64,000 nucleotides of DNA from Anaerolineales bacterium (GTDB lineage: Bacteria; Chloroflexota; Anaerolineae; Anaerolineales; UBA11579). The stretch is taken from NCBI GenBank assembly GCA_026129305.1, contig JAHCII010000003.1, forward strand, positions 62,001 through 126,000. Reading direction: 5' to 3'. The translations under genes and the position numbers were made by a program. The notes below the pieces were generated by a model. That model was not told the DNA's origin, searched no databases, and was given only the letters and a program-made list of their open reading frames with translations. Positions within the stretch are counted from its first letter, which is position 1; the number at the start of each line of letters is the position of its first letter. Shown here one piece after another: positions 1-64,000 of the stretch.

Positions 1-49
1 TTAGTGGATAGCGATCAGCTGCTAGCTGTTAGCAAACCAACACATTATC

Positions 50-76
50 AAAAACGCCGCGTATGCGGCGTTTTTT
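50..76 (+). terminator. Rho-independent terminator
   Basis: AAAACGCCGC, a GTAT loop and GCGGCGTTTTTT form a GC-rich hairpin with a T-run on the plus strand. It probably ends a gene lying left of the window. The preceding 49 bases contain a GATAGCGATCAGCTGCTAGC-type stretch resembling other non-coding sequence near 19.63 kb, and no gene. Confidence 0.8.
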
Positions 77-102
77 GATAGAGTCTCTGTGAGAGTCCAG
101 CG

Positions 103-618
103 ATGATTCTGCCCAAGAAACGTGACCCCAGGTTCATCACTGTGCGCCGCGGCGGCACCCTGCAAGATGCCGATCATCAGCTGCTAGCGATATGGGCAGC
201 GGTTTGCGCGGAGCATGTGTTGCATCTCTTCGAGGAAATTCAGCCCCATGACGAACGCCCCCGGCAGGCGATTCAGTGGGCGCGGGCTTGGGCGCGCGGC
301 CAAGTCAAGATGAGCGAAGCTCGCTCGGCGGCAGGCCATGCCAACGCGGCCGCCCGAGACCTGAGTGGGGCCGCCCGTTTCGCAGCCTTCGCAGCAGCTC
401 AGGCCGCTGCGGTCGCCCATGTGGCGGCGCACGAGCTGGGCGCAGCGAGCTATGCGATCAAAGCCGCCCGTGCCGCGGCGCCAGACGGCCAGGCTGCAGA
501 AGCCGGCCTCCTGGAATGCGAATGGCAGCGCGCCCAACTTCCTGGGCAGATCCGGGAGCTTGTGCTTGACGATCAGAAATTGCGTAATGAGATCTGTTGG
601 TTCGTATTCGACTGCTGA
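103..618 (+). CDS. Imm5-like putative immunity protein
   Basis: A 171-residue Ala-rich helical protein. The central part (about residues 55-130) is a run of helices rich in AA and ARAA patterns with an R-G-x-V-x-M-S-E-A-R segment. I recognise this layout from the Imm5-like (putative immunity protein) family, whose members usually protect against a polymorphic toxin made by the same cell. No toxin gene is adjacent inside the window: folD follows 56 bases later and has its own promoter. Sequence left of the window was not seen. The family call is from pattern memory only; a plain Ala-rich hypothetical protein is the alternative. Confidence 0.6.
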   Translation: MILPKKRDPRFITVRRGGTLQDADHQLLAIWAAVCAEHVLHLFEEIQPHDERPRQAIQWARAWARGQVKMSEARSAAGHANAAARDLSGAARFAAFAAAQAAAVAHVAAHELGAASYAIKAARAAAPDGQAAEAGLLECEWQRAQLPGQIRELVLDDQKLRNEICWFVFDC

Positions 619-661
619 TCAGTCTCTGACTTCTGCCCAACAGGTATTTTTCCGAACCCTT

Positions 662-667
662 TATAAT
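662..667 (+). promoter_or_regulatory. -10 box of folD (leaderless)
   Basis: A perfect TATAAT ends seven bases before the folD ATG at 675. Transcription would start at or next to the A of the start codon, and no Shine-Dalgarno sequence lies between. This is the clearest example of the leaderless arrangement seen at many genes here. Confidence 0.75.
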
Positions 668-674
668 TCTTCAC

Positions 675-1553
675 ATGACCGCCGAAATTCTGGATGGCAA
701 GGCCCTGGCCACTGAACTCCGCGGCGTCCTGGCGCAGCGTGTGGCTGCCCGCGCCGCGGCCGGCAAGCCGGTGCCCGGCCTGGCCACCGTCATCGTCGGC
801 GACGACCCGGCCTCGCAGGTCTATGTGCGCGGCAAGCACAAAGCCTGCCGAGAAGTGGGCATCACCCCCATTGGCTATGAGCTACCAGCCAGCACGTCAC
901 AAGACGAGCTGCTCGCCCTGATCGCTGAGCTGAACGGGCGTGCCGATGTGCACGGCATTCTGGTGCAGTTGCCGCTGCCCGCCCACCTGGACGCCGCCGC
1001 GGTGCAAAGCGCCGTGGCCCTGGAAAAAGATGTAGACTGCCTGAACCCGGCCAACCTGGGCTTGCTGGCACAAAAGGACCGCGCGCCGCGCTTCACCCCC
1101 TGCACCCCGGCCGGCATCCTGCGGCTGATCGAAAAATCCGGCCTGGACTTGAGCGGCGCCAACGCGGTGGTGCTGGGGCGCTCCAACATCGTGGGCATGC
1201 CGGTGGCGCTGCTGCTGACCCAAGCCAATGCCACCGTGACCATCGCCCACTCGCACACGCGTGACCTGCCGGCCCTGTGCCGCACAGCAGACCTTCTCGT
1301 GGCGGCCGTGGGCCGCCCACAGCTGGTGCGCGGCGACTGGGTGCGGGAAGGCGCCGTAGTGATCGATGTGGGAGTCAACCAGATACAAGACCCGGCTGCC
1401 CGCCGCGGCCAGCGGCTGGTGGGCGACGTGGCTTTCGATGAAATCGTGGAGAAGGCGGCGGCGATCACGCCCGTGCCGGGCGGGGTCGGGCCGATGACGA
1501 TCGCCATGCTGTTGGAAAATACGCTGAAGGCCGCTGAACTGGCGGACGCTTAA
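675..1553 (+). CDS. folD: Bifunctional methylenetetrahydrofolate dehydrogenase / methenyltetrahydrofolate cyclohydrolase
   Basis: A cytosolic enzyme of one-carbon metabolism that interconverts 5,10-methylene-THF, 5,10-methenyl-THF and 10-formyl-THF with NADP(H). The 292-residue length is standard for FolD. Visible signatures are the Y-V-R-G-K-H-K segment near residue 55, which contains the active-site Tyr-x-x-x-Lys pair, the [14 protein letters not shown] nucleotide-binding region near residue 168, and the C-terminal [15 protein letters not shown] signature. The gene stands alone, convergent with the Mrp operon. Its start is fixed by a TATAAT seven bases upstream. Confidence 0.97.
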
Positions 1554-1574
1554 ATGTGGCGAGGAGACTCGCCG

Positions 1575-1949
1575 CTATCCTGTTCTCTTCGGTTTCCTGG
1601 GCTTCTTGATCATCCCGTCGTCTTGCATCTCATTGATGGTGAGATGCAGATGGTCTTCCGGCGTCGAGGCTTGCAAAGCCGCCCGGGCGATGGCCGTGGA
1701 GGCAATCGGACCGGTTAGAAAGAAGAGGCCCACCAAAACAACCATGCGCGCCAGATATTGAGGGTAGAAGATGCCGGCCGCAACAATCAAACAGCTGATG
1801 CCCAGTGTGCCAGCTTTGCCAAAGGCATGCATGCGCATGAAGACATCGGGGAAGCGTAACACACCATAGCTGCTGATCAGCATAATCAGCGTACCCGCTG
1901 CAGCAAGGATGATGGTGATGGCTTCTACAGTTGTCATGGTCAGACTCAC
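1575..1949 (-). CDS. mrpG: Na+/H+ antiporter subunit MrpG
   Basis: The last gene of the seven-gene Mrp operon. It encodes a 124-residue membrane protein with three predicted transmembrane helices; the F-P-D-V-F-M-R-M-H-A-F-G-K sequence after the first helices is typical of MrpG/MnhG. The GTG at 1949 overlaps the mrpF stop as GTGA, implying translational coupling; an ATG at 1937 is the alternative start. The tail (IKKPRKPKRTG) is basic and cytosolic. MrpG is a small structural subunit needed for a working complex. The stop lies 22 bases from the convergent folD. Confidence 0.9.
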   Translation of the reverse strand: MSLTMTTVEAITIILAAAGTLIMLISSYGVLRFPDVFMRMHAFGKAGTLGISCLIVAAGIFYPQYLARMVVLVGLFFLTGPIASTAIARAALQASTPEDHLHLTINEMQDDGMIKKPRKPKRTG

Positions 1950-2218
1950 TTCTCGTCGGATTCTTCAATATAACGTGCCAGCAGCATCGTCCCCAAGAAG
2001 CCAAGGACGGCGGCCACCAATGCAATGTCCAGCAGCATGGGAGCATTGTGGCGGATGGCAATCAGGGCCACCATGCCGACCGCATGCAGGGTAATCAAGT
2101 CAAAGGCCACAGTGCGGTTGGGCACGTCCGGGCCAAGGTTGAGACGTACGAAGCCCAGCGCCAACGAGACAGTAAGCACTCCAAGGAGCATATCAACCAG
2201 GAATGCAAACGAAATCAT
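1946..2218 (-). CDS. mrpF: Na+/H+ antiporter subunit MrpF
   Basis: A 90-residue protein with three hydrophobic helices. The central G-P-D-V-P-N-R-T-V-A-F-D-L sequence is the usual MrpF/MnhF signature, including the conserved Pro-Asp and Arg. It overlaps mrpE upstream (ATGA) and mrpG downstream (GTGA), so expression is coupled. In the Mrp complex, MrpE, F and G form the side module next to MrpD and A. Identity is secure from the signature plus operon position. Confidence 0.93.
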   Translation of the reverse strand: MISFAFLVDMLLGVLTVSLALGFVRLNLGPDVPNRTVAFDLITLHAVGMVALIAIRHNAPMLLDIALVAAVLGFLGTMLLARYIEESDEK

Positions 2219-2724
2219 TCCCAGCTTCCCCGGGTGACCAGCGCCAGACGGCGTTCAAAAGTTTCCCTGATTTCATGGCGAAATTCATCAGGATCTTCCA
2301 CAAAAAAGCCATGAATATACACCACATGGCCGCCCTCAGCGTCTTGGCGCAAATCAATGCTGACAGTACCAGGGGTCAAGGTAATCATGGTGACCAAAAC
2401 AATGATCTCAAAATTGCTGTCGAGCGTAAGCGGCACAGCCACAATGCCGGGCTTGAATTCCAATTCCGGGTGCAGGATCCACCAGGCGAGTTTGGCATTG
2501 CTGAGCACGATCTCCCAGGCCATAAAAAGCAGGAACGAAATCAGATAACCGATGCGGCGGCCGTAACCGCGTTCATAAATCGACAAGGCCAGGGCACCGA
2601 CGGCAAAGCCAATGGCCAAATCCTCCACGCCGTAGATTGGCAGAAAAATATACCAAAATACAGCCAGGCAAGCATTGACCAACAGCAAGGCAATGATTTG
2701 CAGATTCTCTTGCTTCTTCGGCAT
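2215..2724 (-). CDS. mrpE: Na+/H+ antiporter subunit MrpE
   Basis: A 169-residue protein with N-terminal transmembrane helices followed by a cytosolic alpha-beta domain (V-P-L-T-L-D-S-N, then L-T-P-G-T-V-S-I-D), the MrpE/MnhE layout. I start it at the ATG at 2724, which has a GGAG ribosome site at proper spacing, instead of an upstream in-frame GTG at 2739. It follows mrpD by 24 bases, the largest gap in the operon. The extra N-terminal hydrophobic segment and the D-P-D-E-F-R-H-E tail are ordinary for the family. Confidence 0.92.
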   Translation of the reverse strand: MPKKQENLQIIALLLVNACLAVFWYIFLPIYGVEDLAIGFAVGALALSIYERGYGRRIGYLISFLLFMAWEIVLSNAKLAWWILHPELEFKPGIVAVPLTLDSNFEIIVLVTMITLTPGTVSIDLRQDAEGGHVVYIHGFFVEDPDEFRHEIRETFERRLALVTRGSWE

Positions 2725-2748
2725 CGGTGCTCCGTCCACGGCCGGCGG

Positions 2749-4314
2749 CTAGTGGCTCTGCTCCCCGATCGGCAAGATCTGGTCTGTGGGCGCCACGGTA
2801 CTGATATAACCTTGACGGTCAAGGACCTGTCTGGCGGCTACGCTCGACCATTCAAAAAATGGCCCGCTGAAGACGCCGATCGCCAAGCTGACCGCCACCA
2901 GCAGCGCGATGGGCGCCACGGTCAGGCGCAGGTTGGGGCGGCGCAGCGGCGCAACCACATCCTCTTGCGGCCCGGCAAAACCTTTTTGCCAGAGGCGAAT
3001 CATGCTCATCAGGGTCAGCAGGCTGACCAACAAGCTGACGCCAGCGATCCACCACTGCTGCGCATCCAGCGCGACCTGCAGCAGGCCCAGTTTGCTGATG
3101 AAACCGCTGGAAGGTGGAACGCCAGCCAGCGAGAAGGCCGCCACAAAGAAGACCCCGGCCAGTACAGGCGAACGTTTGACCAAGCCGCCCAGGTAACCTC
3201 TTTTAAGGCGACCAGTTCCCACGGTCAGCTCGGCGGCACCGCCCGCCATCAGCAGAGCGGTCTTCACGATCATATGATGCACAATATAAAAAATGCCGGC
3301 AGCCATGCCAAAGCCGGCCGCCAACTGGTTTCCAGACAGGGCCAGGCCCAGACCCATCACCATATAGCCCACCTGGCTGATGACATGGAAGCTGAGCACG
3401 CGGCGGATGGTATTGACCGCCATGGCCCCGAAGACACCCACCAGCATGGTCAGGGCGGCGATGGACAGAATCAAAGGCTGCCATTGGGTCAGCAGATCCG
3501 GAAAAAGCAAAGGATACATGCGGAACAGGGCGTATATGCCGACCTTGGTCAGCAGGCCGCCGAAGATGGCCGTCACCGCCGGGTGCGGTGTATGGTAGCT
3601 GGCCGGCAGCCAAAAAAAGAGCGGAAAAATGCCGGCTTTGCTGCCATAGGCGACCAGCAACATGCCCGCGACAACCACCCGGAGCGAGTCTGGGGCAGCG
3701 TCCATACGCTGCGCCAAGTGAGCCAGATTAAGCGTGCCCAGCGTGCCGTAGACCACACCAGTCACGGCCAAAAAAATGGTTGAAGCCATCAGGTTGAGTA
3801 AGACATAACGCAAGCCGCCATTGACCTGACCAGGGCGCCCTCCCAAGCTGAGCAGCACAAAACTGGCCATAAGCAAGACTTCAAAGAAAACATAAAGATT
3901 GAAGAGATCCCCGGCGACGAAGGCGCCATTGACTCCCATCAGCAGGAAGAGCAGCAAGGGGTAAAAGTTCAAGCCCTCACGCTCGTCAAGTGTTCCAGCG
4001 GCGTACACCATTACGCACAGCATCAGTAAGCCGGTCAGGGTTAACATGATGGCGCTGAACGCGTCGGCCACCAAGGTAATGCCGAAGGGTGCAGGCCAGA
4101 GACCGATTTGCAAGGCCACCCGCTGGTCTTGCCCGGCGGTCTGCCACAACAGAAACAAGGCGACAAACAGATTGGTCACACTGGTAACCAGGGCGATGTT
4201 GCGTTGAGTACGAGTCTGCTTGGGGGTGACTCGGCTGGAAACAAGCAGTGCCACTGCGGCCCCAATTAGTGGCAGTACAATCGGAACGGAAAGCCAGTTG
4301 GCATTGACATCCAT
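2749..4314 (-). CDS. mrpD: Na+/H+ antiporter subunit MrpD
   Basis: A 521-residue, roughly 14-helix proton-antiporter subunit homologous to NuoM/NuoN of complex I. The broken-helix motif G-S-K-A-G-I-F-P-L-F-F-W-L-P with following H-T-P-H-P-A-V-T-A carries the conserved lysine used in proton transfer. The start is set at the ATG at 4314, one base after the mrpC stop; upstream in-frame codons would overlap mrpC. With MrpA it forms the ion-translocating core that exchanges cytosolic Na+ (or other cations) for external H+. Confidence 0.95.
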   Translation of the reverse strand: MDVNANWLSVPIVLPLIGAAVALLVSSRVTPKQTRTQRNIALVTSVTNLFVALFLLWQTAGQDQRVALQIGLWPAPFGITLVADAFSAIMLTLTGLLMLCVMVYAAGTLDEREGLNFYPLLLFLLMGVNGAFVAGDLFNLYVFFEVLLMASFVLLSLGGRPGQVNGGLRYVLLNLMASTIFLAVTGVVYGTLGTLNLAHLAQRMDAAPDSLRVVVAGMLLVAYGSKAGIFPLFFWLPASYHTPHPAVTAIFGGLLTKVGIYALFRMYPLLFPDLLTQWQPLILSIAALTMLVGVFGAMAVNTIRRVLSFHVISQVGYMVMGLGLALSGNQLAAGFGMAAGIFYIVHHMIVKTALLMAGGAAELTVGTGRLKRGYLGGLVKRSPVLAGVFFVAAFSLAGVPPSSGFISKLGLLQVALDAQQWWIAGVSLLVSLLTLMSMIRLWQKGFAGPQEDVVAPLRRPNLRLTVAPIALLVAVSLAIGVFSGPFFEWSSVAARQVLDRQGYISTVAPTDQILPIGEQSH

Positions 4315-4315
4315 A

Positions 4316-4780
4316 TTAACTGCTCTCCTTGGTTTGCCGTTCAACATTGCGCTGAAGCACGACATCTTCCAACCATTCATAATCTTCGTCAACTGCGTCC
4401 AACTGAGAACGTGGTTCGTGAGCAAATGGGTCGTCGACCCGGTCAGTGCAGTTCTCACCGGCTAAATCGAGAGTATGGCGGCGGTGCAAAAGCGCAATGA
4501 TAAAAGCCACAATGCCAAAGCTGATTACGATGGCAGTCAGAATCAGTGCTTGTGGCAGCGGATCAACAAACTGGCTGATATCACCATCAAAAGCAGCTTT
4601 GTCCAGCAAGACCGGCGGTTGGCCGCGGTCGCTCACGCTGGTGCCAAAGACCAGCATATTGACGGCATGGGTAAACAAACCCAAGCCGAGGAGCATGCGC
4701 ATGGGATTGCGCTGTAAGATCAGGTAGATGGCCGTGCCCATCAAAACGGCCACCAGAATTGCAAAAACCAGCGCGATCAT
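4316..4780 (-). CDS. mrpC: Na+/H+ antiporter subunit MrpC
   Basis: A NuoK-like subunit with three transmembrane helices in about the first 105 residues (N-P-M-R-M-L-L-G-L-G-L-F-T-H-A-V-N; P-L-P-Q-A-L-I-L-T-A-I-V-I). At 154 residues it is longer than most MrpC proteins because of an acidic, soluble C-terminal tail (R-V-D-D-P-F-A-H-E-P onward). Its ATG overlaps the mrpB stop as ATGA, and mrpD begins one base after its stop. Confidence 0.93.
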   Translation of the reverse strand: MIALVFAILVAVLMGTAIYLILQRNPMRMLLGLGLFTHAVNMLVFGTSVSDRGQPPVLLDKAAFDGDISQFVDPLPQALILTAIVISFGIVAFIIALLHRRHTLDLAGENCTDRVDDPFAHEPRSQLDAVDEDYEWLEDVVLQRNVERQTKESS

Positions 4781-5205
4781 CGACGGTTTCCCCTGGCCGG
4801 GCGGCTCAGCTCCAGCAAGTAAGAAGTAACGAAGGCGCTCACCACCAAGAAGACGCCAATGTCAAACAAGGTCGGTGAGCCAATCTCCAAGACGCCGGCG
4901 CCAGGCAGTGAAATTTTCCACCAAGTGCCCAGCAGAAAAGCGCCTTCAGGCAAACTCAGTACTGCTGAAAAAATCGCAATCACCAGGCCAACGCCCATGG
5001 TGGGCTGCAAATACACTCCAATCAGCTTGCGCACAAAGTCGTCGCCGCGCGCCAGAATTTGCATCAGGAAGGCGGTGGCGACCACCAGACCGGCGATGAA
5101 ACCCCCACCCGGCTCATTATGGCCGACAATCAAAAAGATGATAGCCAAGACAAAAAGAATCGGCGTCAGAATGCGATCCAACAGGGCCAAGTAGCGTTCA
5201 GCCAT
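4777..5205 (-). CDS. mrpB: Na+/H+ antiporter subunit MrpB
   Basis: A 142-residue membrane protein with four helices. The H-N-E-P-G-G-G-F-I-A-G-L sequence near residue 30 is the hallmark of the MnhB domain (PF04039). I place the start at the ATG at 5205, which overlaps the end of mrpA by eight bases; a longer reading would overlap mrpA by over 100 bases and add a non-hydrophobic, Arg/Pro-rich head. MrpB joins MrpC in linking the two large antiporter subunits. Confidence 0.93.
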   Translation of the reverse strand: MAERYLALLDRILTPILFVLAIIFLIVGHNEPGGGFIAGLVVATAFLMQILARGDDFVRKLIGVYLQPTMGVGLVIAIFSAVLSLPEGAFLLGTWWKISLPGAGVLEIGSPTLFDIGVFLVVSAFVTSYLLELSRPARGNRR

Positions 5206-7594
5206 GTTTGCCTCCGGCAGGCTTGCTGGCTGGCTTCTTGGATTGGGCCGGGTCAGACGGCTGGGTGGGGTCTTGCACCGGGCGCAAGCGCGAAGCCCGT
5301 AGCAAAGCATAGCCGCCCAAGGCCGCCACCACCATCACGCTGATCTCGCCCAGCGTATCCATGGCGCGGAAGTCAACCAAAATGACATTGACAATGTTGC
5401 CGCCGTGGGCGGCAAGCACATTGAGCGAGAAATAGTCACTGATGCTAGCGAAGAGCGGTCGCTGGGCGGCCAGCAAGGCCATGCCAAAGCCCCAAGACGC
5501 CACAATCAGACTGATCAACAAATGACGGAAGGAAATGCGCTTAGGGATGGGTTGTACTTCTTGGGGCGGAATACGATAAAAGACCAGCACCAGAAGCACC
5601 AGGGTCAACACTTCGATCAGGAATTGGGTCAAGGCCAAGTCTGGCGCTGAGAAAAAGACATAGATCAGCATCACCGCCGCGCCGACCATGCCCAGGCTGA
5701 TGATCGCGCTGAGCCGGCTGCGGGCCTTAACCGTTACCAGGGCAGCTAAGACCGCCAGAACGGCTAGAACGACTTCATAGAAGGTCGGCAGGGCGCTCCA
5801 ATCCACACCCAAGTCTGACATGAAGTTGTGAGAGAAGACGGAATAGAATAGAAAGCCGGCTGCGGCCAGCAAAGTAACACCAACCTGGGCTGATAGCGGC
5901 GCACCCAACACAATCCGGGTGGTTGAGCCGGCAAAGCCATACAAATTGTCCATCAAATCATCGAATATGCCCGTGCCACTCAGCTTATCGGGTGCCTGCG
6001 CAAAAGCGGCCTGCACCGGCTGGCGCAGCCAGAAGACCAGCAGGCCCAACCCGATCGCCAACAGGCTGGTCAGGAAGACCGGCGTCCAACCGTGCCAAAG
6101 GGCCAGATGCAGCGTCACCGGCGCGCCGAGCACGGCGCTGGCCGGGGCGGCGAATAAGCCCTGCTCCACGATGCCCAGCAGGAAGGGGATGGCCGTACCC
6201 ACCCCGGCCAGGAGCAGCACCGGCAGCACGAACAGCGCCGAGGGCGGATGCTGCACCGCAGCCTGCTTTTGCGGCGCGGCGCGGCGGAAGAACGGCTCCC
6301 AGATCAGCACCAGGCTGTAAGCCACGAACAAAGCTCCCGCCAGGGCCGAGGCGATCAGGCCCACCAGGCCCAGCGGGTCACCGCTTTCCATCCAGTGAAA
6401 GAAGACTTCCAGCAGGGTCTCCTTGGCCAGGAAGCCGAAGGTGGGGATCAGGCCGGCCATCGACAAGCCGGCCAGCAGCGCACCGGCCGCCAGCAGCGGC
6501 ATGGCCTTGGCCAACCCGGCCAGGCGGCGAATGTCCCGGGTGCCGGTGGCGTGGTCAATAATGCCTGCAATTAGGAAGAGCGGCCCTTTGTACAAGGCGT
6601 GGGCCAAAATGCCCAGCACCAGCGCCAAGGCCGCGGTTTGGCTGTTGAAGGCCAAGAGCATCACCAGCACGCCCAGCTGGCTGACCGTGGCGTAGGCCAA
6701 AATGGCTTTCAGGTCTACCTGGCGCAGGGCGATCAGTGCCCCCATCAGCATGGTCACCCCGCCCACCACCAGCAACGTCCAGAACCACAGCGAGCTCTCT
6801 GCAAAAGCGGGGTGCAGGCGCGCCAGCAGGTACACGCCGGCTTTGACCATGGTGGCCGAGTGCAGGTAGGCGCTGGCCGGCGTAGGGGCCGACATCGCCC
6901 CCGGCAGCCAAAAATGGAAGGGGAACTGGGCCGACTTGGTAAAGGCGCCCAGCAGGATCAGGATCAGCATCGGTGCAAACAAGGCATGGCTGGTGAAGGT
7001 GTCCGGCGGCAGGGCCAGCAGGGCGCTGATGGTATAGCTGCCACCGATCTGCCCCAGGAGCACGAAACCGCCCAGCATGGCCAGGGCGCCCATGCCGGTG
7101 ACGATCAGCGCCCGCCGGGCGCCTTCCAAGGCCTTCGGGTCGGAAAGCTTGAAAGAAATCAGTAGATAGCTGGTGATGCTGGTGCCTTCCCAGAAAACGA
7201 ACAGGGCCAGCAAGTTGTCCGCCCACACCAGGCCGAGCATGCTGGTCATGAAGAGGAAGAGCAGCGCGTAGAAATACCCGAGGGTGGTTTTCTTTTCGAA
7301 ATAGTAGCCGGCGTATACAGCAATCGCCGCGCCGATCCCGGCCACAATCAACCCAAAGAACAGGCTTAGCCCGTCCAGCCGCAGGTCCAAGGCCAACCCA
7401 AAAGCCTCAGACCAGACATACTGCTCGCGGATCACCGCGCCCTGACCCACCGGCCCCAGCTGGGTCAGCAGCCAGGCCGTCACCACCAAAGGCGGCAGGG
7501 CGGCCAGCCAGCCCGCGTGGCGCCAACGCTGCGGCTTGAGCAGCCACAGAGTGGGGGCCGAGACGGCCAGGAGGGCGAGCAGGGTGATCAACAT
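5198..7594 (-). CDS. mrpA: Na+/H+ antiporter subunit MrpA (with C-terminal MrpB-like region)
   Basis: A 798-residue, first and largest operon gene. The N-terminal ~500 residues match the NuoL-like fold: F-T-K-S-A-Q-F-P-F-H-F-W-L-P with following A-P-T-P-A-S-A-Y-L-H-S-A-T includes the proton-path lysine. The C-terminal part has the MbhD/DUF4040-like helices (F-F-S-A-P-D-L-A-L-T-Q-F-L-I-E-V) and the D-F-R-A-M-D-T-L-G-E segment typical of full-length MrpA. A TACAAT on the minus strand (7601-7606) lies six bases before the ATG, so the operon mRNA is probably leaderless. The operon likely supports sodium and pH homeostasis. Confidence 0.95.
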   Translation of the reverse strand: MLITLLALLAVSAPTLWLLKPQRWRHAGWLAALPPLVVTAWLLTQLGPVGQGAVIREQYVWSEAFGLALDLRLDGLSLFFGLIVAGIGAAIAVYAGYYFEKKTTLGYFYALLFLFMTSMLGLVWADNLLALFVFWEGTSITSYLLISFKLSDPKALEGARRALIVTGMGALAMLGGFVLLGQIGGSYTISALLALPPDTFTSHALFAPMLILILLGAFTKSAQFPFHFWLPGAMSAPTPASAYLHSATMVKAGVYLLARLHPAFAESSLWFWTLLVVGGVTMLMGALIALRQVDLKAILAYATVSQLGVLVMLLAFNSQTAALALVLGILAHALYKGPLFLIAGIIDHATGTRDIRRLAGLAKAMPLLAAGALLAGLSMAGLIPTFGFLAKETLLEVFFHWMESGDPLGLVGLIASALAGALFVAYSLVLIWEPFFRRAAPQKQAAVQHPPSALFVLPVLLLAGVGTAIPFLLGIVEQGLFAAPASAVLGAPVTLHLALWHGWTPVFLTSLLAIGLGLLVFWLRQPVQAAFAQAPDKLSGTGIFDDLMDNLYGFAGSTTRIVLGAPLSAQVGVTLLAAAGFLFYSVFSHNFMSDLGVDWSALPTFYEVVLAVLAVLAALVTVKARSRLSAIISLGMVGAAVMLIYVFFSAPDLALTQFLIEVLTLVLLVLVFYRIPPQEVQPIPKRISFRHLLISLIVASWGFGMALLAAQRPLFASISDYFSLNVLAAHGGNIVNVILVDFRAMDTLGEISVMVVAALGGYALLRASRLRPVQDPTQPSDPAQSKKPASKPAGGKHG

Positions 7595-8163
7595 AGTCTA
7601 ATTGTATGTATCCGTGTGGCCGATGCCGCCGCAAACATAACACGACAATCCTGGATTCAGATGGCTCAAAGGCCAGCCGGCTTACGAAATAGCTGAAGCA
7701 AAAAAACAAAACCGCCCGGCGATACTCGGCGAACGTGCCACTCAGCACAGTACGTCAGTACAACGTCGCGGCGGTATCGCCAAAATTATCAAGCCATAAT
7801 CACCTGAAAAACCTGAAGGTCAGGCTATTTGTTCACAATTTCTCAAGCGCGCCCGTATAGTAACAAGCTCTATAATTATTGTCAACAAACTCTTCAAAAT
7901 TCGGCACCCTGCCGGCGTAGCCGCATTGCGCAGCCACGCAGCTGTCGAAGCAATCTGTGAGTTTTTTACCATTGCACGCCTCGAGAGAAATCGCTTGAAT
8001 TTCCACCCCAAACCGCCCATCCCTCCAGGAAAGCGGCTATCCTTCAAACCCTTCGGGGTGCTGGCTTTGTCAAGGTCACTCCCCCCTGTGCAATGATAAT
8101 AATTAATACTTCTACTTCTGCCCGCTGGAAAGTTGCCGCCAATTGTCTTATGATTACTGCCTT
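7595..8163. other. Intergenic region, no convincing gene
   Basis: A 569-base divergent spacer between mrpA and the amidohydrolase. It is more AT-rich than its surroundings. The short open frames inside have no recognisable composition or ribosome site, and I see no stable RNA. It holds the mrpA -10 (7601-7606, minus strand) and a TATGAT (8149-8154) nine bases before the amidohydrolase ATG. The remainder is unexplained. Confidence 0.6.
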
Positions 8164-9552
8164 ATGAGCACTCTGCTTGTCCGCAATGCCCACCTGATTG
8201 CCACCTTCGACGACCAGCGCCGTGAACTGCGCGACGCGGGGATCTACGTGCGCGACGGCTTCATTGAACAGATCGGCCCCAGCGTCGAGCTGCCCCAAAG
8301 CGCCGATGAGGTGCTGGACCTGCGCGGCCACATCGTGCTGCCTGGGCTGGTTAACACCCACCATCACTTCTTCCAAAGCTTAACCCGGGCAGTACCCGCC
8401 GCTCAGAACGTCAACCTGTTCAACTGGCTGACCACGCTTTACCCCATCTGGGCCAATATCACTCCGGCCGACATTCGCACCTCCACCCAAACCGCCCTGG
8501 CCGAACTGGCGCTCTCGGGCTGCACCACCGCCTCAGACCACCTGTACATGTTTCCCAACGGCGCCCGGCTGGACGACGAGATCGAAGCCGCTCTACAGAT
8601 CGGCCTGCGCCTGCAAGCCTCGCGCGGCTCGATGACCGTGGGCCAAAGCCAGGGCGGCCTGCCGCCCGACCGCGTGGTGGAAAGCGACGCCAACGCCCTG
8701 GCCGAAAGCCAGCGCCTGGTGGAGACCTATCACGACCCCAACCCGGGCGCCATGACCCAGCTGGTGCTGGCGCCCTGCTCGCCTTTCAACGTCTCCGCCG
8801 ATGTGATGCGCGAAACAGCCAAGATGGCCCGCCACTACAAAGTGCAGATGCACACCCACCTGGCCGAAACCCAGGACGAGGAACAGTACACCCAGGCCCA
8901 CTACGGCATGCGCCCGGTGGCCTGGATGGAAACCCTGGGCTGGCTGGGTGATGACGTCTGGTACGCCCATTCGGTGCACGTCAACGACGCTGAGATTGCC
9001 CAGTACGCCCAGATGGGCTGCGGTGTGGCCCACTGCCCATCCTCCAACATGCGCCTGGCCTCCGGCATCCCGCCGATCCTCAAGATGCTCAACGCCGGCG
9101 TCAAAGTCGGCTTGGGGGTGGACGGATCAGCCAGCAACGACTCCGGCCACCTGCTGGCTGAGGCGCGCCAGGCCATGCTGCTGGCCCGCCTGGACGCCGG
9201 CCAACGCGGCGCCTCGCTCTCTGGCGAGGACGCCCCACCGCTGATGCAGGCCCGCCAGGCGCTGGAGCTGGCCACCCGCGGCGGGGCCGCCGTGCTCGGC
9301 CGCACGGACATCGGCTCGCTGGAAGTGGGCAAATGCGCGGACTTCTTCGCCGTGAACCTGGAGCAGATCGGCTTCGCCGGTGGCCTGCACGACCCGCTGG
9401 CCGCCCTGGTCTTCTGCGCCCCGGCCCGGGCTGACTACACCGTGGTGGGCGGCAAGTTCGTGGTCAAAGAAGGCCAGCTGCTCACGTTGGACCTGCCCAT
9501 GTTGGTCGAAAAGCACAACCAGGCCGCCCAACGCCTGGCGGAGGCCGCCTGA
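8164..9552 (+). CDS. 8-oxoguanine deaminase-type amidohydrolase
   Basis: A 462-residue metal-dependent amidohydrolase of the COG0402 group. Metal-binding and catalytic elements are visible: N-T-H-H-H-F-F-Q-S-L near residue 63, M-H-T-H-L-A-E-T near 230, H-S-V-H-V-N near 267 and G-V-D-G-S-A-S-N-D near 318. The L-F-N-W-L-T-T-L-Y-P-I-W-A sequence after the first motif is typical of 8-oxoguanine deaminases, which convert 8-oxoguanine to urate. Hydroxyatrazine ethylaminohydrolase is a close relative that cannot be excluded. I chose the ATG at 8164 over an in-frame ATG at 8143 because a TATGAT lies just before it. Carbamate kinase follows, hinting at purine breakdown. Confidence 0.8.
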   Translation: MSTLLVRNAHLIATFDDQRRELRDAGIYVRDGFIEQIGPSVELPQSADEVLDLRGHIVLPGLVNTHHHFFQSLTRAVPAAQNVNLFNWLTTLYPIWANITPADIRTSTQTALAELALSGCTTASDHLYMFPNGARLDDEIEAALQIGLRLQASRGSMTVGQSQGGLPPDRVVESDANALAESQRLVETYHDPNPGAMTQLVLAPCSPFNVSADVMRETAKMARHYKVQMHTHLAETQDEEQYTQAHYGMRPVAWMETLGWLGDDVWYAHSVHVNDAEIAQYAQMGCGVAHCPSSNMRLASGIPPILKMLNAGVKVGLGVDGSASNDSGHLLAEARQAMLLARLDAGQRGASLSGEDAPPLMQARQALELATRGGAAVLGRTDIGSLEVGKCADFFAVNLEQIGFAGGLHDPLAALVFCAPARADYTVVGGKFVVKEGQLLTLDLPMLVEKHNQAAQRLAEAA

Positions 9553-9664
9553 CGGCCTTGCCGCCGAAGCCGCTCGCCATTACACTGAGGCCGCGCAGTT
9601 CTGCGTCCATCCCACCACTCAAAAATTCGAGGTTTCATGAAGTTCGCATTCATCCCAGAGAGTC

Positions 9665-10639
9665 GTGTCGCTATTTGCCAGACCCAGGCGGGTTGCCGTG
9701 GCTAAGCGCTTCGCGGTGGTCGCCGTGGGTGGCAATGCCCTGATCAAAGACAATGCGCGCCAAAGCAGCGCCGACCAATACGCCGCAGCCAGCGAGACCA
9801 TGGGCTACGTGGCCGAGATGATCGCCGCCGGCTGGGATGTGGTCGTGACCCACGGCAACGGCCCGCAAGTGGGCTTTGCCCTGCGCCGCTCCGAACTGGC
9901 CGGCGGCGAATTGCCGCCCGTGCCGCTGGACGTGTGCGGGGCGGACACCCAAGGCTCGATCGGCTACATGTTCCAGCAGTCGCTGCACAACGCCTTTCAG
10001 CAACGCGGTATGCACAAGGACGCCGTAGCGCTGGTGACCCAGTGCCAGGTAGACCGGGACGACCCGGCCTTCGCCAACCCTACCAAGCCGATCGGCTCCT
10101 TTATGGATGAAAGCACCGCCCTGGCACGCCAGGCGGAAGGCAAGCATGTGGTGGAAGATGCCGGTCGCGGCTGGCGTGAAGTGGTGGCCTCACCGCAGCC
10201 GCAGCGCATTGTGGAAGCGCCGGCCATCAAACAGCTGCTGGAAAACGGCCTGACAGTGGTGGCCGTGGGCGGCGGCGGCATCCCGGTGGTGGGAGACGAC
10301 CAGGGCCAGCTGCAGGGCATTGCGGCCGTGATCGACAAGGATTTCGCCTCCAGCCTGCTGGCGCGTGAGATCGGCGCCGAGCTGCTGCTGATCTCCACCG
10401 CCGTGGAAAAGGTGGCGATCCACTTCAACACACCGCAGCAAAAGGACCTGGACCGCATCAGCGTGGCCGAAGCGGAACAATATATAGAAGAAGGCCACTT
10501 CGCCAAGGGCAGCATGCTGCCCAAGATACAGGCGGCCATCCAGTTCCTGCAGGATGGCGGAAAGCAAGCCCTGATTACCGACCCGGCCAACATCCGCCGG
10601 GCTTTGGCCGGGGAAACCGGCACTTGGATCGTGCCCTAG
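9665..10639 (+). CDS. arcC: Carbamate kinase
   Basis: Catalyses carbamoyl phosphate + ADP to carbamate + ATP, the energy-yielding last step of arginine, allantoin or other purine catabolism. The sequence shows A-V-G-G-N-A-L, T-H-G-N-G-P-Q-V-G, the Q-G-S-I-G-Y-M segment, V-A-V-G-G-G-G-I-P-V, the I-D-K-D region and A-K-G-S-M-L-P-K-I near the C-terminus, all family hallmarks. At 324 residues it is near the usual ~310. The GTG at 9665 follows an AGAG-like site; a GTG at 9698 would trim 11 basic residues and is a fair alternative. No ornithine carbamoyltransferase is nearby. Confidence 0.93.
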   Translation: MSLFARPRRVAVAKRFAVVAVGGNALIKDNARQSSADQYAAASETMGYVAEMIAAGWDVVVTHGNGPQVGFALRRSELAGGELPPVPLDVCGADTQGSIGYMFQQSLHNAFQQRGMHKDAVALVTQCQVDRDDPAFANPTKPIGSFMDESTALARQAEGKHVVEDAGRGWREVVASPQPQRIVEAPAIKQLLENGLTVVAVGGGGIPVVGDDQGQLQGIAAVIDKDFASSLLAREIGAELLLISTAVEKVAIHFNTPQQKDLDRISVAEAEQYIEEGHFAKGSMLPKIQAAIQFLQDGGKQALITDPANIRRALAGETGTWIVP

Positions 10640-10683
10640 ACAGCGCGAACACGGCGAATGCGGTTTAATGTCGACGAGGGAGC

Positions 10684-11664
10684 GTGAGCAAAGCACCTGT
10701 GTTTTCGATTGTGGCGCCCGTGTGGAACGAGGCTGCCAGCCTGCCGGAGTTCATTAGCCGCGTCAGCGAAGTGATGCAGGCCCAGGGCAAAAGCTGGGAA
10801 CTGCTGCTGGTGGACGACGGCTCGACGGATGGTTCGGCGGAGCTGATCACGCAGGCAGCCCAAAAGGACAGCCGCATTCGCCCCGTACTGTTCGCCCGCA
10901 ACTTCGGCCACCAGATCGCGGTGACGGCCGGCATGGACTACGCCCGCGGTGAGGCGGTGGTGCTGATCGACGCCGACCTGCAGGACCCGCCGGAAATCAT
11001 TCCGGAGCTGATCGCCAAATGGCGCGAAGGATACCAAGTGGTGTATGCCCAGCGCCGCCGCCGTGAAGGCGAAAGCTTTTTCAAGCGCTTCACCGCCTCA
11101 TTCTTCTACAGATTGATCAACCGCATCACCGCCATCGAGATCCCGCTGGATACCGGCGACTTCCGCCTGATGGACCGGCGCGTGGTGGATGTGCTCAACC
11201 AGATGCGCGAGCATCACCGCTTCCTGCGCGGCATGTCCGCCTGGGTCGGCTTCCGCCAGGTGGGAGTGCCTTACGACCGGGCGGCGCGCTTTGCCGGCCA
11301 GACGCACTACACCCTAGGCCGCATGATCCGCCTGGCGCTGACCGCCATCACCGGGTTCTCCTTCTTCCCGCTGCAAGTGGCCACCTACCTGGGTTTTGTG
11401 ACCGCCCTGCTGGCCATCCTGGCCATCCCGGTGGTGATCGCTGTGCGCCTGATGGGCAGCGCGGCCTTCTTCGGCCAGGCCACCACGCTGATCGCCGTGC
11501 TGTTCTTCGGCGGCGTGCAGCTCATCTCGCTGGGCATCCTGGGCGAATACATCGGCCGTCTGTACGATGAAGTGCGCGGCCGGCCGCTGTACATCGTGCG
11601 CCAGGGGCCGGACGATGCAGCCCCCAAGCGCCCGACAGCAGCCAAACGGCACAAGAAAAACTAG
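10684..11664 (+). CDS. Glycosyltransferase family 2, DPM1/GtrB-like, with two C-terminal membrane helices
   Basis: A 326-residue enzyme with an N-terminal GT-A domain: A-P-V-W-N-E, L-L-V-D-D-G-S-T-D-G and the catalytic D-A-D-L-Q-D-P-P (about residues 98-105). A pair of hydrophobic helices (about 232-255 and 265-290) and a basic tail follow. This is the layout of enzymes that transfer a sugar from a nucleotide donor to polyprenyl phosphate at the cytosolic membrane face. The start is a GTG at 10684 with GAGGGA upstream. The sugar and final acceptor cannot be read from the sequence. Confidence 0.9.
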   Translation: MSKAPVFSIVAPVWNEAASLPEFISRVSEVMQAQGKSWELLLVDDGSTDGSAELITQAAQKDSRIRPVLFARNFGHQIAVTAGMDYARGEAVVLIDADLQDPPEIIPELIAKWREGYQVVYAQRRRREGESFFKRFTASFFYRLINRITAIEIPLDTGDFRLMDRRVVDVLNQMREHHRFLRGMSAWVGFRQVGVPYDRAARFAGQTHYTLGRMIRLALTAITGFSFFPLQVATYLGFVTALLAILAIPVVIAVRLMGSAAFFGQATTLIAVLFFGGVQLISLGILGEYIGRLYDEVRGRPLYIVRQGPDDAAPKRPTAAKRHKKN

Positions 11665-11715
11665 GCACAACCCGAAGCCAGTACAATACACAGGCTCGCC
11701 TATCGGGCTTGTCTT

Positions 11716-12297
11716 ATGTCCACATTGCCGCAACCCAACGACCTGGTGCTGGTGGCTCTGTTGCCCCAGCCACGTGACCTGGAGATCGCGCGCCTGCTGG
11801 GCTGGTATCGTATCCCGCTGCGCACCGCCCCGCGCGTGATCGCTGTGGACTGGCTGGCCTTTTACCAGCCGGCCAGCTTCCCACAAGAACAGCGCTGGCA
11901 GGTGCAACATTGCGCCCAAGTGCAGGGCCATGAGCTCGTCACGCGCGAGCAGTTGTTCAAAGATCAGAGCGGCGGCCCCAAAGCGGGGCATGAATACTTC
12001 AAGATCGCGCTGGGGCCGCTGCAAAGCCTGCCGCAGCCCATTCCCTCCGGGAAATGGAAGCGGCTGACCTTCTTGTACACTACAGGCGAACGCCTGCTGG
12101 CCGCCCAGGACCTGAGCCAACTGGGCGTACATGACGAAGAACGCCAGGTGCTCTTTCAGGCCTTGCGGGAGCGCGCCAAGCAGGAGCAGCAATATTCGAC
12201 AGTGCGTCGCCCCGAATTTCCGCTTGACCCCGATCTGCTGGCCTACATCAGTTTGCAGGCTGGCGGCGCCGCCTACTTCCGGGAAGTCGAGCCCTGA
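11716..12297 (+). CDS. Conserved-looking hypothetical protein, first gene of the antiporter-like module
   Basis: A 193-residue soluble protein I do not recognise. It begins with a beta-like segment (D-L-V-L-V-A-L-L-P) and a charged alpha-beta body, with a Y-F-K-I-A-L-G-P-L pattern in the middle and no cysteine-rich or nucleotide-binding motif. It has no signal peptide or membrane helix. Its stop overlaps the ATG of the next gene (TGATG), so it is translationally coupled to three membrane proteins and may be their soluble partner. A TACAAT at 11681-11686 could be the operon -10. Confidence 0.7.
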   Translation: MSTLPQPNDLVLVALLPQPRDLEIARLLGWYRIPLRTAPRVIAVDWLAFYQPASFPQEQRWQVQHCAQVQGHELVTREQLFKDQSGGPKAGHEYFKIALGPLQSLPQPIPSGKWKRLTFLYTTGERLLAAQDLSQLGVHDEERQVLFQALRERAKQEQQYSTVRRPEFPLDPDLLAYISLQAGGAAYFREVEP

Positions 12298-13814
12298 TGC
12301 TGCTTTTTATCCCCATTCTGATCCTGTTCCTGACCCTGGCCGCGCTGGGCCTGGGCAACCTGCAACGCGGCTTTCGCTCCAACTGGCTGCTGGTGCTGGG
12401 CGGGGCGGCGCTGGCCTGGCTTAGTCTGCTGTTTCTGCGGCTGCGGCTGCCGCTCGAGGTCAGCCTGCCCGCCTGGTGGGCCGGACCTGGCCTGGAGTTC
12501 CAGGCGCGGTTCGTTTTGGACAATGTTTCCTGGACCCTGGCTTTCCTGGTGACCAGCCTGCTGGTGACCGTCTTGCTGCTGCAAGTAGAGCACGCCATGC
12601 AAGCCCGCTGGAGCAGTTGGGCGCCCACGCTGGCGGCCGCGCTGACCACCCTGCTGGCCTGCCTCAGCGGCGATGTTTTGACGCTGTTCCTGGCCTGGAT
12701 TGTTCTGGATGTCGTCATTTTCGGCAGTCTGATGCTGCTGGCCAATGGGCCAGAAGAACGCCTGCAGCAGCTGGCGCGCCTACCCCAGCACCTGGCGGCG
12801 GCCGGCTTGCTGCTGGTCGCCTGGCTGCTGTCTTTTTACGGAGCTGCGGTGCACAGCCTGTTGGTGGTGCTGGCCGGCGGTTTACGATTGGGGCTGTGGC
12901 AGCCGGCGGCGGTCACCAAACCTCTGCCCGGCCTGCGCACAGAACAACAGACCCTGTTGTTCCAAACGCCGCTGGCGGCAGGGCTGGCCGCCTTTGGCCT
13001 GGCTCAGGGCGCCGCGCCGCCAGCGTTCCTGCTGCTGATCCTGCTGCCCAGCCTTTACGCCGCCCTGCAGTGGCTGCGCGGGGAGCAGCCGCAGTGGGCT
13101 TATTGGCATCTGGCTGCCGGCGGGCTAACAGGCGCCAGCGCAGCCCTGGGACAAGTGCAAGCCCTGCTGGCTTTTGCCGGCCTGCTCTTCCTGGGGCCAG
13201 CCCTGCTGAGGGCTGTGCGCTCAGCAGGGCGGCTGCGCCTGCCACTGGCGGTTGGGGGCGCCTTATTGCTTTGCGGTTTGCCCCTGACCGGCAGTCAAGG
13301 CGCGCTGGCGCTGTTTGCAGGCGGCCAATTTTTCGGTTACGTCTTTTTACCGCTGCAGGCCGCCCTGGTGGCGGGCTGGCTCTTGTTCGCCCTGCAGGGC
13401 GACCCAACCAGCGATCCCAGCGAACCGTGGATGGTCGCCATCCAACGCACCGGGTTGACCCTGCCGGCGATCGTGCTGATGGGCTTCGGCCTGGGGCTGC
13501 TGCCGGGGCTGCAGGACGAAGCAACAGCCTGGTGGCCGGCCGCTTTGGTGGCGGCCCTGGCAGCTGGCCTCGCGCTGGTGCGCCGGCAGATCACCTGGCG
13601 GCCCACGGCCCAAGTACGCAGCCGCTATAAGCTGCTGGGCATGGCGCTGGGGCTGAATTGGTTAAGCGCCCTGGGCCGCCTGGCGCAGCGCGGCCTGGCT
13701 TGGCTGCTGGCCCTGACGGCTAGCCTGCTGGAAGGCCGCGCCGGAGTGTTGTGGGCGTTGGTGGTGCTGACTCTGCTGGTCTCGCTGATCAGCAACCTGG
13801 GGATAGGCAGCTGA
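12297..13814 (+). CDS. Complex I / Mrp antiporter-like membrane subunit (divergent NuoL/M-type)
   Basis: A 505-residue protein with about 13-14 hydrophobic helices, length and hydropathy of a NuoL/M/N-type subunit. The segment L-R-L-G-L-W-Q-P-A-A-V near residue 197 sits where family members have a lysine followed by a proline-broken helix and a histidine; here Arg replaces Lys and the histidine is missing. It is coupled to its neighbours by TGATG overlaps. I infer an antiporter-fold protein whose proton path has changed or been lost. The family assignment rests on topology and one weak motif. Confidence 0.6.
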   Translation: MLLFIPILILFLTLAALGLGNLQRGFRSNWLLVLGGAALAWLSLLFLRLRLPLEVSLPAWWAGPGLEFQARFVLDNVSWTLAFLVTSLLVTVLLLQVEHAMQARWSSWAPTLAAALTTLLACLSGDVLTLFLAWIVLDVVIFGSLMLLANGPEERLQQLARLPQHLAAAGLLLVAWLLSFYGAAVHSLLVVLAGGLRLGLWQPAAVTKPLPGLRTEQQTLLFQTPLAAGLAAFGLAQGAAPPAFLLLILLPSLYAALQWLRGEQPQWAYWHLAAGGLTGASAALGQVQALLAFAGLLFLGPALLRAVRSAGRLRLPLAVGGALLLCGLPLTGSQGALALFAGGQFFGYVFLPLQAALVAGWLLFALQGDPTSDPSEPWMVAIQRTGLTLPAIVLMGFGLGLLPGLQDEATAWWPAALVAALAAGLALVRRQITWRPTAQVRSRYKLLGMALGLNWLSALGRLAQRGLAWLLALTASLLEGRAGVLWALVVLTLLVSLISNLGIGS

Positions 13815-14404
13815 TGAACGCATTTGTGCTGGGCTTCTCCCTGGCGTTGCTGGCAATTGTTTGTCTGGCGCAGTTGCTAACGCTGGACTGGCGCTGGCGC
13901 TTGGGCTACTTGAGCGCCATCTATTTGTTGGCTTTCGTGCTGATCACAGCCTCCTGGCCCCTGGAACTGGCGGCGGTCAAACTGGTGAGCGGCTGGATGG
14001 CAACGGCAGTGCTGGGCCTGACCCAGCTGAACAAGCCCGAAAGCGAAGTGAGCGACGCCGACGATTTCCCACAAAGCCTGCTGTTCCTCAGCATGGCGGC
14101 CGGTCTGGTGATCGTGCTGGCCAGCGGCGCGGCCCCGGCCATGGTGGCCTGGGCGCGCCAGTTCGACCCAGGCGTGGTCTGGGGTGGTTTGTTCCTGATC
14201 GGCATGGGACTGCTGCATGTCGGGCTGAGCAGCAATGTGTTCAATAACGGACTGGGGCTGTTGATCCTGCTGGCGGGCTTCGAGGTAATTTATGCCGGGG
14301 TGGAAACCTCGATCCTGGTGGCAGGCTTGCTGGCGTTGCTGACATTGGGGATCTCGCTGGTCAGCGCCTTTTTGATGCAAGCCGGCGAGGGGCAGCGGCC
14401 TTGA
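13814..14404 (+). CDS. Small membrane subunit, NuoK/HyfE-like C-terminal half
   Basis: A 196-residue protein with about six hydrophobic helices. The last ~70 residues (L-I-G-M-G-L-L-H-V-G, then N-N-G-L-G-L-L-I-L-L-A-G-F-E-V-I-Y) resemble the three-helix NuoK/MrpC/HyfE unit, including a mid-membrane glutamate. The N-terminal half is a separate helical block. The ATG overlaps the upstream stop and its own stop overlaps the next start (TGATG both sides). A HyfE-like role between two large antiporter-like subunits fits its position, but the evidence is suggestive only. Confidence 0.55.
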   Translation: MNAFVLGFSLALLAIVCLAQLLTLDWRWRLGYLSAIYLLAFVLITASWPLELAAVKLVSGWMATAVLGLTQLNKPESEVSDADDFPQSLLFLSMAAGLVIVLASGAAPAMVAWARQFDPGVVWGGLFLIGMGLLHVGLSSNVFNNGLGLLILLAGFEVIYAGVETSILVAGLLALLTLGISLVSAFLMQAGEGQRP

Positions 14405-15843
14405 TGAGTTCGCCGCTGCTGTGGATCCTCAGCCCTGCGCTGCTGGGCGTTGGCCTGCTGTTCTACCGCGGCAAGTACCAGTGGCTGCCCACGCTGATCG
14501 CCGGGATCGCCAGCCTGCTGTTGGCCTGGATCGCCTGGCAGCTGCCCATCGGCGTGGTGATGCGCCTGGGCACGCTCAACCTGGAGATCTCGCCCTCCTT
14601 GGTGGTGCTGGGGCGCAGCTTTACGCTGAGCCGTGCGCACATGCCTTTATTGACTTTGCTGTACTTGTTCCAGGCCTTATGGCTGTTTGGCGGTTACCTG
14701 GCGCGCCCGGGGGTACTGTTCACACCGCTGACCCTGATCTGCCTGGCTTTGCTGGTGGCCGCCCTGGCGGTGCAGCCTTTCCTGTACGCGGCCTTACTGA
14801 TCTGCATGGCGGCTCTGCTGCTGATCCCTGTGTTGCTGCGGGAAAAGGCCAAGCCCGGGCTGGGGCTGCAGCGTTATCTGCAGTTTCAGGTCTTTGCGGT
14901 GCCCTTCATCTTGTTCACCGGCTGGATCCTTTCCGGCGTGGAGGCCAACCCAAGCAATACCATGCTGGTGCTGCGTGCCAGTATGCTGCTGGCCCTGGGT
15001 TTCGGTTTCCTGCTGGCGCTCTTCCCCTTCCATAGCTGGATCCCCCTGCTGGGCGGAGAAAGCCATCCCTACGTCTTCGGATACACCGTATTCTTCCTGC
15101 CGGCGACCGGGATGATCTTTGCGCTGAGCTTCTTTGACCGCTACGCCTGGCTGCGCGACGCCGACTTCAACGCGCCGCTACTGTTGGCCGGCGGGCTGAT
15201 GGCGCTGCTGGGCGGGCTGTGGGCTGCCCACGAACGCCAGCTGGGTCGCATGTTCGGCTATGCGGCGGTGCTGCTCAGCGGCTACTGCGTGCAGGCCATC
15301 GGCCTGGGTGGCGCCGCGGGTGTGCAGGCGCTCTTCGCCCTGCTGATCGGCCAGGGGTTGGCGGTTTGGGCCTGGGCGACGGCGCTCAGCCGGCTGCCCC
15401 AGCAAGAAGCCACCACGCCAGAGGGACTGACCGCCCAAGCGACCAGCCAGCCCCTGACCATCGCGGTGCTGTTGCTGGCCTTGGGTAGCCTGGCGGGATT
15501 GCCCCTGCTGGGCGTCTTTCACGGTCGCTTGGCGGTCTTGGACGAGACCATGGTGCAAGCGCCTTGGGCGGCCCTGGCGGCCCTGGCGGGCAGCCTGGGC
15601 CTGCTGGCCGCGGCCTACCGCCTGCTGGCTGCAACCCTGGCGGCCCAGGGGCAGCGGGCCAAAGGCTGGGTGGAGGAAGCCCAGCCAGCAGACAACAGCA
15701 AGGCCAGCGACCTGCAACACATCTATATCTGGGGGTTCGCTGCCTTCAGCGCCATCCTGCTGTTTGGCAGCGGCCTGTTTCCCCAGCTGTTTTTGAGCGC
15801 GGTGCCTGAGCTGGCAGCGCTGTTCAGCCAGCTGGTGCGCTAA
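14404..15843 (+). CDS. Complex I / Mrp antiporter-like membrane subunit (divergent NuoM/N-type)
   Basis: A 479-residue, about 14-helix protein. A-L-F-P-F-H-S-W-I-P (about residue 204 onward) is a clear counterpart of the F-P-F-H-x-W-L-P motif of NuoL/M/N and MrpA/D. The lysine four positions before it in true pumps (K-S-A-Q-F-P-F-H in this window's MrpA) is Leu here, and the following A-P-T-P-x-S-A is replaced by G-E-S-H-P-Y-V. I start at the ATG at 14404, coupled to the upstream stop. It probably forms a membrane complex with the two preceding subunits, function unknown. Confidence 0.65.
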   Translation: MSSPLLWILSPALLGVGLLFYRGKYQWLPTLIAGIASLLLAWIAWQLPIGVVMRLGTLNLEISPSLVVLGRSFTLSRAHMPLLTLLYLFQALWLFGGYLARPGVLFTPLTLICLALLVAALAVQPFLYAALLICMAALLLIPVLLREKAKPGLGLQRYLQFQVFAVPFILFTGWILSGVEANPSNTMLVLRASMLLALGFGFLLALFPFHSWIPLLGGESHPYVFGYTVFFLPATGMIFALSFFDRYAWLRDADFNAPLLLAGGLMALLGGLWAAHERQLGRMFGYAAVLLSGYCVQAIGLGGAAGVQALFALLIGQGLAVWAWATALSRLPQQEATTPEGLTAQATSQPLTIAVLLLALGSLAGLPLLGVFHGRLAVLDETMVQAPWAALAALAGSLGLLAAAYRLLAATLAAQGQRAKGWVEEAQPADNSKASDLQHIYIWGFAAFSAILLFGSGLFPQLFLSAVPELAALFSQLVR

Positions 15844-15909
15844 GGCATCTCTCATCCCCTGCATGCTATAATCCCAAATCCCGGCCTAAAAGGGCTTCAT
15901 TGAGACTCC

Positions 15910-17073
15910 ATGGAAAAAGAACAACTGGAAAAGAAAGTAGAGTGGTTGGACGCGGAACGCCGCAAAGCCCTGGACACCATCGCAGCTCTGGAAGCGCGCC
16001 TGGCCAAGCTGGAAAGCCAGCCCAAACAGGAGAACCAGAGCAAGACGCTGACCAGCCATAAAACGCGCCTGGATGCTTACGGGAAACAATTGACGGAGCT
16101 GGACAAGCTGCTGAAAAGCCAGCAAAGCGCCGAAAAGAAAGAGCAGCAGGACCTCAAGAAGAAAACCAGTCAGCTGGAAAAAAGCTTTGCGCAGGAAAAC
16201 AAAAGCGTAAATAAGCTGCTGCAGGACTTCCGCCAGGAGATCCTGGAGATTCAATCAATGCAGAAATCGATCCACGGGCATCGTGAGCAACTCGCCCAGT
16301 TGGAAGGCCGCATTGAGACGGTCTATGAAAGCATTCAAGACGTGATCACCGGGGAGCAAAAGCGCAGCCAGTTGGCGAAAAGCCTGGAAGACGCCAGCCG
16401 CGAAGACGCCGAGCGCTTGACCCAGATGCATGCCGAAGTTGCCGCTCTGCTGACCCGCTTGGAATCGACGGCAAAGCAAAACGAAAACCTGTACAACTCC
16501 CACCGCAAAGTGGAAAAGCGCATGGATGAGCTGTATAACGCCGAAACCACGCGCCGCCAAGAACATGAAGACGCACAGCAAAAGCTGGGCCTGATGCAGG
16601 TCGAGAACGAGCGCAGCTGGAAGCAGTGGGCGCAGCGCCTGGAAACGTTTGAGAAGCAGGCGGCTCAAATTCCGCAGCAGCTCAGTTCACTAGAAAGCAC
16701 CGAGATGGCCGTAAAACGGGCGCAGCGCTCGTTTGAAGACCTGATCGACAAGATCAACCGCCGCATCAATGAGCTCAACGAGATCCAGCGGCTGGGGGAC
16801 CAGCGTTTCCGCCAGGAATGGTCCACCTTCCAGACCGATGCGCAAAAGCGCTGGTCGAACTTTACTCTAACGCAAGAAGAGCAGCAGCGTGAGCGCGGCC
16901 GGCAATATGAAAAGATGAACGAGCAGGTGCAGCGCATAGAAGATACCTTGCGCGAATTGCAGGATGGCTTGCAACACCTGAACGACCAATCAGAACGCAA
17001 CTTGCAGGCGCTGCTGGAACTGGCGCGTGACTCACTGGCCGAGAACGAGCGCTTTCTAAGCAACTCCCGCTAA
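15910..17073 (+). CDS. Long coiled-coil protein of unknown function
   Basis: A 387-residue protein, almost entirely heptad-patterned and rich in Glu, Lys, Gln and Arg, with no signal peptide, membrane helix or globular domain visible. Short breaks occur near residues 45 and 255 (Q-A-A-Q-I-P-Q-Q-L). A TATAAT (15867-15872) lies 38 bases upstream. It is convergent with parB and shares a bidirectional terminator with it. Coiled-coil proteins of this type can be cytoskeletal or chromosome-organising; nothing in the sequence decides this. Confidence 0.75.
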   Translation: MEKEQLEKKVEWLDAERRKALDTIAALEARLAKLESQPKQENQSKTLTSHKTRLDAYGKQLTELDKLLKSQQSAEKKEQQDLKKKTSQLEKSFAQENKSVNKLLQDFRQEILEIQSMQKSIHGHREQLAQLEGRIETVYESIQDVITGEQKRSQLAKSLEDASREDAERLTQMHAEVAALLTRLESTAKQNENLYNSHRKVEKRMDELYNAETTRRQEHEDAQQKLGLMQVENERSWKQWAQRLETFEKQAAQIPQQLSSLESTEMAVKRAQRSFEDLIDKINRRINELNEIQRLGDQRFRQEWSTFQTDAQKRWSNFTLTQEEQQRERGRQYEKMNEQVQRIEDTLRELQDGLQHLNDQSERNLQALLELARDSLAENERFLSNSR

Positions 17074-17081
17074 TATGGAAT

Positions 17082-17117
17082 AAAAAAGAACCGGCGTCCA
17101 AAAGCCGGTTCTTTTTT
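17082..17117. terminator. Bidirectional terminator between coiled-coil gene and parB
   Basis: The arms AAAAAAGAACCGGC and GCCGGTTCTTTTTT flank a seven-base loop, with A and T runs on the two sides, so it should work on both strands. The right arm overlaps the parB stop codon by two bases. Confidence 0.9.
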
Positions 17118-17960
17118 ATTTGGCTTGCAGCAACCGCGCGATCAGCGCGTCCAATTCTTCGTCAGAATAATAGAACAGAGTGATCTTGCCGCCTTTGCCG
17201 CTATGCTGCAGGCTGACCTTGGTGCCCAGCGCATCACGCAGTTCGGCCTGCAGGGCGCTCACATCGGCCGATGGGGCGCGCTTGACCGGCGCGACGGGCT
17301 TGTGGCCTTTGAGCTTGCGCACCAGCTCTTCCGCCTGGCGCACGTTGAGGTTCTGATCGAGCACGGTGGCCAGAGCCGCGTTCTGCGCCTTGTCACCGTC
17401 CAAAGCCTTGAGGGCGCGCCCGTGGCCCTCTGAAATGCGGCCGGCGGCCAGGGCTTGTTTGACCGCCGCAGAGAGCTCCAGCAAACCAATGGTGTTGGTG
17501 ATCGCCACGCGGCTTTTGCCCACGCGTTGGGCAATCAGCTCATGCGAGAGTCCAAAGTCCTTGTGCAGCTGCTGATAGGCCTCGGCTGCTTCCAAGGGGC
17601 TGAGGTCGGCGCGCTGCACATTTTCGATGAGGGCCAGTTCCATCAAAGCCTGGTCGTCGGCCTCACGCAGCACCACCGGTACATGGGTCAGCCCGGCCAG
17701 CTTGGCGGCCTGCCAGCGGCGTTCGCCGGCGATGAGCGTGTAGCCGTCCCCAGGGCCGCGCTTGACGATTAGCGGTTGGATGACGCCATGCACGCGGATC
17801 GATTCGGCCAGCTCCTGCAACTGCTCCGGCTGGAAGACGCTGCGCGGCTGGTGCGGGTTGGGGCGAATATTTTCCACAGCGGCCTGGTGTACGTCAGATG
17901 CAGCAATCTCGCTCTCGCGCGGGATCAGCGCATCCAAGCCTTTCCCCAGTCGCGAGGCCA

Positions 17961-17961
<1 letters not shown>
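17116..17961 (-). CDS. parB: Chromosome partitioning protein ParB
   Basis: A 281-residue ParB/Noc-type protein that binds parS and spreads, now known to act as a CTP-dependent clamp. Visible are the basic N-terminus with G-K-G-L-D-A-L-I used for ParA contact, the N-P-H-Q-P-R motif, the I-A-G-E-R-R-W CTP-binding motif (about residue 77), the HTH around V-G-K-S-R-V-A-I-T-N, and a C-terminal dimerisation domain. It overlaps the parA stop by one base (TGATG). I found no sequence close to the usual parS palindrome in the window. Confidence 0.95.
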
Positions 17962-18748
<787 letters not shown>

Positions 18749-18749
<1 letters not shown>

Positions 18750-19615
18750 CAAAACGCCTCAGTCAGGCCGGAACTGAGCAGGTCAACGACATCATCCCGG
18801 CTGGGCGCACCGGCCAAGCCGTGATGGTTTACCGAGCGAGTGGCCAGCTGGCTGGCCAGCCTGGTGGCTTGCAGCGGGTCAGCCTGCTGGTACATGCTTA
18901 TAAAGAAAGCCGCCGCAAAGACATCGCCGGCCCCGGTCGGGTCCAGCGCTTCCGCCACGGCGGGCTGCACGCTGAGTTGCTCGCCCTGCGTGTAGATGTG
19001 CACAGCCGCTGCACCGTCGGTGACCACCAGCAGCGGGCAGGCGGCCGCCAGCCGTTCGATCTGGGCCTGGTCGCCGCCCAGATCCTCACGGGCCAGCACA
19101 CAGGCATCCGCCCGAGCCAGCACGTGTTCGGCTTCTTCCCATTCGGCGCGGTGCACCTGGCCGTCCGGTCCCCAGCCGCGCAGCCAGCCTTGCGGGGTCA
19201 CGCCGAGGAACGAGTCATCAAAATAGGAAAGGATGCGGGCGGAGACTTCCTGCGCCACCGGAGCCAGATGCAGAATGCGCGGGGCGCGCCAAGCCTCTGG
19301 AATGAAATGGAAGTCCAACTGCGGGCCGAGGCTGGGCAGGTAACGCTGGGCGCGGTCACCGGTAGCGGTGTAGATGTTCTCAAAGGTGCTGCTGCGCTCG
19401 GCGCCCAGATTGAGGATCGGGATATCCACCAAGGGGCCGAGGGACAATTCCTCACCCCAGGCGGTGAGGATGCCCGGCCGCCAGCCAAAGGCTTTGGCGG
19501 TGAGGGCCGCATAAGCCGCCGAACCGCCCAGACGCGGGCCGAGGGCGGTTTGGTCGATGGTGATGTGACCCACCACCAAGTAATCTATGGCCTCAAAGCG
19601 GCCCAATTGATGCAT
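18749..19615 (-). CDS. PfkB-family carbohydrate/nucleoside kinase
   Basis: A 288-residue ribokinase-fold kinase. The N-terminal L-G-G-S-A-A-Y-A-A substrate region and the C-terminal D-P-T-G-A-G-D-V-F-A-A-A-F-F motif (about residues 225-238) with the catalytic Asp are intact, so it should be active; the substrate is unknown. The ATG at 19615 has TATAAT (complement 19623-19628) seven bases upstream and no ribosome site, so it is leaderless. It heads an operon with parA and parB. Compare the motif-less PfkB-like protein at 52833. Confidence 0.88.
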
Positions 19616-19794
19616 GGCGTCGATTATAGCTGATAGCGATTGGCTCTTAGTTGTTGGCTGCCTGATCCCCGAATTGCACAAAAAACCATGCTACTTTATA
19701 CTCCTTGCAACTTTGTTTGGGGAATTGCACTTCCCCCGCGCTTCAGCCAGCAAGGGTGGCGTTCTACAAAGCTCACAACAACTGCAAACAGAAT

Positions 19795-19963
19795 ATGAGA
19801 AAACCCTTCCGCCTTTCCGCTGGCGCGGCGCTAGTCGTATCCCTGGCTCTGTTGTTTGTCCCACCAGCCCTTGCCGCCGCCGCGCCCGGCCCGCTGTGCC
19901 GCCAGCGGCGAGTATCTCTATCGGCGGGCAGTGGGGGCTGTGCTGGTGAGCGTTAGCCAATGA
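19795..19963 (+). pseudogene. Relic of a sortase-domain secreted protein gene (5' and 3' ends only)
   Basis: The ATG at 19795 opens a signal peptide (M-R-K-P-F-R-L-S-A-G, then a hydrophobic core ending A-L-A-A-A-A-P) that runs on into unrelated sequence. From 19901, in another frame, the DNA encodes A-S-G-E-Y-L-Y-R-R-A-V-G-A-V-L-V-S-V-S-Q and a stop at 19961. That matches the last residues of the intact sortase protein ending at 42065 (G-D-Y-L-Y-R-R-A-V-Q-A-V-L-V-S-V-S-Q). About 20 bases separate signal peptide and tail, so almost the entire gene was lost by an internal deletion that also changed frame. The identical downstream palindrome at both loci supports common origin. Confidence 0.8.
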
Positions 19964-19971
19964 TGTCCATA

Positions 19972-19997
19972 TAGGGGCGGCTTGCAAGCCGCCCCTA
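19972..19997. repeat. 26-bp perfect palindromic repeat, copy 1
   Basis: A perfect palindrome with half-site TAGGGGCGGCTTG. An identical copy is at 42105-42130. Both lie just after a VLVSVSQ-ending sortase reading frame. A T-run follows on the plus strand, so it may also terminate transcription. Confidence 0.9.
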
Positions 19998-20023
19998 CTT
20001 TTTCCGTCAGTACAACCAGCCAA

Positions 20024-20048
20024 TAGGGCGAGGCATGCCTCGCCCCTA
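20024..20048. repeat. Palindromic repeat variant, copy 2
   Basis: TAGGGCGAGGCATG and CATGCCTCGCCCCTA form a near-perfect palindrome with one unpaired base. It has the same TAGGGG/CCCCTA ends as copy 1 but a different core, so the family keeps its ends and stem shape more than its core sequence. Confidence 0.75.
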
Positions 20049-20146
20049 CCCTGAGCGGGTATGGCAAAACTTCACCAGCTAGGTTTGCAAAACAGATTTG
20101 GGGGCTTGCTTCGCCGGCAAGCTAGCTCGCAACGATGATCCGCTGC

Positions 20147-20926
20147 TCAAATACTCGCCAAAAAATCGCGTACGATCTGGTTGAAGCGCTGCGGTTGTTC
20201 CAGATTGGGCACATGCCCGGCGCCTTCGATCAGTTCCAACTGCCCGTTGGGCAGCGCGGCGGCCATGGCTTCGGCTTCGCTGTAAGGGATGACCTGGTCC
20301 TGCACCCCATGCACCACCAGCGTCGGCATGTGCAGCTGCGGCAGCAGCTGGCTGGCGTCCGGCCGGTCGCGCATGGCGCCCAGGGCGGCCACCACGCCCG
20401 CCTGGCTGGCAGTGGCCATGATGGCTTGCAGCTCAGCGGCCACGGCGGGTTGCGCCGTGTAGGTGTCCGGAGCGAGCAATTTGGGGAACATACCCTCAGC
20501 GACCACGCCGGGGCCCTGCTCTTGCACTTTGGCGATCGTGGCGTCCCGCCCGGCCTTGGCTTCAGCAGAGTCGGCCCCAGCCCGGGTGGAAAGCAGCAGC
20601 AACGCGCCGACGCGCTCCGGGAATAAGCGGGCGAAGGCCAGAGCGATGTAGCCGCCCATCGAAAGCCCACCCACCGCCACCGGCTCCAAAATATCCAGGG
20701 CGTCCAGCAGCGCCACGCAATCCTCGGCGTAGCTTTCGACGCTGGCGGCATCCACCGCGGCCGAGTCGCCGAAGCCAGGCAGGTCAGGCGCCAGCAGGCG
20801 CGCGCCGAGGGCATCCGACTGGGCCGCCCACATGCGGCTGCTGAATGGGAAGCCATGAATCAGCAAAAGCGGCTTGCCGGAACCGTTTTCTTCAAAGTGC
20901 AGGCTGAGTGTTTGCGTATTTTCCAT
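20147..20926 (-). CDS. Alpha/beta-fold hydrolase
   Basis: A 259-residue cytosolic hydrolase. The oxyanion-region H-G-F-P-F-S-S, nucleophile elbow G-L-S-M-G-G-Y, and C-terminal H-G-V-Q-D-Q-V-I-P and G-A-G-H-V-P-N-L-E segments supply Ser, Asp and His. It resembles small esterases such as 3-oxoadipate enol-lactonase relatives, but the substrate cannot be told. I start at the ATG at 20926 (M-E-N-T-Q-T-L); TACACT on the minus strand lies six bases upstream, making it leaderless and excluding an in-frame start 42 bases earlier. Confidence 0.88.
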   Translation of the reverse strand: MENTQTLSLHFEENGSGKPLLLIHGFPFSSRMWAAQSDALGARLLAPDLPGFGDSAAVDAASVESYAEDCVALLDALDILEPVAVGGLSMGGYIALAFARLFPERVGALLLLSTRAGADSAEAKAGRDATIAKVQEQGPGVVAEGMFPKLLAPDTYTAQPAVAAELQAIMATASQAGVVAALGAMRDRPDASQLLPQLHMPTLVVHGVQDQVIPYSEAEAMAAALPNGQLELIEGAGHVPNLEQPQRFNQIVRDFLASI

Positions 20927-20997
20927 AAGAAAAGTGTATCCGATTTTGTTAAAAATCAAAAACTTCAAGGCAAATATTAGAATTCATCATTTTAGTA

Positions 20998-21025
20998 TTG
21001 ACAAATTCAAAATCGTCTTTATAAT
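20998..21025 (+). promoter_or_regulatory. Consensus sigma-70-type promoter of the MFS exporter pair
   Basis: TTGACA (20998-21003) and TATAAT (21020-21025) are perfect hexamers with a 16-base spacer in an AT-rich stretch. The expected start near 21032 leaves a short untranslated leader with AAGGAG before a 13-codon leader frame. A promoter this strong suggests control occurs after initiation. Confidence 0.85.
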
Positions 21026-21046
21026 TTCTCGCATAAGGAGTTAAAA

Positions 21047-21088
21047 ATGTTTATTTCTCTGCTTTTGCGTTTTAGATTTCTGTTTTAA
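21047..21088 (+). CDS. Leader peptide MFISLLLRFRFLF
   Basis: A 13-codon frame preceded by an ideal AAGGAG (21035-21040) and ending in TAA three bases before the MFS ATG. The exporter has no ribosome site of its own, so it should depend on ribosomes that finish or stall on this leader. The layout parallels leader-peptide attenuation of antibiotic-resistance genes (erm, mef families). The hydrophobic, Phe/Arg-containing sequence could be a drug-dependent arrest peptide. The reading frame and ribosome site are seen; the regulation is inferred. Confidence 0.65.
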   Translation: MFISLLLRFRFLF

Positions 21089-21091
21089 CTA

Positions 21092-22363
21092 ATGGCTAAA
21101 GAACCATCAAAAGGCTGGCAGCGCCCTTTCTTCCAGATGTGGACCGGGCAGGCGCTTTCCCTGCTGGGCAGCCAGCTTGTGCAGTTCGCGCTGGTTTGGT
21201 ATCTAACCCGCCAGACCGGTTCGGCGACCGTGTTAGCCACAGCCACCCTGGTGGCGATGCTGCCCAACATTTTATTGGGCCCCTTGGCCGGCTCGTTCGT
21301 GGACCGCGGCGACCGCAAGCGCATCATGATCGCCGCCGACGCGGCCATCGCCCTGGCCACGCTGGTGCTGGCCGGTCTGTTCGCGCTGGGCTGGGTGCAG
21401 ATCTGGCATATTTATTTGCTGCTGATGCTGCGCGCCCTGGGCGGCGCCTTCCACAGCCCGGCCTTCAGCGCTTCGACCTCGCTGATGGTGCCCAAGGAAC
21501 ATTTGCCGCGCGTGCAAGGCGTCAACCAAATGCTCAACGGCGGCCTGAGCGTAGTGGCCGCCCCACTAGGCGCCTTCCTGCTGGAGCTCCTGCCAACGCA
21601 GGGCGTGCTGGCCATCGACCTTGTGACGGCGACGATCGCCATCCTGGCGCTGCTGCCGGTGCGCATCCCCCTGCCGGAGCGCCAAGCCCCAACCAACGCC
21701 GAGAAGCCCAGTTTCTGGAGCGACTTTCGTGACGGCCTGGACTATGTGCTGGGCTGGCCCGGACTGCTGATCTTGCTGGTGATGTCGATGCTGATCAACG
21801 TGCTGTTCAGCCCGGCCATCTCCCTGATGCCGCTGCTGGTCAGCCAACATTTCCAGCAGGGCGTCCTGCAGCTGGGCTGGCTGCAGGGCATGTGGGGTTT
21901 GGGCATCATCCTGGGCGGCTTGGTGCTGGGCGTATGGGGCGGCTTCAAAAAACGGATTTACACCTCACAGATGGGCCTGCTGGGTCTGGGCCTGGCCTTC
22001 GGGCTGACTGGCTTGCTGCCCGCCAGCGGCTTGCAGCCCGCCCTGGGCCTGATCCTGCTGGGCGGCATGATGCTGCCGATGTCCAACGGCTCGTTCTGGG
22101 CGGTAATGCAGGCCACCGTGGACCCCGAGCGCCAAGGGCGCGTCTTCTCCCTGGTGATCAGCCTGGCCAGCGCCATGGCCCCGCTGGGCTTGCTGCTGGC
22201 CGGGCCGCTGGTGGACCAGTTCGGCGTGCCGTTCTGGTACATGCTGGCGGGCAGCCTGTGCGCCATTATGGGCATCCTGGGCTTCCTGCACCCCGCCGTA
22301 CGCAACTTGGAAGCCGGACGACCGATCCCCTCCGAGGCGGCCAACGCCTCTAGTAAAGGTTAA
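21092..22363 (+). CDS. MFS exporter, DHA3-like (first of a tandem pair)
   Basis: A 423-residue, 12-helix major facilitator. G-P-L-A-G-S-F-V-D-R-G-D-R-K-R is the motif-A loop between helices 2 and 3. Overall pattern matches DHA3 drug exporters such as macrolide/enterobactin-type efflux proteins. It starts three bases after the leader-peptide stop and is followed five bases later by a paralogue with the same opening (P-F-F-Q-x-W-x-G-Q-A). The inducing or exported compound is unknown. Confidence 0.88.
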   Translation: MAKEPSKGWQRPFFQMWTGQALSLLGSQLVQFALVWYLTRQTGSATVLATATLVAMLPNILLGPLAGSFVDRGDRKRIMIAADAAIALATLVLAGLFALGWVQIWHIYLLLMLRALGGAFHSPAFSASTSLMVPKEHLPRVQGVNQMLNGGLSVVAAPLGAFLLELLPTQGVLAIDLVTATIAILALLPVRIPLPERQAPTNAEKPSFWSDFRDGLDYVLGWPGLLILLVMSMLINVLFSPAISLMPLLVSQHFQQGVLQLGWLQGMWGLGIILGGLVLGVWGGFKKRIYTSQMGLLGLGLAFGLTGLLPASGLQPALGLILLGGMMLPMSNGSFWAVMQATVDPERQGRVFSLVISLASAMAPLGLLLAGPLVDQFGVPFWYMLAGSLCAIMGILGFLHPAVRNLEAGRPIPSEAANASSKG

Positions 22364-22368
22364 TTGCT

Positions 22369-23646
22369 GTGATAACAACTGAAACCCGCAATCAGTGGAA
22401 GCGCCCCTTCTTTCAAGTCTGGATCGGCCAGGCCTTTTCCTTGCTCGGCAGCCAGCTGGTGCAGTTCGCCCTGATCTGGCACCTGACCCGTGAGACCGGC
22501 TCGGCCACCGTGCTGGCCACCGCCACGCTGGTGGCCATGTTGCCGATGATCCTGATCGGCCCGCTGGCCGGCTCCGTGGTGGACCGCAGCCAACGCAAGC
22601 GCATCATGATCCTGGCCGACAGTGGCATCGCCCTGGCCACGCTGGCCCTGGCGGCCCTATTCGCCTTCGGGCTTGTCGAGGTGTGGCACATCTATGTACT
22701 GTTGATGCTGCGTTCGCTGGGCCAGGCCTTCCATGGTCCGGCGATGACCGCCTCCACCTCGCTGATGGTGCCCAAAGAACACCTGGCGCGCATCCAAGGC
22801 GTCAACCAAATGCTCAACGGCGGGCTCAACATCATCTCTGCGCCCCTGGGCGCGCTGCTGCTGGAGCTGCTGCCCATGCAGGGCGTGCTGGCCATCGACG
22901 TGGTCACGGCCCTGATCGCGGTGGTGGCCGTGCTGCCGATCAGCATCCCCCAGCCGGAGCGAAAGTCAAATGGCGCCGACGACAAACCGGCCACCTTTTG
23001 GGAAGACTTCCGCGAAGGTTTCCGCTATGTGCTCAGCTGGCCCGGCCTGATGGTGGTGCTGATCATGGCGGCGCTGATCAACTTCCTGCTGACCCCAGCC
23101 GGGGCGCTGCTGCCCCTGCTGGTCACCAAGCACTTCGACAAAGGCGTGATCGAGCTGGGCTGGGTCAATGCGCTGTGGGGCAGCGGTGTGGTGTTGGGCG
23201 GCCTGCTGCTGGGCGTGTGGGGCGGCTTCAAAAAGCGCATCCTGACCGTCTTCAGCGGCTTGGTATGCCTGGGCCTGGCTGCAGCCGGCATGGGCCTGTT
23301 GGCCCCGCAACACTTCACCTGGCTCCTGGCCCTGTTCCTGATCGAAGGCGTGATGGGGCCGGTGGTCAACGGCTCGCTAGGGGCGGTCATGCAGGCCTCG
23401 GTAGACCCCAGCCGGCAGGGCCGCGTCTTCACTTTGCTGACCAGTTTCGCCACCGCCATGACCCCGCTGGGGTTGCTGGTGGCCGGACCGATCTCGGATG
23501 CCTTCGGCATCCAGATCTGGTATCTGATCGGCGGCGGGCTGTGCGCGCTGATGGGCCTGGCGGGCTTCTTCATCCCCAGTGTAATGAACATTGAAGCCGG
23601 CCACCCGCAAGAACTGACCAAACCAATCCCTGAGACCGCGGCGTAA
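22369..23646 (+). CDS. MFS exporter, DHA3-like (second of a tandem pair)
   Basis: A 425-residue paralogue of the preceding gene, near-identical in stretches such as S-L-L-G-S-Q-L-V-Q-F-A-L, S-A-T-V-L-A-T-A-T-L-V-A-M-L-P and S-T-S-L-M-V-P-K-E-H-L. Motif A (V-V-D-R-S-Q-R-K-R) is intact. The GTG start five bases after the upstream stop indicates cotranslation. The pair looks like a local duplication that was kept; separate substrates or a heterodimer are both possible. Confidence 0.88.
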   Translation: MITTETRNQWKRPFFQVWIGQAFSLLGSQLVQFALIWHLTRETGSATVLATATLVAMLPMILIGPLAGSVVDRSQRKRIMILADSGIALATLALAALFAFGLVEVWHIYVLLMLRSLGQAFHGPAMTASTSLMVPKEHLARIQGVNQMLNGGLNIISAPLGALLLELLPMQGVLAIDVVTALIAVVAVLPISIPQPERKSNGADDKPATFWEDFREGFRYVLSWPGLMVVLIMAALINFLLTPAGALLPLLVTKHFDKGVIELGWVNALWGSGVVLGGLLLGVWGGFKKRILTVFSGLVCLGLAAAGMGLLAPQHFTWLLALFLIEGVMGPVVNGSLGAVMQASVDPSRQGRVFTLLTSFATAMTPLGLLVAGPISDAFGIQIWYLIGGGLCALMGLAGFFIPSVMNIEAGHPQELTKPIPETAA

Positions 23647-23670
23647 CCTCTCCTCCGTTGCAGGCTTAAC

Positions 23671-23702
23671 GCAAAAGCGCCCGTGCCGCCGGGCGCTTTT
23701 GC
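23671..23702. terminator. Bidirectional terminator between MFS pair and miaB
   Basis: GCAAAAGCGCCCG and CGGGCGCTTTTGC arms flank a short loop. The A-run and T-run make it usable from both convergent genes. Confidence 0.88.
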
Positions 23703-25066
23703 TATGCGTTGAGGGAAATGATCTCGATGGGGATCGGCGCCGGGTGCGTGTCCGGCCGCAGGCGTCCCTGCATGGACCAGGGTCCGGTCCAGGTGATCTC
23801 AACCGGCAGCAGCTGGCTGTGCAAGGGTTGCTCTGACTGCACGAAGACCAGTTTGTTGGTCGGCGTGCGGCCCTTCCAGCGGCCCTTGACCTCTTCCTCG
23901 AAGAGCACTTCAACTGTTTCGCCCAGGTAGCGGGCGTTGATATCGCTGAGGATGGCCTCCTGCTGCTTGTCCAGCGCGTGCAGGCGGGCCAGCTTCTCCG
24001 GCTCAGGCACATTGTCATCCATGCGGCGGGCAGCCACGGTGCCTTCGCGCTCAGAGTAGCGCGCCAGATGCGCCACGTCCAGCTTGAGCTCGCCCAGCAG
24101 GTCATATGTAGCCTGGAACTGTTCGGCGGTCTCGCCGGGGAAGCCGACGATGATGTCGGTGGCGATCGAGACGTGGGGGATGATGGCGCGGATGCGATCG
24201 ACCAGGCGGCGGTATTCAGCCACCGTATAGCCGCGCTTCATGTTGGCCAGCACTTCGTCGTGGCCGGCTTGCACCGGCACTTCGATGTGCGGCATGACCT
24301 TGGGCATCTCGGCCACAGTGTGCAGCAGCTCATCGGTCATCCAGTTGGGGTGCGAGGTCAGGAAACGGATGCGCTGCAGGCCGTCCACCTCATGCACCAC
24401 GCGCAGCAGGTCTGGCAGGCTGGGCCCGTCGGGCACATCTTTGCCATAGCGGTCCACGATCTGGCCCAGCAAGGTCACTTCGCGCACGCCCTGGGCGACC
24501 AGGCTGCGGATCTCAGCGACGATCTCGCCCACCGGGCGGCTGCGTTCCACCCCGCGGCGGTAGGGGATGATGCAGAAGGTGCAGGCATGCGAGCAGCCGT
24601 AGACGATGGGCACATGGGCGCTGACCAATTGGTCGCGCTCCTCAGCCGGCAAGCGCAAATCACCGTCCATGACGGCGAAGCGCTGCTCGGTTTCGGCCAG
24701 CTCGATGAAGCGGCTGTCGTTCTGGGTCAGGTGGGCGACCAACGGACCGGGGTCAGAGGGCGGCGAGAAGACATCCACAAAAGGCAGCTGCTGGCGCAGG
24801 CGCTCCTGCCCCTTAACGCCCACCATGCAGCCCATCAGGTTGATGGTCAGGTTGGGGTTTTGCTGCTTGAGCGGCTTGAGCGAAGTGACCTTGCCCATGG
24901 CCTTGTCTTCGGCGCTCTGGCGCACCACGCAAGTGTTGAGCACGATGACCTCGGCGTCCTCGGGGCGCGCGGCGGATTGATAGCCCAGGCGCTCCAGCGC
25001 CGAGGCGACCCGCTGCGAATCGGCCACATTCATCTGACAGCCTTCGATCCAGATGTGATATTTCAT
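23702..25066 (-). CDS. miaB: tRNA-2-methylthio-N6-dimethylallyladenosine synthase
   Basis: A radical-SAM methylthiotransferase acting on A37 of tRNAs that read UNN codons. Three N-terminal cluster cysteines appear in E-G-C-Q-M-N, L-N-T-C-V-V and M-G-C-M; the SAM cluster is C-S-H-A-C-T-F-C. A TRAM domain closes the protein. I start at M-K-Y-H-I-W at 25066 (454 residues), as usual for MiaB, with a TATAAT ten bases upstream; the longer frame overlaps the divergent gene's promoter. The T-x-S-H-P and V-P-V-Q-A-G motifs are standard, though MiaB usually has V-P-V-Q-S-G. Confidence 0.92.
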   Translation of the reverse strand: MKYHIWIEGCQMNVADSQRVASALERLGYQSAARPEDAEVIVLNTCVVRQSAEDKAMGKVTSLKPLKQQNPNLTINLMGCMVGVKGQERLRQQLPFVDVFSPPSDPGPLVAHLTQNDSRFIELAETEQRFAVMDGDLRLPAEERDQLVSAHVPIVYGCSHACTFCIIPYRRGVERSRPVGEIVAEIRSLVAQGVREVTLLGQIVDRYGKDVPDGPSLPDLLRVVHEVDGLQRIRFLTSHPNWMTDELLHTVAEMPKVMPHIEVPVQAGHDEVLANMKRGYTVAEYRRLVDRIRAIIPHVSIATDIIVGFPGETAEQFQATYDLLGELKLDVAHLARYSEREGTVAARRMDDNVPEPEKLARLHALDKQQEAILSDINARYLGETVEVLFEEEVKGRWKGRTPTNKLVFVQSEQPLHSQLLPVEITWTGPWSMQGRLRPDTHPAPIPIEIISLNA

Positions 25067-25139
25067 AAGAGGCTGAATTATACAGCGCAGGACAGGCCGC
25101 CGCCAATCTGCCTTTAACCTCGGGCGCGTCAGGCTTCGG

Positions 25140-25145
25140 TACAAT
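25140..25145 (+). promoter_or_regulatory. -10 box of the C39 peptidase gene
   Basis: TACAAT ends seven bases before the ATG at 25153. An in-frame ATG at 25144 lies inside this box, so the ATG at 25153 is the real start of a leaderless mRNA. Confidence 0.65.
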
Positions 25146-25152
25146 GACTGCC

Positions 25153-26367
25153 ATGCAGCTGCGTCGTCGCTGGCCCTTGATCCTGGTCGCCCTGATCGTC
25201 CTCCCCCTGCTGGTCTATCAAATCCCCTGGGTGAAAACCCGGCTGGAATGGCGCCTGGACCTGGCGCAAGTCTTCGTACGCAGCCGGCTGAACCCGGTAG
25301 GCGAACTGCCGCCGCCGCAGATCGCCAGCTCCAGCCCGGAAGCGGAAGTGCGCCCCAGCGCCACTACGCTGCCGCCCAGTCCCACCCCGCTGGCCACGCC
25401 CACTCCGCTCCCGCCAAACTTCATTCTGACTCCGCCGGCGCATGAAACCCAGGGGCCGAACAACTGCGGCCCGGCCACGCTGGCCATGTACCTGCGTTAC
25501 TACGGCTGGGGTGGCGACCAATACTCCATCTCAGACGAGATCAAGCCAATCTCGGCAGACCGCAACGTAAACGTGGACGAGCTGGACTATTACATCCGCA
25601 CCCGCGCCGGCTGGCTGAGCACCCTTTTCCGGGTGGACGGCAGTATCACTCTGCTGAAGCAGCTGTTGGCGGCCGGGCTGCCCGTCATGGTGGAAAAGGG
25701 CCATATCATCGAGATCGACTATCTATTGAACGATGACTATTGGAACGGGCACTATGCGCTGCTGACCGGCTACGACGACGCCAGTGGCGAATTCATCTAC
25801 CAGGACAGCTACAACGGCCCAGACCAGCGCATGGGCTACACGGAACTGGACATGTGGTGGCAGCAGTTCAACCGGGTCTACACGCTGGTCTACACGCCGG
25901 ACCGAGAAGCCGACGTGCAAGCCATCCTCGGGGCGGACTGGGATGCGCAAGCCAACCGCCAGAACGCGATGGTGACGGCCCAGCTGGAAGTGGAAAGCGA
26001 CCCAGAGAATGCTTTCGCCTGGTTCAACCTGGGCATGAACCAGGTCTACTTTGGCGAATTCAACGCAGCAGCGGCCTCTTTTGACCAGGCCCGGCTGATC
26101 GGCCTGCCGATGCGCATGCTGCGCTACCAGTTCGGGCCGTTCTTTGCCTACTATCACACCAACCGACTGGACGACCTGAACCAACTGGTGGACTATGCCC
26201 TGGCGATCACGCCCAACTCGGAAGACGTGCTGATCTGGCGCGGTTGGGCGCTGCACAAGGAAGGCAATATCAACGGCGCCATCCAGCAGTTCCGTTTGGC
26301 GCAGGAAGCCAACCCCAAATCGATCTACACCGGCCCCGCGCTGACTTCGCTGGGCGCTACACCTTAG
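25153..26367 (+). CDS. Membrane-anchored C39-like cysteine peptidase with C-terminal TPR-like repeats
   Basis: A 404-residue protein. Residues ~7-23 form a membrane anchor, followed by a Pro/Thr linker (P-S-P-T-P-L-A-T-P-T-P-L). The C39_2-type peptidase domain has Cys105 in G-P-N-N-C-G-P-A-T, His200 in N-G-H-Y-A-L-L-T-G-Y and a following Y-Q-D-S-Y, so the papain-like site looks complete. The last ~130 residues contain TPR-like helix pairs (A-F-A-W-F-N-L-G-M-N-Q-V-Y-F-G-E-F). It should act outside the membrane. Substrate is unknown; bacteriocin-processing partners are absent. Two other membrane-anchored TPR proteins lie at 35-38 kb. Confidence 0.85.
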   Translation: MQLRRRWPLILVALIVLPLLVYQIPWVKTRLEWRLDLAQVFVRSRLNPVGELPPPQIASSSPEAEVRPSATTLPPSPTPLATPTPLPPNFILTPPAHETQGPNNCGPATLAMYLRYYGWGGDQYSISDEIKPISADRNVNVDELDYYIRTRAGWLSTLFRVDGSITLLKQLLAAGLPVMVEKGHIIEIDYLLNDDYWNGHYALLTGYDDASGEFIYQDSYNGPDQRMGYTELDMWWQQFNRVYTLVYTPDREADVQAILGADWDAQANRQNAMVTAQLEVESDPENAFAWFNLGMNQVYFGEFNAAAASFDQARLIGLPMRMLRYQFGPFFAYYHTNRLDDLNQLVDYALAITPNSEDVLIWRGWALHKEGNINGAIQQFRLAQEANPKSIYTGPALTSLGATP

Positions 26368-26449
26368 AATCAGCACCGCAGGAAACCTGCTGCCAGCCGA
26401 TCGGCTATTAACCCTTTGTAAGAAAGCCTGGCTTTAGGCCAACAACTTC

Positions 26450-26478
26450 TTGACTGGCTCTGTGGCGCTTGTTAAAAT
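26450..26478 (+). promoter_or_regulatory. Promoter of the hrcA operon
   Basis: TTGACT (26450-26455), a 17-base spacer and TAAAAT (26473-26478). The start near 26485 puts the CIRCE operator just downstream in the leader, the usual place for HrcA repression. Confidence 0.75.
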
Positions 26479-26494
26479 GGCTAATGGCCCTTAT

Positions 26495-26521
26495 TTAGCA
26501 CTCTCAAGCCGAGAGTGCTAA
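26495..26521. promoter_or_regulatory. CIRCE operator upstream of hrcA
   Basis: A perfect TTAGCACTC-N9-GAGTGCTAA, the consensus binding site of the HrcA repressor. It lies 15 bases before hrcA, so the operon is autoregulated and induced by heat or unfolded protein through GroEL availability. Confidence 0.97.
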
Positions 26522-26536
26522 ATATTGTGACAAACC

Positions 26537-27676
26537 ATGAAAGAGCTAAGTGAACGCCAAAAACTGATCCTGGGTCTGATCGTGCAGGACTATGTGGAAG
26601 CCGCCCAGCCGGTGGGATCCAAGCGCCTGGTGGATTATTACGGGCTGGACGTCAGTTCCGCCACCGTGCGCAACGAGATGGCCGAGCTGACCGAGAGCGG
26701 CTTTTTGCGCCAGCCTTTCACCTCAGCCGGGCGCGTGCCCACCGAGGAGGGCTTCCGTTTCTTCGTCGGCGAGCTGATGCACCGCCAGGAGCTGCCTGCC
26801 TCGATCAAGCACACCATCAGCCACCAGTTCTACCAGGCTCGCCATGAGGTGCAGCAGTGGATGCGCCTGGCCGCTTCTGTGCTGGCCAGCCAATCACGCG
26901 CTGCGGCGCTGATCACGCTGCCGCAGTCGCAGCAGGTGCGCTTCAAGCACCTGGAGTTGATCCTTACTTCGGGACGCCAGGTATTGATGATCATGGTGCT
27001 GGAGAGCGGGCAGGTGCTGCAGCAGATGCTTGCCCTCAAGGAATCCTTTTCGCAGGAACGCCTGAGCAGCATTGCCGACCAGCTCAACGGCTTGCTGCGC
27101 GGCCAGGCTGTGGAAGAAATGACGCCGCCGCCCGAGGAATTGGGCAAGCTGGCCGCCGAGGTCTTCCGCCTGGTGGGCACCGAGCTGCTGCGCCTGACCA
27201 ACGGGCACGCTGGCGAGGTCTACCACGACGGCTGGACCAATGTACTGTCCGAGCCGGAGTTCAGCGAAGGCGATGCCGCCCAGCGCGCCCTGCGCGTGCT
27301 GGAAGAGCGGCCGCTGCTGGAGAGCCTGCTGACCGAAGTAATGAGCGAAAGCCAGATCGGCGGCGTGCAGGTGCTGATCGGCGGTGAAGGCCGCTGGGAG
27401 CAACTGCACGACTTCTCGCTGGTGTTGGCGCGCTACGGCGCCCCGGGCACCGCCAGCGGTTACCTGGGCGTGCTGGGGCCGATCCGCATGGCCTACGGCC
27501 GCGCCGTCTCGACTGTGGACTATGTGGCCGGGCTGCTTAGTGAAGTGGTCTCTGGTTCAATGACCAGCGGTTCAATGACCAGCGGTTCAATGACCAGCGG
27601 TTCAATGACCAGCGGTTCAATGACCAGCGGTTCAATGACCAGCGGTTCGATGACCAGCCCCAAATCGAAGGAATAG
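26537..27676 (+). CDS. hrcA: Heat-inducible transcription repressor HrcA
   Basis: Represses CIRCE-bearing heat-shock operons. The N-terminal winged-helix region (Q-P-V-G-S-K-R-L, S-S-A-T-V-R-N-E-M-A-E-L) and the F-T-S-A-G-R-V-P-T motif are intact, followed by the GAF-like and inserted domains. At 379 residues it is longer than the usual ~345 because of a C-terminal tail made of seven GSMTS-like repeats encoded by a 15-bp tandem array. It heads hrcA-grpE-dnaK-dnaJ; grpE begins six bases after its stop. Confidence 0.95.
   Translation: MKELSERQKLILGLIVQDYVEAAQPVGSKRLVDYYGLDVSSATVRNEMAELTESGFLRQPFTSAGRVPTEEGFRFFVGELMHRQELPASIKHTISHQFYQARHEVQQWMRLAASVLASQSRAAALITLPQSQQVRFKHLELILTSGRQVLMIMVLESGQVLQQMLALKESFSQERLSSIADQLNGLLRGQAVEEMTPPPEELGKLAAEVFRLVGTELLRLTNGHAGEVYHDGWTNVLSEPEFSEGDAAQRALRVLEERPLLESLLTEVMSESQIGGVQVLIGGEGRWEQLHDFSLVLARYGAPGTASGYLGVLGPIRMAYGRAVSTVDYVAGLLSEVVSGSMTSGSMTSGSMTSGSMTSGSMTSGSMTSGSMTSPKSKE
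27554..27658 (+). repeat. Seven-unit 15-bp tandem repeat inside hrcA
   Basis: Seven head-to-tail copies of GGTTCAATGACCAGC; six are identical and the last has one base change (TTCGATG). Each unit encodes G-S-M-T-S, so copy-number changes keep the frame. The near-identity suggests recent expansion by slippage. Confidence 0.97.
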
Positions 27677-27681
27677 ACATT

Positions 27682-28197
27682 ATGGAAGAAAGCCAAGAAC
27701 AACACCCCGAACAAGCGGGCGACGAGCAGGCCGAGCTGACTGCGCTGCAGGCGCAGTTGGCCGAGGCCGAAGCGCTGGCTGCCCAGAACCTGGACGGCTG
27801 GCAGCGCGCCCAGGCCGAGTTCGCCAACTACAAGAAACGCCAAAGCCGCGACCAGGAAATGCAGGCCGCAGACATCCGCGGCCGAGTCTTCCAGCGTTTT
27901 CTGGAAGTCAGTGATGACCTGGAACTGGCGCTGAAAGCGCCCCCGCAGGACGGTGAAGGCGCCGCCTGGGCGCAGGGCATCGAGCTAATCTACCAGAAGC
28001 TGATGACCTACCTGCAGGCCGAGGGCTTGACGCGGGTCTACCCGCTGGGGGAAGCCTTTGACCCCAACCTGCACGAGGCCCTCAGCCAGGAAGAAGACAG
28101 TGAATATGAGAGCGGCACGGTCAGCGAAGTGCTGCGCCCCGGCTACTTGCTGGGCGAGCGCGTGCTGCGCCCCGCCGCGGTGAAAGTCGCAAAATAA
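27682..28197 (+). CDS. grpE: Nucleotide exchange factor GrpE
   Basis: A 171-residue DnaK cochaperone. It has a long N-terminal coiled coil (Q-A-E-L-T-A-L-Q-A-Q-L-A-E-A-E), the N-Y-K-K-R dimer segment, and a C-terminal beta domain with F-D-P-N-L-H-E-A-L and V-L-R-P-G-Y-L-L-G-E-R-V-L-R-P-A-x-V-K-V, the GrpE signature. It promotes ADP release from DnaK. It sits between hrcA and dnaK with an 18-base gap before dnaK. Confidence 0.96.
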   Translation: MEESQEQHPEQAGDEQAELTALQAQLAEAEALAAQNLDGWQRAQAEFANYKKRQSRDQEMQAADIRGRVFQRFLEVSDDLELALKAPPQDGEGAAWAQGIELIYQKLMTYLQAEGLTRVYPLGEAFDPNLHEALSQEEDSEYESGTVSEVLRPGYLLGERVLRPAAVKVAK

Positions 28198-28215
28198 TCA
28201 GAGGAGAGAGCAATC

Positions 28216-30114
28216 ATGGCAAAAATCATTGGCATTGACTTGGGCACCACCAACTCGGTGGGCGCCGTGATGGAAGGCGGCGAGCCGGTGGTGATCCCCA
28301 CCGCCGAAGGCGACCGGCTGGTGCCTTCGGTAGTGGCGATCAACAAGAATGGCGAACGCCTGGTGGGCCGCGCCGCCCGCAACCAGGCAGTGGTCAACCC
28401 GGAGAACACGATCTATTCGATCAAGCGCTTTATGGGCCGCAAGTACGACGATCCCGAGACCGCCAAGGCACTGGAAGTGGTGCCTTACAAGATCGAGAAG
28501 GGCGGCAACGACGGCATTGAAGTCCAACTGGGCGGCAAGCAATACACGCCGCCGGAGGTCTCGGCCATGATCCTGGCCAAGATCAAAGCCGACGCCGAAG
28601 CCTACCTGGGCGAAACCGTCACCCAGGCGGTGATCACCGTGCCGGCTTACTTCAACGATGCCCAGCGCAACGCCACCAAAGACGCCGGCAAGATCGCCGG
28701 CCTAGAGGTGCTGCGCATCATCAACGAACCGACTGCTTCTTCACTGGCCTACGGCCTGGACAAGAAGAAGAACGAGATCATCGCCGTCTACGACCTGGGC
28801 GGCGGCACCTTCGACATTTCGATCCTCGACGTGGGCGACGGCGTCTTCCAGGTGCGCAGCACCTCGGGCGACACCTTCCTGGGCGGCGACGACTTCGACC
28901 ACCGCATCATCAATTACCTGGCGGATGAGTTCCAGAAAGAGCAGGGCATTGACCTGCGCAATGACCGCCAGTCGCTGCAGCGCTTGAAGGAAGCCGCCGA
29001 AAAGGCCAAGATCGAGCTGTCCACACTGCAGCAGACCGAGATCAACTTGCCTTACGTCACCGCAGACGCCTCCGGCCCCAAGCACCTGGTGACGCAGCTG
29101 ACGCGGGCCAAGCTGGAGCAGCTGACCGGCGATCTGATTGAGCGCTCGCTGGGGCCGGTGCGCCAGGCTTTGAAGGACGCCGACCTGCAGCCCAGCGAAA
29201 TCAACGAAGTAGTGCTGGTGGGCGGCATGACGCGCATGCCCGCCGTGCAGGAAGCGGTCAAGAAGCTGTTTGGCAAGGAACCGCACCGCGGCGTGAACCC
29301 GGACGAGGTCGTCGCCATCGGTGCGGCGATCCAGGCCGGCGTCTTGGGCGGCGACGTCAAGGACATCCTGCTGCTGGACGTCACCCCGCTGACCCTGTCG
29401 ATCGAAACCCTGGGCGGCGTGGCCACCCCGCTGATCGAGCGCAACACCACCATCCCGACCCGCAAGAGCCAGATATTCTCCACGGCGGCGGACAACCAAA
29501 ACCAAGTGGAGGTCAATGTGCTGCAGGGCGAACGGCCCATGGCAACGGACAACAAGTCGCTGGGCAAGTTCGTGCTGGACGGCATACCGCCGGCGCCGCG
29601 CGGCGTGCCCCAGATCGAAGTGACCTTTGACATCGACGCCAACGGTATCCTCAACGTGACCGCCGCCGACAAAGCCACCGGCAAGAGCCAGCACATCACC
29701 ATCACCGCCTCCTCCGGCCTGTCCGACAACGAAGTCGAGCGCATGCGCAAAGAGGCCGAAAGCCACGCCGAGGACGACAAGAAACGCCGCGAGCTGGTGG
29801 AAGCGCGCAACAACGGCGACAGCGCAGCCTACACCGCCGAAAAGACGGTGAAGGACCTGGGCGACAAAGTCAGCGCGGAACATAAGCAGGAGATCGAAGA
29901 CGCAGTGGCCAAGGTGCGCGCCGCCCTGCCGGGCGAGGACGCGGCGGCGATCAATAGCGCCAGCGAAGCCCTGATGGAACTGGTGCAGAAGCTGGGCGCC
30001 GAAGCCTACCAGCAAGCCGGCCCGGCTGCCGAAGGCAGCCCGGAAGGCGGCGAAGGCCCAGCCGGCGGCGATGATGTGGTGGAGGGTGAATTCAAAGAGG
30101 CAAGCGATCAGTAA
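28216..30114 (+). CDS. dnaK: Molecular chaperone DnaK (Hsp70)
   Basis: A 632-residue Hsp70. [10 protein letters not shown] at the N-terminus, [10 protein letters not shown] and [10 protein letters not shown] are the three Hsp70 signatures; the [14 protein letters not shown] linker joins the substrate domain. The tail ends in a Gly/Glu/Asp-rich stretch. A GAGGAGAG ribosome site precedes the ATG. The D-Q terminus overlaps an 8-bp inverted repeat that also flanks the dnaJ leader. Confidence 0.98.
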
Positions 30115-30195
30115 TCAGGAACCCGTGAACAGGAGAGTGGCAGCCGTAATCTACACCTGATCCCGAATCGCGAATTCCTGATCGCTGCATATACC
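30115..30195. other. Spacer between dnaK and dnaJ with inverted repeat
   Basis: An 81-base gap in an otherwise tight operon. GCGATCAG at 30104-30111 (in the dnaK end) and CTGATCGC at 30178-30185 form an 8-bp inverted repeat enclosing it. No ribosome site is obvious before the dnaJ ATG. It may be an inserted non-coding unit or an RNA hairpin. Confidence 0.5.
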
Positions 30196-31317
30196 ATGGC
30201 CAAACGCGACTACTACGAAACCCTGGGCGTGCCGCGGGGCGCCTCGCCGGAAGAGCTAAAATCCGCCTTCCGGCGCTTGGCGCGTCAGTACCACCCCGAC
30301 GTGAACAAATCCCCGGACGCCGAAGAGCGCTTCAAAGAGCTTAACGAAGCGTATGCCGTGCTGTCTGACGAGCAAAAGCGGGCCGCCTACGACCGCTTCG
30401 GTCACGCCGGGGTGGACGGCATGGGCGGCATGCCAGACTTCACCAATGTGGATCTGGGCGACATCTTCGAGGAGCTGTTTGGCAGCGCGTTCGGCCGGCG
30501 CTCGGCGCAGGCGCGCACCGCGCCGCGCCGCGGGGCCGACCTGCAGTACAACCTGGCGCTGGAATTCGAAGAAGCCGTCTTTGGCGTAGGGAAAGAGATC
30601 GAATTCCCGCGCGACGAGGCGTGTTCACACTGCTCAGGCGAAGGGGCAGAGCCGGGCACCAGCAAGAGCAGCTGCGCCACCTGCGGCGGCCGCGGCGAAG
30701 TGCGCCAGAACCGCCAGACCTTCTTCGGCAATATGGTGCAGGTGACCACCTGCCCAGAATGCCGCGGCAGCGGTGAGATCATCGCCACACCCTGCCGGCA
30801 GTGCAGCGGGCGCGGCCTGGAACGCAAGACGATCAAGCGCAAGGTGGATATCCCCGGCGGCGTAGACAGCGGCACTCAGGTGCGCCTGAGCGCCGAGGGC
30901 CAGCCGGGCATCAACGGTGGCCCACAGGGCGACCTGTACATCGCCATCCGGGTCAAGGATCACCAATACTTCCAGCGCCGCGAGAACGACATCCTGCTCG
31001 ACCTGGACGTCAATATCGCCCAGGCCACGCTGGGCGCCGAAGTGGAAGTGCCCACCGTGGACGGGCCGGCGATCCTGAGCATTCCGGCCGGCGTACAGCC
31101 GGGCAAGGTGCTGCGCATGCGCGGCAAAGGCGTGCCGCACCTGCGCGGCGGCGGGCGCGGCGACCAACTGGTGATGGTGGATGTGGCCATCCCCACCAAG
31201 CTGAGCGCCGAGCAGCGCGCGCTGTTTGAGCAGCTGGCCAGCACCATGGGCACCGAGGTGAAGCCCAAGGAGAGCGGCGGCTGGTTGGAGAAGCTGCGCG
31301 AAGCCTTTGGTGGCTAG
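30196..31317 (+). CDS. dnaJ: Chaperone protein DnaJ
   Basis: A 373-residue Hsp40 of type I. The J domain has the H-P-D motif near residue 33, followed by a short Gly/Phe region ([11 protein letters not shown]), four C-x-x-C-x-G-x-G zinc repeats ([32 protein letters not shown]) and two client-binding domains. The Gly-rich region is short for the type. Its TAG stop shares a palindromic CTAG with the stop of the convergent MFS gene. Confidence 0.97.
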
Positions 31318-32591
31318 GGTTCAAAGCCTCCCAGGGTGGCCGCCACTTCGGCGGGCTCCGGGATTGCTGGAAGCAACGCTGCCTGGCGCAGTGATGCCTG
31401 AGCCAGAGCATAAAAAGCGGTCAGAAAATACAGTCCGGCCCCCAACAAGTAAACTGCGCGGATGGGAATCAGGTCCGCCAGCCCGGCCAGGAGCAGCCCA
31501 GCCACCATAAAGGCTAGATTGGCCAGCATTTGGCGCGTGGCGTACACCCGACCCAGCACTTCGCCCTTGATCGTGGCCTGCAGCAGTGAATCCTGGGCCA
31601 CATCGCGCAAGGCCATCGGCAGCCCGTAGAGCAGCATGACCAGCAAGGCCAGCCAAATATTGGCGGTCAGCGCGTAGACAACGGTCAAGAGCGCCATCAG
31701 CAGCGCATTGATGATGATCACCCAACCGGGTCGCTTTCCCAAGCGGCTGGCAAAAGCCACTGCGATGGCCGCGCCGATAATATTGCTGCCGAAGTAGACT
31801 GCGTTCTGGTAGCCGAAGAATTCCTCGCCGACCTTAAAGCCTTCTATCGTAAAGGCCAGCATCAGCGCCGCCGTCCAAATCGCATGGGGCCAATGCTCCA
31901 GAAACTCCATGGTGATCAAGGAACGGGCCAGGTCATGCTGGCGCAGATAGGCCAAACCAGAGCGGATCGAACGCCAGATCGGCTCAGCGTTTTTGCGGGC
32001 CTGCCTGGCGACCAGGCCGGGGACAACCACGATACGGGTGACCAGCAGCGCGGCCAGGAGGAAGAGCACCAGATTGATGGCCACAATCGTGGCCAAGCCA
32101 AATTGCAAGATCATGATCCCGCCCAAGCCATAGCCAAGCGCCATGACCGCATAATTCGTACTGTGGATCAAGCTGTTGGCATGTACAAGCGCGGCTTTAT
32201 CCACCAGCGTGGGCAGCAGGGAAAGCATGGCCGGCTTGTAAAACGCGTCAGTCAGCGACAAACCCGCCACCACCACATAGGCCAGCCAGATATTCAGGAC
32301 TTCGCCCATAAGCAGCGTAGAGACCCCCACCAGTAGCGCCTGCGCCAGGGCCACACCGATCAGCATCCTTTTGCGCGGATAGCGGTCCACCAGGGCGCCG
32401 GCCAGCTGCCCGACCAGCACATAGGGCAGTGAAGTGGCCACCAGCACCCCAGCCGCCTGCAAGGTGGACCCGGTTTGTTCGAAGATCACCACCACCACAC
32501 CGATCTTGTAAAGCTGAACGGCAAAGGTTGAAGTGATCTGCGCCAACCAAAGAAAAACAAACGAACCTTTGCGCAACAGGGTTAGATACAT
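31314..32591 (-). CDS. MFS transporter, DHA3-like
   Basis: A 425-residue, 12-helix transporter. Motif A appears as [12 protein letters not shown] between helices 2 and 3. It belongs to the same broad group as the tandem pair at 21-23.6 kb but is clearly diverged. Its stop overlaps the dnaJ stop by three bases, tail to tail, with no terminator, so convergent transcripts should collide or overlap. An AGGT-like ribosome site precedes the ATG. Substrate unknown. Confidence 0.85.
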
Positions 32592-32725
32592 TCTGAAAGA
32601 ACCTCACTGCAGTTTACAAGCGACCAAGGCCAAAAAACGCCTGGCTGAGAGAGTGGATGGTACCAGCAGACCGGATGGGAGTCGCCTGAAATCTTGCAGA
32701 GCAACTATACGTTATACTGCGCGGG

Positions 32726-33643
32726 GTGAGCACAACTCCCACTGCCTGGCTGCGCATCTCGCTTGAAGTAGACCCCGAGCTGGCCGAAGCCGTCTCCGAA
32801 GTGCTGGCGCGGTACCTGCCGGGCGGCGTTGCCATCGAGAGCACGGCTGTCACCGCGGATGCCGAAGATGAGGGCCACCCCATTGGCCCCCTGCGCGTGC
32901 TGGGCTACATCCCGCACGACGCCCAAACCGAAGAAGTGCGCAGCCAGATCGAACAAGGCCTGCGCTACCTGGCGATGATCCAGCCGCTGCCGGACCCCAA
33001 CTACGAAACCATCCACGAACAGAACTGGATGGAATCCTGGAAGCAGCACTACCACCCGCTGAGCATCGGCGAACGCCTGGTGGTGCTGCCGGCCTGGGTG
33101 CAGATGGACACCGCCGGACGCGTGGAGGTGCGCATCGAGCCGGGCATGGCCTTCGGCACCGGCGTGCACCCCACCACGCAGCTCAGCTTGGAACTGCTGG
33201 AAGCGCACCTGCAGCCCGGCGATGCGCTGATCGATATTGGCTGCGGCTCGGCCATCCTGGCCATCGCCGGGGCCAAGCTGGGCGCCGCCCCGGTGCTGGC
33301 AGTGGACAACGACGCCAGCACGATGGACAATGCCCGCCACAATATTGCGCTCAATCAAGCCGGAGTGGAATTAGGGGTCGGCTCCGTGGCCGAGGTCTTG
33401 GCCGGTCATTTCGGCCAGCAACAGGCCGAAGTGGTGGTGGCCAACATTCTGGCGCCGGTGCTGGTGCGCCTGTTGGACGCTGGGCTGCACAAGCTGCTCA
33501 AACCGGGCGGCGTGCTGGTGCTCTCCGGTATTCTGGCCGAGCAGGAGCCTGAGCTGCGCGCCGCCCTGGCGGCGGCCGGCCTGCAAATTACCGCCGAGCG
33601 CCGCAGCGGTGACTGGCTGGGACTGGCCGCAAAGATGATTTAG
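32726..33643 (+). CDS. prmA: Ribosomal protein L11 methyltransferase
   Basis: A 305-residue SAM-dependent enzyme that trimethylates L11. The N-terminal substrate domain contains N-W-M-E-S-W-K; the Rossmann domain begins with D-I-G-C-G-S-A-I-L-A-I-A, after the G-M-A-F-G-T-G-x-H-P-T-T motif that marks PrmA; N-I-L-A-P-V-L replaces the usual N-I-L-A-x-x-L. It starts at a GTG seven bases after TATACT (32713-32718), so it is leaderless. Its TAG stop is the first triplet of a palindromic repeat. Confidence 0.95.
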   Translation: MSTTPTAWLRISLEVDPELAEAVSEVLARYLPGGVAIESTAVTADAEDEGHPIGPLRVLGYIPHDAQTEEVRSQIEQGLRYLAMIQPLPDPNYETIHEQNWMESWKQHYHPLSIGERLVVLPAWVQMDTAGRVEVRIEPGMAFGTGVHPTTQLSLELLEAHLQPGDALIDIGCGSAILAIAGAKLGAAPVLAVDNDASTMDNARHNIALNQAGVELGVGSVAEVLAGHFGQQQAEVVVANILAPVLVRLLDAGLHKLLKPGGVLVLSGILAEQEPELRAALAAAGLQITAERRSGDWLGLAAKMI

Positions 33644-33665
33644 GGGCGGCTCACAGCCGCCCTGG
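33641..33665. repeat. Palindromic repeat, partial copy
   Basis: TAGGGGCGGC, a TCACA loop and GCCGCCCTGG. The left arm is the same as in the copies at 19972 and 42105, but the right arm decays after GCCGCCCT. It includes the prmA stop codon and sits between convergent prmA and the LOG gene, where it could act as a terminator stem. Confidence 0.6.
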
Positions 33666-33671
33666 GCGAAT

Positions 33672-34247
33672 TTAGCGCTGCAGCCAGCGGTCCAGGCCGT
33701 CTGGCAGCTGGTAGCCCGCCAACGCATCCAGCAATGCATCAGGCTGCGCGGACTGGAAGTACAGGCGCTGGTGCTCCCAGAAAGTGAAGCCTTCTTTATT
33801 GGCGTGCTCCATGAAAACCAGCAAGTGGTCAAAATAGGCATAAGCGTTGAGAAAACCGATCGGCTTGGCATGCAAGCCGATCTGCGCCCAGGTGAGCGCC
33901 TCAAAGACCTCTTCCAGCGTGCCGAAGCCGCCGGGCATGGCCACAAAGGCATCGGAAAGCTCGATCATGCGCGCCTTGCGGGCGTGCATGCCGTCCACCA
34001 GCTCCAGGCGGGTCAGGCGCTGGTGGGCCAGCTCCGGCTTGTTGAAGTTGAGCGGCAGGATGCCGGTCACCTGGCCTCCGGCCTCCAGGGCGGCGTCAGC
34101 CACGGCGCCCATCAGGCCGGTGCTGCCGCCGCCGTAGACCAGTTCCAGTCCGCGGCCGGCGATGGTGCGGCCCATGGCCCGCGCGGCTTCAATGTATTTG
34201 GGCGGCACTTCATCCGAAGAACCACAATAGACACATACGGATTTCAT
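33672..34247 (-). CDS. LOG-family nucleoside 5'-monophosphate phosphoribohydrolase
   Basis: A 191-residue Rossmann-like protein of the TIGR00730/LOG family. The paired motifs G-G-G-S-T-G-L-M-G and P-G-G-F-G-T-L-E-E are both intact. Characterised relatives release cytokinin-type bases from nucleoside monophosphates; many bacterial members act as general AMP/purine monophosphate hydrolases. It overlaps the trmD stop by four bases (ATGA), so it is coupled to a tRNA-modification gene, which may reflect recycling of modified tRNA nucleosides. Confidence 0.92.
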
Positions 34248-34984
34248 TTCGTCTCTTCCTCTTCTTTGGCGATTTTAAACAATTTCTGATCTTCTGCGCT
34301 CAGCGTCATGCGCGCCAGTAGGTCCGGCCGGCGCTGGGCGGTGCGCAGCAGCGCCTGGCCGCGGCGCCAGCGTTGGATGCGGGCGTGGTCGCCGGAGAGC
34401 AGCACGGGCGGCACGCCCCAGCCGCGAAACTCCGGCGGCCGCGTGTAATGCGGATGCTCCAACAGCCCAGTGGCGTGCGAGTCGCTGGCGGCGCCCTGTG
34501 GGTCGCCCAACACACCGGGCAGGCAGCGCGCCACGGCGTCGATCAGCGCCAGGGCCGGCAGCTCGCCGCCGGTCAACACAAAATCGCCCAGCGAGATCTC
34601 ATCACTGGCCAAGTGCTGGCGCACGCGTTCGTCCACACCCTCGTAGCGCCCGCAGAGCAGCGCCAGCCGCGGCTGCCGGCTCAATTCTTGCGCCACAGTC
34701 TGGCTAAATGGCCGCCCCTGCGGGGTGAGCAGGATGACCGGCACGGCGGGCGCCCGGCCCAACACGGCCTCCACCGCGGCGAAGAGCGGCTCGGGCTTCA
34801 TCACCATACCGCCGCCGCCGCCGTACGGCTCATCGTCAGTGACCTGGTGTTTGTCGGTGGCGTAGTCACGAATATTGTGCAGGGCCACCTGCAGCCAGCC
34901 GGCCTGGCGGGCCCGGCCCAAAATGCTGGTCCCCAGGTAGGTTTCAAACAATTCCGGGAACAGGCTGAACACATCGAATTGCAT
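34244..34984 (-). CDS. trmD: tRNA (guanine37-N1)-methyltransferase
   Basis: Methylates G37 of tRNAs reading CNN codons and prevents +1 frameshifts. The trefoil-knot signatures [12 protein letters not shown] and [12 protein letters not shown] are clear, and the [13 protein letters not shown] region matches the C-terminal domain. The 246-residue length is standard. TAGAAT (complement 34991-34996) lies six bases before the ATG, so it is leaderless. The usual rpsP-rimM-rplS neighbours are absent. Confidence 0.96.
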
Positions 34985-35099
34985 GCGCTCATTCTATCAG
35001 CGCCAGGACCTGGGGTTTGGATCAGCCCCAGCCACAATCTCATAAGGTTCTCATAGCCTTTTCTTGACGGGCAATTCCTGCGGCCAGTACAATCGCGGC

Positions 35100-36347
35100 A
35101 TGTATCTTCGTGGCAGCCGCTGGCATATGCAGCGCCAACGCAAACAGCGCCGGGTGAACCCGGCGCTGATCGGGTTGGTGTTAATGCTGGCGGGGGCGGC
35201 CTGCTACTTCAACCAATATGTGGTGCCGGCCCTACCCCTGCCGCAGGAACCCACGCTGGTCCCCACGCAAGACCCCGAATCCTATGTGAGTGCGGCAGAC
35301 GCCTATTTTAATGAAGGCAACCTGCTGCAGTCGATTGCCTCCTACGAGCAGGCCATCATGGCAGACCCGGCCAACCCGGCGGTGTATATCGCCCTGGCCC
35401 GCGTGCAAATGCTGGCCGGGCGGCCAGAGGCGGCCCAAACCAGCGTGAGCAATGCACTGCTGCTCAGCCCAGACAACCCAACCGCCCTCTCCATTCTGGG
35501 CTGGGCCTTGAATGCCCTGGACAACGAACCCGGGGCGGAAAGCGCCCTTCGGCGTGCCCTGCAGCTGGACCCCAACCAGCCGCTGGCCCACGCCTTCTAC
35601 GCCGAGGTATTGGCCGACCAGCAGTTGTATGAACAGGCCGCCGAAGAATCGCGCATCGCGGTGGAACTGGCCGGCGACCTACTGGAAGTGCGCCGGGCGC
35701 GCGGCTATGTGCTGGAGCTGACCGGCAATTATCCTGAAGCCGCCTTCCAATATGAAGCCGCGCTGCAGATCAACGACCGGATTGCCGGCCTGCACCTTTC
35801 CCTGGGACGCGTGTACCGCGCCATGGAACGCTACGAAGACGCCATCAACCAGTTCGTGGTGGCCGACTCGCTCAACCCGAACGACCCCCTGCCCAACACT
35901 TACACCGGGCTGATCTACATTACCACCGGCGAATTCGGCAAGGCCGTGCAAGCCATGCTGCAGGCCGCCTCCGAAGAGCCGTCCAACCCCTACCGGCATG
36001 CCAACCTTGGGGTGGCCTATTACCGCAATCGCCAGTCCGAAGAAGCCTTGCAAGCGCTGGAGCTGGCGCTGCGCGGCGGCACGGACGATAAGGGGAATGT
36101 GGTCCCCGGCTTGGCTCTGGACGCGCCTGATGTGGTCTCGTATTATTACATCTACGGGCTGCTGCTGGCCCGCGCCGAGCGCTGTTCTGAGGCGCTGCCC
36201 GTCTCCCAGGCACTGATCGCCGCTGTGCCGGACAATCAAGTGGCGGTGGACAACGCCAACGAGATGGTGCGCATCTGCGAAGAAGGCGCCAGCCTGCCGC
36301 CCGGCACACCACTGGCCGGCCTGGCGGCACGCGCCTGGGGGTCTTAG
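35100..36347 (+). CDS. Membrane-anchored TPR protein (first of a paralogous pair)
   Basis: A 415-residue protein with a basic N-terminus, one membrane helix (about residues 25-42) and a Pro-rich linker, followed by about eight TPR-like units (for example Y-F-N-E-G-N-L-L-Q-S-I-A-S-Y-E-Q-A). No catalytic motif. It starts at the ATG at 35100, six bases after TACAAT with TTGACG 18 bases further upstream; an in-frame ATG at 35064 lies upstream of this promoter. The TPR part should face outside. It probably scaffolds other envelope proteins. Confidence 0.85.
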   Translation: MYLRGSRWHMQRQRKQRRVNPALIGLVLMLAGAACYFNQYVVPALPLPQEPTLVPTQDPESYVSAADAYFNEGNLLQSIASYEQAIMADPANPAVYIALARVQMLAGRPEAAQTSVSNALLLSPDNPTALSILGWALNALDNEPGAESALRRALQLDPNQPLAHAFYAEVLADQQLYEQAAEESRIAVELAGDLLEVRRARGYVLELTGNYPEAAFQYEAALQINDRIAGLHLSLGRVYRAMERYEDAINQFVVADSLNPNDPLPNTYTGLIYITTGEFGKAVQAMLQAASEEPSNPYRHANLGVAYYRNRQSEEALQALELALRGGTDDKGNVVPGLALDAPDVVSYYYIYGLLLARAERCSEALPVSQALIAAVPDNQVAVDNANEMVRICEEGASLPPGTPLAGLAARAWGS

Positions 36348-36349
36348 CC

Positions 36350-37648
36350 ATGCGCGTCCGCCAACGCCAGAATCTGTTCCACTCCCCCGGGCCGCGTTCC
36401 AACCCGTACCGCATGATGTTTTGGGGCGGGCTGATCATGGCTGGGCTGTTCATGCTGCAGGGTTTGAATACCGGCCGCTACCAGCCGCTGTTCGTGCCCA
36501 CCCCCACCGCCACCCGCAGCGCCGCCTCCTATCGTGAAGAAGGCAGCGCCTTCTTTAATGCCGGCAACCTGGACAGCGCCATCCAGGCCTACCAGGATGC
36601 CCTGACCGAGAACCCGCAAGACTATTTGGGCTGGACGGAACTGGCCCGCATCCAGGCCTATTCCTCGGCCCTGCTGACCCAGGACCGCCGGCGTGAGCGC
36701 CTGGCGGAGGCCCTGCAAAGCATTGACCGCGCCGTGGAAATTGCGCCGGAATACAGCACCGGCCATGCGGTGCGCGCCTTTGTGCTCAACTGGAGCGCAG
36801 GGGCGGCCGGCAACACCGCCGAGTACCAGGCCTTCATCGCCCAAGCCAGCATCGAGGCGGTGCTGGCTTTGCAGCTCGACAGCCGGGATGTGCTGGCGCT
36901 GGCCTACCAGGCCGAGATCTTTGTAGACCAGCAGCAATACGACCAGGCTTTCCAATACGCGGAACGAGCCCTCTCGCTGGACTCGCGCTCTTTCGACACC
37001 CTGCGCGTCAGCGGTTATGTGCGCGAGTCGAGCGGCAATTACGCCGGGGCGATCGAGCGCTACCAGCAAGCGGTGGAAGTGGCCCCCAACCAGACCTTCG
37101 TCTACATCCGCATCGGGCAGAACTATCGTGAACTGAGCCTCTACGACCAGGCGTTGGACTACTTTGACCAGGCCGCCACAATCAACGCCGCTCTGGGCAT
37201 CAGCGACCCGCTACCCTACATCGCCATCGCCAAGACCTATTCGCGCATGGGCGAGTTCTTCGCCGCGGCGCTGAATGCGGAGCGCGCCATTGACCTGGAC
37301 CCGACCAATGCCGACTGGTATGGGCAGCTGGGCATCATCTATTTCCGCTCCCGCAACTACGAAAGCTCCATCCCCGTACTGGGCTGCGCGGTGAACGGCT
37401 GCTCCGATGTGCAAAACAGCCTGGACAGTTTGGGCCGCTGGACCAATTCTGTGCAGGGCATGCCGCTGGATGACAACACCCTGGTCTACTACTACACCTA
37501 TGGCTCGGTGTTGGCCGCCCTGCAGGACTGCCCCACTGCCATGCCGATCCTGGACGAACTGCGCCAGACCTATGCGGGCGACTCGATCGTGATGGGCATC
37601 GTGCAGCAAAACTACGCCATCTGCGGTCAGCCTCTGGCTGGTGGATAA
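36350..37648 (+). CDS. Membrane-anchored TPR protein (second of a paralogous pair)
   Basis: A 432-residue paralogue of the previous gene, starting two bases after its stop. It has one membrane helix (M-F-W-G-G-L-I-M-A-G-L-F-M-L), a P-T-P-T-A-T linker and TPR-like repeats. Near the C-terminus, short Cys-containing segments (L-G-C-A-V-N-G-C-S-D, A-L-Q-D-C-P-T-A, Y-A-I-C-G-Q) suggest extracytoplasmic disulfides. Both proteins may work together. Function unknown. Confidence 0.85.
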   Translation: MRVRQRQNLFHSPGPRSNPYRMMFWGGLIMAGLFMLQGLNTGRYQPLFVPTPTATRSAASYREEGSAFFNAGNLDSAIQAYQDALTENPQDYLGWTELARIQAYSSALLTQDRRRERLAEALQSIDRAVEIAPEYSTGHAVRAFVLNWSAGAAGNTAEYQAFIAQASIEAVLALQLDSRDVLALAYQAEIFVDQQQYDQAFQYAERALSLDSRSFDTLRVSGYVRESSGNYAGAIERYQQAVEVAPNQTFVYIRIGQNYRELSLYDQALDYFDQAATINAALGISDPLPYIAIAKTYSRMGEFFAAALNAERAIDLDPTNADWYGQLGIIYFRSRNYESSIPVLGCAVNGCSDVQNSLDSLGRWTNSVQGMPLDDNTLVYYYTYGSVLAALQDCPTAMPILDELRQTYAGDSIVMGIVQQNYAICGQPLAGG

Positions 37649-37696
37649 GTTCCCGTCAGAATTTTGTAAGAAATCCCCGGGGGCTTTGACCTGCGC

Positions 37697-37724
37697 TTGA
37701 CGCGTTTTCCAAAACTGGTATGAT
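37697..37724 (+). promoter_or_regulatory. Promoter of groES-groEL
   Basis: TTGACG (37697-37702), a 16-base spacer and TATGAT (37719-37724). The CIRCE element starts nine bases after the -10, covering the transcription start. Confidence 0.75.
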
Positions 37725-37733
37725 TGCCTGCGA

Positions 37734-37760
37734 TTAGCACTCTTTTGATATGAGTGCTAA
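37734..37760. promoter_or_regulatory. CIRCE operator upstream of groES
   Basis: A second perfect TTAGCACTC-N9-GAGTGCTAA. Only the nine-base loop differs from the hrcA copy. It places groES-groEL under HrcA, together with the dnaK operon. Confidence 0.97.
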
Positions 37761-37821
37761 TCTCGTGTAACACACAAAACCCATATCACACAGAGCACCG
37801 CTCAACTTTAGGAGGCATTGC

Positions 37822-38118
37822 ATGGCTAGTACCCTCAAACCGCTCGCAGACCGCGTGTTGGTGGAGCCGATCGAGGACGAAGAGGTCACCGCGGGTGGCA
37901 TCGTCCTGCCGGAGACCGCCAAAGAGAAGCCGCAGCGCGGCAAGATCTTGGCTGCCGGCCCCGGTGGCCGCGACGAGAATGGCAAGCCGGTCGAAATGGA
38001 AGTGGCCGTGGGCCAGACTGTCTTGTTCGCCAAGTATGCCGGCACCGAGATCAAGGTCGATGGCAAGAAGCTGCTGATCCTGCGCCAATCCGACGTCTTG
38101 GCCATTGTCGAAGGCTAG
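37822..38118 (+). CDS. groES: Co-chaperonin GroES
   Basis: A 98-residue Hsp10. [11 protein letters not shown] at the N-terminus, the mobile loop around [11 protein letters not shown], and G[12 protein letters not shown] complete the family pattern. It caps GroEL during folding. A GGAGG ribosome site lies eight bases upstream, unlike the leaderless genes. A short duplication (GTCGTCGAAGGCTA) after its stop separates it from groEL. Confidence 0.97.
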
Positions 38119-38166
38119 CCGTCGTCGAAGGCTAAGCACTTATATCTTTCCCCAAGGAGACACTAA

Positions 38167-39810
<1,644 letters not shown>

Positions 39811-39824
39811 AAAACTCATGCTGT

Positions 39825-39862
39825 GCAGCGGCCCCGCACGAAAGTGCGGGGCTGCTTTTTTT
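39825..39862 (+). terminator. Terminator after groEL
   Basis: A GC-rich hairpin (GCCCCGCAC, GAAA loop, GTGCGGGGC) followed by a run of T. The GNRA-type loop makes it a strong intrinsic terminator. Confidence 0.92.
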
Positions 39863-40037
39863 CTACACATGCCGAGTGTCGGGAATTGCGGATATTTGCA
39901 ATAATCCGAGATTGAGTATAGAATTCCGGGTAACAAGGTGCTCCTGCCGCCTTGGGTTCTCTCTTTAGGTAGATTAGCTGCAAGACTGCAGGAAGACGTT
40001 TTGGAGTAGAAAAATTCAGAAACTGTATCCTCGTGTT

Positions 40038-42065
40038 TTGCACATTGCCCTGATTTTGAGTCTACTGGCCGCTTGGCTACCAACTCCAGCTTCTGCGGCT
40101 GCCTCCGCGTCTGAAAGCGGATATGATCCCCAACCCTACTTGCGCTCTGACGGCACCTTAGACGTGCCCGCTGGTTTCAGCGGCGGCTTCGATCTGAACG
40201 GCTGGGACGCGAGCCTGCATCCCAGCCGCGGCGTCCTGCTGCGCCCAAAGGCAGTCGGGGCAGGTGAGTGGGCCTCACTAGGCGGAGCGGGTACGGGATT
40301 AAATGGCACCGTATATGACATCGAGTTCCAGGGCGGGGTGCTCTACGCTGGAGGCTTTTTCACGGATGCCGGCGGTGACCCGGACGCCAATTACATTGCC
40401 AAGTTCAGCGGCGGAGTCTGGTCTTCGTTGGCTGGGCCAGGCAGCGGGCTTAACAACAGCGTGCACGACATTGAGTTTGACAGCGGAGTGCTCTACGCGG
40501 GAGGCCAGTTCACCAATGCGGGCGGCGATGGGAATGCGAACCGCATCGCCAAGTTCAGCGGCGGGGTTTGGTCTTCGCTGGGGGGCGTGGGGTTGGGTGG
40601 CACTGTAGAAGACATCGAGATCGATAGTGGGATTATCTACGTCGGCGGTTCCTTCACCAATGCCGGCGGCAATGCCAACGCCAATCACATTGCTCAGTTC
40701 GACGGGAGTGCCTGGTCCGCGCTGGGTGGTGGCTTGAACACCACCGTATATGACATCGAGTTTGACGGCGGGGTGCTCTACGCCGTGGGTGCTTTCACCG
40801 CTGCAGGCGGCGATGCGAATGCGGACCGCATCGCCCAGTTCAGTGGCGGGGTTTGGTCTTCGCTGGGCGGCGTGGGGCTCAGTGGCTTTACGTATGAGGT
40901 CGAAGTTGATGGCGGGGTCGTTTACGCCGGAGGCGCGTTTTCAGATGCAGGCGGCGACCCCGACGCCGACGGCATTGCCCAATTCGGCGGCGGGGTCTGG
41001 TCTGCCGTGGGCACGGGGCTCGGTACTGTACGCGACATTACATTCAACGCCGGAGCGCTCTACGCTGGGGGTGGTTTCACCGATGCGGGCGGTGATCCTG
41101 ACGCCGATAATATTGCCCAGTTCGTCTCGCCGGCAAGCGGCGGTGGCAGTAGCAGCGACAGCAGCGGTTCTTCCATCAGCAAAGCCATCGCCACCAGCGG
41201 CGTCACCAGCCTGCAACAAGGCCGCATCATCGTCTATGTACCCGCCTCAGCCATCCCCAGCGGCCAGAGCGATTGCAAAGTAACCATCACCCAGAAGGGC
41301 GAATCAGGCGCCTATGGTTTCTCGCTTGACGACACCGTGTGGGATGTAAGCGTCCCATGCGGTGGGCACGAGGTCAGCCTGTTCTTTGACGCGCTCACCG
41401 TCTGTATCCGCCCCAAGGATGGCGCCGTCGCTGATAAGAACGTCTACCACCGCCACGGCTCGGCCGGCTTCGCCGCCCTCAGCGGCGGCAGCGGTCCCGC
41501 AGGCTATGCCTGCGGGCAGACCCGCACGCTCTCGCTCTTCACCCTGGGCCAGTTGGCTCTGCCAGCCACCGGCTTTGCGCCGGGCGTGATCACCGATCTC
41601 GGCGCGCCTACGGTGGCCTATAGGGCCAGCGACCTGAGCCTGAGCATCCCCAGGTTGGGCGTGGAACTAGACATCCTCGGCGTGCCCCAAGGCCCCAACG
41701 GCTGGGACGTAAGCTGGCTTGGCAGCAGCCAGGCAGGCTACCTGTATGGCACCAACTTCCCGACCTGGCAGGGCAACAGTGTGCTCACCGCCCATGTCTG
41801 GAATGCGGACGATACGCCTGGGCCGTTCTATGAACTCAAATCGCTGCAGCATGGTGACCAGTTCACTATCGCGGCCTATGGTTACATCTACACCTACGAA
41901 GTGCGCAGCAACCGCCTGGTCAGCGAGAGCAATCTGAACGTATTAGCGACGAACAGCGACTATTCGCAGATCACGCTGATCACCTGCGAGACATTCAGCG
42001 AAGCCACGGGCGATTACCTATACCGCCGGGCGGTGCAAGCCGTTCTGGTGAGCGTCAGTCAATAG
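40038..42065 (+). CDS. Secreted beta-propeller protein with internal LPATG motif and C-terminal sortase domain
   Basis: A 675-residue protein. Residues 1-20 are a signal peptide (hydrophobic core, A-S-A cleavage). Residues ~77-363 hold six ~47-residue repeats (W-S-S-L-G-G...D-I-E-F-x-G-G-V-L-Y-A-G-G-x-F-x-x-A-G-G), likely a propeller. A Gly/Ser linker and a Cys-containing beta domain follow. LPATG sits at 508-512, just before a sortase domain with His586 (L-T-A-H), Cys650 (L-I-T-C) and Arg663/664. The TTG start is uncertain: the frame is open back to 39978 without a better codon. No membrane anchor is seen after the signal peptide. A close relative survives as a relic at 19795. Confidence 0.82.
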   Translation: MHIALILSLLAAWLPTPASAAASASESGYDPQPYLRSDGTLDVPAGFSGGFDLNGWDASLHPSRGVLLRPKAVGAGEWASLGGAGTGLNGTVYDIEFQGGVLYAGGFFTDAGGDPDANYIAKFSGGVWSSLAGPGSGLNNSVHDIEFDSGVLYAGGQFTNAGGDGNANRIAKFSGGVWSSLGGVGLGGTVEDIEIDSGIIYVGGSFTNAGGNANANHIAQFDGSAWSALGGGLNTTVYDIEFDGGVLYAVGAFTAAGGDANADRIAQFSGGVWSSLGGVGLSGFTYEVEVDGGVVYAGGAFSDAGGDPDADGIAQFGGGVWSAVGTGLGTVRDITFNAGALYAGGGFTDAGGDPDADNIAQFVSPASGGGSSSDSSGSSISKAIATSGVTSLQQGRIIVYVPASAIPSGQSDCKVTITQKGESGAYGFSLDDTVWDVSVPCGGHEVSLFFDALTVCIRPKDGAVADKNVYHRHGSAGFAALSGGSGPAGYACGQTRTLSLFTLGQLALPATGFAPGVITDLGAPTVAYRASDLSLSIPRLGVELDILGVPQGPNGWDVSWLGSSQAGYLYGTNFPTWQGNSVLTAHVWNADDTPGPFYELKSLQHGDQFTIAAYGYIYTYEVRSNRLVSESNLNVLATNSDYSQITLITCETFSEATGDYLYRRAVQAVLVSVSQ

Positions 42066-42104
42066 CCAATAGCCGTCCGCCATTATCCAGTCATGCTCAT
42101 GTAG

Positions 42105-42130
42105 TAGGGGCGGCTTGCAAGCCGCCCCTA
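42105..42130. repeat. 26-bp perfect palindromic repeat, copy 3
   Basis: Identical over all 26 bases to the copy at 19972-19997 (half-site TAGGGGCGGCTTG). It lies 40 bases after the stop of the sortase gene, as copy 1 does after the sortase relic. Confidence 0.9.
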
Positions 42131-42167
42131 CTGTTACAGGTCTGCTGCCAATGCTATACTGAGTCTC

Positions 42168-43469
42168 TTGAAAACCAGTGCCCACCTTCGTTTTGCCCCC
42201 CTCGCCTGCCTTGTCATCCTGTCGCTGGTGGTCGCCGCCTGCGGTGGCGGCAGCAGCAGCAACATCAACGCAGACGACATTCTCGCCACCCACACCGCGC
42301 TGCGGACCGAGCAGGCGGCTGCCTGGAATATTACCCCAACGCCACTTCCCACGGCTGTGCCCACCGCTGGCACCGCAGCCACCGCGCTAGCTCCCTGGCT
42401 GGATATGTTGCAGGCGGTGGATAGCCCCCGCAGCGTCGGCCGCTACAGCTCGTTGGCGCTGGATGCGGCGGGCAACCCGGTGATTAGCTACTACGATGCC
42501 TCCAACCAGGATCTGAAGCTGGCCCACTGCCGGGATGCGAACTGCAGCTCCGCCGGGCTCAGCACCGTGGCCAGCAGCGGCAGAGTGGGCGAATACACCT
42601 CGCTGGTGTTGGATGCGGCGGACAAGCCGGTCATCAGCTATTTCGACGATGCCGAACGAGACCTCAAGCTGGCGTATTGCAACGACCCTAACTGCGTGAC
42701 CGCGGTGCTCAACACTGTGGATAGCGAAGGGGAAGTGGGCCAGTACACTTCGCTGGCGCTGGACGCAGCCGGCAACCCAGTCATCAGCTACTATGACGGC
42801 ACCAACTACGCGCTCAAGCTGGCCCATTGCACAGACCCGGTGTGTGGCTCGGTGGTTATTACTGTCGTGGACAGCGAGAACAGAGTGGGTGAGTACAGCT
42901 CGCTGGCACTGGATGCAGCGGGCAACCCAGTCATCAGCTACCATGACTCAGGCAATCAGGATCTAAAGTTGGCGCGTTGCCATGACCCCAACTGCGTCTC
43001 GGCTACCCTTAGTATCCTGGACGGCGAGGCGGTTATCACTGGCGCCTTCGGCCGTTACAGCTCGCTGGTGCTGGACCCAGTGGGTAACCCGGTGGTGAGC
43101 TATTACGATGATGTCTTGGACGACCTGAAGCTGGCTCGTTGCCGCCAACCCAATTGTGCTACCGTGCACATTATTGTGGTGGACAGCGAAGGCGAGGTAG
43201 GCTGGTTCACTTCGCTGGCCTTGGACGCGGCGGGTAACCCGGTCATCAGCTACTACGACCGCACCAGTCTTTCGCTCAAGCTGGCCCAGTGCCATGACCC
43301 CAACTGCGCCAGTGCAGATATCGCCACTGTGGACGATGATGGCGATGTCGGCTGGCACACTTCGTTGGCGCTGGATTGCGCTGGCAATCCCATTATCGCC
43401 TACTACGATTTCGACAATCAATCACTCAAGGTCGCCAGCTTCAGTGGCTCGCCAGACTGCCTGCCCTAA
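42168..43469 (+). CDS. Lipoprotein with seven Cys-containing propeller-like repeats
   Basis: A 433-residue protein starting at TTG, seven bases after TATACT (42155-42160), so leaderless. A lipobox (V-V-A-A-C-G-G-G) gives lipid attachment at Cys25. A Thr/Pro linker precedes seven ~50-residue repeats with core [16 protein letters not shown] and L-K-L-A-H-C-x-D-P-N-C, two cysteines per unit except the last. Seven units fit a seven-bladed propeller with one disulfide per blade. Its 3' end overlaps the convergent methyltransferase gene by 29 bases. Ligand unknown. Confidence 0.85.
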
Positions 43470-44208
43470 TCCCTGAGCCCTGCCTCTGGCGCATCACCTC
43501 AAAGGCCAGCGCCGCGGTGGACGAAGTCACATCCAGCTCGCCCGCAAAGCCGCGCCCGTAGGGGATCGTGATCTGCAGGTCGCACAGGGCTTGCGCCGCG
43601 GCGCCCAGCCCGCGGCGCTCGCCGCCAATCAGCAAGAACAGCGGCCCGCGCAGGTCGGCAGCGTACAGCGGCGTGGCCCTGCGCGCTTTGGCTGTGGCGG
43701 CCACCAGGCAGCCTTGCGCTTTGAAGTGCTGGATGGCGGTTTCCGGCGCCGCCTGGGCGGTAGGCATATATTCCGTGGCCCCGGCCGAGGCGCGCGCCAC
43801 CACATTCAGGGCCGTGTCCCAGTTGCGTTCTGGCACCACCAGGCCGTCGGCCCCGGCGGCGTACAGGGCGCGCACCGCCTGGCCGTAGTTGTAGGGGTCT
43901 TCCACACCGTACAACATGGCGAAGAAACCCTGCGGTACGGCAACGCTCAGCTCCTCCAGGGTCTGGAAGCTGCGCTGGCCCGCCTGGGCCAGCACACCGC
44001 CGTGGCTGCGCCCCTGGGCCAGCGCATCCAACTGCTCGGCGGGGATGGACTGCACTTGCAGGCCGCGTTGCTGCGCGGCGGCCGTGATCTGCCTGGCCTG
44101 ACGCACCGGCTTGCCGGCTTGCAGGTAAACCGCCTGCACCGGGCGGCGGCCGGCCTGCAGCGCGGCCAGCACGGAGACCCAGCCTTCCAAAATCTGCGGC
44201 TCACTCAT
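43441..44208 (-). CDS. TrmH/SpoU-family RNA methyltransferase (divergent)
   Basis: A 255-residue SPOUT protein. An N-terminal L30e-like substrate domain precedes the knot domain: motif 1 is [12 protein letters not shown] (Arg present), motif 2 is I-G-G-E-R-R-G-L-G, and motif 3 is [18 protein letters not shown] instead of the usual I-P-M-x-G-x-x-x-S-L-N-V-S-x-A. The target (rRNA or tRNA ribose) is therefore open. The ATG follows TATACT on the minus strand by seven bases, so it is leaderless and shares its -10 with the divergent ribonuclease D gene. Confidence 0.85.
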
Positions 44209-44215
44209 ATTCGGC

Positions 44216-44223
44216 AGTATACT
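44216..44223. promoter_or_regulatory. Symmetric divergent -10 element AGTATACT
   Basis: The palindrome AGTATACT contains TATACT on both strands (44218-44223 plus; 44216-44221 minus). The methyltransferase ATG is seven bases away on the minus strand and the ribonuclease D ATG 13 bases away on the plus strand. One element should serve both divergent genes. Confidence 0.7.
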
Positions 44224-44236
44224 CTTGCCTAGCTAC

Positions 44237-45367
44237 ATGATGTCTGACCAAGTCTCTTTCACCGTTGCCAACACGCATGAACAACTGCAAGCGCTCAGCC
44301 AAGAGCTGAGCCGGGAAGCCCTGATCGGCGTCGATAGCGAGGCCAACAGCCTGCATGCTTACCGCGAGCGGCTGTGCCTGCTGCAATTCTCCACCCCTGC
44401 CCAGGACGCTGTAGTGGACCCGCTGCTGCTGCCAGACCTGTCCAGCCTGGCTTCGATCTTCTCCAATCCACAGATCGAAAAGATCTTTCACGCAGCGGAA
44501 TATGACCTGATCGTGCTCTACCGCGATCTGGGCTTCACGCTTAACAACCTGTTCGACACGATGGTGGCTGCCCGCATTCTGGGGCGTAAAAAAGTAGGCC
44601 TGGGCAATTTACTGGAAGAAGAATTCGGCATTCACTTGGAAAAGCGCTTCCAGCGCGCCGACTGGGGCCAGCGGCCCCTGCGGCCCGAAATGCTGGAATA
44701 TGCCCGCATGGACACCCACCACCTGATCGAGCTGCGCCACAAGCTGAAAGACGAGTTGCAGGCCCGCGGGCGCTGGGAGATCGCCCGGGAGGACTTTGCC
44801 CGCCAACCGGGCTTGATCCCGACCCTGGCCGAGCCGCCCCAGCAGGACATCTGGCGCATCAAAGGCGCCCGGGACCTGACGCCGCGCCAGGCAGCCATTC
44901 TGCAAGAGCTGGCCGTCTATCGGGAGAGCCGGGCGGCTCAGGCCGACCAGCCGCTGTTCAAGATCATCAGCGACACAACGCTGAGCGCCATTGCCGCCAG
45001 CCAACCGCAAACCGCCAAGGACCTGGAGAGCCTGGAGGGCATGACTCCTGGCCAGGTGCGCCGGCACGCCAAGGGCCTGCTGGCGGCGGTGCGCAGGGGC
45101 GAGCAAAGCCCGCCGCTGCGCCGGCCGCGGCGGGAACCGTATGACGAAGCCTATGTGGAACGCCTGGACAAGCTGCGCGCCTGGCGTAAAGCAGCCGCCC
45201 TGGAGATGGATGTCGAATCGGACGTGGTGCTGCCCAAGGACCTGATGCAGGCAGTGGCCAAAGCCAACCCCAACTCGCCCGAGGCGCTGGCCGAGCTGCT
45301 GAGCCAGGTGCCCTGGCGCCTGGCGCGCTTCGGGGCGGAGGTCCTCTCCGCGTTGAAGCCCAGCTAA
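44237..45367 (+). CDS. rnd: Ribonuclease D
   Basis: A 376-residue 3'-5' exoribonuclease for tRNA 3' maturation. DEDD-type residues are visible in I-G-V-D-S-E-A-N, H-A-A-E-Y-D-L, and Y-A-R-M-D-T-H-H; an HRDC domain (A-I-L-Q-E-L-A-V-Y-R-E) and a second helical domain follow. I start at the ATG at 44237: a TTG at 44225 is only one base from the -10. The next ATG (44240) is an alternative. Confidence 0.92.
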   Translation: MMSDQVSFTVANTHEQLQALSQELSREALIGVDSEANSLHAYRERLCLLQFSTPAQDAVVDPLLLPDLSSLASIFSNPQIEKIFHAAEYDLIVLYRDLGFTLNNLFDTMVAARILGRKKVGLGNLLEEEFGIHLEKRFQRADWGQRPLRPEMLEYARMDTHHLIELRHKLKDELQARGRWEIAREDFARQPGLIPTLAEPPQQDIWRIKGARDLTPRQAAILQELAVYRESRAAQADQPLFKIISDTTLSAIAASQPQTAKDLESLEGMTPGQVRRHAKGLLAAVRRGEQSPPLRRPRREPYDEAYVERLDKLRAWRKAAALEMDVESDVVLPKDLMQAVAKANPNSPEALAELLSQVPWRLARFGAEVLSALKPS

Positions 45368-45377
45368 AAGGAGTTCC

Positions 45378-46778
45378 ATGCAGCTACATTTCCTCGGTGC
45401 GGCCCAAACGGTTACCGGTTCCCAGCACCTGCTCGAAGTCAACGGCCATCAAATCCTGCTGGACTGCGGCCTGTACCAAGGCCCGCGCAAAGAGTCGATC
45501 GAACGCAACAAGACCTTTCACTTTGAGCCCGGCAAACTCTCCGCCGTGCTGCTTTCGCATGCTCACATTGACCACAGCGGCAACCTGCCCAACCTGGTGA
45601 AAAGCGGCTACAGCGGGCCGATCCATGCCCAGCGCGCCTCGGCCCACCTGAGCCGCCTGATGCTGGAGGATTCCGCCCGTATTCAGGAAAGTGACGCCAT
45701 GCACCTCAACCGGCGTTTGGCCAAGCGCGGCCAGCCGCTGGTGGAGCCGCTGTACACCACGGATGATGTGGCCCGCACCAACATCCAGTTCCGCGAGCGG
45801 GATTACGACCAGACCTTTGAAGTCGCCCCCGGCGTCCTGGCCACCTTTGTGGAAGCCGGGCACATCCTCGGCTCCACCGCCATCGTGCTGGACATTGACG
45901 AAGGCGGCGGCCGCCAGCAGCGGCTGTGGTTCTCCGGCGACATTGGTCGCCCCGAGCTGCCGCTGCTGCGTGACCCGGTGCTGCCCAAGGCGCCCGACAA
46001 TATCCTGATGGAATGCACTTACGGCGACCGGCCACACCCCTCTCCAGCGCAGGCCTACGAAGGTTTGCAAGAAGCCGTCAACGAAACCCTGGGGCGCGGT
46101 GGCAAGGTGCTGATCCCGGCTTTTGCCGTGGGCCGCACCCAGGAACTGGTCTTCAACCTCAACCGCATGATGACCGCCGGAGACATCCCGCGCGTGCCGG
46201 TCTACGTGGACAGCCCTCTGGCGGTGAATGTCACTGATGTGTTCCGCGCCCATCTGGAGTGCTTCGACCAGGAGACCATCGAATTCATCGAGTCCGGCAA
46301 GGACCGCCAGGCCCTGGGCTTCGACATGCTGACCTACATCCGCAGCGTGGATGAATCCAAGGAGCTCAACGAGCGCACAGACCCCATGATCATCATCTCC
46401 GCCTCGGGGATGATGGAGGCCGGACGCATTCTGCACCACCTGGAGCACAATGTGCACGATGAGCGCAGCGTGGTGCTGATCGTCTCGTGGATGGCGCCGC
46501 ACACCCTGGGCCGCCGCCTGCTGGAAGGCGAGGAGCAGATCAAGATCTTCGGCGAAGTCTTTGAACGCAAGATCCGCGTGGCGCGCGTGCAGGGCTTCTC
46601 TGCCCATGCCGGGCAGGAAGGCCTGCGCCAGTATGTGCACGCCGCTGACGGCCGCCCGCGCAACATCTTCCTGGTGCATGGCGAAGCTGGGCCGGCCGCC
46701 GCGCTAAGCGAACTGCTGGCCGCGGATGGCACAGCCAACGTGCACTACCCTGAGTGGGGCAGCCGGGTGGAGTTGTAG
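45378..46778 (+). CDS. Beta-CASP metallo-beta-lactamase-fold nuclease
   Basis: A 466-residue protein. The zinc motif S-H-A-H-I-D-H-S-G (about residues 60-68), E-A-G-H-I-L-G-S-T-A, and F-S-G-D-I-G-R match metallo-beta-lactamase motifs; D-S-P-L-A-V, S-A-S-G-M-M-E-A-G-R and Q-G-F-S-A-H-A-G are the beta-CASP A-C motifs of Ysh1/CPSF73-type enzymes. The target is RNA by family knowledge. It starts 10 bases after ribonuclease D with an AAAGGAG site, so two RNA-processing genes are cotranscribed. Confidence 0.93.
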   Translation: MQLHFLGAAQTVTGSQHLLEVNGHQILLDCGLYQGPRKESIERNKTFHFEPGKLSAVLLSHAHIDHSGNLPNLVKSGYSGPIHAQRASAHLSRLMLEDSARIQESDAMHLNRRLAKRGQPLVEPLYTTDDVARTNIQFRERDYDQTFEVAPGVLATFVEAGHILGSTAIVLDIDEGGGRQQRLWFSGDIGRPELPLLRDPVLPKAPDNILMECTYGDRPHPSPAQAYEGLQEAVNETLGRGGKVLIPAFAVGRTQELVFNLNRMMTAGDIPRVPVYVDSPLAVNVTDVFRAHLECFDQETIEFIESGKDRQALGFDMLTYIRSVDESKELNERTDPMIIISASGMMEAGRILHHLEHNVHDERSVVLIVSWMAPHTLGRRLLEGEEQIKIFGEVFERKIRVARVQGFSAHAGQEGLRQYVHAADGRPRNIFLVHGEAGPAAALSELLAADGTANVHYPEWGSRVEL

Positions 46779-46787
46779 CAGTTCGAG

Positions 46788-47513
46788 CTAGGAAACTTGA
46801 CTGGCGCTGACCAGCGAACGGAACAGGTTCTGCATACGCGGGTCGTCCGGCAGGCATTCCGGGTGCCACTGCACGCAGACTGCAAAGGGATGATCGGGCA
46901 GCTCCACGGCTTCGATCAAGCCATCCGGCGCGCTGGCCGTGGCCCGCAGGGCAATCGCCAACTCTTTGATGCCCTGGTGATGCAGGCTGTTGACCTGCAC
47001 GATCGGCTCGCCCAAGATCTCAGCCAGGCGGCTGCCCTCACCCACCTGCACCGGATGGGCCAGGTAATCCCAGGGATGGCCCGGGAAGTTGCTGTGCTGC
47101 AGCGCACCCGGCAGCTGGTCAGGGATGTGAGTGTACAAGCTGCCGCCAAAAGCCACATTGACGATCTGCAACCCGCGGCAAATACCCAGGAAGGGCATGC
47201 CGCCCTCGGCCACCTGCTGGACCAGCTGAATCTCGATCTCGTCGCGCTCCGGGTCTACGTCATAGATCTTGTCGTGCGGCACGCCGCCGAAACGGCCAGT
47301 CTCGATGTCGCCGCCGCCGGTAAAAACCACTCCATCCAGGCGGGCCAGCAGTTCCTGCAGCCTGTCCGGCGGTAGATTGAGCGGGATGAGCACCGGGATG
47401 GCCCCGGCGCGCACCAGGGCCTCGCTGTACGGCCGCGGCGTTTGGATCACATCGATCTGGTACAGCTCGGAACGGGCATTGCGGGTGGTGACGCCGATCA
47501 AGGGAGCAGACAT
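46788..47513 (-). CDS. Class-I glutamine amidotransferase-like hydrolase (gamma-glutamyl-GABA hydrolase family)
   Basis: A 241-residue peptidase C26 protein. Nucleophile in F-L-G-I-C-R-G-L-Q, His-Glu in V-Q-W-H-P-E, and the N-S-L-H-H-Q-G and T-G-G-G-D-I segments match PuuD-like enzymes that cleave gamma-glutamyl amide bonds. I start at the ATG at 47513: TAGAAT (complement 47521-47526) is seven bases upstream, so longer readings are excluded. No putrescine pathway genes are near. Confidence 0.9.
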   Translation of the reverse strand: MSAPLIGVTTRNARSELYQIDVIQTPRPYSEALVRAGAIPVLIPLNLPPDRLQELLARLDGVVFTGGGDIETGRFGGVPHDKIYDVDPERDEIEIQLVQQVAEGGMPFLGICRGLQIVNVAFGGSLYTHIPDQLPGALQHSNFPGHPWDYLAHPVQVGEGSRLAEILGEPIVQVNSLHHQGIKELAIALRATASAPDGLIEAVELPDHPFAVCVQWHPECLPDDPRMQNLFRSLVSASQVS

Positions 47514-47561
47514 GCCGGCTATTCTAATGGAACAAAGGCCCAAGCGGTTATAATCGGCGGC

Positions 47562-47649
47562 GGAGAGATGCCAGAGTGGATGAATGGGGCGGTCTCGAAA
47601 ACCGTTGTGGTCCTCTGGGCCACCGAGGGTTCGAATCCCTCTCTCTCCG
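47562..47649 (+). tRNA. tRNA-Ser (anticodon CGA)
   Basis: The 7-bp acceptor stem is GGAGAGA with TCTCTCC and discriminator G. The anticodon loop CTCGAAA gives CGA (codon UCG). A long variable arm, typical of serine tRNAs, precedes the T arm GAGGG-TTCGAAT-CCCTC. No CCA is encoded. TATAAT lies about eight bases upstream. Confidence 0.96.
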
Positions 47650-47657
47650 CCTGACTG

Positions 47658-47688
47658 TGTGAATGCCCAGGTTTCTGGGCGTTCTTCG
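47658..47688 (+). terminator. Weak hairpin after tRNA-Ser
   Basis: GCCCAG, a GTTT loop and CTGGGC, followed by GTTCTTC. The stem is short and the T-run broken, so terminator activity is uncertain. Confidence 0.45.
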
Positions 47689-47706
47689 TCTTAACCGATT
47701 GCCCGC

Positions 47707-48153
47707 ATGAAAGCGCCAACGCCTTCCCCGCACGCCGACTCTGCCAGCTGCCCCGAATGCGGCGGCGCCCAAACCGACGGCTTCAGCTGCTGGGGGCTGC
47801 TGGGCGCCGTGATCGCCTGGGAAATGCATGACGCCGAGCTGCAAGCGGAGCATTTCAAGATCGTGGCTTCCTACAACCTGCAGCACCCGGCGCAGTTCCA
47901 TGCAGACGCCCTGGCCGACCTGCAAGCCGCCTATGTCGAGCAGATCGACCTGGGCCTGCCGGCCAGCCAGATCCGCAAGCGGATAGGTGGCGCCTATGAA
48001 GGTGAGCGGCGCGTGCTCAAAGACCCGGCCGAGCGCCAGCTGGTGCTGCGCACATGGAAGATGACGATCGCCGACATCTATGCGCACGGCCAGGCACAAG
48101 GGGCGGCCCAGCGCGTGCGCCAGTGGGCGGCCAGCCTGCGCGCCGAGCTGTAG
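47707..48153 (+). CDS. DUF5946-like protein
   Basis: A 148-residue cytosolic protein. An N-terminal C-P-E-C-G-G segment with a later Cys suggests a small metal knuckle; the body is helical (H-F-K-I-V-A-S-Y-N-L-Q-H-P-A-Q-F-H). This pattern resembles DUF5946 proteins as I remember them; function unknown. It follows the tRNA by 57 bases, and the ArsR gene promoter begins directly at its stop codon. Confidence 0.6.
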   Translation: MKAPTPSPHADSASCPECGGAQTDGFSCWGLLGAVIAWEMHDAELQAEHFKIVASYNLQHPAQFHADALADLQAAYVEQIDLGLPASQIRKRIGGAYEGERRVLKDPAERQLVLRTWKMTIADIYAHGQAQGAAQRVRQWAASLRAEL

Positions 48154-48208
48154 TTGACAGCCAACCCATTCAGCGCCATAATCTAATTCGACAGCTGTCA
48201 AATTAGAT
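48154..48208 (+). promoter_or_regulatory. Promoter and ArsR-type operator
   Basis: TTGACA (48154-48159), a 17-base spacer and CATAAT (48177-48182). A 28-bp palindrome at 48181-48208 with arms ATCTAATT and AATTAGAT around GACAGCTGTC pairs at 13 of 14 positions. It covers the -10 edge and start, the usual site for autorepression by the ArsR protein encoded just downstream. Confidence 0.8.
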
Positions 48209-48211
48209 TCT

Positions 48212-48772
48212 ATGAGCGTACAGGCCCAAACTGACCAACTGCTGCAGTTCTTCAAAATCATCGGCAACGAAAGTCGCCTGAAAGTGCTTGGCCTGCTGGC
48301 CAGCGATGAGCGCAGCGTAGGCGAGCTGGCGATCCTGCTGGGTCTGAGCGAACCGACCATCTCGCATCATCTGGCCGTGCTGCGCGAGTTGGACCTGGTG
48401 GCGATGCGCGTGGACGGCAACAATCACATCTATTGGCTGAACACCACCGCGCTTGAAGCGCTCAACCGAAACATCTTCTCCCAGGAGCAGCTGGCCACCC
48501 TGGCGCCTGAAGAAGGCGGCCGCGCCTGGGAAGCCAAAGTGCTGCGGTATTATTTGGTCGATGGCCGGCTGCGCGCCATCCCCGCCACGCAGAAAAAACG
48601 CCAGATCGTACTGCGCTGGCTGGCAGACCAGTTCGAAAAAGGCCAGGACTTGCCTGAAGCCGAGCTTAATAAGAGGCTCAAAGCCTTTCATCCTGACGTG
48701 GCCGCCCTGCGCCGGCATTTAGTGGAATTCAAACTGATGGAACGCAAAAGCAACCTCTATCGCCGCTTATAA
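48212..48772 (+). CDS. ArsR-family regulator with C-terminal DUF2087 domain
   Basis: A 186-residue regulator. An ArsR winged helix occupies residues ~8-85 (S-V-G-E-L-A-I-L-L-G-L-S-E-P-T-I-S-H-H-L). The C-terminal ~75 residues (I-V-L-R-W-L-A-D-Q-F, H-P-D-V-A-A-L-R-R-H-L-V-E) fit DUF2087. No Cys metal site is present, so it is not a classical arsenic or zinc sensor. It should repress its own operon via the upstream palindrome; four small genes follow. Confidence 0.88.
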   Translation: MSVQAQTDQLLQFFKIIGNESRLKVLGLLASDERSVGELAILLGLSEPTISHHLAVLRELDLVAMRVDGNNHIYWLNTTALEALNRNIFSQEQLATLAPEEGGRAWEAKVLRYYLVDGRLRAIPATQKKRQIVLRWLADQFEKGQDLPEAELNKRLKAFHPDVAALRRHLVEFKLMERKSNLYRRL

Positions 48773-48784
48773 AGGAGAGCGCTG

Positions 48785-49168
48785 ATGACCTACAAACCGC
48801 AGAGCTACAATGACCTGTCACCCTATTTGATCGTGGACGATGCGCGTGGCCTGATCACTTTTCTAAAAGCTGCCCTGGACGGCAAAGAACTGCGCGTCTT
48901 TGAGCACGAGGGACGCGTGGTGCACGCCGAGATGATGATCGGCGATTCGGTGCTGATGCTCTCCGACGCCAACCCGCAGTACCCGGCCATCAAGAGCGTG
49001 CTGCATCTCTATGTGCCGGACGTGGATGCCAGCTTCCAGAAGGCCCTGGGGGCCGGGGCAAGCCAAGTACAGGCTCCCGAAAAGGGGAATGACCCCGACA
49101 AGCGTGGCACCTTCAGTGATCCCTTCGGCAACCTATGGTCGCTGGGCACCCAGGTGGACGCGGGCTAA
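48785..49168 (+). CDS. VOC-superfamily (glyoxalase/PhnB-like) protein
   Basis: A 127-residue protein with two beta-alpha-beta-beta-beta units. It opens Y-L-I-V-D-D-A-R-G and ends R-G-T-F-S-D-P-F-G-N-L-W-S-L-G-T, the PhnB-like pattern. The expected metal residues are partly unclear, so activity is uncertain. It follows the ArsR gene by 12 bases with a GGAG site. Confidence 0.85.
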   Translation: MTYKPQSYNDLSPYLIVDDARGLITFLKAALDGKELRVFEHEGRVVHAEMMIGDSVLMLSDANPQYPAIKSVLHLYVPDVDASFQKALGAGASQVQAPEKGNDPDKRGTFSDPFGNLWSLGTQVDAG

Positions 49169-49172
49169 ACCA

Positions 49173-49715
49173 ATGCCGGAGTACGCCGCATTCCTACGCG
49201 GGATCAACCTGGGCAAGCGCAGCATCAAAATGGCCGACCTGCGCCAGGTGTTGACCGCGGCCGGCTACGCCGATGTGCGTACCCTGCTGGCCAGCGGCAA
49301 CGTGCTGCTGGCCAGCCCGCAGGCTGCGGCTGCCGTGCTGGGCGCGGAGTTGGAGGCCGTGATGCGGGCCGCTTTCGGCTTTGATGTGCCGGTGCTACTG
49401 CGCAGTGCCGCAGAAATCGCCGCGCTGGTGGAATCGGCCCCGTTCGAGAATGTGGCCGTGGACAAAGATACCCGGCGGTACATCAGCTTTCTGGCCCAGC
49501 CCGCCCAAGAACTGCCGCAAGCCTTGCAAGAAGGGGACGAGAGTTTCCGCATCCTACAGGTGCAGCCTGGCCATATCGCCTGCGTGGTGCAAGTGAACGC
49601 CAGTCGGGGCACGCTCAATCTGATGGATGCTCTGGACAAGCATCTTGGGACCGGAATCACCACGCGCAACTGGAACACGGTGCTGAAAGTGCACGCCGCG
49701 CTGCAGGGAACATGA
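49173..49715 (+). CDS. DUF1697 protein
   Basis: A 180-residue cytosolic protein. The start Y-A-A-F-L-R-G-I-N-L-G-K, then L-L-A-S-G-N-V-L-L and the C-terminal T-T-R-N-W-N-T-V-L-K are hallmarks of DUF1697. Function unknown. The ATG at 49173 lies four bases after the VOC stop; its own stop overlaps the next start by four bases (ATGA). Confidence 0.9.
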   Translation: MPEYAAFLRGINLGKRSIKMADLRQVLTAAGYADVRTLLASGNVLLASPQAAAAVLGAELEAVMRAAFGFDVPVLLRSAAEIAALVESAPFENVAVDKDTRRYISFLAQPAQELPQALQEGDESFRILQVQPGHIACVVQVNASRGTLNLMDALDKHLGTGITTRNWNTVLKVHAALQGT

Positions 49716-50293
49716 ACCCGATCTTCTTCGCCTCCCCAGCAGAATTTGGTGACTGGCTGCAGGCCAACCACGCCAGGGCCAGGGAGGTATTGGTGGGCTA
49801 CTACAAAGTCAGCACGGGCAAACCCAGCCTGACCTGGGAGCAGTCCGTGGACGAGGCCCTGTGTTACGGTTGGATTGATGGCGTGCGCAAAAGCCTGGGC
49901 GCGGAGAGCTACACCATCCGCTTTACGCCGCGCAAGGCCGGCAGCATTTGGAGCAACAAAAACATTGCCAGCGTTGAGCGCTTGATCAACACGGGGCGCC
50001 TGCAGCCCGCCGGACTGCAGGCCTACCAGGCGCGCCGTGCGGAACGCTCTGGGATCTATTCTTTTGAACAAGCTGAAACCGGCTGGGGGGCCAAGCTGGA
50101 AGCGGAGTTCCAAGCGCACCCGGCCGCTTGGGAATTCTTCAACCAGCAGCCCGCGGGATACCAAAGAACCATACAGCATTGGATCACCAGCGCCAAGCGC
50201 GAGGAAACTCAACTAAAACGCCTGGCGCGGCTGATAGAGGTTTCCGCCGAGGGCCGGCGCGTGGATTTGATGAAACCGTTTGGAGGCGCCTGA
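49712..50293 (+). CDS. YdeI/OmpD-associated-family protein
   Basis: A 193-residue cytosolic protein. F-G-D-W-L-Q-A-N-H near the N-terminus, L-C-Y-G-W-I-D-G and the following R-F-T-P-R-K-A-G-S-I-W-S-N-K-N are the family signature; W-I-T-S-A-K-R-E-E-T-Q-L-K-R-L lies in the C-terminal OmdA-like part. It is coupled to DUF1697 upstream and to a shorter relative downstream. Function unknown. Confidence 0.88.
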   Translation: MNPIFFASPAEFGDWLQANHARAREVLVGYYKVSTGKPSLTWEQSVDEALCYGWIDGVRKSLGAESYTIRFTPRKAGSIWSNKNIASVERLINTGRLQPAGLQAYQARRAERSGIYSFEQAETGWGAKLEAEFQAHPAAWEFFNQQPAGYQRTIQHWITSAKREETQLKRLARLIEVSAEGRRVDLMKPFGGA

Positions 50294-50541
50294 TGAGCGA
50301 ACAGGATTGGAGCCGGCTGAGCCGGCCGCGCTACGCCATGCCCGAAGACCTGGCCCAGGCCTTGAAGACCCACCAGCTCAGCCAAGCCTACCAGGCCCGG
50401 CCACCCTATCAGCAGAACGATTACATCGGCTGGCTGAACCGGGCCAAGCGACCCGAAACCCGCCAGAAGCGATTGGACCAGATTGTGGATGAGCTGCGCC
50501 GCGGCGATGTGTACATGAACATGAGATGGCAGGCCAAATAG
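50293..50541 (+). CDS. Small OmdA-domain protein
   Basis: An 82-residue protein resembling only the C-terminal helical part of its neighbour: Y-I-G-W-L-N-R-A-K-R-P-E-T-R-Q-K-R-L-D compares with W-I-T-S-A-K-R-E-E-T-Q-L-K-R-L. Its ATG overlaps the upstream stop (TGATG). It ends the operon; a strong terminator follows. Confidence 0.82.
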   Translation: MSEQDWSRLSRPRYAMPEDLAQALKTHQLSQAYQARPPYQQNDYIGWLNRAKRPETRQKRLDQIVDELRRGDVYMNMRWQAK

Positions 50542-50543
50542 AA

Positions 50544-50573
50544 AAAAGGCCCCGGCGTGTCCGGGGCCTTTTT
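50544..50573 (+). terminator. Terminator of the ArsR operon
   Basis: AAAAAGGCCCCGG, a CGTGT loop and CCGGGGCCTTTTT. Symmetric runs suggest use from both directions, including the convergent SWIM gene. Confidence 0.92.
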
Positions 50574-50588
50574 AGCGTTTGGTGCGGG

Positions 50589-50825
50589 CTAAACCGGCTG
50601 GGGCAACATCCCGGTCAATACCATGTCCAGGGCCATGGTGTGGCTGCATTCATTGCGGCCCACAAAAAACTCACAGTCACAATGCCAGGAGCCGTCACGA
50701 TATTCGACGCGATGCGGGTTGTTCACGCCGCTGAAGTGCACCACCATCGACTCTACGGTCATACGGGAGCGTTCTTCGGCGTAGGTTTTGGCTTTTTCAA
50801 ACTTGCGCAACAATCCTGTGTCCAT
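50589..50825 (-). CDS. Small SWIM zinc-finger protein
   Basis: A 78-residue protein with C-D-C at residues 49-51 followed by C-S-H at about 60-62, the C-x-C-xn-C-x-H pattern of SWIM zinc fingers, inside W-H-C-D-C-E-F-F. Longer SWIM proteins bind DNA or protein; this is a stand-alone finger. An AAGGAGAATG site precedes the ATG. Function unknown. Confidence 0.82.
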   Translation of the reverse strand: MDTGLLRKFEKAKTYAEERSRMTVESMVVHFSGVNNPHRVEYRDGSWHCDCEFFVGRNECSHTMALDMVLTGMLPQPV

Positions 50826-50854
50826 AGCATTCTCCTTGACTAGTGGGAAAACAA

Positions 50855-50883
50855 AAAGGCACGCGCGGACTGCGCGTGCCTTT
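50855..50883. terminator. Hairpin upstream of the SWIM gene
   Basis: AAAGGCACGCGC, a GGACT loop and GCGCGTGCCTTT form a strong stem. On the minus strand it separates the SWIM gene from the upstream tRNA-Pro transcript. Confidence 0.85.
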
Positions 50884-50987
50884 GGGCAACAAAGAAAAAG
50901 ATTAACTTGAAAGCCGTTAATCGCATCTTAGGCTTTCTCCTTGTTAGTAGTCTACTGCCAAGTACCCCTGCGAGTCAACTACGTTTG

Positions 50988-51329
50988 CTATACGACCGGA
51001 ATGTGCTCCAGGCTGTCCTGGCGCGGCTTGCCGCGCCCGGTCACCAGCGCTTCGCCGCGATAAAACTCCACGCGGCGCAGGGGCACGGTCAAGTCGAACT
51101 CGCTGGCCCAAAATTCACGGCGAGTGCCGACATAAAAACGCTTGCCCTGACGCAGGCGCTCCAGCAGCGTGGCGCGGTCCAACAGCACCGTGTCCGACCA
51201 GGTGGGGCCGCGGCGTTCGTAAGCGCGCACCCAAGCCAGCTGGCCGTCGGCCGTGAAGTGGGCTGCCTCAACCACGCCGTCCAGCTTGCGCACACGCTTT
51301 GAGGATAGGGTTTGGGTTTTTGTTTGCAT
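50988..51329 (-). CDS. Hypothetical protein directly behind tRNA-Pro
   Basis: A 113-residue soluble protein, basic N-terminus, with beta-rich middle (A-A-H-F-T-A-D-G-Q-L-A-W-V-R-A-Y-E-R-R-G) and F-Y-V-G-T-R-R-E-F. I do not recognise it. Its ATG begins two bases after the mature 3' end of tRNA-Pro, with no room for promoter or ribosome site. It should be cotranscribed with the tRNA and freed by tRNA 3' cleavage. Confidence 0.72.
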   Translation of the reverse strand: MQTKTQTLSSKRVRKLDGVVEAAHFTADGQLAWVRAYERRGPTWSDTVLLDRATLLERLRQGKRFYVGTRREFWASEFDLTVPLRRVEFYRGEALVTGRGKPRQDSLEHIPVV

Positions 51330-51331
51330 AG

Positions 51332-51405
51332 TCGGGGTGGGCGGATTCGAACCGCCGACCACCGCGTCCCAAACGCGGTGCGCTGCCAGGCTGCGCTACA
51401 CCCCG
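51332..51405 (-). tRNA. tRNA-Pro (anticodon UGG)
   Basis: On the minus strand CGGGGTG and CACCCCG form the acceptor stem with discriminator A. The anticodon stem CCGCG/CGCGG holds loop TTTGGGA, giving UGG, which reads all four proline codons with wobble. The T arm GGCGG-TTCGAAT-CCGCC is canonical. No CCA is encoded. Confidence 0.96.
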
Positions 51406-51501
51406 GGCCTGGTGAGTATACTCGCTGCCGGCGGAGCCAGTCAAGAAAGCCCCAAAACGGCCGATCCCCTTGCTGGCCAGAATGCACTATACTGATTGCC
51501 T

Positions 51502-52173
51502 ATGTTCCCCATTCGAGACAGCAACCGCACCACTCGCTTCCCGATCATGAATTGGCTGTTGATTTTGGCCAATGCCTTGGTGTTTTTCTATGAGATCAGC
51601 CTGGGCGATGGGCAACTCAACGAATTCATCTATGAATTCGCCATGATGCCGGCCAAACTGCAGAGCGACCCGCAAACCTTTGCCTTTACGGTGCTGACCA
51701 GCATGTTCATGCATGCCGGCTGGTTCCACTTCCTGAGCAATGTATGGATCTTGCACATTTTTGGTGACAATGTGGAAGACCGCATGGGGCCAATCCGCTA
51801 CCTGATCTTCTATCTGCTGGGCGGTGTGGCCGCCGCGCTGCTGGAGACCTATGTTTCGCCGGGCAGCCAGATCCCGGTGCTGGGCGCCAGCGGCGCGATT
51901 GCTGGCGTGCTGGGGGCTTATGTGCTGCTCTTCCCCGGCGCCCGGGTGCGCACAGCCGTGTTCCTGATCTTTATTTCAATCATGGACCTGCCGGCGGTGA
52001 TCTTCATCGGCTTTTGGTTTGTCTCGCAGCTCTTCTCCGGCCTGGCCTCCATCGGCGCCACCGCTACGACCGGCGTGGCCTGGTGGGCGCACATCGGCGG
52101 TTTCGCTATGGGATTGCTGCTGTGCGGACTGTTCGCCAGACGCCCGCGCCCGGCGCCGATAGACTATTTGTAA
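51502..52173 (+). CDS. Rhomboid-family intramembrane serine protease
   Basis: A 223-residue, about six-helix membrane protease. Ser130 in G-A-S-G-A-I-A-G and His197 in W-W-A-H-I-G-G-F form the catalytic dyad; H-A-G-W-F-H-F-L-S-N is the helix-2 motif. TATACT (51488-51493) ends eight bases before the ATG, so it is leaderless. Substrate unknown. Confidence 0.95.
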   Translation: MFPIRDSNRTTRFPIMNWLLILANALVFFYEISLGDGQLNEFIYEFAMMPAKLQSDPQTFAFTVLTSMFMHAGWFHFLSNVWILHIFGDNVEDRMGPIRYLIFYLLGGVAAALLETYVSPGSQIPVLGASGAIAGVLGAYVLLFPGARVRTAVFLIFISIMDLPAVIFIGFWFVSQLFSGLASIGATATTGVAWWAHIGGFAMGLLLCGLFARRPRPAPIDYL

Positions 52174-52196
52174 AGCCCGCGTGTTAAAATCCGTGC

Positions 52197-52625
52197 ATGA
52201 ACGACGCTCTGCCCAAGAGTAAAACCGCCTTGGTGCGCACTGAGCGCGCCCGGCGTTCGCATCGCAAAGAGAGTTTCTGGCAGATCGTTCTGCCTTTGCT
52301 GCTCGGCGTGGGGCTAATAGTCTACCTGGTGTACCAACTGCTGAGCACCCAGGCCAGCAGCAGTGAACAGGCAGCCCAGGTGGCAGTCATTCTGCTGGCC
52401 CTGCCCTTATTGGTGTTGGGGATTGCCCTGCTGGCGGTGCTGGTCATGCTCATGATCGGGGTCAGCAAGCTCAGCGAGTGGCTGCCGCAGCTGACCGTGC
52501 GAATTCTGGATCTGGTGGAAACTATGAATGCTGGCGCCCACCGCAGCGCTCACTGGGCCGCACGCCCATTTCTGGCCATCGAAAGCTGGACGGCCGCGCT
52601 GGGCCGCCTATTCAAACGAGGTTAG
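52197..52625 (+). CDS. Small membrane protein, two predicted helices
   Basis: A 142-residue protein with a basic N-terminus and two hydrophobic helices (about residues 30-48 and 62-90), then an amphipathic C-terminal tail. No family recognised. TAAAAT (52185-52190) lies six bases before the ATG, so it is leaderless. It is followed three bases later by another small membrane protein. Confidence 0.72.
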   Translation: MNDALPKSKTALVRTERARRSHRKESFWQIVLPLLLGVGLIVYLVYQLLSTQASSSEQAAQVAVILLALPLLVLGIALLAVLVMLMIGVSKLSEWLPQLTVRILDLVETMNAGAHRSAHWAARPFLAIESWTAALGRLFKRG

Positions 52626-52628
52626 CCA

Positions 52629-52823
52629 ATGAAGACAAACCGCAATATTGTTCTGGTCTTGGGGGCACTGCTGGGCGCCCTGGTGGGCGTGGCCGCCGGC
52701 CACAGCTTGCTCAAACGCGCCGAGCAGGGTGACCGGCCCATGCTGACTGCCGCCGAAGGCATCAGCCTGGGGACGCTTGTGGTTGGCTTGTTGCGTCAAA
52801 TCTCGACCCTCGGCGACGAATAA
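52629..52823 (+). CDS. Small glycine-zipper membrane protein
   Basis: A 64-residue protein. Residues 7-26 are a Gly/Ala-patterned helix (L-G-A-L-L-G-A-L-V-G-V-A-A-G); a second weaker hydrophobic stretch follows near residue 45. A GAGG site sits before its ATG. It is part of the 52.2-53.8 kb operon. Function unknown. Confidence 0.68.
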   Translation: MKTNRNIVLVLGALLGALVGVAAGHSLLKRAEQGDRPMLTAAEGISLGTLVVGLLRQISTLGDE

Positions 52824-52832
52824 CCTTCCCAC

Positions 52833-53840
52833 GTGGCTTCGCCCGACTGTGTGCTGCTGGGGCGTCTGCAGCGCGATATCATCCTGACGGCTGACGGCCA
52901 GGCCAGGCTGGACCAACTGGGCGGCAACCTGCCCTACGCGGCGGCGGCCTGCCAGTTGGCAGGCGGCAGGCCGGGGCTGGTGGCCCGCGTAGGCCGGGAT
53001 TACCCCGGGGAGTGGTTGGATGCATTGGCCAACCGTGAGCTGGACACCCAGGGCATCCACCGGCTGGCCGACCCGGCCGATCAGCTGCGCTTCATCGCTT
53101 ATCCCGAACTGTACCGCGCCAATAGCGACCACCCCGTCAGGCATTTCGCCCGTTGGGGGCTGCCGCTGCCCAAGCCGCTGCTGCACTACCAGAACCCGGA
53201 CGGAGCGTTGGACTCAAAGCAGCAGCGTACACCGCTCACCTTGCGTCCTGAAGACCTGCCTGAGGCTTATTGGGAAGCCAAGGGCGCCCATTTGTGCCCA
53301 TTGGACTACTTCAGCCATGCCATCATGCCGGTAGCCTTGCGAGAAGCGGGCATTCGGCTGATCACCCTGGAAGCCGGCCCGGGGTACATGCACCCTGATT
53401 TTTGGAAGGAATTTCCGGACCTGGTGAACGGCATCAGTGTGTTTGTCACCAGTGCCGATGACCTGGGCAACCTCTTCCGCCGGCAAAGCGCCGAAATATG
53501 GGAAATGGCGGAAGCGGTGTGTTCGTTCAACTGCGATGCGGTCATCGTGCGCAACCCGGCGCGCGGCGACCAATTGTATGACGCCAGCAGCCAAAAGCGC
53601 TTTCACCTGCCGCCCTTCCCGGCCCGCGTCTACGACATCACCGACAACGCCAGCAGCTTCTGCGGAGCGCTGCTGGCGCAGCTGGCCCAGGGCGTTGGCC
53701 TGCCTGAGGCGATGGTCACCGCCAGCGCCGCCGCCTCGCTGGCCACAGAAGGCAACAGCGCTTTTCACGTTACAGAAACCTTCCCTGGCCTGCTGGAAGC
53801 CCGCCGCGAAGCGCTGCAGCAAGCCCTAAAACCTGTATAA
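52833..53840 (+). CDS. PfkB-fold protein lacking the catalytic motif (pseudokinase)
   Basis: A 335-residue ribokinase-fold protein. The N-terminal G-G-N-L-P-Y-A-A-A-A substrate region and the overall length are kept. At residues 268-278 the family motif D-T-T-G-A-G-D-A-F-C-G reads D-I-T-D-N-A-S-S-F-C-G: the anion-hole Gly-Ala-Gly and the catalytic base Asp (Ser274) are lost while flanking residues remain. It should bind a ligand but not phosphorylate it. It starts at a GTG nine bases after the small membrane gene. Confidence 0.82.
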   Translation: MASPDCVLLGRLQRDIILTADGQARLDQLGGNLPYAAAACQLAGGRPGLVARVGRDYPGEWLDALANRELDTQGIHRLADPADQLRFIAYPELYRANSDHPVRHFARWGLPLPKPLLHYQNPDGALDSKQQRTPLTLRPEDLPEAYWEAKGAHLCPLDYFSHAIMPVALREAGIRLITLEAGPGYMHPDFWKEFPDLVNGISVFVTSADDLGNLFRRQSAEIWEMAEAVCSFNCDAVIVRNPARGDQLYDASSQKRFHLPPFPARVYDITDNASSFCGALLAQLAQGVGLPEAMVTASAAASLATEGNSAFHVTETFPGLLEARREALQQALKPV

Positions 53841-53865
53841 CGCCCGTACAGAACCGCAAAACACC

Positions 53866-53893
53866 GAGAGCGCCTACTTAGGCGCTCTTTTTT
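53866..53893 (+). terminator. Terminator after the pseudokinase gene
   Basis: GAGCGCC, a TACTTA loop and GGCGCTC followed by TTTTTT. A classic intrinsic terminator. Confidence 0.9.
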
Positions 53894-54003
53894 GTTCTTC
53901 CTTACAGCCTTGTTAGCAGTACCACAATACTATATGTTTATTACCAAATACTAACTAGAATCTTACCAAATACGGGCTCCTCACTCGTAGAAAGGTAAGA
54001 CAC

Positions 54004-54837
54004 ATGAAATCGCTCAGCTTGACCATTTTCCTCGGAACCCTGTTAGCCCTCACCATCGGCGGCGTGTTTTTTGTTTCCCCGGCAGCTGCCGAAACCACCG
54101 AGATACCCTTCATCTCGGCCGACCCCCAAGCCATTCTACGTGACCCGGTAACCCCGCTGACGGGCGATGCCCCGGTCTCTGCCGCGGCGCCTGCCGACCT
54201 GAATGCCGACCTGGCTGGGGCGGCCCTAGCCGGCAGCTTCACCATGGACCTAAGCAAGGCCGCTCCGGCCGCACCCAGCCAGGAACTGGCGGCCAGCCGC
54301 CCGAACAGCGACGTACAGGCCCCCGCTGCCCCGGCCCTGAGCCTGGATCAGTTTGCGGCCAGCCTGGCGGTCGGCAACGCCAACCAGGTCACCGGGCTGT
54401 TTGTGAAAGATGTACTGGCCTTCCCTGTGGGCAGCCAGCCCGCCGGCAACGCGGCCTATGTCACCAGCAAGCCCAACGAAGTCACCAAGTTCGGCATGGC
54501 CGCCAGCTACGGCAGCCAAGCCTTCCTGGCCCACAATTATTTGGCCGGCGCCGCTTTCTTCGAGCTGAGCGTGGGGCAGACGATCACCCTGGTGCAGGGT
54601 GACGGCAGCACCCGCGAGTATCGCGTTGAGAGCATCCGCCGCTTCCAGGCGCTCTCCCCAGACTCGACCCAATCCCGCTTTGTGGACCTGGACAACGGCA
54701 AAGAACTCTCGGCGGCCAGCCTGTTCGCCCAGATCTACAACAGCAACAATCCGGTGGTGCTCCAAACCTGCATTGAGAACAATGGCATCAGCACTTGGGG
54801 GCGCATGTTCATCATCGCCGTGCCGGTGAACGGCTAA
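54004..54837 (+). CDS. Secreted sortase-domain protein
   Basis: A 277-residue protein. Residues 1-29 are a signal peptide (A-A-A-E cleavage). A long Ala/Pro-rich spacer (about 55-115) precedes a sortase-type domain with His177 (F-L-A-H-N-Y-L-A-G), Cys256 (V-V-L-Q-T-C) and Arg267 (W-G-R-M-F-I-I-A-V-P). The triad is complete, though the fold match is weak before the His. It has no C-terminal anchor. It is convergent with a second, membrane-anchored sortase. Confidence 0.8.
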   Translation: MKSLSLTIFLGTLLALTIGGVFFVSPAAAETTEIPFISADPQAILRDPVTPLTGDAPVSAAAPADLNADLAGAALAGSFTMDLSKAAPAAPSQELAASRPNSDVQAPAAPALSLDQFAASLAVGNANQVTGLFVKDVLAFPVGSQPAGNAAYVTSKPNEVTKFGMAASYGSQAFLAHNYLAGAAFFELSVGQTITLVQGDGSTREYRVESIRRFQALSPDSTQSRFVDLDNGKELSAASLFAQIYNSNNPVVLQTCIENNGISTWGRMFIIAVPVNG

Positions 54838-54911
54838 AAACTTCAATGACATTTTTCCGCAGTCCCTTGGCGCTGAGCTGAGCGAGCCGAGGAAAGCCAA
54901 AGGACTGCATA

Positions 54912-54943
54912 AAAAATCCCCGTTTGAGGAAGCGGGGATTTTT
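54912..54943. terminator. Bidirectional terminator between two sortase genes
   Basis: AAAAATCCCCG, a ten-base loop and CGGGGATTTTT. A second larger inverted repeat (GCAGTCC...GGACTGC, 54859-54908) sits beside it. Confidence 0.88.
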
Positions 54944-54967
54944 CTTTAACCCAATGCCGCTCTTTGG

Positions 54968-55729
54968 CTAACCGGAACTTCCGCGGATGGGCACCGCCAC
55001 TACAACCACCCGGTGCGTGTTGCTTTCGTACGGCCAGCAAGTGATGATGGTGACGCGCTCATCTTCGGTGCTCTGAATCCACTCGGAATTGGCCAGGCGC
55101 ACGTCCAGCGGCTGGTTGCGCTCGGGCAGCACCCCAGTGTAGACAACTACATATCGAAACTCCTGCCCTTCCGCCATGATACGGATCTCTTCACCCACTT
55201 GCACTCGATACAGGTCGCGGAAGACCTCTCCATAGATGTTGTGGTGCCCATTCAGCACGGTATTGCCTGGCACGGTCAAGCCGGCCGAGGTTTCGTGCCA
55301 GCCCACCGCCCGGTAATCAGGCGCCAACCACTGATCGTAGACCACTCCTTCAAACTGAAGCTTTTCATAGCTGATGGGGGTGATGGTGGCATCCAGCTCG
55401 ATCACGGGGATCAGGATTCGCTCAGGAATTAAGCCAGGGTCGCGCAGCACATCGCCGGCCTCAGCCAGCGGCGTAGGGAACGCCTGCTGTTCGCCAGCCT
55501 GCACCGCTACCAGCCCCGGGTCCGCATTGGCGCCCTCCAGGGAATAGACCGGCAGAAAGCCGGCTTCTATTTGGTCATCCACCGCCAAGTCAATCGTGCG
55601 CGGCGGTAGGACAAACAGGTCCACCAGACTTTTGCCGAAGGCAAAAAAGATAACCAGGAAGCCCAGAAAAATTAGGGTGATCACGGGCAAATTGGAATCT
55701 CGTTTGGGCTGCTGTGAGCTGGTTTGCAT
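54968..55729 (-). CDS. Membrane-anchored sortase
   Basis: A 253-residue sortase. One N-terminal membrane helix (about residues 15-32), a Pro/Ala stalk, and a sortase domain with His162 or 163 (L-N-G-H-H-N-I-Y-G), Cys231 (T-I-I-T-C-W-P-Y) and Arg240 (N-T-H-R-V-V-V-V-A-V-P). The domain cleaves sorting signals and links the protein to an amine acceptor. The adjacent IPVTG protein (55815) is the obvious candidate substrate. The exact class (D/E-like) is not decided. Confidence 0.92.
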   Translation of the reverse strand: MQTSSQQPKRDSNLPVITLIFLGFLVIFFAFGKSLVDLFVLPPRTIDLAVDDQIEAGFLPVYSLEGANADPGLVAVQAGEQQAFPTPLAEAGDVLRDPGLIPERILIPVIELDATITPISYEKLQFEGVVYDQWLAPDYRAVGWHETSAGLTVPGNTVLNGHHNIYGEVFRDLYRVQVGEEIRIMAEGQEFRYVVVYTGVLPERNQPLDVRLANSEWIQSTEDERVTIITCWPYESNTHRVVVVAVPIRGSSG

Positions 55730-55764
55730 ACGCTCAGATTTTACCTTGCTGCCGCAGGCAATAA

Positions 55765-55793
55765 AAAGCGGGGCATCCGCAGATGCCCCGCTT
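55765..55793. terminator. Terminator after the Thr-Pro repeat gene
   Basis: AAAGCGGGGCATC, a CGCA loop and GATGCCCCGCTTT. On the minus strand it is followed by a T-run, so it ends the response regulator-repeat protein operon. Confidence 0.88.
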
Positions 55794-55814
55794 TGATGCT
55801 AGGTCTGAGACGAC

Positions 55815-57575
55815 TTACTCTTCGTCTTCATAGTAGTACTCGTACTCATCATCCTCGTCGTCCCGAGGCTGGCTGCCATCCCGGTCCATCTTCAGGCCGA
55901 TGCCCAGCAGGATCAGAGCGAAACCGAAGACGCCCAGGCCCAGGTTGAGGAACATGCTGTCCCGGAAGATGGCCGGCAGCTCAATGCCGGTGACCGGGAT
56001 GAGCACGCCGGGCGTGGCCGTGGCGGTGGGGGTGGCCGTGGGCGGTTCGCCATCGCAGAGCGTGCCACTGTTCGAGGTGGTCAGCGTGCGGGCCGTGCCG
56101 TCATTCGGGTCCTGCCACATGATAGCGACTGTATTGGGCAGGCTGCCCTCCACCGCCGAACCAAAGGTCATGCTGCCATTGGCGGGGATGTTCTCTGGAC
56201 CGCCGGAGTTGGTGCCACCTACCACCCACCAGGTGAAGGTCAGGTTGGTGGGGTGCGAGTTGCTGACTTCCCAGCGCAGGGTGCCTTCTTGTTCCACGCA
56301 CAAGCCCACTAGGGTAAGCCCGTCGCCCGTGACAGGCACGAAAGGCGTCACAGTGAAGGTCGGCGTCAGGCTGGGGGTATCCGTCGGAGTGACCGGCGTA
56401 TTGGTCGGGGTATCCGGCAGGGTACCTGTGGGCGTGTTGGTCGGCGTATCGGTGGGCGTGCTGGTCGGCGTATCCGTCGGCGTGTCAGAGGCCGTAGGAG
56501 TATCCGACGGGGTCGGAGTCAGCGTGTCCGTCGGGGTATTGCTGGGCGTGAAGGTGAGCGACGCGGTCGGTGTATTGGTCAATGTGCCGGTGGGCGTCTC
56601 GCTGGGGGTCAGCGTGATGCTGGGCGTCAGCGTCGGCGTGTCTGTGGGGGTGTTCGACGGCGTCAGGGTTGGCGTATCCGTCGGCGTGTTGCTGGGCGTG
56701 AAAGTCGCTGTTTCCGTCGGGGTATTGGACGGGGTCAGAGTCGGCGTATCGCTCGGGGTGAGCGTGGCAGTAAAGGTCGGGGTGTTGCTGGGGGTATAGG
56801 TCACCGTGAACGTCGGCGTATTGCTGGGGGTAAACGTCGGCGTAATGGTTGGGGTGTTGCTGGGGGTGAAGGTCGGCGTGATGCTGGGCGTCAGCGTAAA
56901 CGTCGGTGTATTGCTCGGCGTGAAGGTCGGCGTGATGCTCGGCGTCAACGTAAAGGTCGGCGTAAATGTAGGTGTAAAGGTCGGGGTGATGCTGGGCGTC
57001 AACGTAAACGTGGACGTGAAGGTCGGCGTAAAGGTGGGCGTAATGCTGGGGGTTAACGTAAAGGTCGCCGTGGGCGTATTGCTGGGCGTGGGGGTCTTGG
57101 TCGGCGTCCTGGTCGGCGTGTTGGTGGCCGTATTGCTGGGGGTCAGGGTCTTGGTCGGCGTTTTGGTGGGTGTATTGGTTGGCGTCTTGGAAGGCGTTAC
57201 AGTCGGGGTCGGAGTCTTGATCTTGTATTCGCCTTTGTCTTCACAGTCAACCGTGCCATCCACCCACCACTCCCAACTCACAGTCGGGGGGGTGATGGTG
57301 CCGATCGTCTGCCAACCCGTGTTGCGCGGCATAAAGGGCACATTAAAGCGGGCCACCCGCGTGCCCCAACTGCCCCCAGTGCGAATATACACATCCGCTT
57401 GCTGGGCGGCTTCGTCCACTCCGGAGCGGTTTTCCACCTGCACCGTGCCGTTTTCCTGCACGCGGAAATTGTAGGCCGTGCAGTCCCAGGCCTGGGCCAC
57501 CGTAATGGTGGCCGCCGCCAGAACGGCCATGATCAGACCTGCAAAAACGAAGCGTCTCAATATATTCGCCAGCAT
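55815..57575 (-). CDS. Thr-Pro repeat surface protein with IPVTG sorting signal
   Basis: A 586-residue protein. Residues 1-28 are a signal peptide. A Cys-containing beta domain (about 29-118) is followed by ~290 residues of T-P-S-x-T-P-T-x-T-P repeats, a likely extended, possibly glycosylated stalk. A second beta domain (412-507) precedes IPVTG at 526-530, a membrane helix (about 541-561) and an acidic tail of Asp, Glu and Tyr. Classical sorting signals end in Lys/Arg, so the acidic tail is odd. It overlaps the response-regulator stop by one base (TAATG). Confidence 0.85.
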   Translation of the reverse strand: MLANILRRFVFAGLIMAVLAAATITVAQAWDCTAYNFRVQENGTVQVENRSGVDEAAQQADVYIRTGGSWGTRVARFNVPFMPRNTGWQTIGTITPPTVSWEWWVDGTVDCEDKGEYKIKTPTPTVTPSKTPTNTPTKTPTKTLTPSNTATNTPTRTPTKTPTPSNTPTATFTLTPSITPTFTPTFTSTFTLTPSITPTFTPTFTPTFTLTPSITPTFTPSNTPTFTLTPSITPTFTPSNTPTITPTFTPSNTPTFTVTYTPSNTPTFTATLTPSDTPTLTPSNTPTETATFTPSNTPTDTPTLTPSNTPTDTPTLTPSITLTPSETPTGTLTNTPTASLTFTPSNTPTDTLTPTPSDTPTASDTPTDTPTSTPTDTPTNTPTGTLPDTPTNTPVTPTDTPSLTPTFTVTPFVPVTGDGLTLVGLCVEQEGTLRWEVSNSHPTNLTFTWWVVGGTNSGGPENIPANGSMTFGSAVEGSLPNTVAIMWQDPNDGTARTLTTSNSGTLCDGEPPTATPTATATPGVLIPVTGIELPAIFRDSMFLNLGLGVFGFALILLGIGLKMDRDGSQPRDDEDDEYEYYYEDEE

Positions 57576-58360
57576 TAGTCGACCGCCAATTGGTACCCCA
57601 AACGGGTCTTGTTCAAGATCAGCTCCGGCTGGCTCGGGTCGCTTTCAAGCTTCTGGCGCAGCAGGTATACGATCCATTTGATTCTTTCACGGATCTTTTC
57701 GCTGTCCTCGCCCCAGACACCCTCAGCGATCATTTCATAGGAAACCGGCTTGGGGTGCTGCTTGGCCAGCAGGGCCAGCACCGCAAATTCACGCGGGGTG
57801 AGGTCGATCATTTGGTCGCGCAAACTCACCTGGCGAGTTTGCAGATCCAGCGAAAGTTGGTGCGAAGGGAAGGCCAGCTTCGAGACGGGCTCTTTCGGCC
57901 CGGCGCGGCGCAGGGCCGCTTCCACCCGGGCCACCACCTCATCCCCCAAGAAGGGCTTGGGCACATAGTCATCCGCGCCTTCACGCAGGCCGCGCACGAC
58001 GTTCTCTTTCTGGCTCATGGCGGAGAGGATGATGATGGGCACATCGCTGATACCGCGCAAGTGACTGAGAGTTTCCCAGCCGTCCATTTCCGGCATCATC
58101 AGATCCAGCAGCACAATGTTTGGGTTGGTCTCCATCCACTTGCGAATGGCCTGCTTGCCATCCACCGCACCCACCACATTCATGCCGGCCCGGCGCAGGG
58201 TGAGCTTAAGCAGATCCAAGGTATCCGGATCATCCTCCACCACCAACACCACGCGCTGGTCACCGAGCTGTTGGACCGCGTCCAAATCCAACCCAGGGGC
58301 CTGCAAGGCGTTATTGGCCTGCTCTTTTTGCACCAAGTCTTCCGTCACAACAATATCCAA
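57575..58360 (-). CDS. OmpR/PhoB-type response regulator
   Basis: A 261-residue regulator. After a ~35-residue extension, the receiver domain shows V-E-D-D-P-D, phospho-acceptor Asp86 (L-L-D-L-M-M-P-E-M-D-G-W) and Lys135 (P-K-P-F). The C-terminal winged helix contains L-T-P-R-E-F-A-V-L-A-L-L-A and I-K-W-I-V-Y-L-L-R-Q-K-L. No histidine kinase is adjacent, so it is an orphan. It is translationally coupled to the repeat surface protein, suggesting that protein is a main output or that both share a signal. Confidence 0.93.
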   Translation of the reverse strand: MDIVVTEDLVQKEQANNALQAPGLDLDAVQQLGDQRVVLVVEDDPDTLDLLKLTLRRAGMNVVGAVDGKQAIRKWMETNPNIVLLDLMMPEMDGWETLSHLRGISDVPIIILSAMSQKENVVRGLREGADDYVPKPFLGDEVVARVEAALRRAGPKEPVSKLAFPSHQLSLDLQTRQVSLRDQMIDLTPREFAVLALLAKQHPKPVSYEMIAEGVWGEDSEKIRERIKWIVYLLRQKLESDPSQPELILNKTRLGYQLAVD

Positions 58361-58381
58361 AATATTCCCTTATAGACCAAC

Positions 58382-58397
58382 ACCCCATATATGGGGT
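58382..58397. promoter_or_regulatory. 16-bp palindrome upstream of the response regulator
   Basis: ACCCCATATATGGGGT, a perfect palindrome 22 bases before the start codon. CTTATAAG follows at 58415-58422. These could be autoregulatory binding sites, but OmpR-type proteins more often bind direct repeats. Confidence 0.45.
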
Positions 58398-58546
58398 ATC
58401 GGCATCATATTCCACCTTATAAGTGGGTGGTTTTCTATGATTTACAAACCGTTTTTCAACTAGTTACAACCAACAGCATACCACAAGCTTGCAAATCTGC
58501 AAGGGGCAGCTTGGGACTGCACCCATTTAGCAATGAATTCAGCGCC

Positions 58547-60079
58547 TTATTCAGAAAATTCGATCATGGAACTGCCCCCTGATCCGCCACTAAAGACTAC
58601 ATCATCATCGTAATTGACGATCAAGCGCCCGCCGCCGGTCACATAGAAGCGATTGGCGATCATTTGCCCGTTGACGGTTTTGTTGCTGCCAGAGCCGGTT
58701 GAGGCAATGCGGCCGTTCGGCGCATAAATGGTGCCGGTCATGGAAAGCACACCCGCGCCAGTCACCGTCAGGTCATTGGCGTTGCCACGCCCCATAAAGA
58801 AACCCAACCCAGCATAGGGCCCGGAGGTGGGCGCCGTGGTGGTCAGGGAGGAACTGCCATCAATCGTAATCGGGCCGCTCTTCACATAAATCAGCCCGGC
58901 AAGGGTTCTTGTAGAGCCACTGCCACCTACAATGAAATTGCCACTCTCTACATGGAACAAAACCCCGGAGCTGCCGGAAGACAAATTGACCTGTGAGCTG
59001 CTGGCAATGCTGACATTGCCTGCGGCCACATAAATTGACACGCCACTGCCAGAGGGCCGGTTGGTGGAAGGGCCGGCCAGGGTGAAGTCACCATGGGAGA
59101 CATAATACAAACCGGGCTGGAAAGTTACCGGTACATCGCTGGAAATGTTCATACTCCGGTAGGTTCCGGGGTAAATGGTGACCCCCGAGGAGCACCAGGA
59201 CATGCCTGTAGGGATGCTCAAGTTGCCGCCGCTATATAAGGTAGTTGTACAACTGCCAGTGATGGTGGGGGCCAGCGCCGCGGCGGGTTGCGCAGGGATC
59301 GCAGGGGTCGCCAAAGTAGCCATTGGGTCGCCACGCGGGGCTTGACCCGTCTGGGGAGGCCAGGGCTTGATCCACTGCGAGGGATTGCCGTACGGGATGA
59401 CCCAGGAAGGCAGGTTTACACCGCCGACAAGCTGAACCCAATCTGCCACGATGCGGGCGCCGCCCGGACAGCCGCTTCCGTCGCCGCCATCCAAGTACAT
59501 GGCACTGGCATTTGTAGAGTCGACGAATACCCCGCCGCCAATCACTTGCAGACAACCACTGCTGGGGCCATAGACCACATTGTCATTGCTGGGATTAAGG
59601 GCGATGACCCCATTGCCCCAACCCACAGGGCCGCCGGCACTGGGGATGCAGCGCGCCACGGCGCGGGCAGCCGAAGTGATCGGCCCGGAATCACCGGAGA
59701 GCACCTGCAGGAACCCAGGCTGCCATTGCCCACTGATCACCACTTCCACATATTCAGTATCGCCGGAGTTGGGGCCGCTGAGCGGCGGCTGGTTGACGAC
59801 CACCGTGACGCCGCTGGCTGAATTATCAAAACCGTTCTGGGCCGCCGAGGCCCGGCCGGCGGCGGTCACATCGCTGCTCTGGCAAAGCGCCAAGGCGCCC
59901 GCCAGAGCGGCGTTATCCGCGGCGTTCTGCACGGAGCGGCGTTCGCTGTAAGCGCGGCCACCATCCACCACAAGGGCGGCGGCGCCAATCAGGCCGACCA
60001 ACAACAAGGCCATCAAGACGATGACCTGGCCGCTTTCGCTGGTCCGAGACCCCTGCATAAACCCCAAGCGCTTTTTCAT
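58547..60079 (-). CDS. TadG-like protein with large secreted domain
   Basis: A 510-residue protein. E-S-G-Q-V-I-V-L-M-A-L-L-L-V-G-L-I-G near residue 15 followed by the D-G-G-R-A-Y-S-E-R-R segment is the putative Flp/Tad pilus TadE/G domain. The remaining ~400 residues are Gly/Ser/Thr-rich beta structure (many G-S-G-V and polar repeats, D-U-F-like, unassigned). No other Tad pilus gene is near. TACACT (minus strand, 60087-60092) lies seven bases before the ATG at 60079, so that start is used and the mRNA is leaderless. Confidence 0.85.
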   Translation of the reverse strand: MKKRLGFMQGSRTSESGQVIVLMALLLVGLIGAAALVVDGGRAYSERRSVQNAADNAALAGALALCQSSDVTAAGRASAAQNGFDNSASGVTVVVNQPPLSGPNSGDTEYVEVVISGQWQPGFLQVLSGDSGPITSAARAVARCIPSAGGPVGWGNGVIALNPSNDNVVYGPSSGCLQVIGGGVFVDSTNASAMYLDGGDGSGCPGGARIVADWVQLVGGVNLPSWVIPYGNPSQWIKPWPPQTGQAPRGDPMATLATPAIPAQPAAALAPTITGSCTTTLYSGGNLSIPTGMSWCSSGVTIYPGTYRSMNISSDVPVTFQPGLYYVSHGDFTLAGPSTNRPSGSGVSIYVAAGNVSIASSSQVNLSSGSSGVLFHVESGNFIVGGSGSTRTLAGLIYVKSGPITIDGSSSLTTTAPTSGPYAGLGFFMGRGNANDLTVTGAGVLSMTGTIYAPNGRIASTGSGSNKTVNGQMIANRFYVTGGGRLIVNYDDDVVFSGGSGGSSMIEFSE

Positions 60080-60148
60080 CGCTATCAGTGTATCCCAGGC
60101 CCAAAGACGGGACAACGGGACTTTATTCCTATCAGAATAGTTAGCCGG

Positions 60149-61555
60149 CTAATCAGCCGCATCGTATATTGCAGCGCCAAAACCGGCGGCGTCAATCAAC
60201 TCCACGGCGCCATCGGTGGTCCACAGGAACAATTGTGCGCTGGGGCCTAACAGGCTGACCAACACGGCATCCTCGTTCAGCCATTCCACAGTCACGCCTG
60301 GGGCTTCGGCCAAGCCTGGCAAGTCCAGGGGGGTTGCCAGGGCGCCAGCTGCATCGCTGATCATTAGACGCAAATCGCCGTCTCGAAACGAGTAAATGAA
60401 GCGTTCATTGTCTGGCGACCAATCACCAAAGAGTACATCCGCCTGATTGAACCAGGCGCTTTCATGGCTGCCGTTGCTCAGGGCGATCACCAGCTCGCGT
60501 TCAGCGCTGGCGGCCAGGGGACGCAAATAAGCGATCCGCCCGCCATCGGGAGAGAAGGCGACTTCCTGCTGCAGGAACTCCACCGCCTGGATGGCGCCGG
60601 CCTCAAAAGCCGCCGCCCCATCCAAAGGCACGAACCACAAGACCGTTTCGGGATAGAGGCCATCGACCGGCGGGGCGAACATATCCTCCGGGGGCAGAGC
60701 AAAGATCAGGTCGCCGTCCTGCGTCCAGAAGAGCGGCGGCTCATATTGGTATTCGCTGTAGGTGATGACCGCAGGGAAATGCACCAGGCCGGGGCGCAAA
60801 TCGCCCCCGTCCGTGCGCACCACGCCCACGCGGTTGGCGCTGGCAAAGGCGATCTGCCTGCCATCAGGCGAGAAGACAAAGCGGCCGGCCTGGCCCGCGG
60901 GCAGCAGGACACCAGGCACGGGCACATCGGCGTCCACCAAGTGCATATCACCACTGGTCAGCAGGCCGGGACCAGAGAAGGACTGGCGGGTGCTGAAGGC
61001 CAGCAGGCGAGAACCCGGCTGCCACTCGAACTGATGCAGGCCGGTAACGGCCCCGCTGGGAGCGGCAGCCAGGGCGGCGGCAAACACCTCCTGCCCGGCC
61101 AGTCTCTGCTGGCCGGCGCCATCACTGGCCACGACCCACAGCTCGCTGTAGGTTTCAGGCTGGGGGAAATCCTGTGCAGGGTCATGGCCCGGGTTGGCCA
61201 CCGTACGCGCATAGGCAATGCGGCAGGCATCGTCTGAGATGCGCAGATCCTGCGCATCGCCCTCATGGGTCAGCTGCCGGGGCGGTTCACCGCGCACCCA
61301 CAGCCAGACGTTGCCGTCTTTGAGGTAAGCCACATTGATCTGCCCAGAATTGGCACAATCGCCAAAAACGCTCTGGGGTTGGATCTCGCCGTCGATCGGC
61401 TCGCTTGTGTCGGTGGGCGAAACCTGGGCCTGCAGCGTGGCCGCCACCATGGTGGCCACGACCGCGTCTTGGTCTGAAGCGGCAGGAGCGCAGGCCGCCA
61501 AAACAATGACAGGCAATAATAAGCAAAGTGACAATCTAATTGATTTCATTATCAT
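60149..61555 (-). CDS. TolB-like propeller lipoprotein (first of a paralogous pair)
   Basis: A 468-residue protein. Lipobox V-L-A-A-C at residues 18-22. The mature part contains several PD40-like blades (F-S-P-D-G-R-Q-I-A-F, F-S-P-D-G-G-R-I-A-Y, W-S-P-D-N-E-R-F-I-Y), giving a six- or seven-bladed propeller. An ATG two codons later is an alternative start. It is a close paralogue of the next gene. It probably binds a ligand at the cell surface; none can be predicted. Confidence 0.87.
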   Translation of the reverse strand: MIMKSIRLSLCLLLPVIVLAACAPAASDQDAVVATMVAATLQAQVSPTDTSEPIDGEIQPQSVFGDCANSGQINVAYLKDGNVWLWVRGEPPRQLTHEGDAQDLRISDDACRIAYARTVANPGHDPAQDFPQPETYSELWVVASDGAGQQRLAGQEVFAAALAAAPSGAVTGLHQFEWQPGSRLLAFSTRQSFSGPGLLTSGDMHLVDADVPVPGVLLPAGQAGRFVFSPDGRQIAFASANRVGVVRTDGGDLRPGLVHFPAVITYSEYQYEPPLFWTQDGDLIFALPPEDMFAPPVDGLYPETVLWFVPLDGAAAFEAGAIQAVEFLQQEVAFSPDGGRIAYLRPLAASAERELVIALSNGSHESAWFNQADVLFGDWSPDNERFIYSFRDGDLRLMISDAAGALATPLDLPGLAEAPGVTVEWLNEDAVLVSLLGPSAQLFLWTTDGAVELIDAAGFGAAIYDAAD

Positions 61556-61582
61556 CCAGCAGTTACATAAATCACGTGCTTC

Positions 61583-63007
61583 TTAGTGGGTAGCATCAAT
61601 CGTCCACACGTGGGTATTGCCCAAGGTATCAAGCAATTCGACTCCCTGATTCGGACGAATCAAATACAGTTCGGTACCGCCTGCTACTGCCAGGCTTAGC
61701 GCAATCACATCATCACTGACCCAATTCAAAACCGAGCTATACACCTGTGGCAAGCTGGGCATATCAACAGGCAGGTGCAGGTCACCATCCACATTGCTGA
61801 TCACAAAATGCAATCCATCTTCTTCATAAGAATAAATAAATCGCTGATTGTCTGGCGCCCAATCGCCAAACAGTATTTGCGGGTAGCTAAAGCTGGCTGA
61901 TTCCTGGCTTCCATTGCTCAGCGCAATCACCAATTCCCGCGGGGGAGCCTGGTAAAGCTGCGGCTGGCCCATTGAACGCAGATAGGCGATACGCCCCAGG
62001 TCAGGGGAGAAGGTCACGGTGACCCATCCCACCAAAGGTGCTGTCTGAATGGCGCCGGCTTCAAAAGCTGGCGCACCGTCCAGCGGCAAATACCACAAAA
62101 TTGTGTCGGAAGAAGGTCCCTCTGGAAGAAAGAGTTCCGCTAACGCGTCCACTGGCGGCAGGGCAAAAACCAGATCGCCCGTCTGTGTCCAGTATAAGTG
62201 CGGATAGTACCGACCTTCTGTGTAGGTCAGAATTGGTGCGAAACTGAACAAACTATCGCGCAAATCACTGCCATCCACATTCAGTACACCAATCCGATCC
62301 GCAGCAGCAAAGGCCAGTTGGGCCCCATCCGGCGAAAAAACAAAGTTCCCACCCCGCCCTACTGGCAAAAGGGGCGTGAACTCAAGCGTTTCGGTATCAA
62401 CCAGGTAAACATCTTGGTGGGGAAACGGTCCCGGCCCGTCAAAAGCCGCCGCGGTGCTAAAGGCAACTTTTACTCCGCCCGATTGCCACATAAAGTGATA
62501 TAGGGTGGTGTCCATAAAGCCGTCTTCTCGAACCTGCCAAACCCCTGGTGTCTGATAGTCATCATGTGGACGGGGAAATTGTTCCACGCTTGCCAGTTGC
62601 TGCTGGCCAGTGCCATCGCTAAAAACCATCCATAATTCCTCAAGTTCCCTGAGCCGCAGGTCGTACTCATCCGGCTCCGAAGGGTCGTAGTTGGGGTTAG
62701 CCACCTCACGTGCATAGGCCACCCGGCAGCCGTCGTCGGAGATGCGCAGGTCTCTGGCGTCTCCGTCAGTGGTCAATTGGCGCCGGCCAGTACCCTCTAC
62801 CCAAAGCCAGATATCCCCATCTTTAATGTAGGCAATGCTCAGCTGAGCATGGTTGGCGCAGTTGCCAAAGTTGCTCTCAGTGGGATTGCTGGCCTGCGTG
62901 GCAGCAGTCTGCCCCTGCTGGGGTTCAGGTGTTTCAGGTGACGCAGTGACACATGCGGTCAAAACCCCGGCCAAAAACAAGCTTATCCAAAGCGCAAACT
63001 GCTTCAT
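61583..63007 (-). CDS. TolB-like propeller lipoprotein (second of a paralogous pair)
   Basis: A 474-residue paralogue of its neighbour, sharing L-R-I-S-D-D-x-C-R-x-A-Y-A-R, A-L-S-N-G-S-x-E-S-A and I-L-F-G-D-W-x-P-D-N. Lipobox L-T-A-C at 16-19. Blades keep the F-S-P-D core. A GGAG site precedes the ATG. It is upstream in the same direction with a 27-base gap, so the pair is probably one operon. Base composition is lower in GC than its paralogue, suggesting different ages or relaxed constraint. Confidence 0.87.
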   Translation of the reverse strand: MKQFALWISLFLAGVLTACVTASPETPEPQQGQTAATQASNPTESNFGNCANHAQLSIAYIKDGDIWLWVEGTGRRQLTTDGDARDLRISDDGCRVAYAREVANPNYDPSEPDEYDLRLRELEELWMVFSDGTGQQQLASVEQFPRPHDDYQTPGVWQVREDGFMDTTLYHFMWQSGGVKVAFSTAAAFDGPGPFPHQDVYLVDTETLEFTPLLPVGRGGNFVFSPDGAQLAFAAADRIGVLNVDGSDLRDSLFSFAPILTYTEGRYYPHLYWTQTGDLVFALPPVDALAELFLPEGPSSDTILWYLPLDGAPAFEAGAIQTAPLVGWVTVTFSPDLGRIAYLRSMGQPQLYQAPPRELVIALSNGSQESASFSYPQILFGDWAPDNQRFIYSYEEDGLHFVISNVDGDLHLPVDMPSLPQVYSSVLNWVSDDVIALSLAVAGGTELYLIRPNQGVELLDTLGNTHVWTIDATH

Positions 63008-63070
63008 CGCATCTCCTAATCTGCTGAAACCGTCTACAGCAGCTTACCACAGCTCGTGCTTAGGTCCACC

Positions 63071-63105
63071 TTGACAGTTTGATGAGAAACAGTTATACAT
63101 CAAAC
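63071..63105 (+). promoter_or_regulatory. Promoter and MarR-type operator
   Basis: TTGACA (63071-63076), a 17-base spacer and TATACA (63094-63099). The perfect inverted repeat GTTTGATG (63077-63084) and CATCAAAC (63098-63105) overlaps both, so the MarR protein downstream should block RNA polymerase. The ATG follows seven bases after the -10. Confidence 0.82.
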
Positions 63106-63106
63106 A

Positions 63107-63553
63107 ATGACGGAAATAGAACTGAGCTCCTGGATCAGCCTGGCACTGATGCGCATCGGCACCGGCATGGCCACCGCTTTCGACCGGTTCTTCGCCGACC
63201 TGGGCGTAAACCAGGCCCAGTTCCGTATGTTGCTGGCCGTATGGGAACACGGCCAGCAGGAAGGAGTAGCACCCTCCCAACTGGCCCATCACTTGCTGGT
63301 GGAGCGCGGCACGGTCAGCGTGATGAGCCAGCGCATGGTCAAGCGGGGCTGGTTGCGGCGCCTGCCCGGCCCCGACCGGCGCAGCCACCGCCTGGCGCTG
63401 ACTGCGGCCGGCGGCGAGGTGCTGCAAAAGATGGCCGATCGGGCCAGCAAACTGGGATCGGATACCTTCGCCGGTGTCGGCGAGGAGCAATTGCTCCAAC
63501 TCAAACATTTGCTTAAACAGATCGAAGAGAAACTCCACGAGAACAAGCCATGA
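63107..63553 (+). CDS. MarR-family transcriptional regulator
   Basis: A 148-residue winged-helix repressor. The HTH (V-A-P-S-Q-L-A-H-H-L-L-V-E-R-G-T-V-S-V-M-S) and the wing G-P-D-R-R-S-H-R-L-A-L-T are clear. It is leaderless and overlaps the ABC ATPase start by four bases (ATGA), so regulator and transporter are coupled. It likely controls drug or metabolite export by sensing the exported compound. Confidence 0.93.
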   Translation: MTEIELSSWISLALMRIGTGMATAFDRFFADLGVNQAQFRMLLAVWEHGQQEGVAPSQLAHHLLVERGTVSVMSQRMVKRGWLRRLPGPDRRSHRLALTAAGGEVLQKMADRASKLGSDTFAGVGEEQLLQLKHLLKQIEEKLHENKP

Positions 63554-64000
63554 CACAACCCATTCTGCAAGCCCAAGACCTGCACAAAACCTTCGGCAAG
63601 ACCGAGGCGGTGCGCGGCATCAGCTTCGACATTCTGCCCGGCGAGATCTTCAGCCTGCTAGGCCCCAATGGCGCCGGAAAAACCACCACGATTTCCATGC
63701 TGAGCTGTTTGCTGGCCCCGACCCAAGGTGACGCACGGATAGACGGCCATTCGATCCGCGGCCAGGCCGCGCAGGTCAAAGCAGTCATCGGTGTGGTGCC
63801 GCAAGAGATCGCCCTCTATCCAGACATGGGCGCGATGGAAAACTTGCGTTTCTGGGGGCGCATGTACGGCCTGGGTGGTGCCTCGCTGCGCCAACGTTGC
63901 GAAGAACTGCTGGATACGGTTGGCTTGGCAGACCGCTCCAAAGATAAGGTGGAAACCTTCTCAGGCGGCATGAAACGCCGCCTGAATATTGCGGTTGGCC
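63550..64000 (+). CDS. ABC transporter ATP-binding protein (partial, runs off window)
   Basis: The first 150 codons are seen. Walker A is G-P-N-G-A-G-K-T-T-T, the Q-loop follows V-V-P-Q-E, and the signature F-S-G-G-M-K-R-R is at the end. The pattern matches the CcmA/DrrA-like daunorubicin-resistance exporter group. A permease gene is expected beyond 64000. It begins inside the MarR stop. Confidence 0.93.
   Translation, partial: MTQPILQAQDLHKTFGKTEAVRGISFDILPGEIFSLLGPNGAGKTTTISMLSCLLAPTQGDARIDGHSIRGQAAQVKAVIGVVPQEIALYPDMGAMENLRFWGRMYGLGGASLRQRCEELLDTVGLADRSKDKVETFSGGMKRRLNIAVG

Follow-up and report, generated by a model that had tools for sequence, protein, structure and literature searches.

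Organization of the locus

The window, that is, the whole stretch of 64,000 nucleotides of Anaerolineales DNA that was analysed, carries three tightly overlapping membrane ORFs at 12297-15843 (F1, F2 and F3, hereafter the trio), with further genes on either side:

11716..12297, + strand: P0001, a 193-aa soluble protein just 5' of the trio, rejected as part of it
12297..13814, + strand: F1, a 505-aa NuoL-fold subunit whose C-terminal helices resemble the NuoL lateral helix and last TM
13814..14404, + strand: F2, a 196-aa seven-helix subunit
14404..15843, + strand: F3, a 479-aa antiporter-like subunit (PF00361)
15910..17073, + strand: P0005, a 387-aa coiled-coil protein 3' of the trio, a possible accessory

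The start of F2 was taken as the ATG at 13814 within TGATG, the ORF list having given the GTG at 13751. Among P0001, F1, F2 and F3, a Pfam scan recognised F3 alone (PF00361 at 5.7e-10, above the cut-off), with no meaningful match for the other three. At the family level, PF00361 was matched by 25 of 28 F3 members; F1 and F2 family members gave no Pfam matches bar one stray, so that both proteins are probably annotated as hypothetical in databases. Relative to the nearest genome (G010), dN/dS was 0.16 for F1, 0.09 for F2 and 0.06 for F3; thus, all three are maintained under purifying selection. Among the papers listed by searches of the open-access PMC library, none described the trio.

Distribution and gene order

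Among 61 relatives, F3-type matches were found in 58 (part of them ordinary NuoN), F2 in 54 and P0001 in 56, and by our own reading of bit scores together with the other subunits the trio itself was counted in 55. With a single F1 sequence as the query, matches came from only 36/61 relatives, the protein having diverged too far for such a search; profile iteration recovered 57 F1 proteins, found beside F2 and F3. In the fetched loci the three homologues adjoin one another, and their arrangement is kept both within the order and in further orders of the Anaerolineae, the neighbourhood conservation that had been proposed as a check when the trio was first noticed. No stops were seen inside the listed F3-type matches of the relatives.

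At the level of the class, the F1 profile matched 109 of 249 genomes at 1e-3 and about 90 at 1e-10. In a phylum sample of 301 genomes it matched 43, of which 34 lie within the class and nine outside, the sole strong match outside being G313 (1.3e-26). A scan of GTDB contigs yielded 172 relatives, from which 80 loci titled Chloroflexota, Anaerolineae or related were kept, including one from the isolate Anaerolinea thermolimosa IMO-1; F1 was present in 78, F2 in 80 and F3 in 80, the last by construction and with some contigs ending early. This set overlaps the relative genomes (L139 is a contig of G003), and the two are not independent.

Fold and residues of the large subunits

The F1 model (pLDDT 91.1, pTM 0.90) has a NuoL fold, with a best Foldseek match of 3.9e-10. 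In a VIA comparison, it superposes on E. coli NuoL over 460 residues (Z 30.6, 3.8 A, 14% identity) and on an MrpA structure over 451 (Z 29.8, 3.8 A). In a tree of 58 rows, which took every third family row and has several long branches, F1 and F3 form separate clades (100/99 and 100/100, respectively), both apart from 17 canonical Nuo/Mrp/Hyf rows.

The residue census was made without partial or duplicate proteins (42 of 57 F1 and 51 of 56 F3 proteins of the order set were kept), near-identical rows such as those of G000 and G010 remaining in it. The references in the same alignments, namely E. coli Nuo/Hyf, the window Mrp proteins and Chloroflexota Nuo/Hyf/Mrp, all keep the TM5 Glu and the TM7 Lys. 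In the window F1, the TM7 Lys site is Arg197 (codon 12885-12887), and the family has Arg there in 56/58 members and Lys in 0/58; the Pro and His that follow are missing from the window protein and kept in most relatives. The TM5 Glu site is Ile135, Glu being found at this position in 0/58, and Asp138 (codon 12708-12710), three residues or one turn further on, is Asp in 55/58. Both Asp138 and Arg197 are invariant in the 68 F1 rows of the GTDB-locus alignment, these alignments having been built with 8/80 loci omitted as partial and further rows as near-duplicates.

In F3, Leu203 (codon 15010-15012) occupies the position of the TM7 Lys; Lys is missing in 63/63 members and never occurs at the site in 81 F3 proteins (the 80 GTDB loci and the window). 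The TM8 and TM11 lysines are likewise gone in all 63, and the TM7 proline is kept in every one. At the TM11 His site the family has Arg in 47, Gln in 11 and His in 3 of 63, and at the TM12 site (Arg375 in the window) Arg in 39, His in 12 and Lys in 5, the residue thus being basic in 56/63. The TM5 Glu is kept in 30/63 and is Cys134 in the window. These results uphold what the first-pass annotation had reported of the window: a leucine in place of the F3 lysine, an arginine and a lost histidine in F1, and an intact lysine in the window MrpA and MrpD, both of which retain Glu and Lys in the F1 and F3 alignments.

The small subunit

The F2 model (pLDDT 93.4, pTM 0.90) comprises seven helices and had no Foldseek match at E 0.001. 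Its last three helices (residues 118-195) superpose on MbsG (6u8y_G), a subunit of the NuoK/MrpC type, over 78 residues at 1.9 A, a match that ranks 33rd among helical bundles and whose Z of 5.8 lies below the level trustworthy for helical matches. None of 67 family members matched any Pfam family at E 0.01, comparisons with NuoK or HyfE profiles were not significant (a global hhalign against HyfE gave E 0.0019 but a probability of 5.7%), and a search for an internal repeat was not significant either. The conserved charges are Lys56, Glu157 and Glu164, both glutamates being invariant in 67 F2 rows. Of the NuoL/M, NuoK and NuoM/N shapes originally assigned to the three overlapping ORFs, the outer two hold, through the F1 fold and the F3 domain; F2 may be called NuoK-shaped only in its C-terminal part, on a weak match, and its kinship with NuoK is putative.

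Neighbouring genes

P0001 (193 aa, with no Pfam or NCBIfam match) had been proposed as the partner of the trio. It lies near the trio in 15/80 GTDB loci, stands apart from it beside other genes in G033 and G036, is absent from trio-bearing G058 and G050, and occurs without the trio in G026 and G032. With a minority linkage and each occurring without the other, P0001 was rejected as a partner.

A P0005-type gene, by comparison, is linked to the trio in 78/80 GTDB loci, and the protein has a strongly conserved C-terminal core. Proteins of this type occur in 210/249 genomes of the class, outside the order mostly far from the trio, and an obligate partnership was rejected for that reason; P0005 is a possible accessory. 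Dihydropyrimidinase-like and SelB-like genes (both named from the look of the sequences, the latter present in 64/80 GTDB loci) are frequent neighbours within the order and were set aside as well, as in other orders the neighbours are other genes, among them HMG-CoA reductase/synthase-like ones (again named from the look of the sequence).

Relationship to redox genes

Searches with phmmer and E. coli Nuo/Hyf queries found no redox genes within at most 8 kb of the trio in the 80 GTDB loci, some of whose contigs end early, and no NiFe hydrogenase subunits (queries HyfA-I), consistent with the initial observation that no redox subunits are linked. G186, a genome from outside the order, is the one exception: there a NuoB-C-D-I cluster runs divergently about 0.9 kb from the trio, a linkage not present in G081 and G116 of the same family.

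Elsewhere in the genomes such genes are common. PF00346 occurs in 59/61 relatives, often twice, as the NuoD of complex I and as a fused NuoCD, the latter of NuoB-CD-I type and counted, again by our own reading, in 52/61. The second NuoB-fused NuoCD-NuoI cluster of G000 lies at L219 7753-10920 (G000:C6, about 17752-20919), and others lie in L220, L221 and L224. Neither membrane subunits nor the NADH module are linked to these clusters, which are mostly near an Mrp/NBP35-type ATPase, and in five of seven aligned copies the Tyr of the PYTDR motif is replaced by Phe. The canonical nuo locus of the same genome (L113 7529-16289, G000:C1) carries two consecutive NuoM-type genes, in the order H-J-K-L-M-M-N, and resembles the '2M' complex I.

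The closed, 99% complete genome G060, of the same order, carries the trio at locus L084. It has no PF00346 (NuoD) and no PF01058 (NuoB), and F3 is its sole PF00361 gene; therefore, the trio of G060 must do without complex I, without a group 4 hydrogenase and without Mrp. This independence from redox partners is established in that one genome.

A derived family with a probably changed function

Since the replacements are fixed family-wide and purifying selection acts on all three genes, the word 'degenerate', which was first applied to the trio, does not fit it; judged by its residues and phylogeny, it is better described as derived and maintained, a family that groups apart from the canonical clades. 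The other part of that description has stood, namely that this is an antiporter-fold complex which lacks the canonical lysine relay and belongs to no Nuo, Hyf or Mrp operon. The job of the trio probably differs from that of the proton-pumping arm of complex I, because the lysines are lost, the genes lie apart from those of electron transfer and the trio is kept without complex I in G060. The reading that we favour, with roughly even confidence, is that of a stand-alone, conserved three-subunit complex of the complex I/Mrp antiporter superfamily, in which the lysine proton relay has been abandoned and a redox module is not required.

F1 with its NuoL fold, F2 in the place of NuoK or HyfE, and the NuoM/N/MrpD-like F3 would form one complex, an assembly that we infer from gene linkage only. 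Such a complex would lack canonical proton pumping, and the suggestion in the first-pass annotation that normal pumping has been lost agrees with the residues and with published mutants: according to passages of one report, conduction by isolated complex I modules stops when the middle Lys (K235M) or a terminal residue (K385I, E377Q) is replaced (PMC11496545). In F1, the switch of TM5 Glu and TM7 Lys would have given way to the Asp138/Arg197 pair, which should stay charged, and the subunit might thereby act mainly as a locked brace. An ion path could remain along the two glutamates and the lysine of F2 and the Arg/His residues at TM11 and TM12 of F3, perhaps as a conduit of altered selectivity that is gated or coupled to ions; both roles are guesses from the residue pattern. 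Speaking against this reading are the TM5 Glu in part of the F3 family and the basic TM12 residue in most of it. A broader proposal, which we put forward tentatively as a possibility, is that the trio is a new kind of membrane machine, in which the antiporter arm of complex I, released from both redox chemistry and the lysine relay, has found a new purpose across Anaerolineae, as an ion conduit, a sensor or a platform, and possibly contacts the class-wide coiled-coil protein.

Several alternatives were weighed against this stand-alone complex. The trio could be a structural platform, moving no ions and serving to anchor a soluble protein such as P0005. The relay lysines are indeed gone, P0005 follows the trio in nearly all GTDB loci, and passages on DabB, used by the non-redox partner DabA, indicate that NuoL-fold subunits can be repurposed (PMC13144422). 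We nevertheless consider a pure platform unlikely, as P0005-type proteins are mostly far from the trio outside the order and the conserved charges of F2 and F3 argue for more than scaffolding.

Alternatively, the trio might be a working proton or sodium antiporter on relocated residues, namely Asp138/Arg197 of F1, Glu157/Glu164 of F2 and the TM11/TM12 Arg/His of F3, replacements that are widely conserved. Arginine is a poor proton relay, however, and no other Mrp subunits were seen linked to the trio. In another system, complementation of B. subtilis mrpA, passages of the report describe Na+ tolerance as barely changed by the NuoL substitutions K229A and E144Q (PMC4938563), so that transport may survive when only the TM7 Lys is lost, a point that also weighs against the reading we favour. 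In the trio, the middle Lys is gone from both large subunits, and its replacement is what blocks conduction in the passages on isolated modules cited above (PMC11496545); an antiporter of this kind thus appears distinctly unlikely.

The trio could also be the membrane arm of a split second complex-I-like enzyme, for which the orphan NuoB-NuoCD(fused)-NuoI cluster would be a natural candidate as the soluble, redox-active half. Clusters of this type without linked membrane subunits exist (G000, G033, G015 and G005), trio and fused NuoCD are each present in most relatives, and in G186 the trio and NuoB-C-D-I are divergent neighbours. Against this, the two coincide in 48 of the 61 relatives, with seven having the trio only (G017, G024, G036, G042, G048, G056 and G060), four the fused NuoCD only (G019, G022, G032 and G041) and two neither, an association that is not significant (Fisher p 0.21). 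G060 lacks NuoB and NuoD altogether, the linkage of G186 is not shared by G081 and G116, and neither the trio loci nor the surroundings of the NuoB-CD-I clusters showed a NuoH-type gene. A split enzyme is accordingly very unlikely in our judgement. Finally, a decaying remnant of an Mrp, Nuo or Hyf operon, as the loss of catalytic residues might suggest, is hardly credible given the low dN/dS ratios, the uninterrupted F3-type matches listed and the same replacements across orders.

The trio amounts to a natural experiment on complex I, a widespread antiporter-fold complex in which residues held to be indispensable for moving protons have undergone fixed replacement. Knowledge of its function would test which residues are required by the fold and what an antiporter module can do without redox drive.

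Comparison with known systems

The trio resembles the NuoL/M/N subunits of complex I in the whole-length fold of F1 and in the PF00361 domain and universal TM7 proline of F3. It differs in lacking the TM7, TM8 and TM11 lysines, in forming clades of its own, in having no redox operon and in being present in a genome without NuoB and NuoD.

Its order of a NuoL-type, a small and a NuoN-type subunit corresponds to the A-C-D gene order of Mrp, and the MrpA structure matches F1. Compared with the seven subunits of a full Mrp operon, the trio appears as an operon-like block of three genes with no MrpB/E/F/G type seen linked to it, and the conserved lysines of MrpA and MrpD are missing from it. The TM7 and TM12 lysines of Mrp are called absolutely conserved and essential in passages of PMC7419157.

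Hydrogenase-4 offers the likewise similar order B-E-F (HyfB, HyfE and HyfF), with F2 (196 aa) close in length to HyfE (216 aa). In contrast to that system, the trio has no linked hydrogenase genes and has lost the canonical residues, and profile kinship of F2 with HyfE is not significant.

The DAB complex (DabA/DabB) is a further case of a NuoL-like subunit outside respiration (PMC13144422, in passages on that complex); in a Pfam scan, the window P0001 and P0005 gave no match to a DabA family. According to the same passages, DabB keeps most of the proton-transfer residues of NuoL (PMC13144422), whereas the trio has dispensed with the lysine relay.

Follow-up and report, generated by a model that had tools for sequence, protein, structure and literature searches.

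An LPxTGF motif at conserved spacing before a C-terminal sortase domain in secreted Anaerolineales proteins: a possible self-sorting module

Known sortases are shared enzymes, held at the membrane, that act on other proteins. LPXTG cell-wall sorting proteins of the TIGR01167 type consist of a signal peptide, a cargo, and an LPxTG signal near the C terminus, followed by a membrane helix and a basic tail. A C-terminal domain that processes its own chain is known from the Hedgehog/Hint proteins, where it cuts itself off via a thioester and passes the N-terminal part to a nucleophile. Class C (pilus) sortases are membrane-anchored and cargo-free and act on other proteins; N-terminal to the barrel they carry a substrate-like segment, the lid (DPW/F/Y), whose DPX motif lies 71–72 residues before the His and 133–134 before the Cys (PMC3493515). 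Swapping the lid motif of GBS SrtC1 for IPNTG left the lid disordered and the site empty (PMC3166054). A sortase and an LPxTG motif have been combined in a single chain by engineering with the S. aureus enzyme SrtA: in STEPL fusions, the cargo is freed on transpeptidation (PMC11561820), a His-srtA-LPETG-protein construct underwent 20–40% self-cleavage during synthesis (PMC2901362), and the self-cleavable BISOP tags place the sortase first.

We analyzed a gene at positions 40038–42065 (+) of a 64,000-nucleotide stretch of Anaerolineales DNA, referred to here as the window. The open frame encodes 675 aa, arranged as a signal peptide, six propeller-like repeats, a second beta domain, an LPATG motif (residues 508–512), and a C-terminal sortase domain. 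An earlier note on this DNA had described the signal peptide, the six repeats, the motif at this place, and intact His586, Cys650, and Arg663/664, and all of these were present as described. It had also stated that no membrane helix follows the motif, and we likewise found none in the window protein, whose C terminus is the sortase domain. Its distance of about 70 residues from the motif to that domain holds only if measured to His586 (about 74 residues); the domain itself starts about 23 residues on. The signal peptide, (M)QKLYPRVLHIALILSLLAAWLPTPASA (40014..40097, +), comprises a hydrophobic segment and an AxA site and begins at either a probable ATT start at 40014 or TTG at 40038. The ATT is probably the likelier start, because GGAG is located 7 nt 5' of it and because the close relative L039, which keeps the same ATT, has an in-frame stop codon shortly upstream.

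The sortase catalytic domain (residues 535–671; 41640..42050, +), assigned from its PF04203 match, its triad of His586, Cys650, and Arg663, and its fold, scored 67.7 bits against PF04203 (cut-off 26.6). Foldseek comparison with solved sortases gave E 2.6e-11, with class C and class A structures as the best fold matches. Among the NCBIfam models, the class C model NF033745 scored highest, at 47.6 bits, below its cut-off of 160, and the class D, E, and F models reached 31–36 bits against cut-offs of 140–166. The general sortase model was thus the only one above its cut-off, with no class model reaching its own. Neither the class C lid motif DPW/F/Y nor a C-terminal transmembrane segment of the class C type was found in the window protein; LPxTGF occupies the place of the lid motif. 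Transpeptidase activity is inferred from the intact triad only.

A module of the form [LIV]Px[T/S]GF-(21–24 aa)-sortase ends secreted proteins of ~400–4000 aa throughout the order Anaerolineales. A motif-plus-sortase search of 100 related genomes gave matches in 91/101, the strong ones starting at or slightly before LPATGF within open frames that run to ~4000 aa. A genome-contig scan yielded 78 loci, every one from Chloroflexota; the cultured Ornatilinea apprima and Longilinea arvoryzae are among the sources. In 400 Chloroflexota genomes, sortase scores split into two sharply separated groups. Matches of the high-score group mostly cover LPxTG and are confined to one order, save one copy without the motif. 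Those of the low-score group (<=100 bits) begin at about position 26–30, after LPxTG, and are mostly sortases of 200–400 aa; the ones examined had no LPxTG at that place and were mostly membrane-anchored. A plasmid search returned a single true member besides four distant sortases of class C/F. The true member, L233, lies on the 180-kb plasmid CP069395.1 next to a heliorhodopsin gene. The module had no match in the viral contigs searched, and a viral fold search gave none below E 0.001.

The motif was found at the expected place, as xPx[T/S]GF, in 77/77 intact genes before any motif-based selection; xPxTGF is present in 74 of the 78 loci and xPxSGF in L102 and L112. The earlier note had named homologues with the same sortase domain and no LPxTG at this place as a refutation, and the only exceptions were L083, which is frameshifted at the motif position and hence outside the 77, and two subfamily copies lacking the motif, namely L145, a separate ORF from another order, and L146, which is a broken fragment. 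L096 retains LPETGF behind a longer linker, and two divergent members in genome G060 still carry IPDTGY and IPQTGF. Because the motif occurs in all intact relatives at near-fixed spacing, we do not regard it as a chance match. At the level of sequence, an LPxTG motif and an intact-triad sortase in one chain at conserved spacing is a family feature. The same count supports the reading first given to this gene, which allowed either self-processing or an inactive tether; with no cleavage data, both options are still possible.

Conservation was counted in a 72-row alignment whose rows had been selected by the presence of the motif. In these rows P, G, and F of the motif are invariant, T is found in 70/72 and S in the other 2, the first position is mostly L/I/V, position x holds 12 different residues, and the columns upstream are unconserved. 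This pattern, free at x and upstream and fixed at P, T/S, and G, is what a genuine sortase site would show. The catalytic H, C, and R are conserved in 72/72. In the window protein, LPATGF (residues 508–513; 41559..41576, +), assigned as an internal sorting motif from this family conservation, is followed by a conserved tail and linker, APGxVTxLP... (residues 514–533; 41577..41636, +), with the spacing of 21–24 aa kept in 71/72 aligned sequences. The motif therefore sits within a longer conserved stretch, TGFAPGxVTxLP, as might be expected if it served purely as a structural linker, without any part in catalysis. We consider this highly improbable, as a free x with fixed P, T, and G, adjoining a sortase, is a sortase recognition pattern, and a similar LPxTG recurs in the other fused layouts described below.

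We propose, with a probability of roughly 0.6, that the LPxTGF-sortase segment at the C terminus is a self-sorting module that acts in cis. Cleavage, action in cis, and the nucleophile are all inferred, without biochemical evidence. The signal peptide would export the window protein as a soluble chain with no later membrane helix; the sortase would fold at the C terminus, and the short linker would bring LPAT-G to the active-site groove. Cys650 would then attack the Thr511-Gly512 bond, so that the cargo would stay bound to its own enzyme through a thioester until a nucleophile takes it, leaving G-F-A-P...sortase as the remaining product. That nucleophile would most likely be a peptidoglycan-precursor amine, resulting in anchoring, or otherwise water, resulting in release. 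murC was found in the genome of the window, so lipid II is likely made there, and this inference makes a peptidoglycan precursor the most likely acceptor. The self-cleavage of engineered single-chain fusions speaks for the proposal, and the disordered IPNTG lid and empty site of the altered GBS SrtC1 speak against it. How an enzyme without a membrane anchor would get to lipid II is unclear, which also counts against self-sorting. The Hedgehog/Hint domains share only the logic of self-cleavage and transfer; their fold and chemistry are unrelated to those of the module.

The main rival to self-sorting is that LPxTGF acts as an autoinhibitory lid, a pseudo-substrate in the active site of an enzyme that serves other proteins once the lid moves. 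The motif lies where class C lids do relative to the catalytic residues (PMC3493515): from the motif Pro it is 77 residues to His and 141 to Cys in the window protein. The class C model, besides being the best-scoring one, matches all 72 aligned members, and the motif region is modeled with confidence. In the AlphaFold2 model of the C-terminal part (mean pLDDT 87), the ten residues that bear the motif average 78, the next ten 86, and the upstream residues 42–48; the motif blocks of the full-length model reach 84 and 91. The same similarity in spacing implies that LPATG can probably reach the active-site groove, an argument from spacing alone without contact data. However, the lids of class C carry DPX and so offer no cleavable site, whereas a perfect LPxTG with a free x is kept here, and every copy of the module has its own cargo. 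We therefore judge the lid unlikely, also because no free substrates with the extended motif were found in 61 genomes and no canonical LPXTG anchor scored over the cut-off in the genome of the window.

The extended motif PxTGFAP occurs at 88 sites in 61 genomes, 61 of them in front of a module-type sortase. For the other 27, the count is close to that expected by chance (17 in a backward control) and, read individually, they fall in short or unrelated frames with no secreted C terminus, so that no credible free protein with this signal was found in the 61 genomes. In the genome of the window, PxTGFAP occurs only once, at the window gene, and no canonical LPXTG anchor protein scored over the cut-off in a family search. 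Because free proteins with the signal are lacking in these genomes, x is variable, P-T-G is strictly conserved, and the triad is intact, we favor self-processing over an inactive tether. It remains possible that the sortase acts on signals beyond those searched, which would speak against self-sorting.

The genome of the window also encodes L001 and P0002, both membrane-anchored sortases that lack the motif, and a membrane-spanning fusion, L002. P0002 (54968..55729, -) lies in the window and served as a control; it matches PF04203, has no LPxTG, and belongs to a different clade. The presence of these enzymes would allow the motif to be read by another sortase, a membrane-anchored housekeeping enzyme, with the C-terminal domain a mere passenger. 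Such a role is very unlikely in our view, since His, Cys, and Arg would not be expected to be kept in 72/72 passenger domains. Moreover, the hydrophobic helix and basic tail of normal sorting signals were not found after LPxTG in the window protein, which has the sortase domain there instead.

Genomes of 2–3 Mb contain up to 7 copies of the module, every one with a cargo and a sortase of its own, and service in trans by one enzyme would make these copies wasteful. Several copies per genome would also suit an arrangement in which one chain supplies the sortase and another the motif that it cuts, so that cargoes are joined to each other in a pilus-like self-polymer. Class C sortases, the pilus enzymes, are the nearest in sequence score and rank among the best fold matches. 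Linking of siblings nevertheless seems quite unlikely, as the cargo families are mutually unrelated and, short of a systematic search, no Lys motif of the pilin type was seen. Within a genome, the copies stand behind unrelated cargo; between members, Pfam identified Big_12, laminin G, beta helix, Calx-beta, and endonuclease/phosphatase domains. At L016:1501-2070, the motif segment LPSTGFRHGEVTQLPKQPAAPS is duplicated in tandem ahead of the sortase.

A second layout, in which the fusion spans the membrane, is found in the same order. L002 (G000:C37) has the order cargo-LPTTG-TM-basic-TM-sortase, and five proteins of ~1000 aa from several genomes of another family in Anaerolineales (L169, L200–L203) have the order cargo-LPGTG-TM-TM-sortase. 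These were at first suspected to belong to the same family as the window protein, and the tree speaks against this: the LPxTGF family forms one clade (96/89), L169 and L200–L203 form a separate one (100/100), and L002 pairs with a free-standing sortase (100/97). Because a single clade joining the LPxTGF family with L169/L200–L203 was not rejected (AU p 0.40), the tree suggests two or three origins of the sortase-cargo fusion, and at least two. Close downstream of L002, on the same strand, another secreted protein is encoded. A 2273-aa frame in genome G068 (L205), which was outside the tree, has IPVTGF, then membrane segments, then a C-terminal sortase and is possibly a further fusion type.

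Extending the self-sorting proposal from the segment to the order, we lean only slightly toward the view that a class of self-sorting secreted proteins evolved in Anaerolineales, with cargo, sortase, and motif in one soluble chain that would anchor or release its cargo in cis, without a membrane-anchored signal or a shared housekeeping sortase, and with the membrane-spanning version arising separately in the same order. As far as we found, a self-sortase design of this kind was previously known to us only from protein engineering, and a literature search limited to open-access papers gave no description of such a natural module. Like STEPL and BISOP, it has sortase and LPxTG in a single chain; unlike these man-made constructs, it is natural, with a fixed short spacing and a sortase of another subfamily, and its order is the reverse of that in BISOP. 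If self-sorting is correct, it would be a new mode of surface display in a phylum with a poorly understood envelope, would point to one position with two uses, as class C lid and as cis substrate, and would provide ready-made single-chain ligation tags for protein engineering. The family also points to incomplete annotation: the 2570-aa plasmid member L233 is labeled solely as a DUF11 protein.

The cargo of the window protein consists of the six propeller-like repeats (about residues 77–365; 40266..41132, +), recognized from repeat motifs, predicted strands, and a weak Pfam Rax2 match (E 0.006). The repeats start with EWASL/VWSSL at residues 77, 127, 177, 225, 272, and 320 and contain six copies each of xF[ST]xAGG and xW[SA][SA][LV], with about four strands per repeat in the AlphaFold2 model. 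That they form a closed propeller is plausible but not shown. Between the repeats and the motif lies the beta domain (residues 379–505; 41172..41552, +), modeled with pLDDT mostly 80–95, which is common to other cargo in the genus and shares 49–71% identity over ~112 aa with L035–L038, L041, and L043.

Downstream of the gene, the window encodes a lipoprotein-like repeat protein (42168..43469, +) with a probable lipobox, VAACG. Its domain is 45–48% identical over ~340 aa to the cargo of L069, L082, L068, L049, and L067, suggesting one cargo type with two display modes. Elsewhere in the window, two adjacent TPR proteins (35064–37648) are encoded upstream of groES/groEL-like genes (37822–39810).
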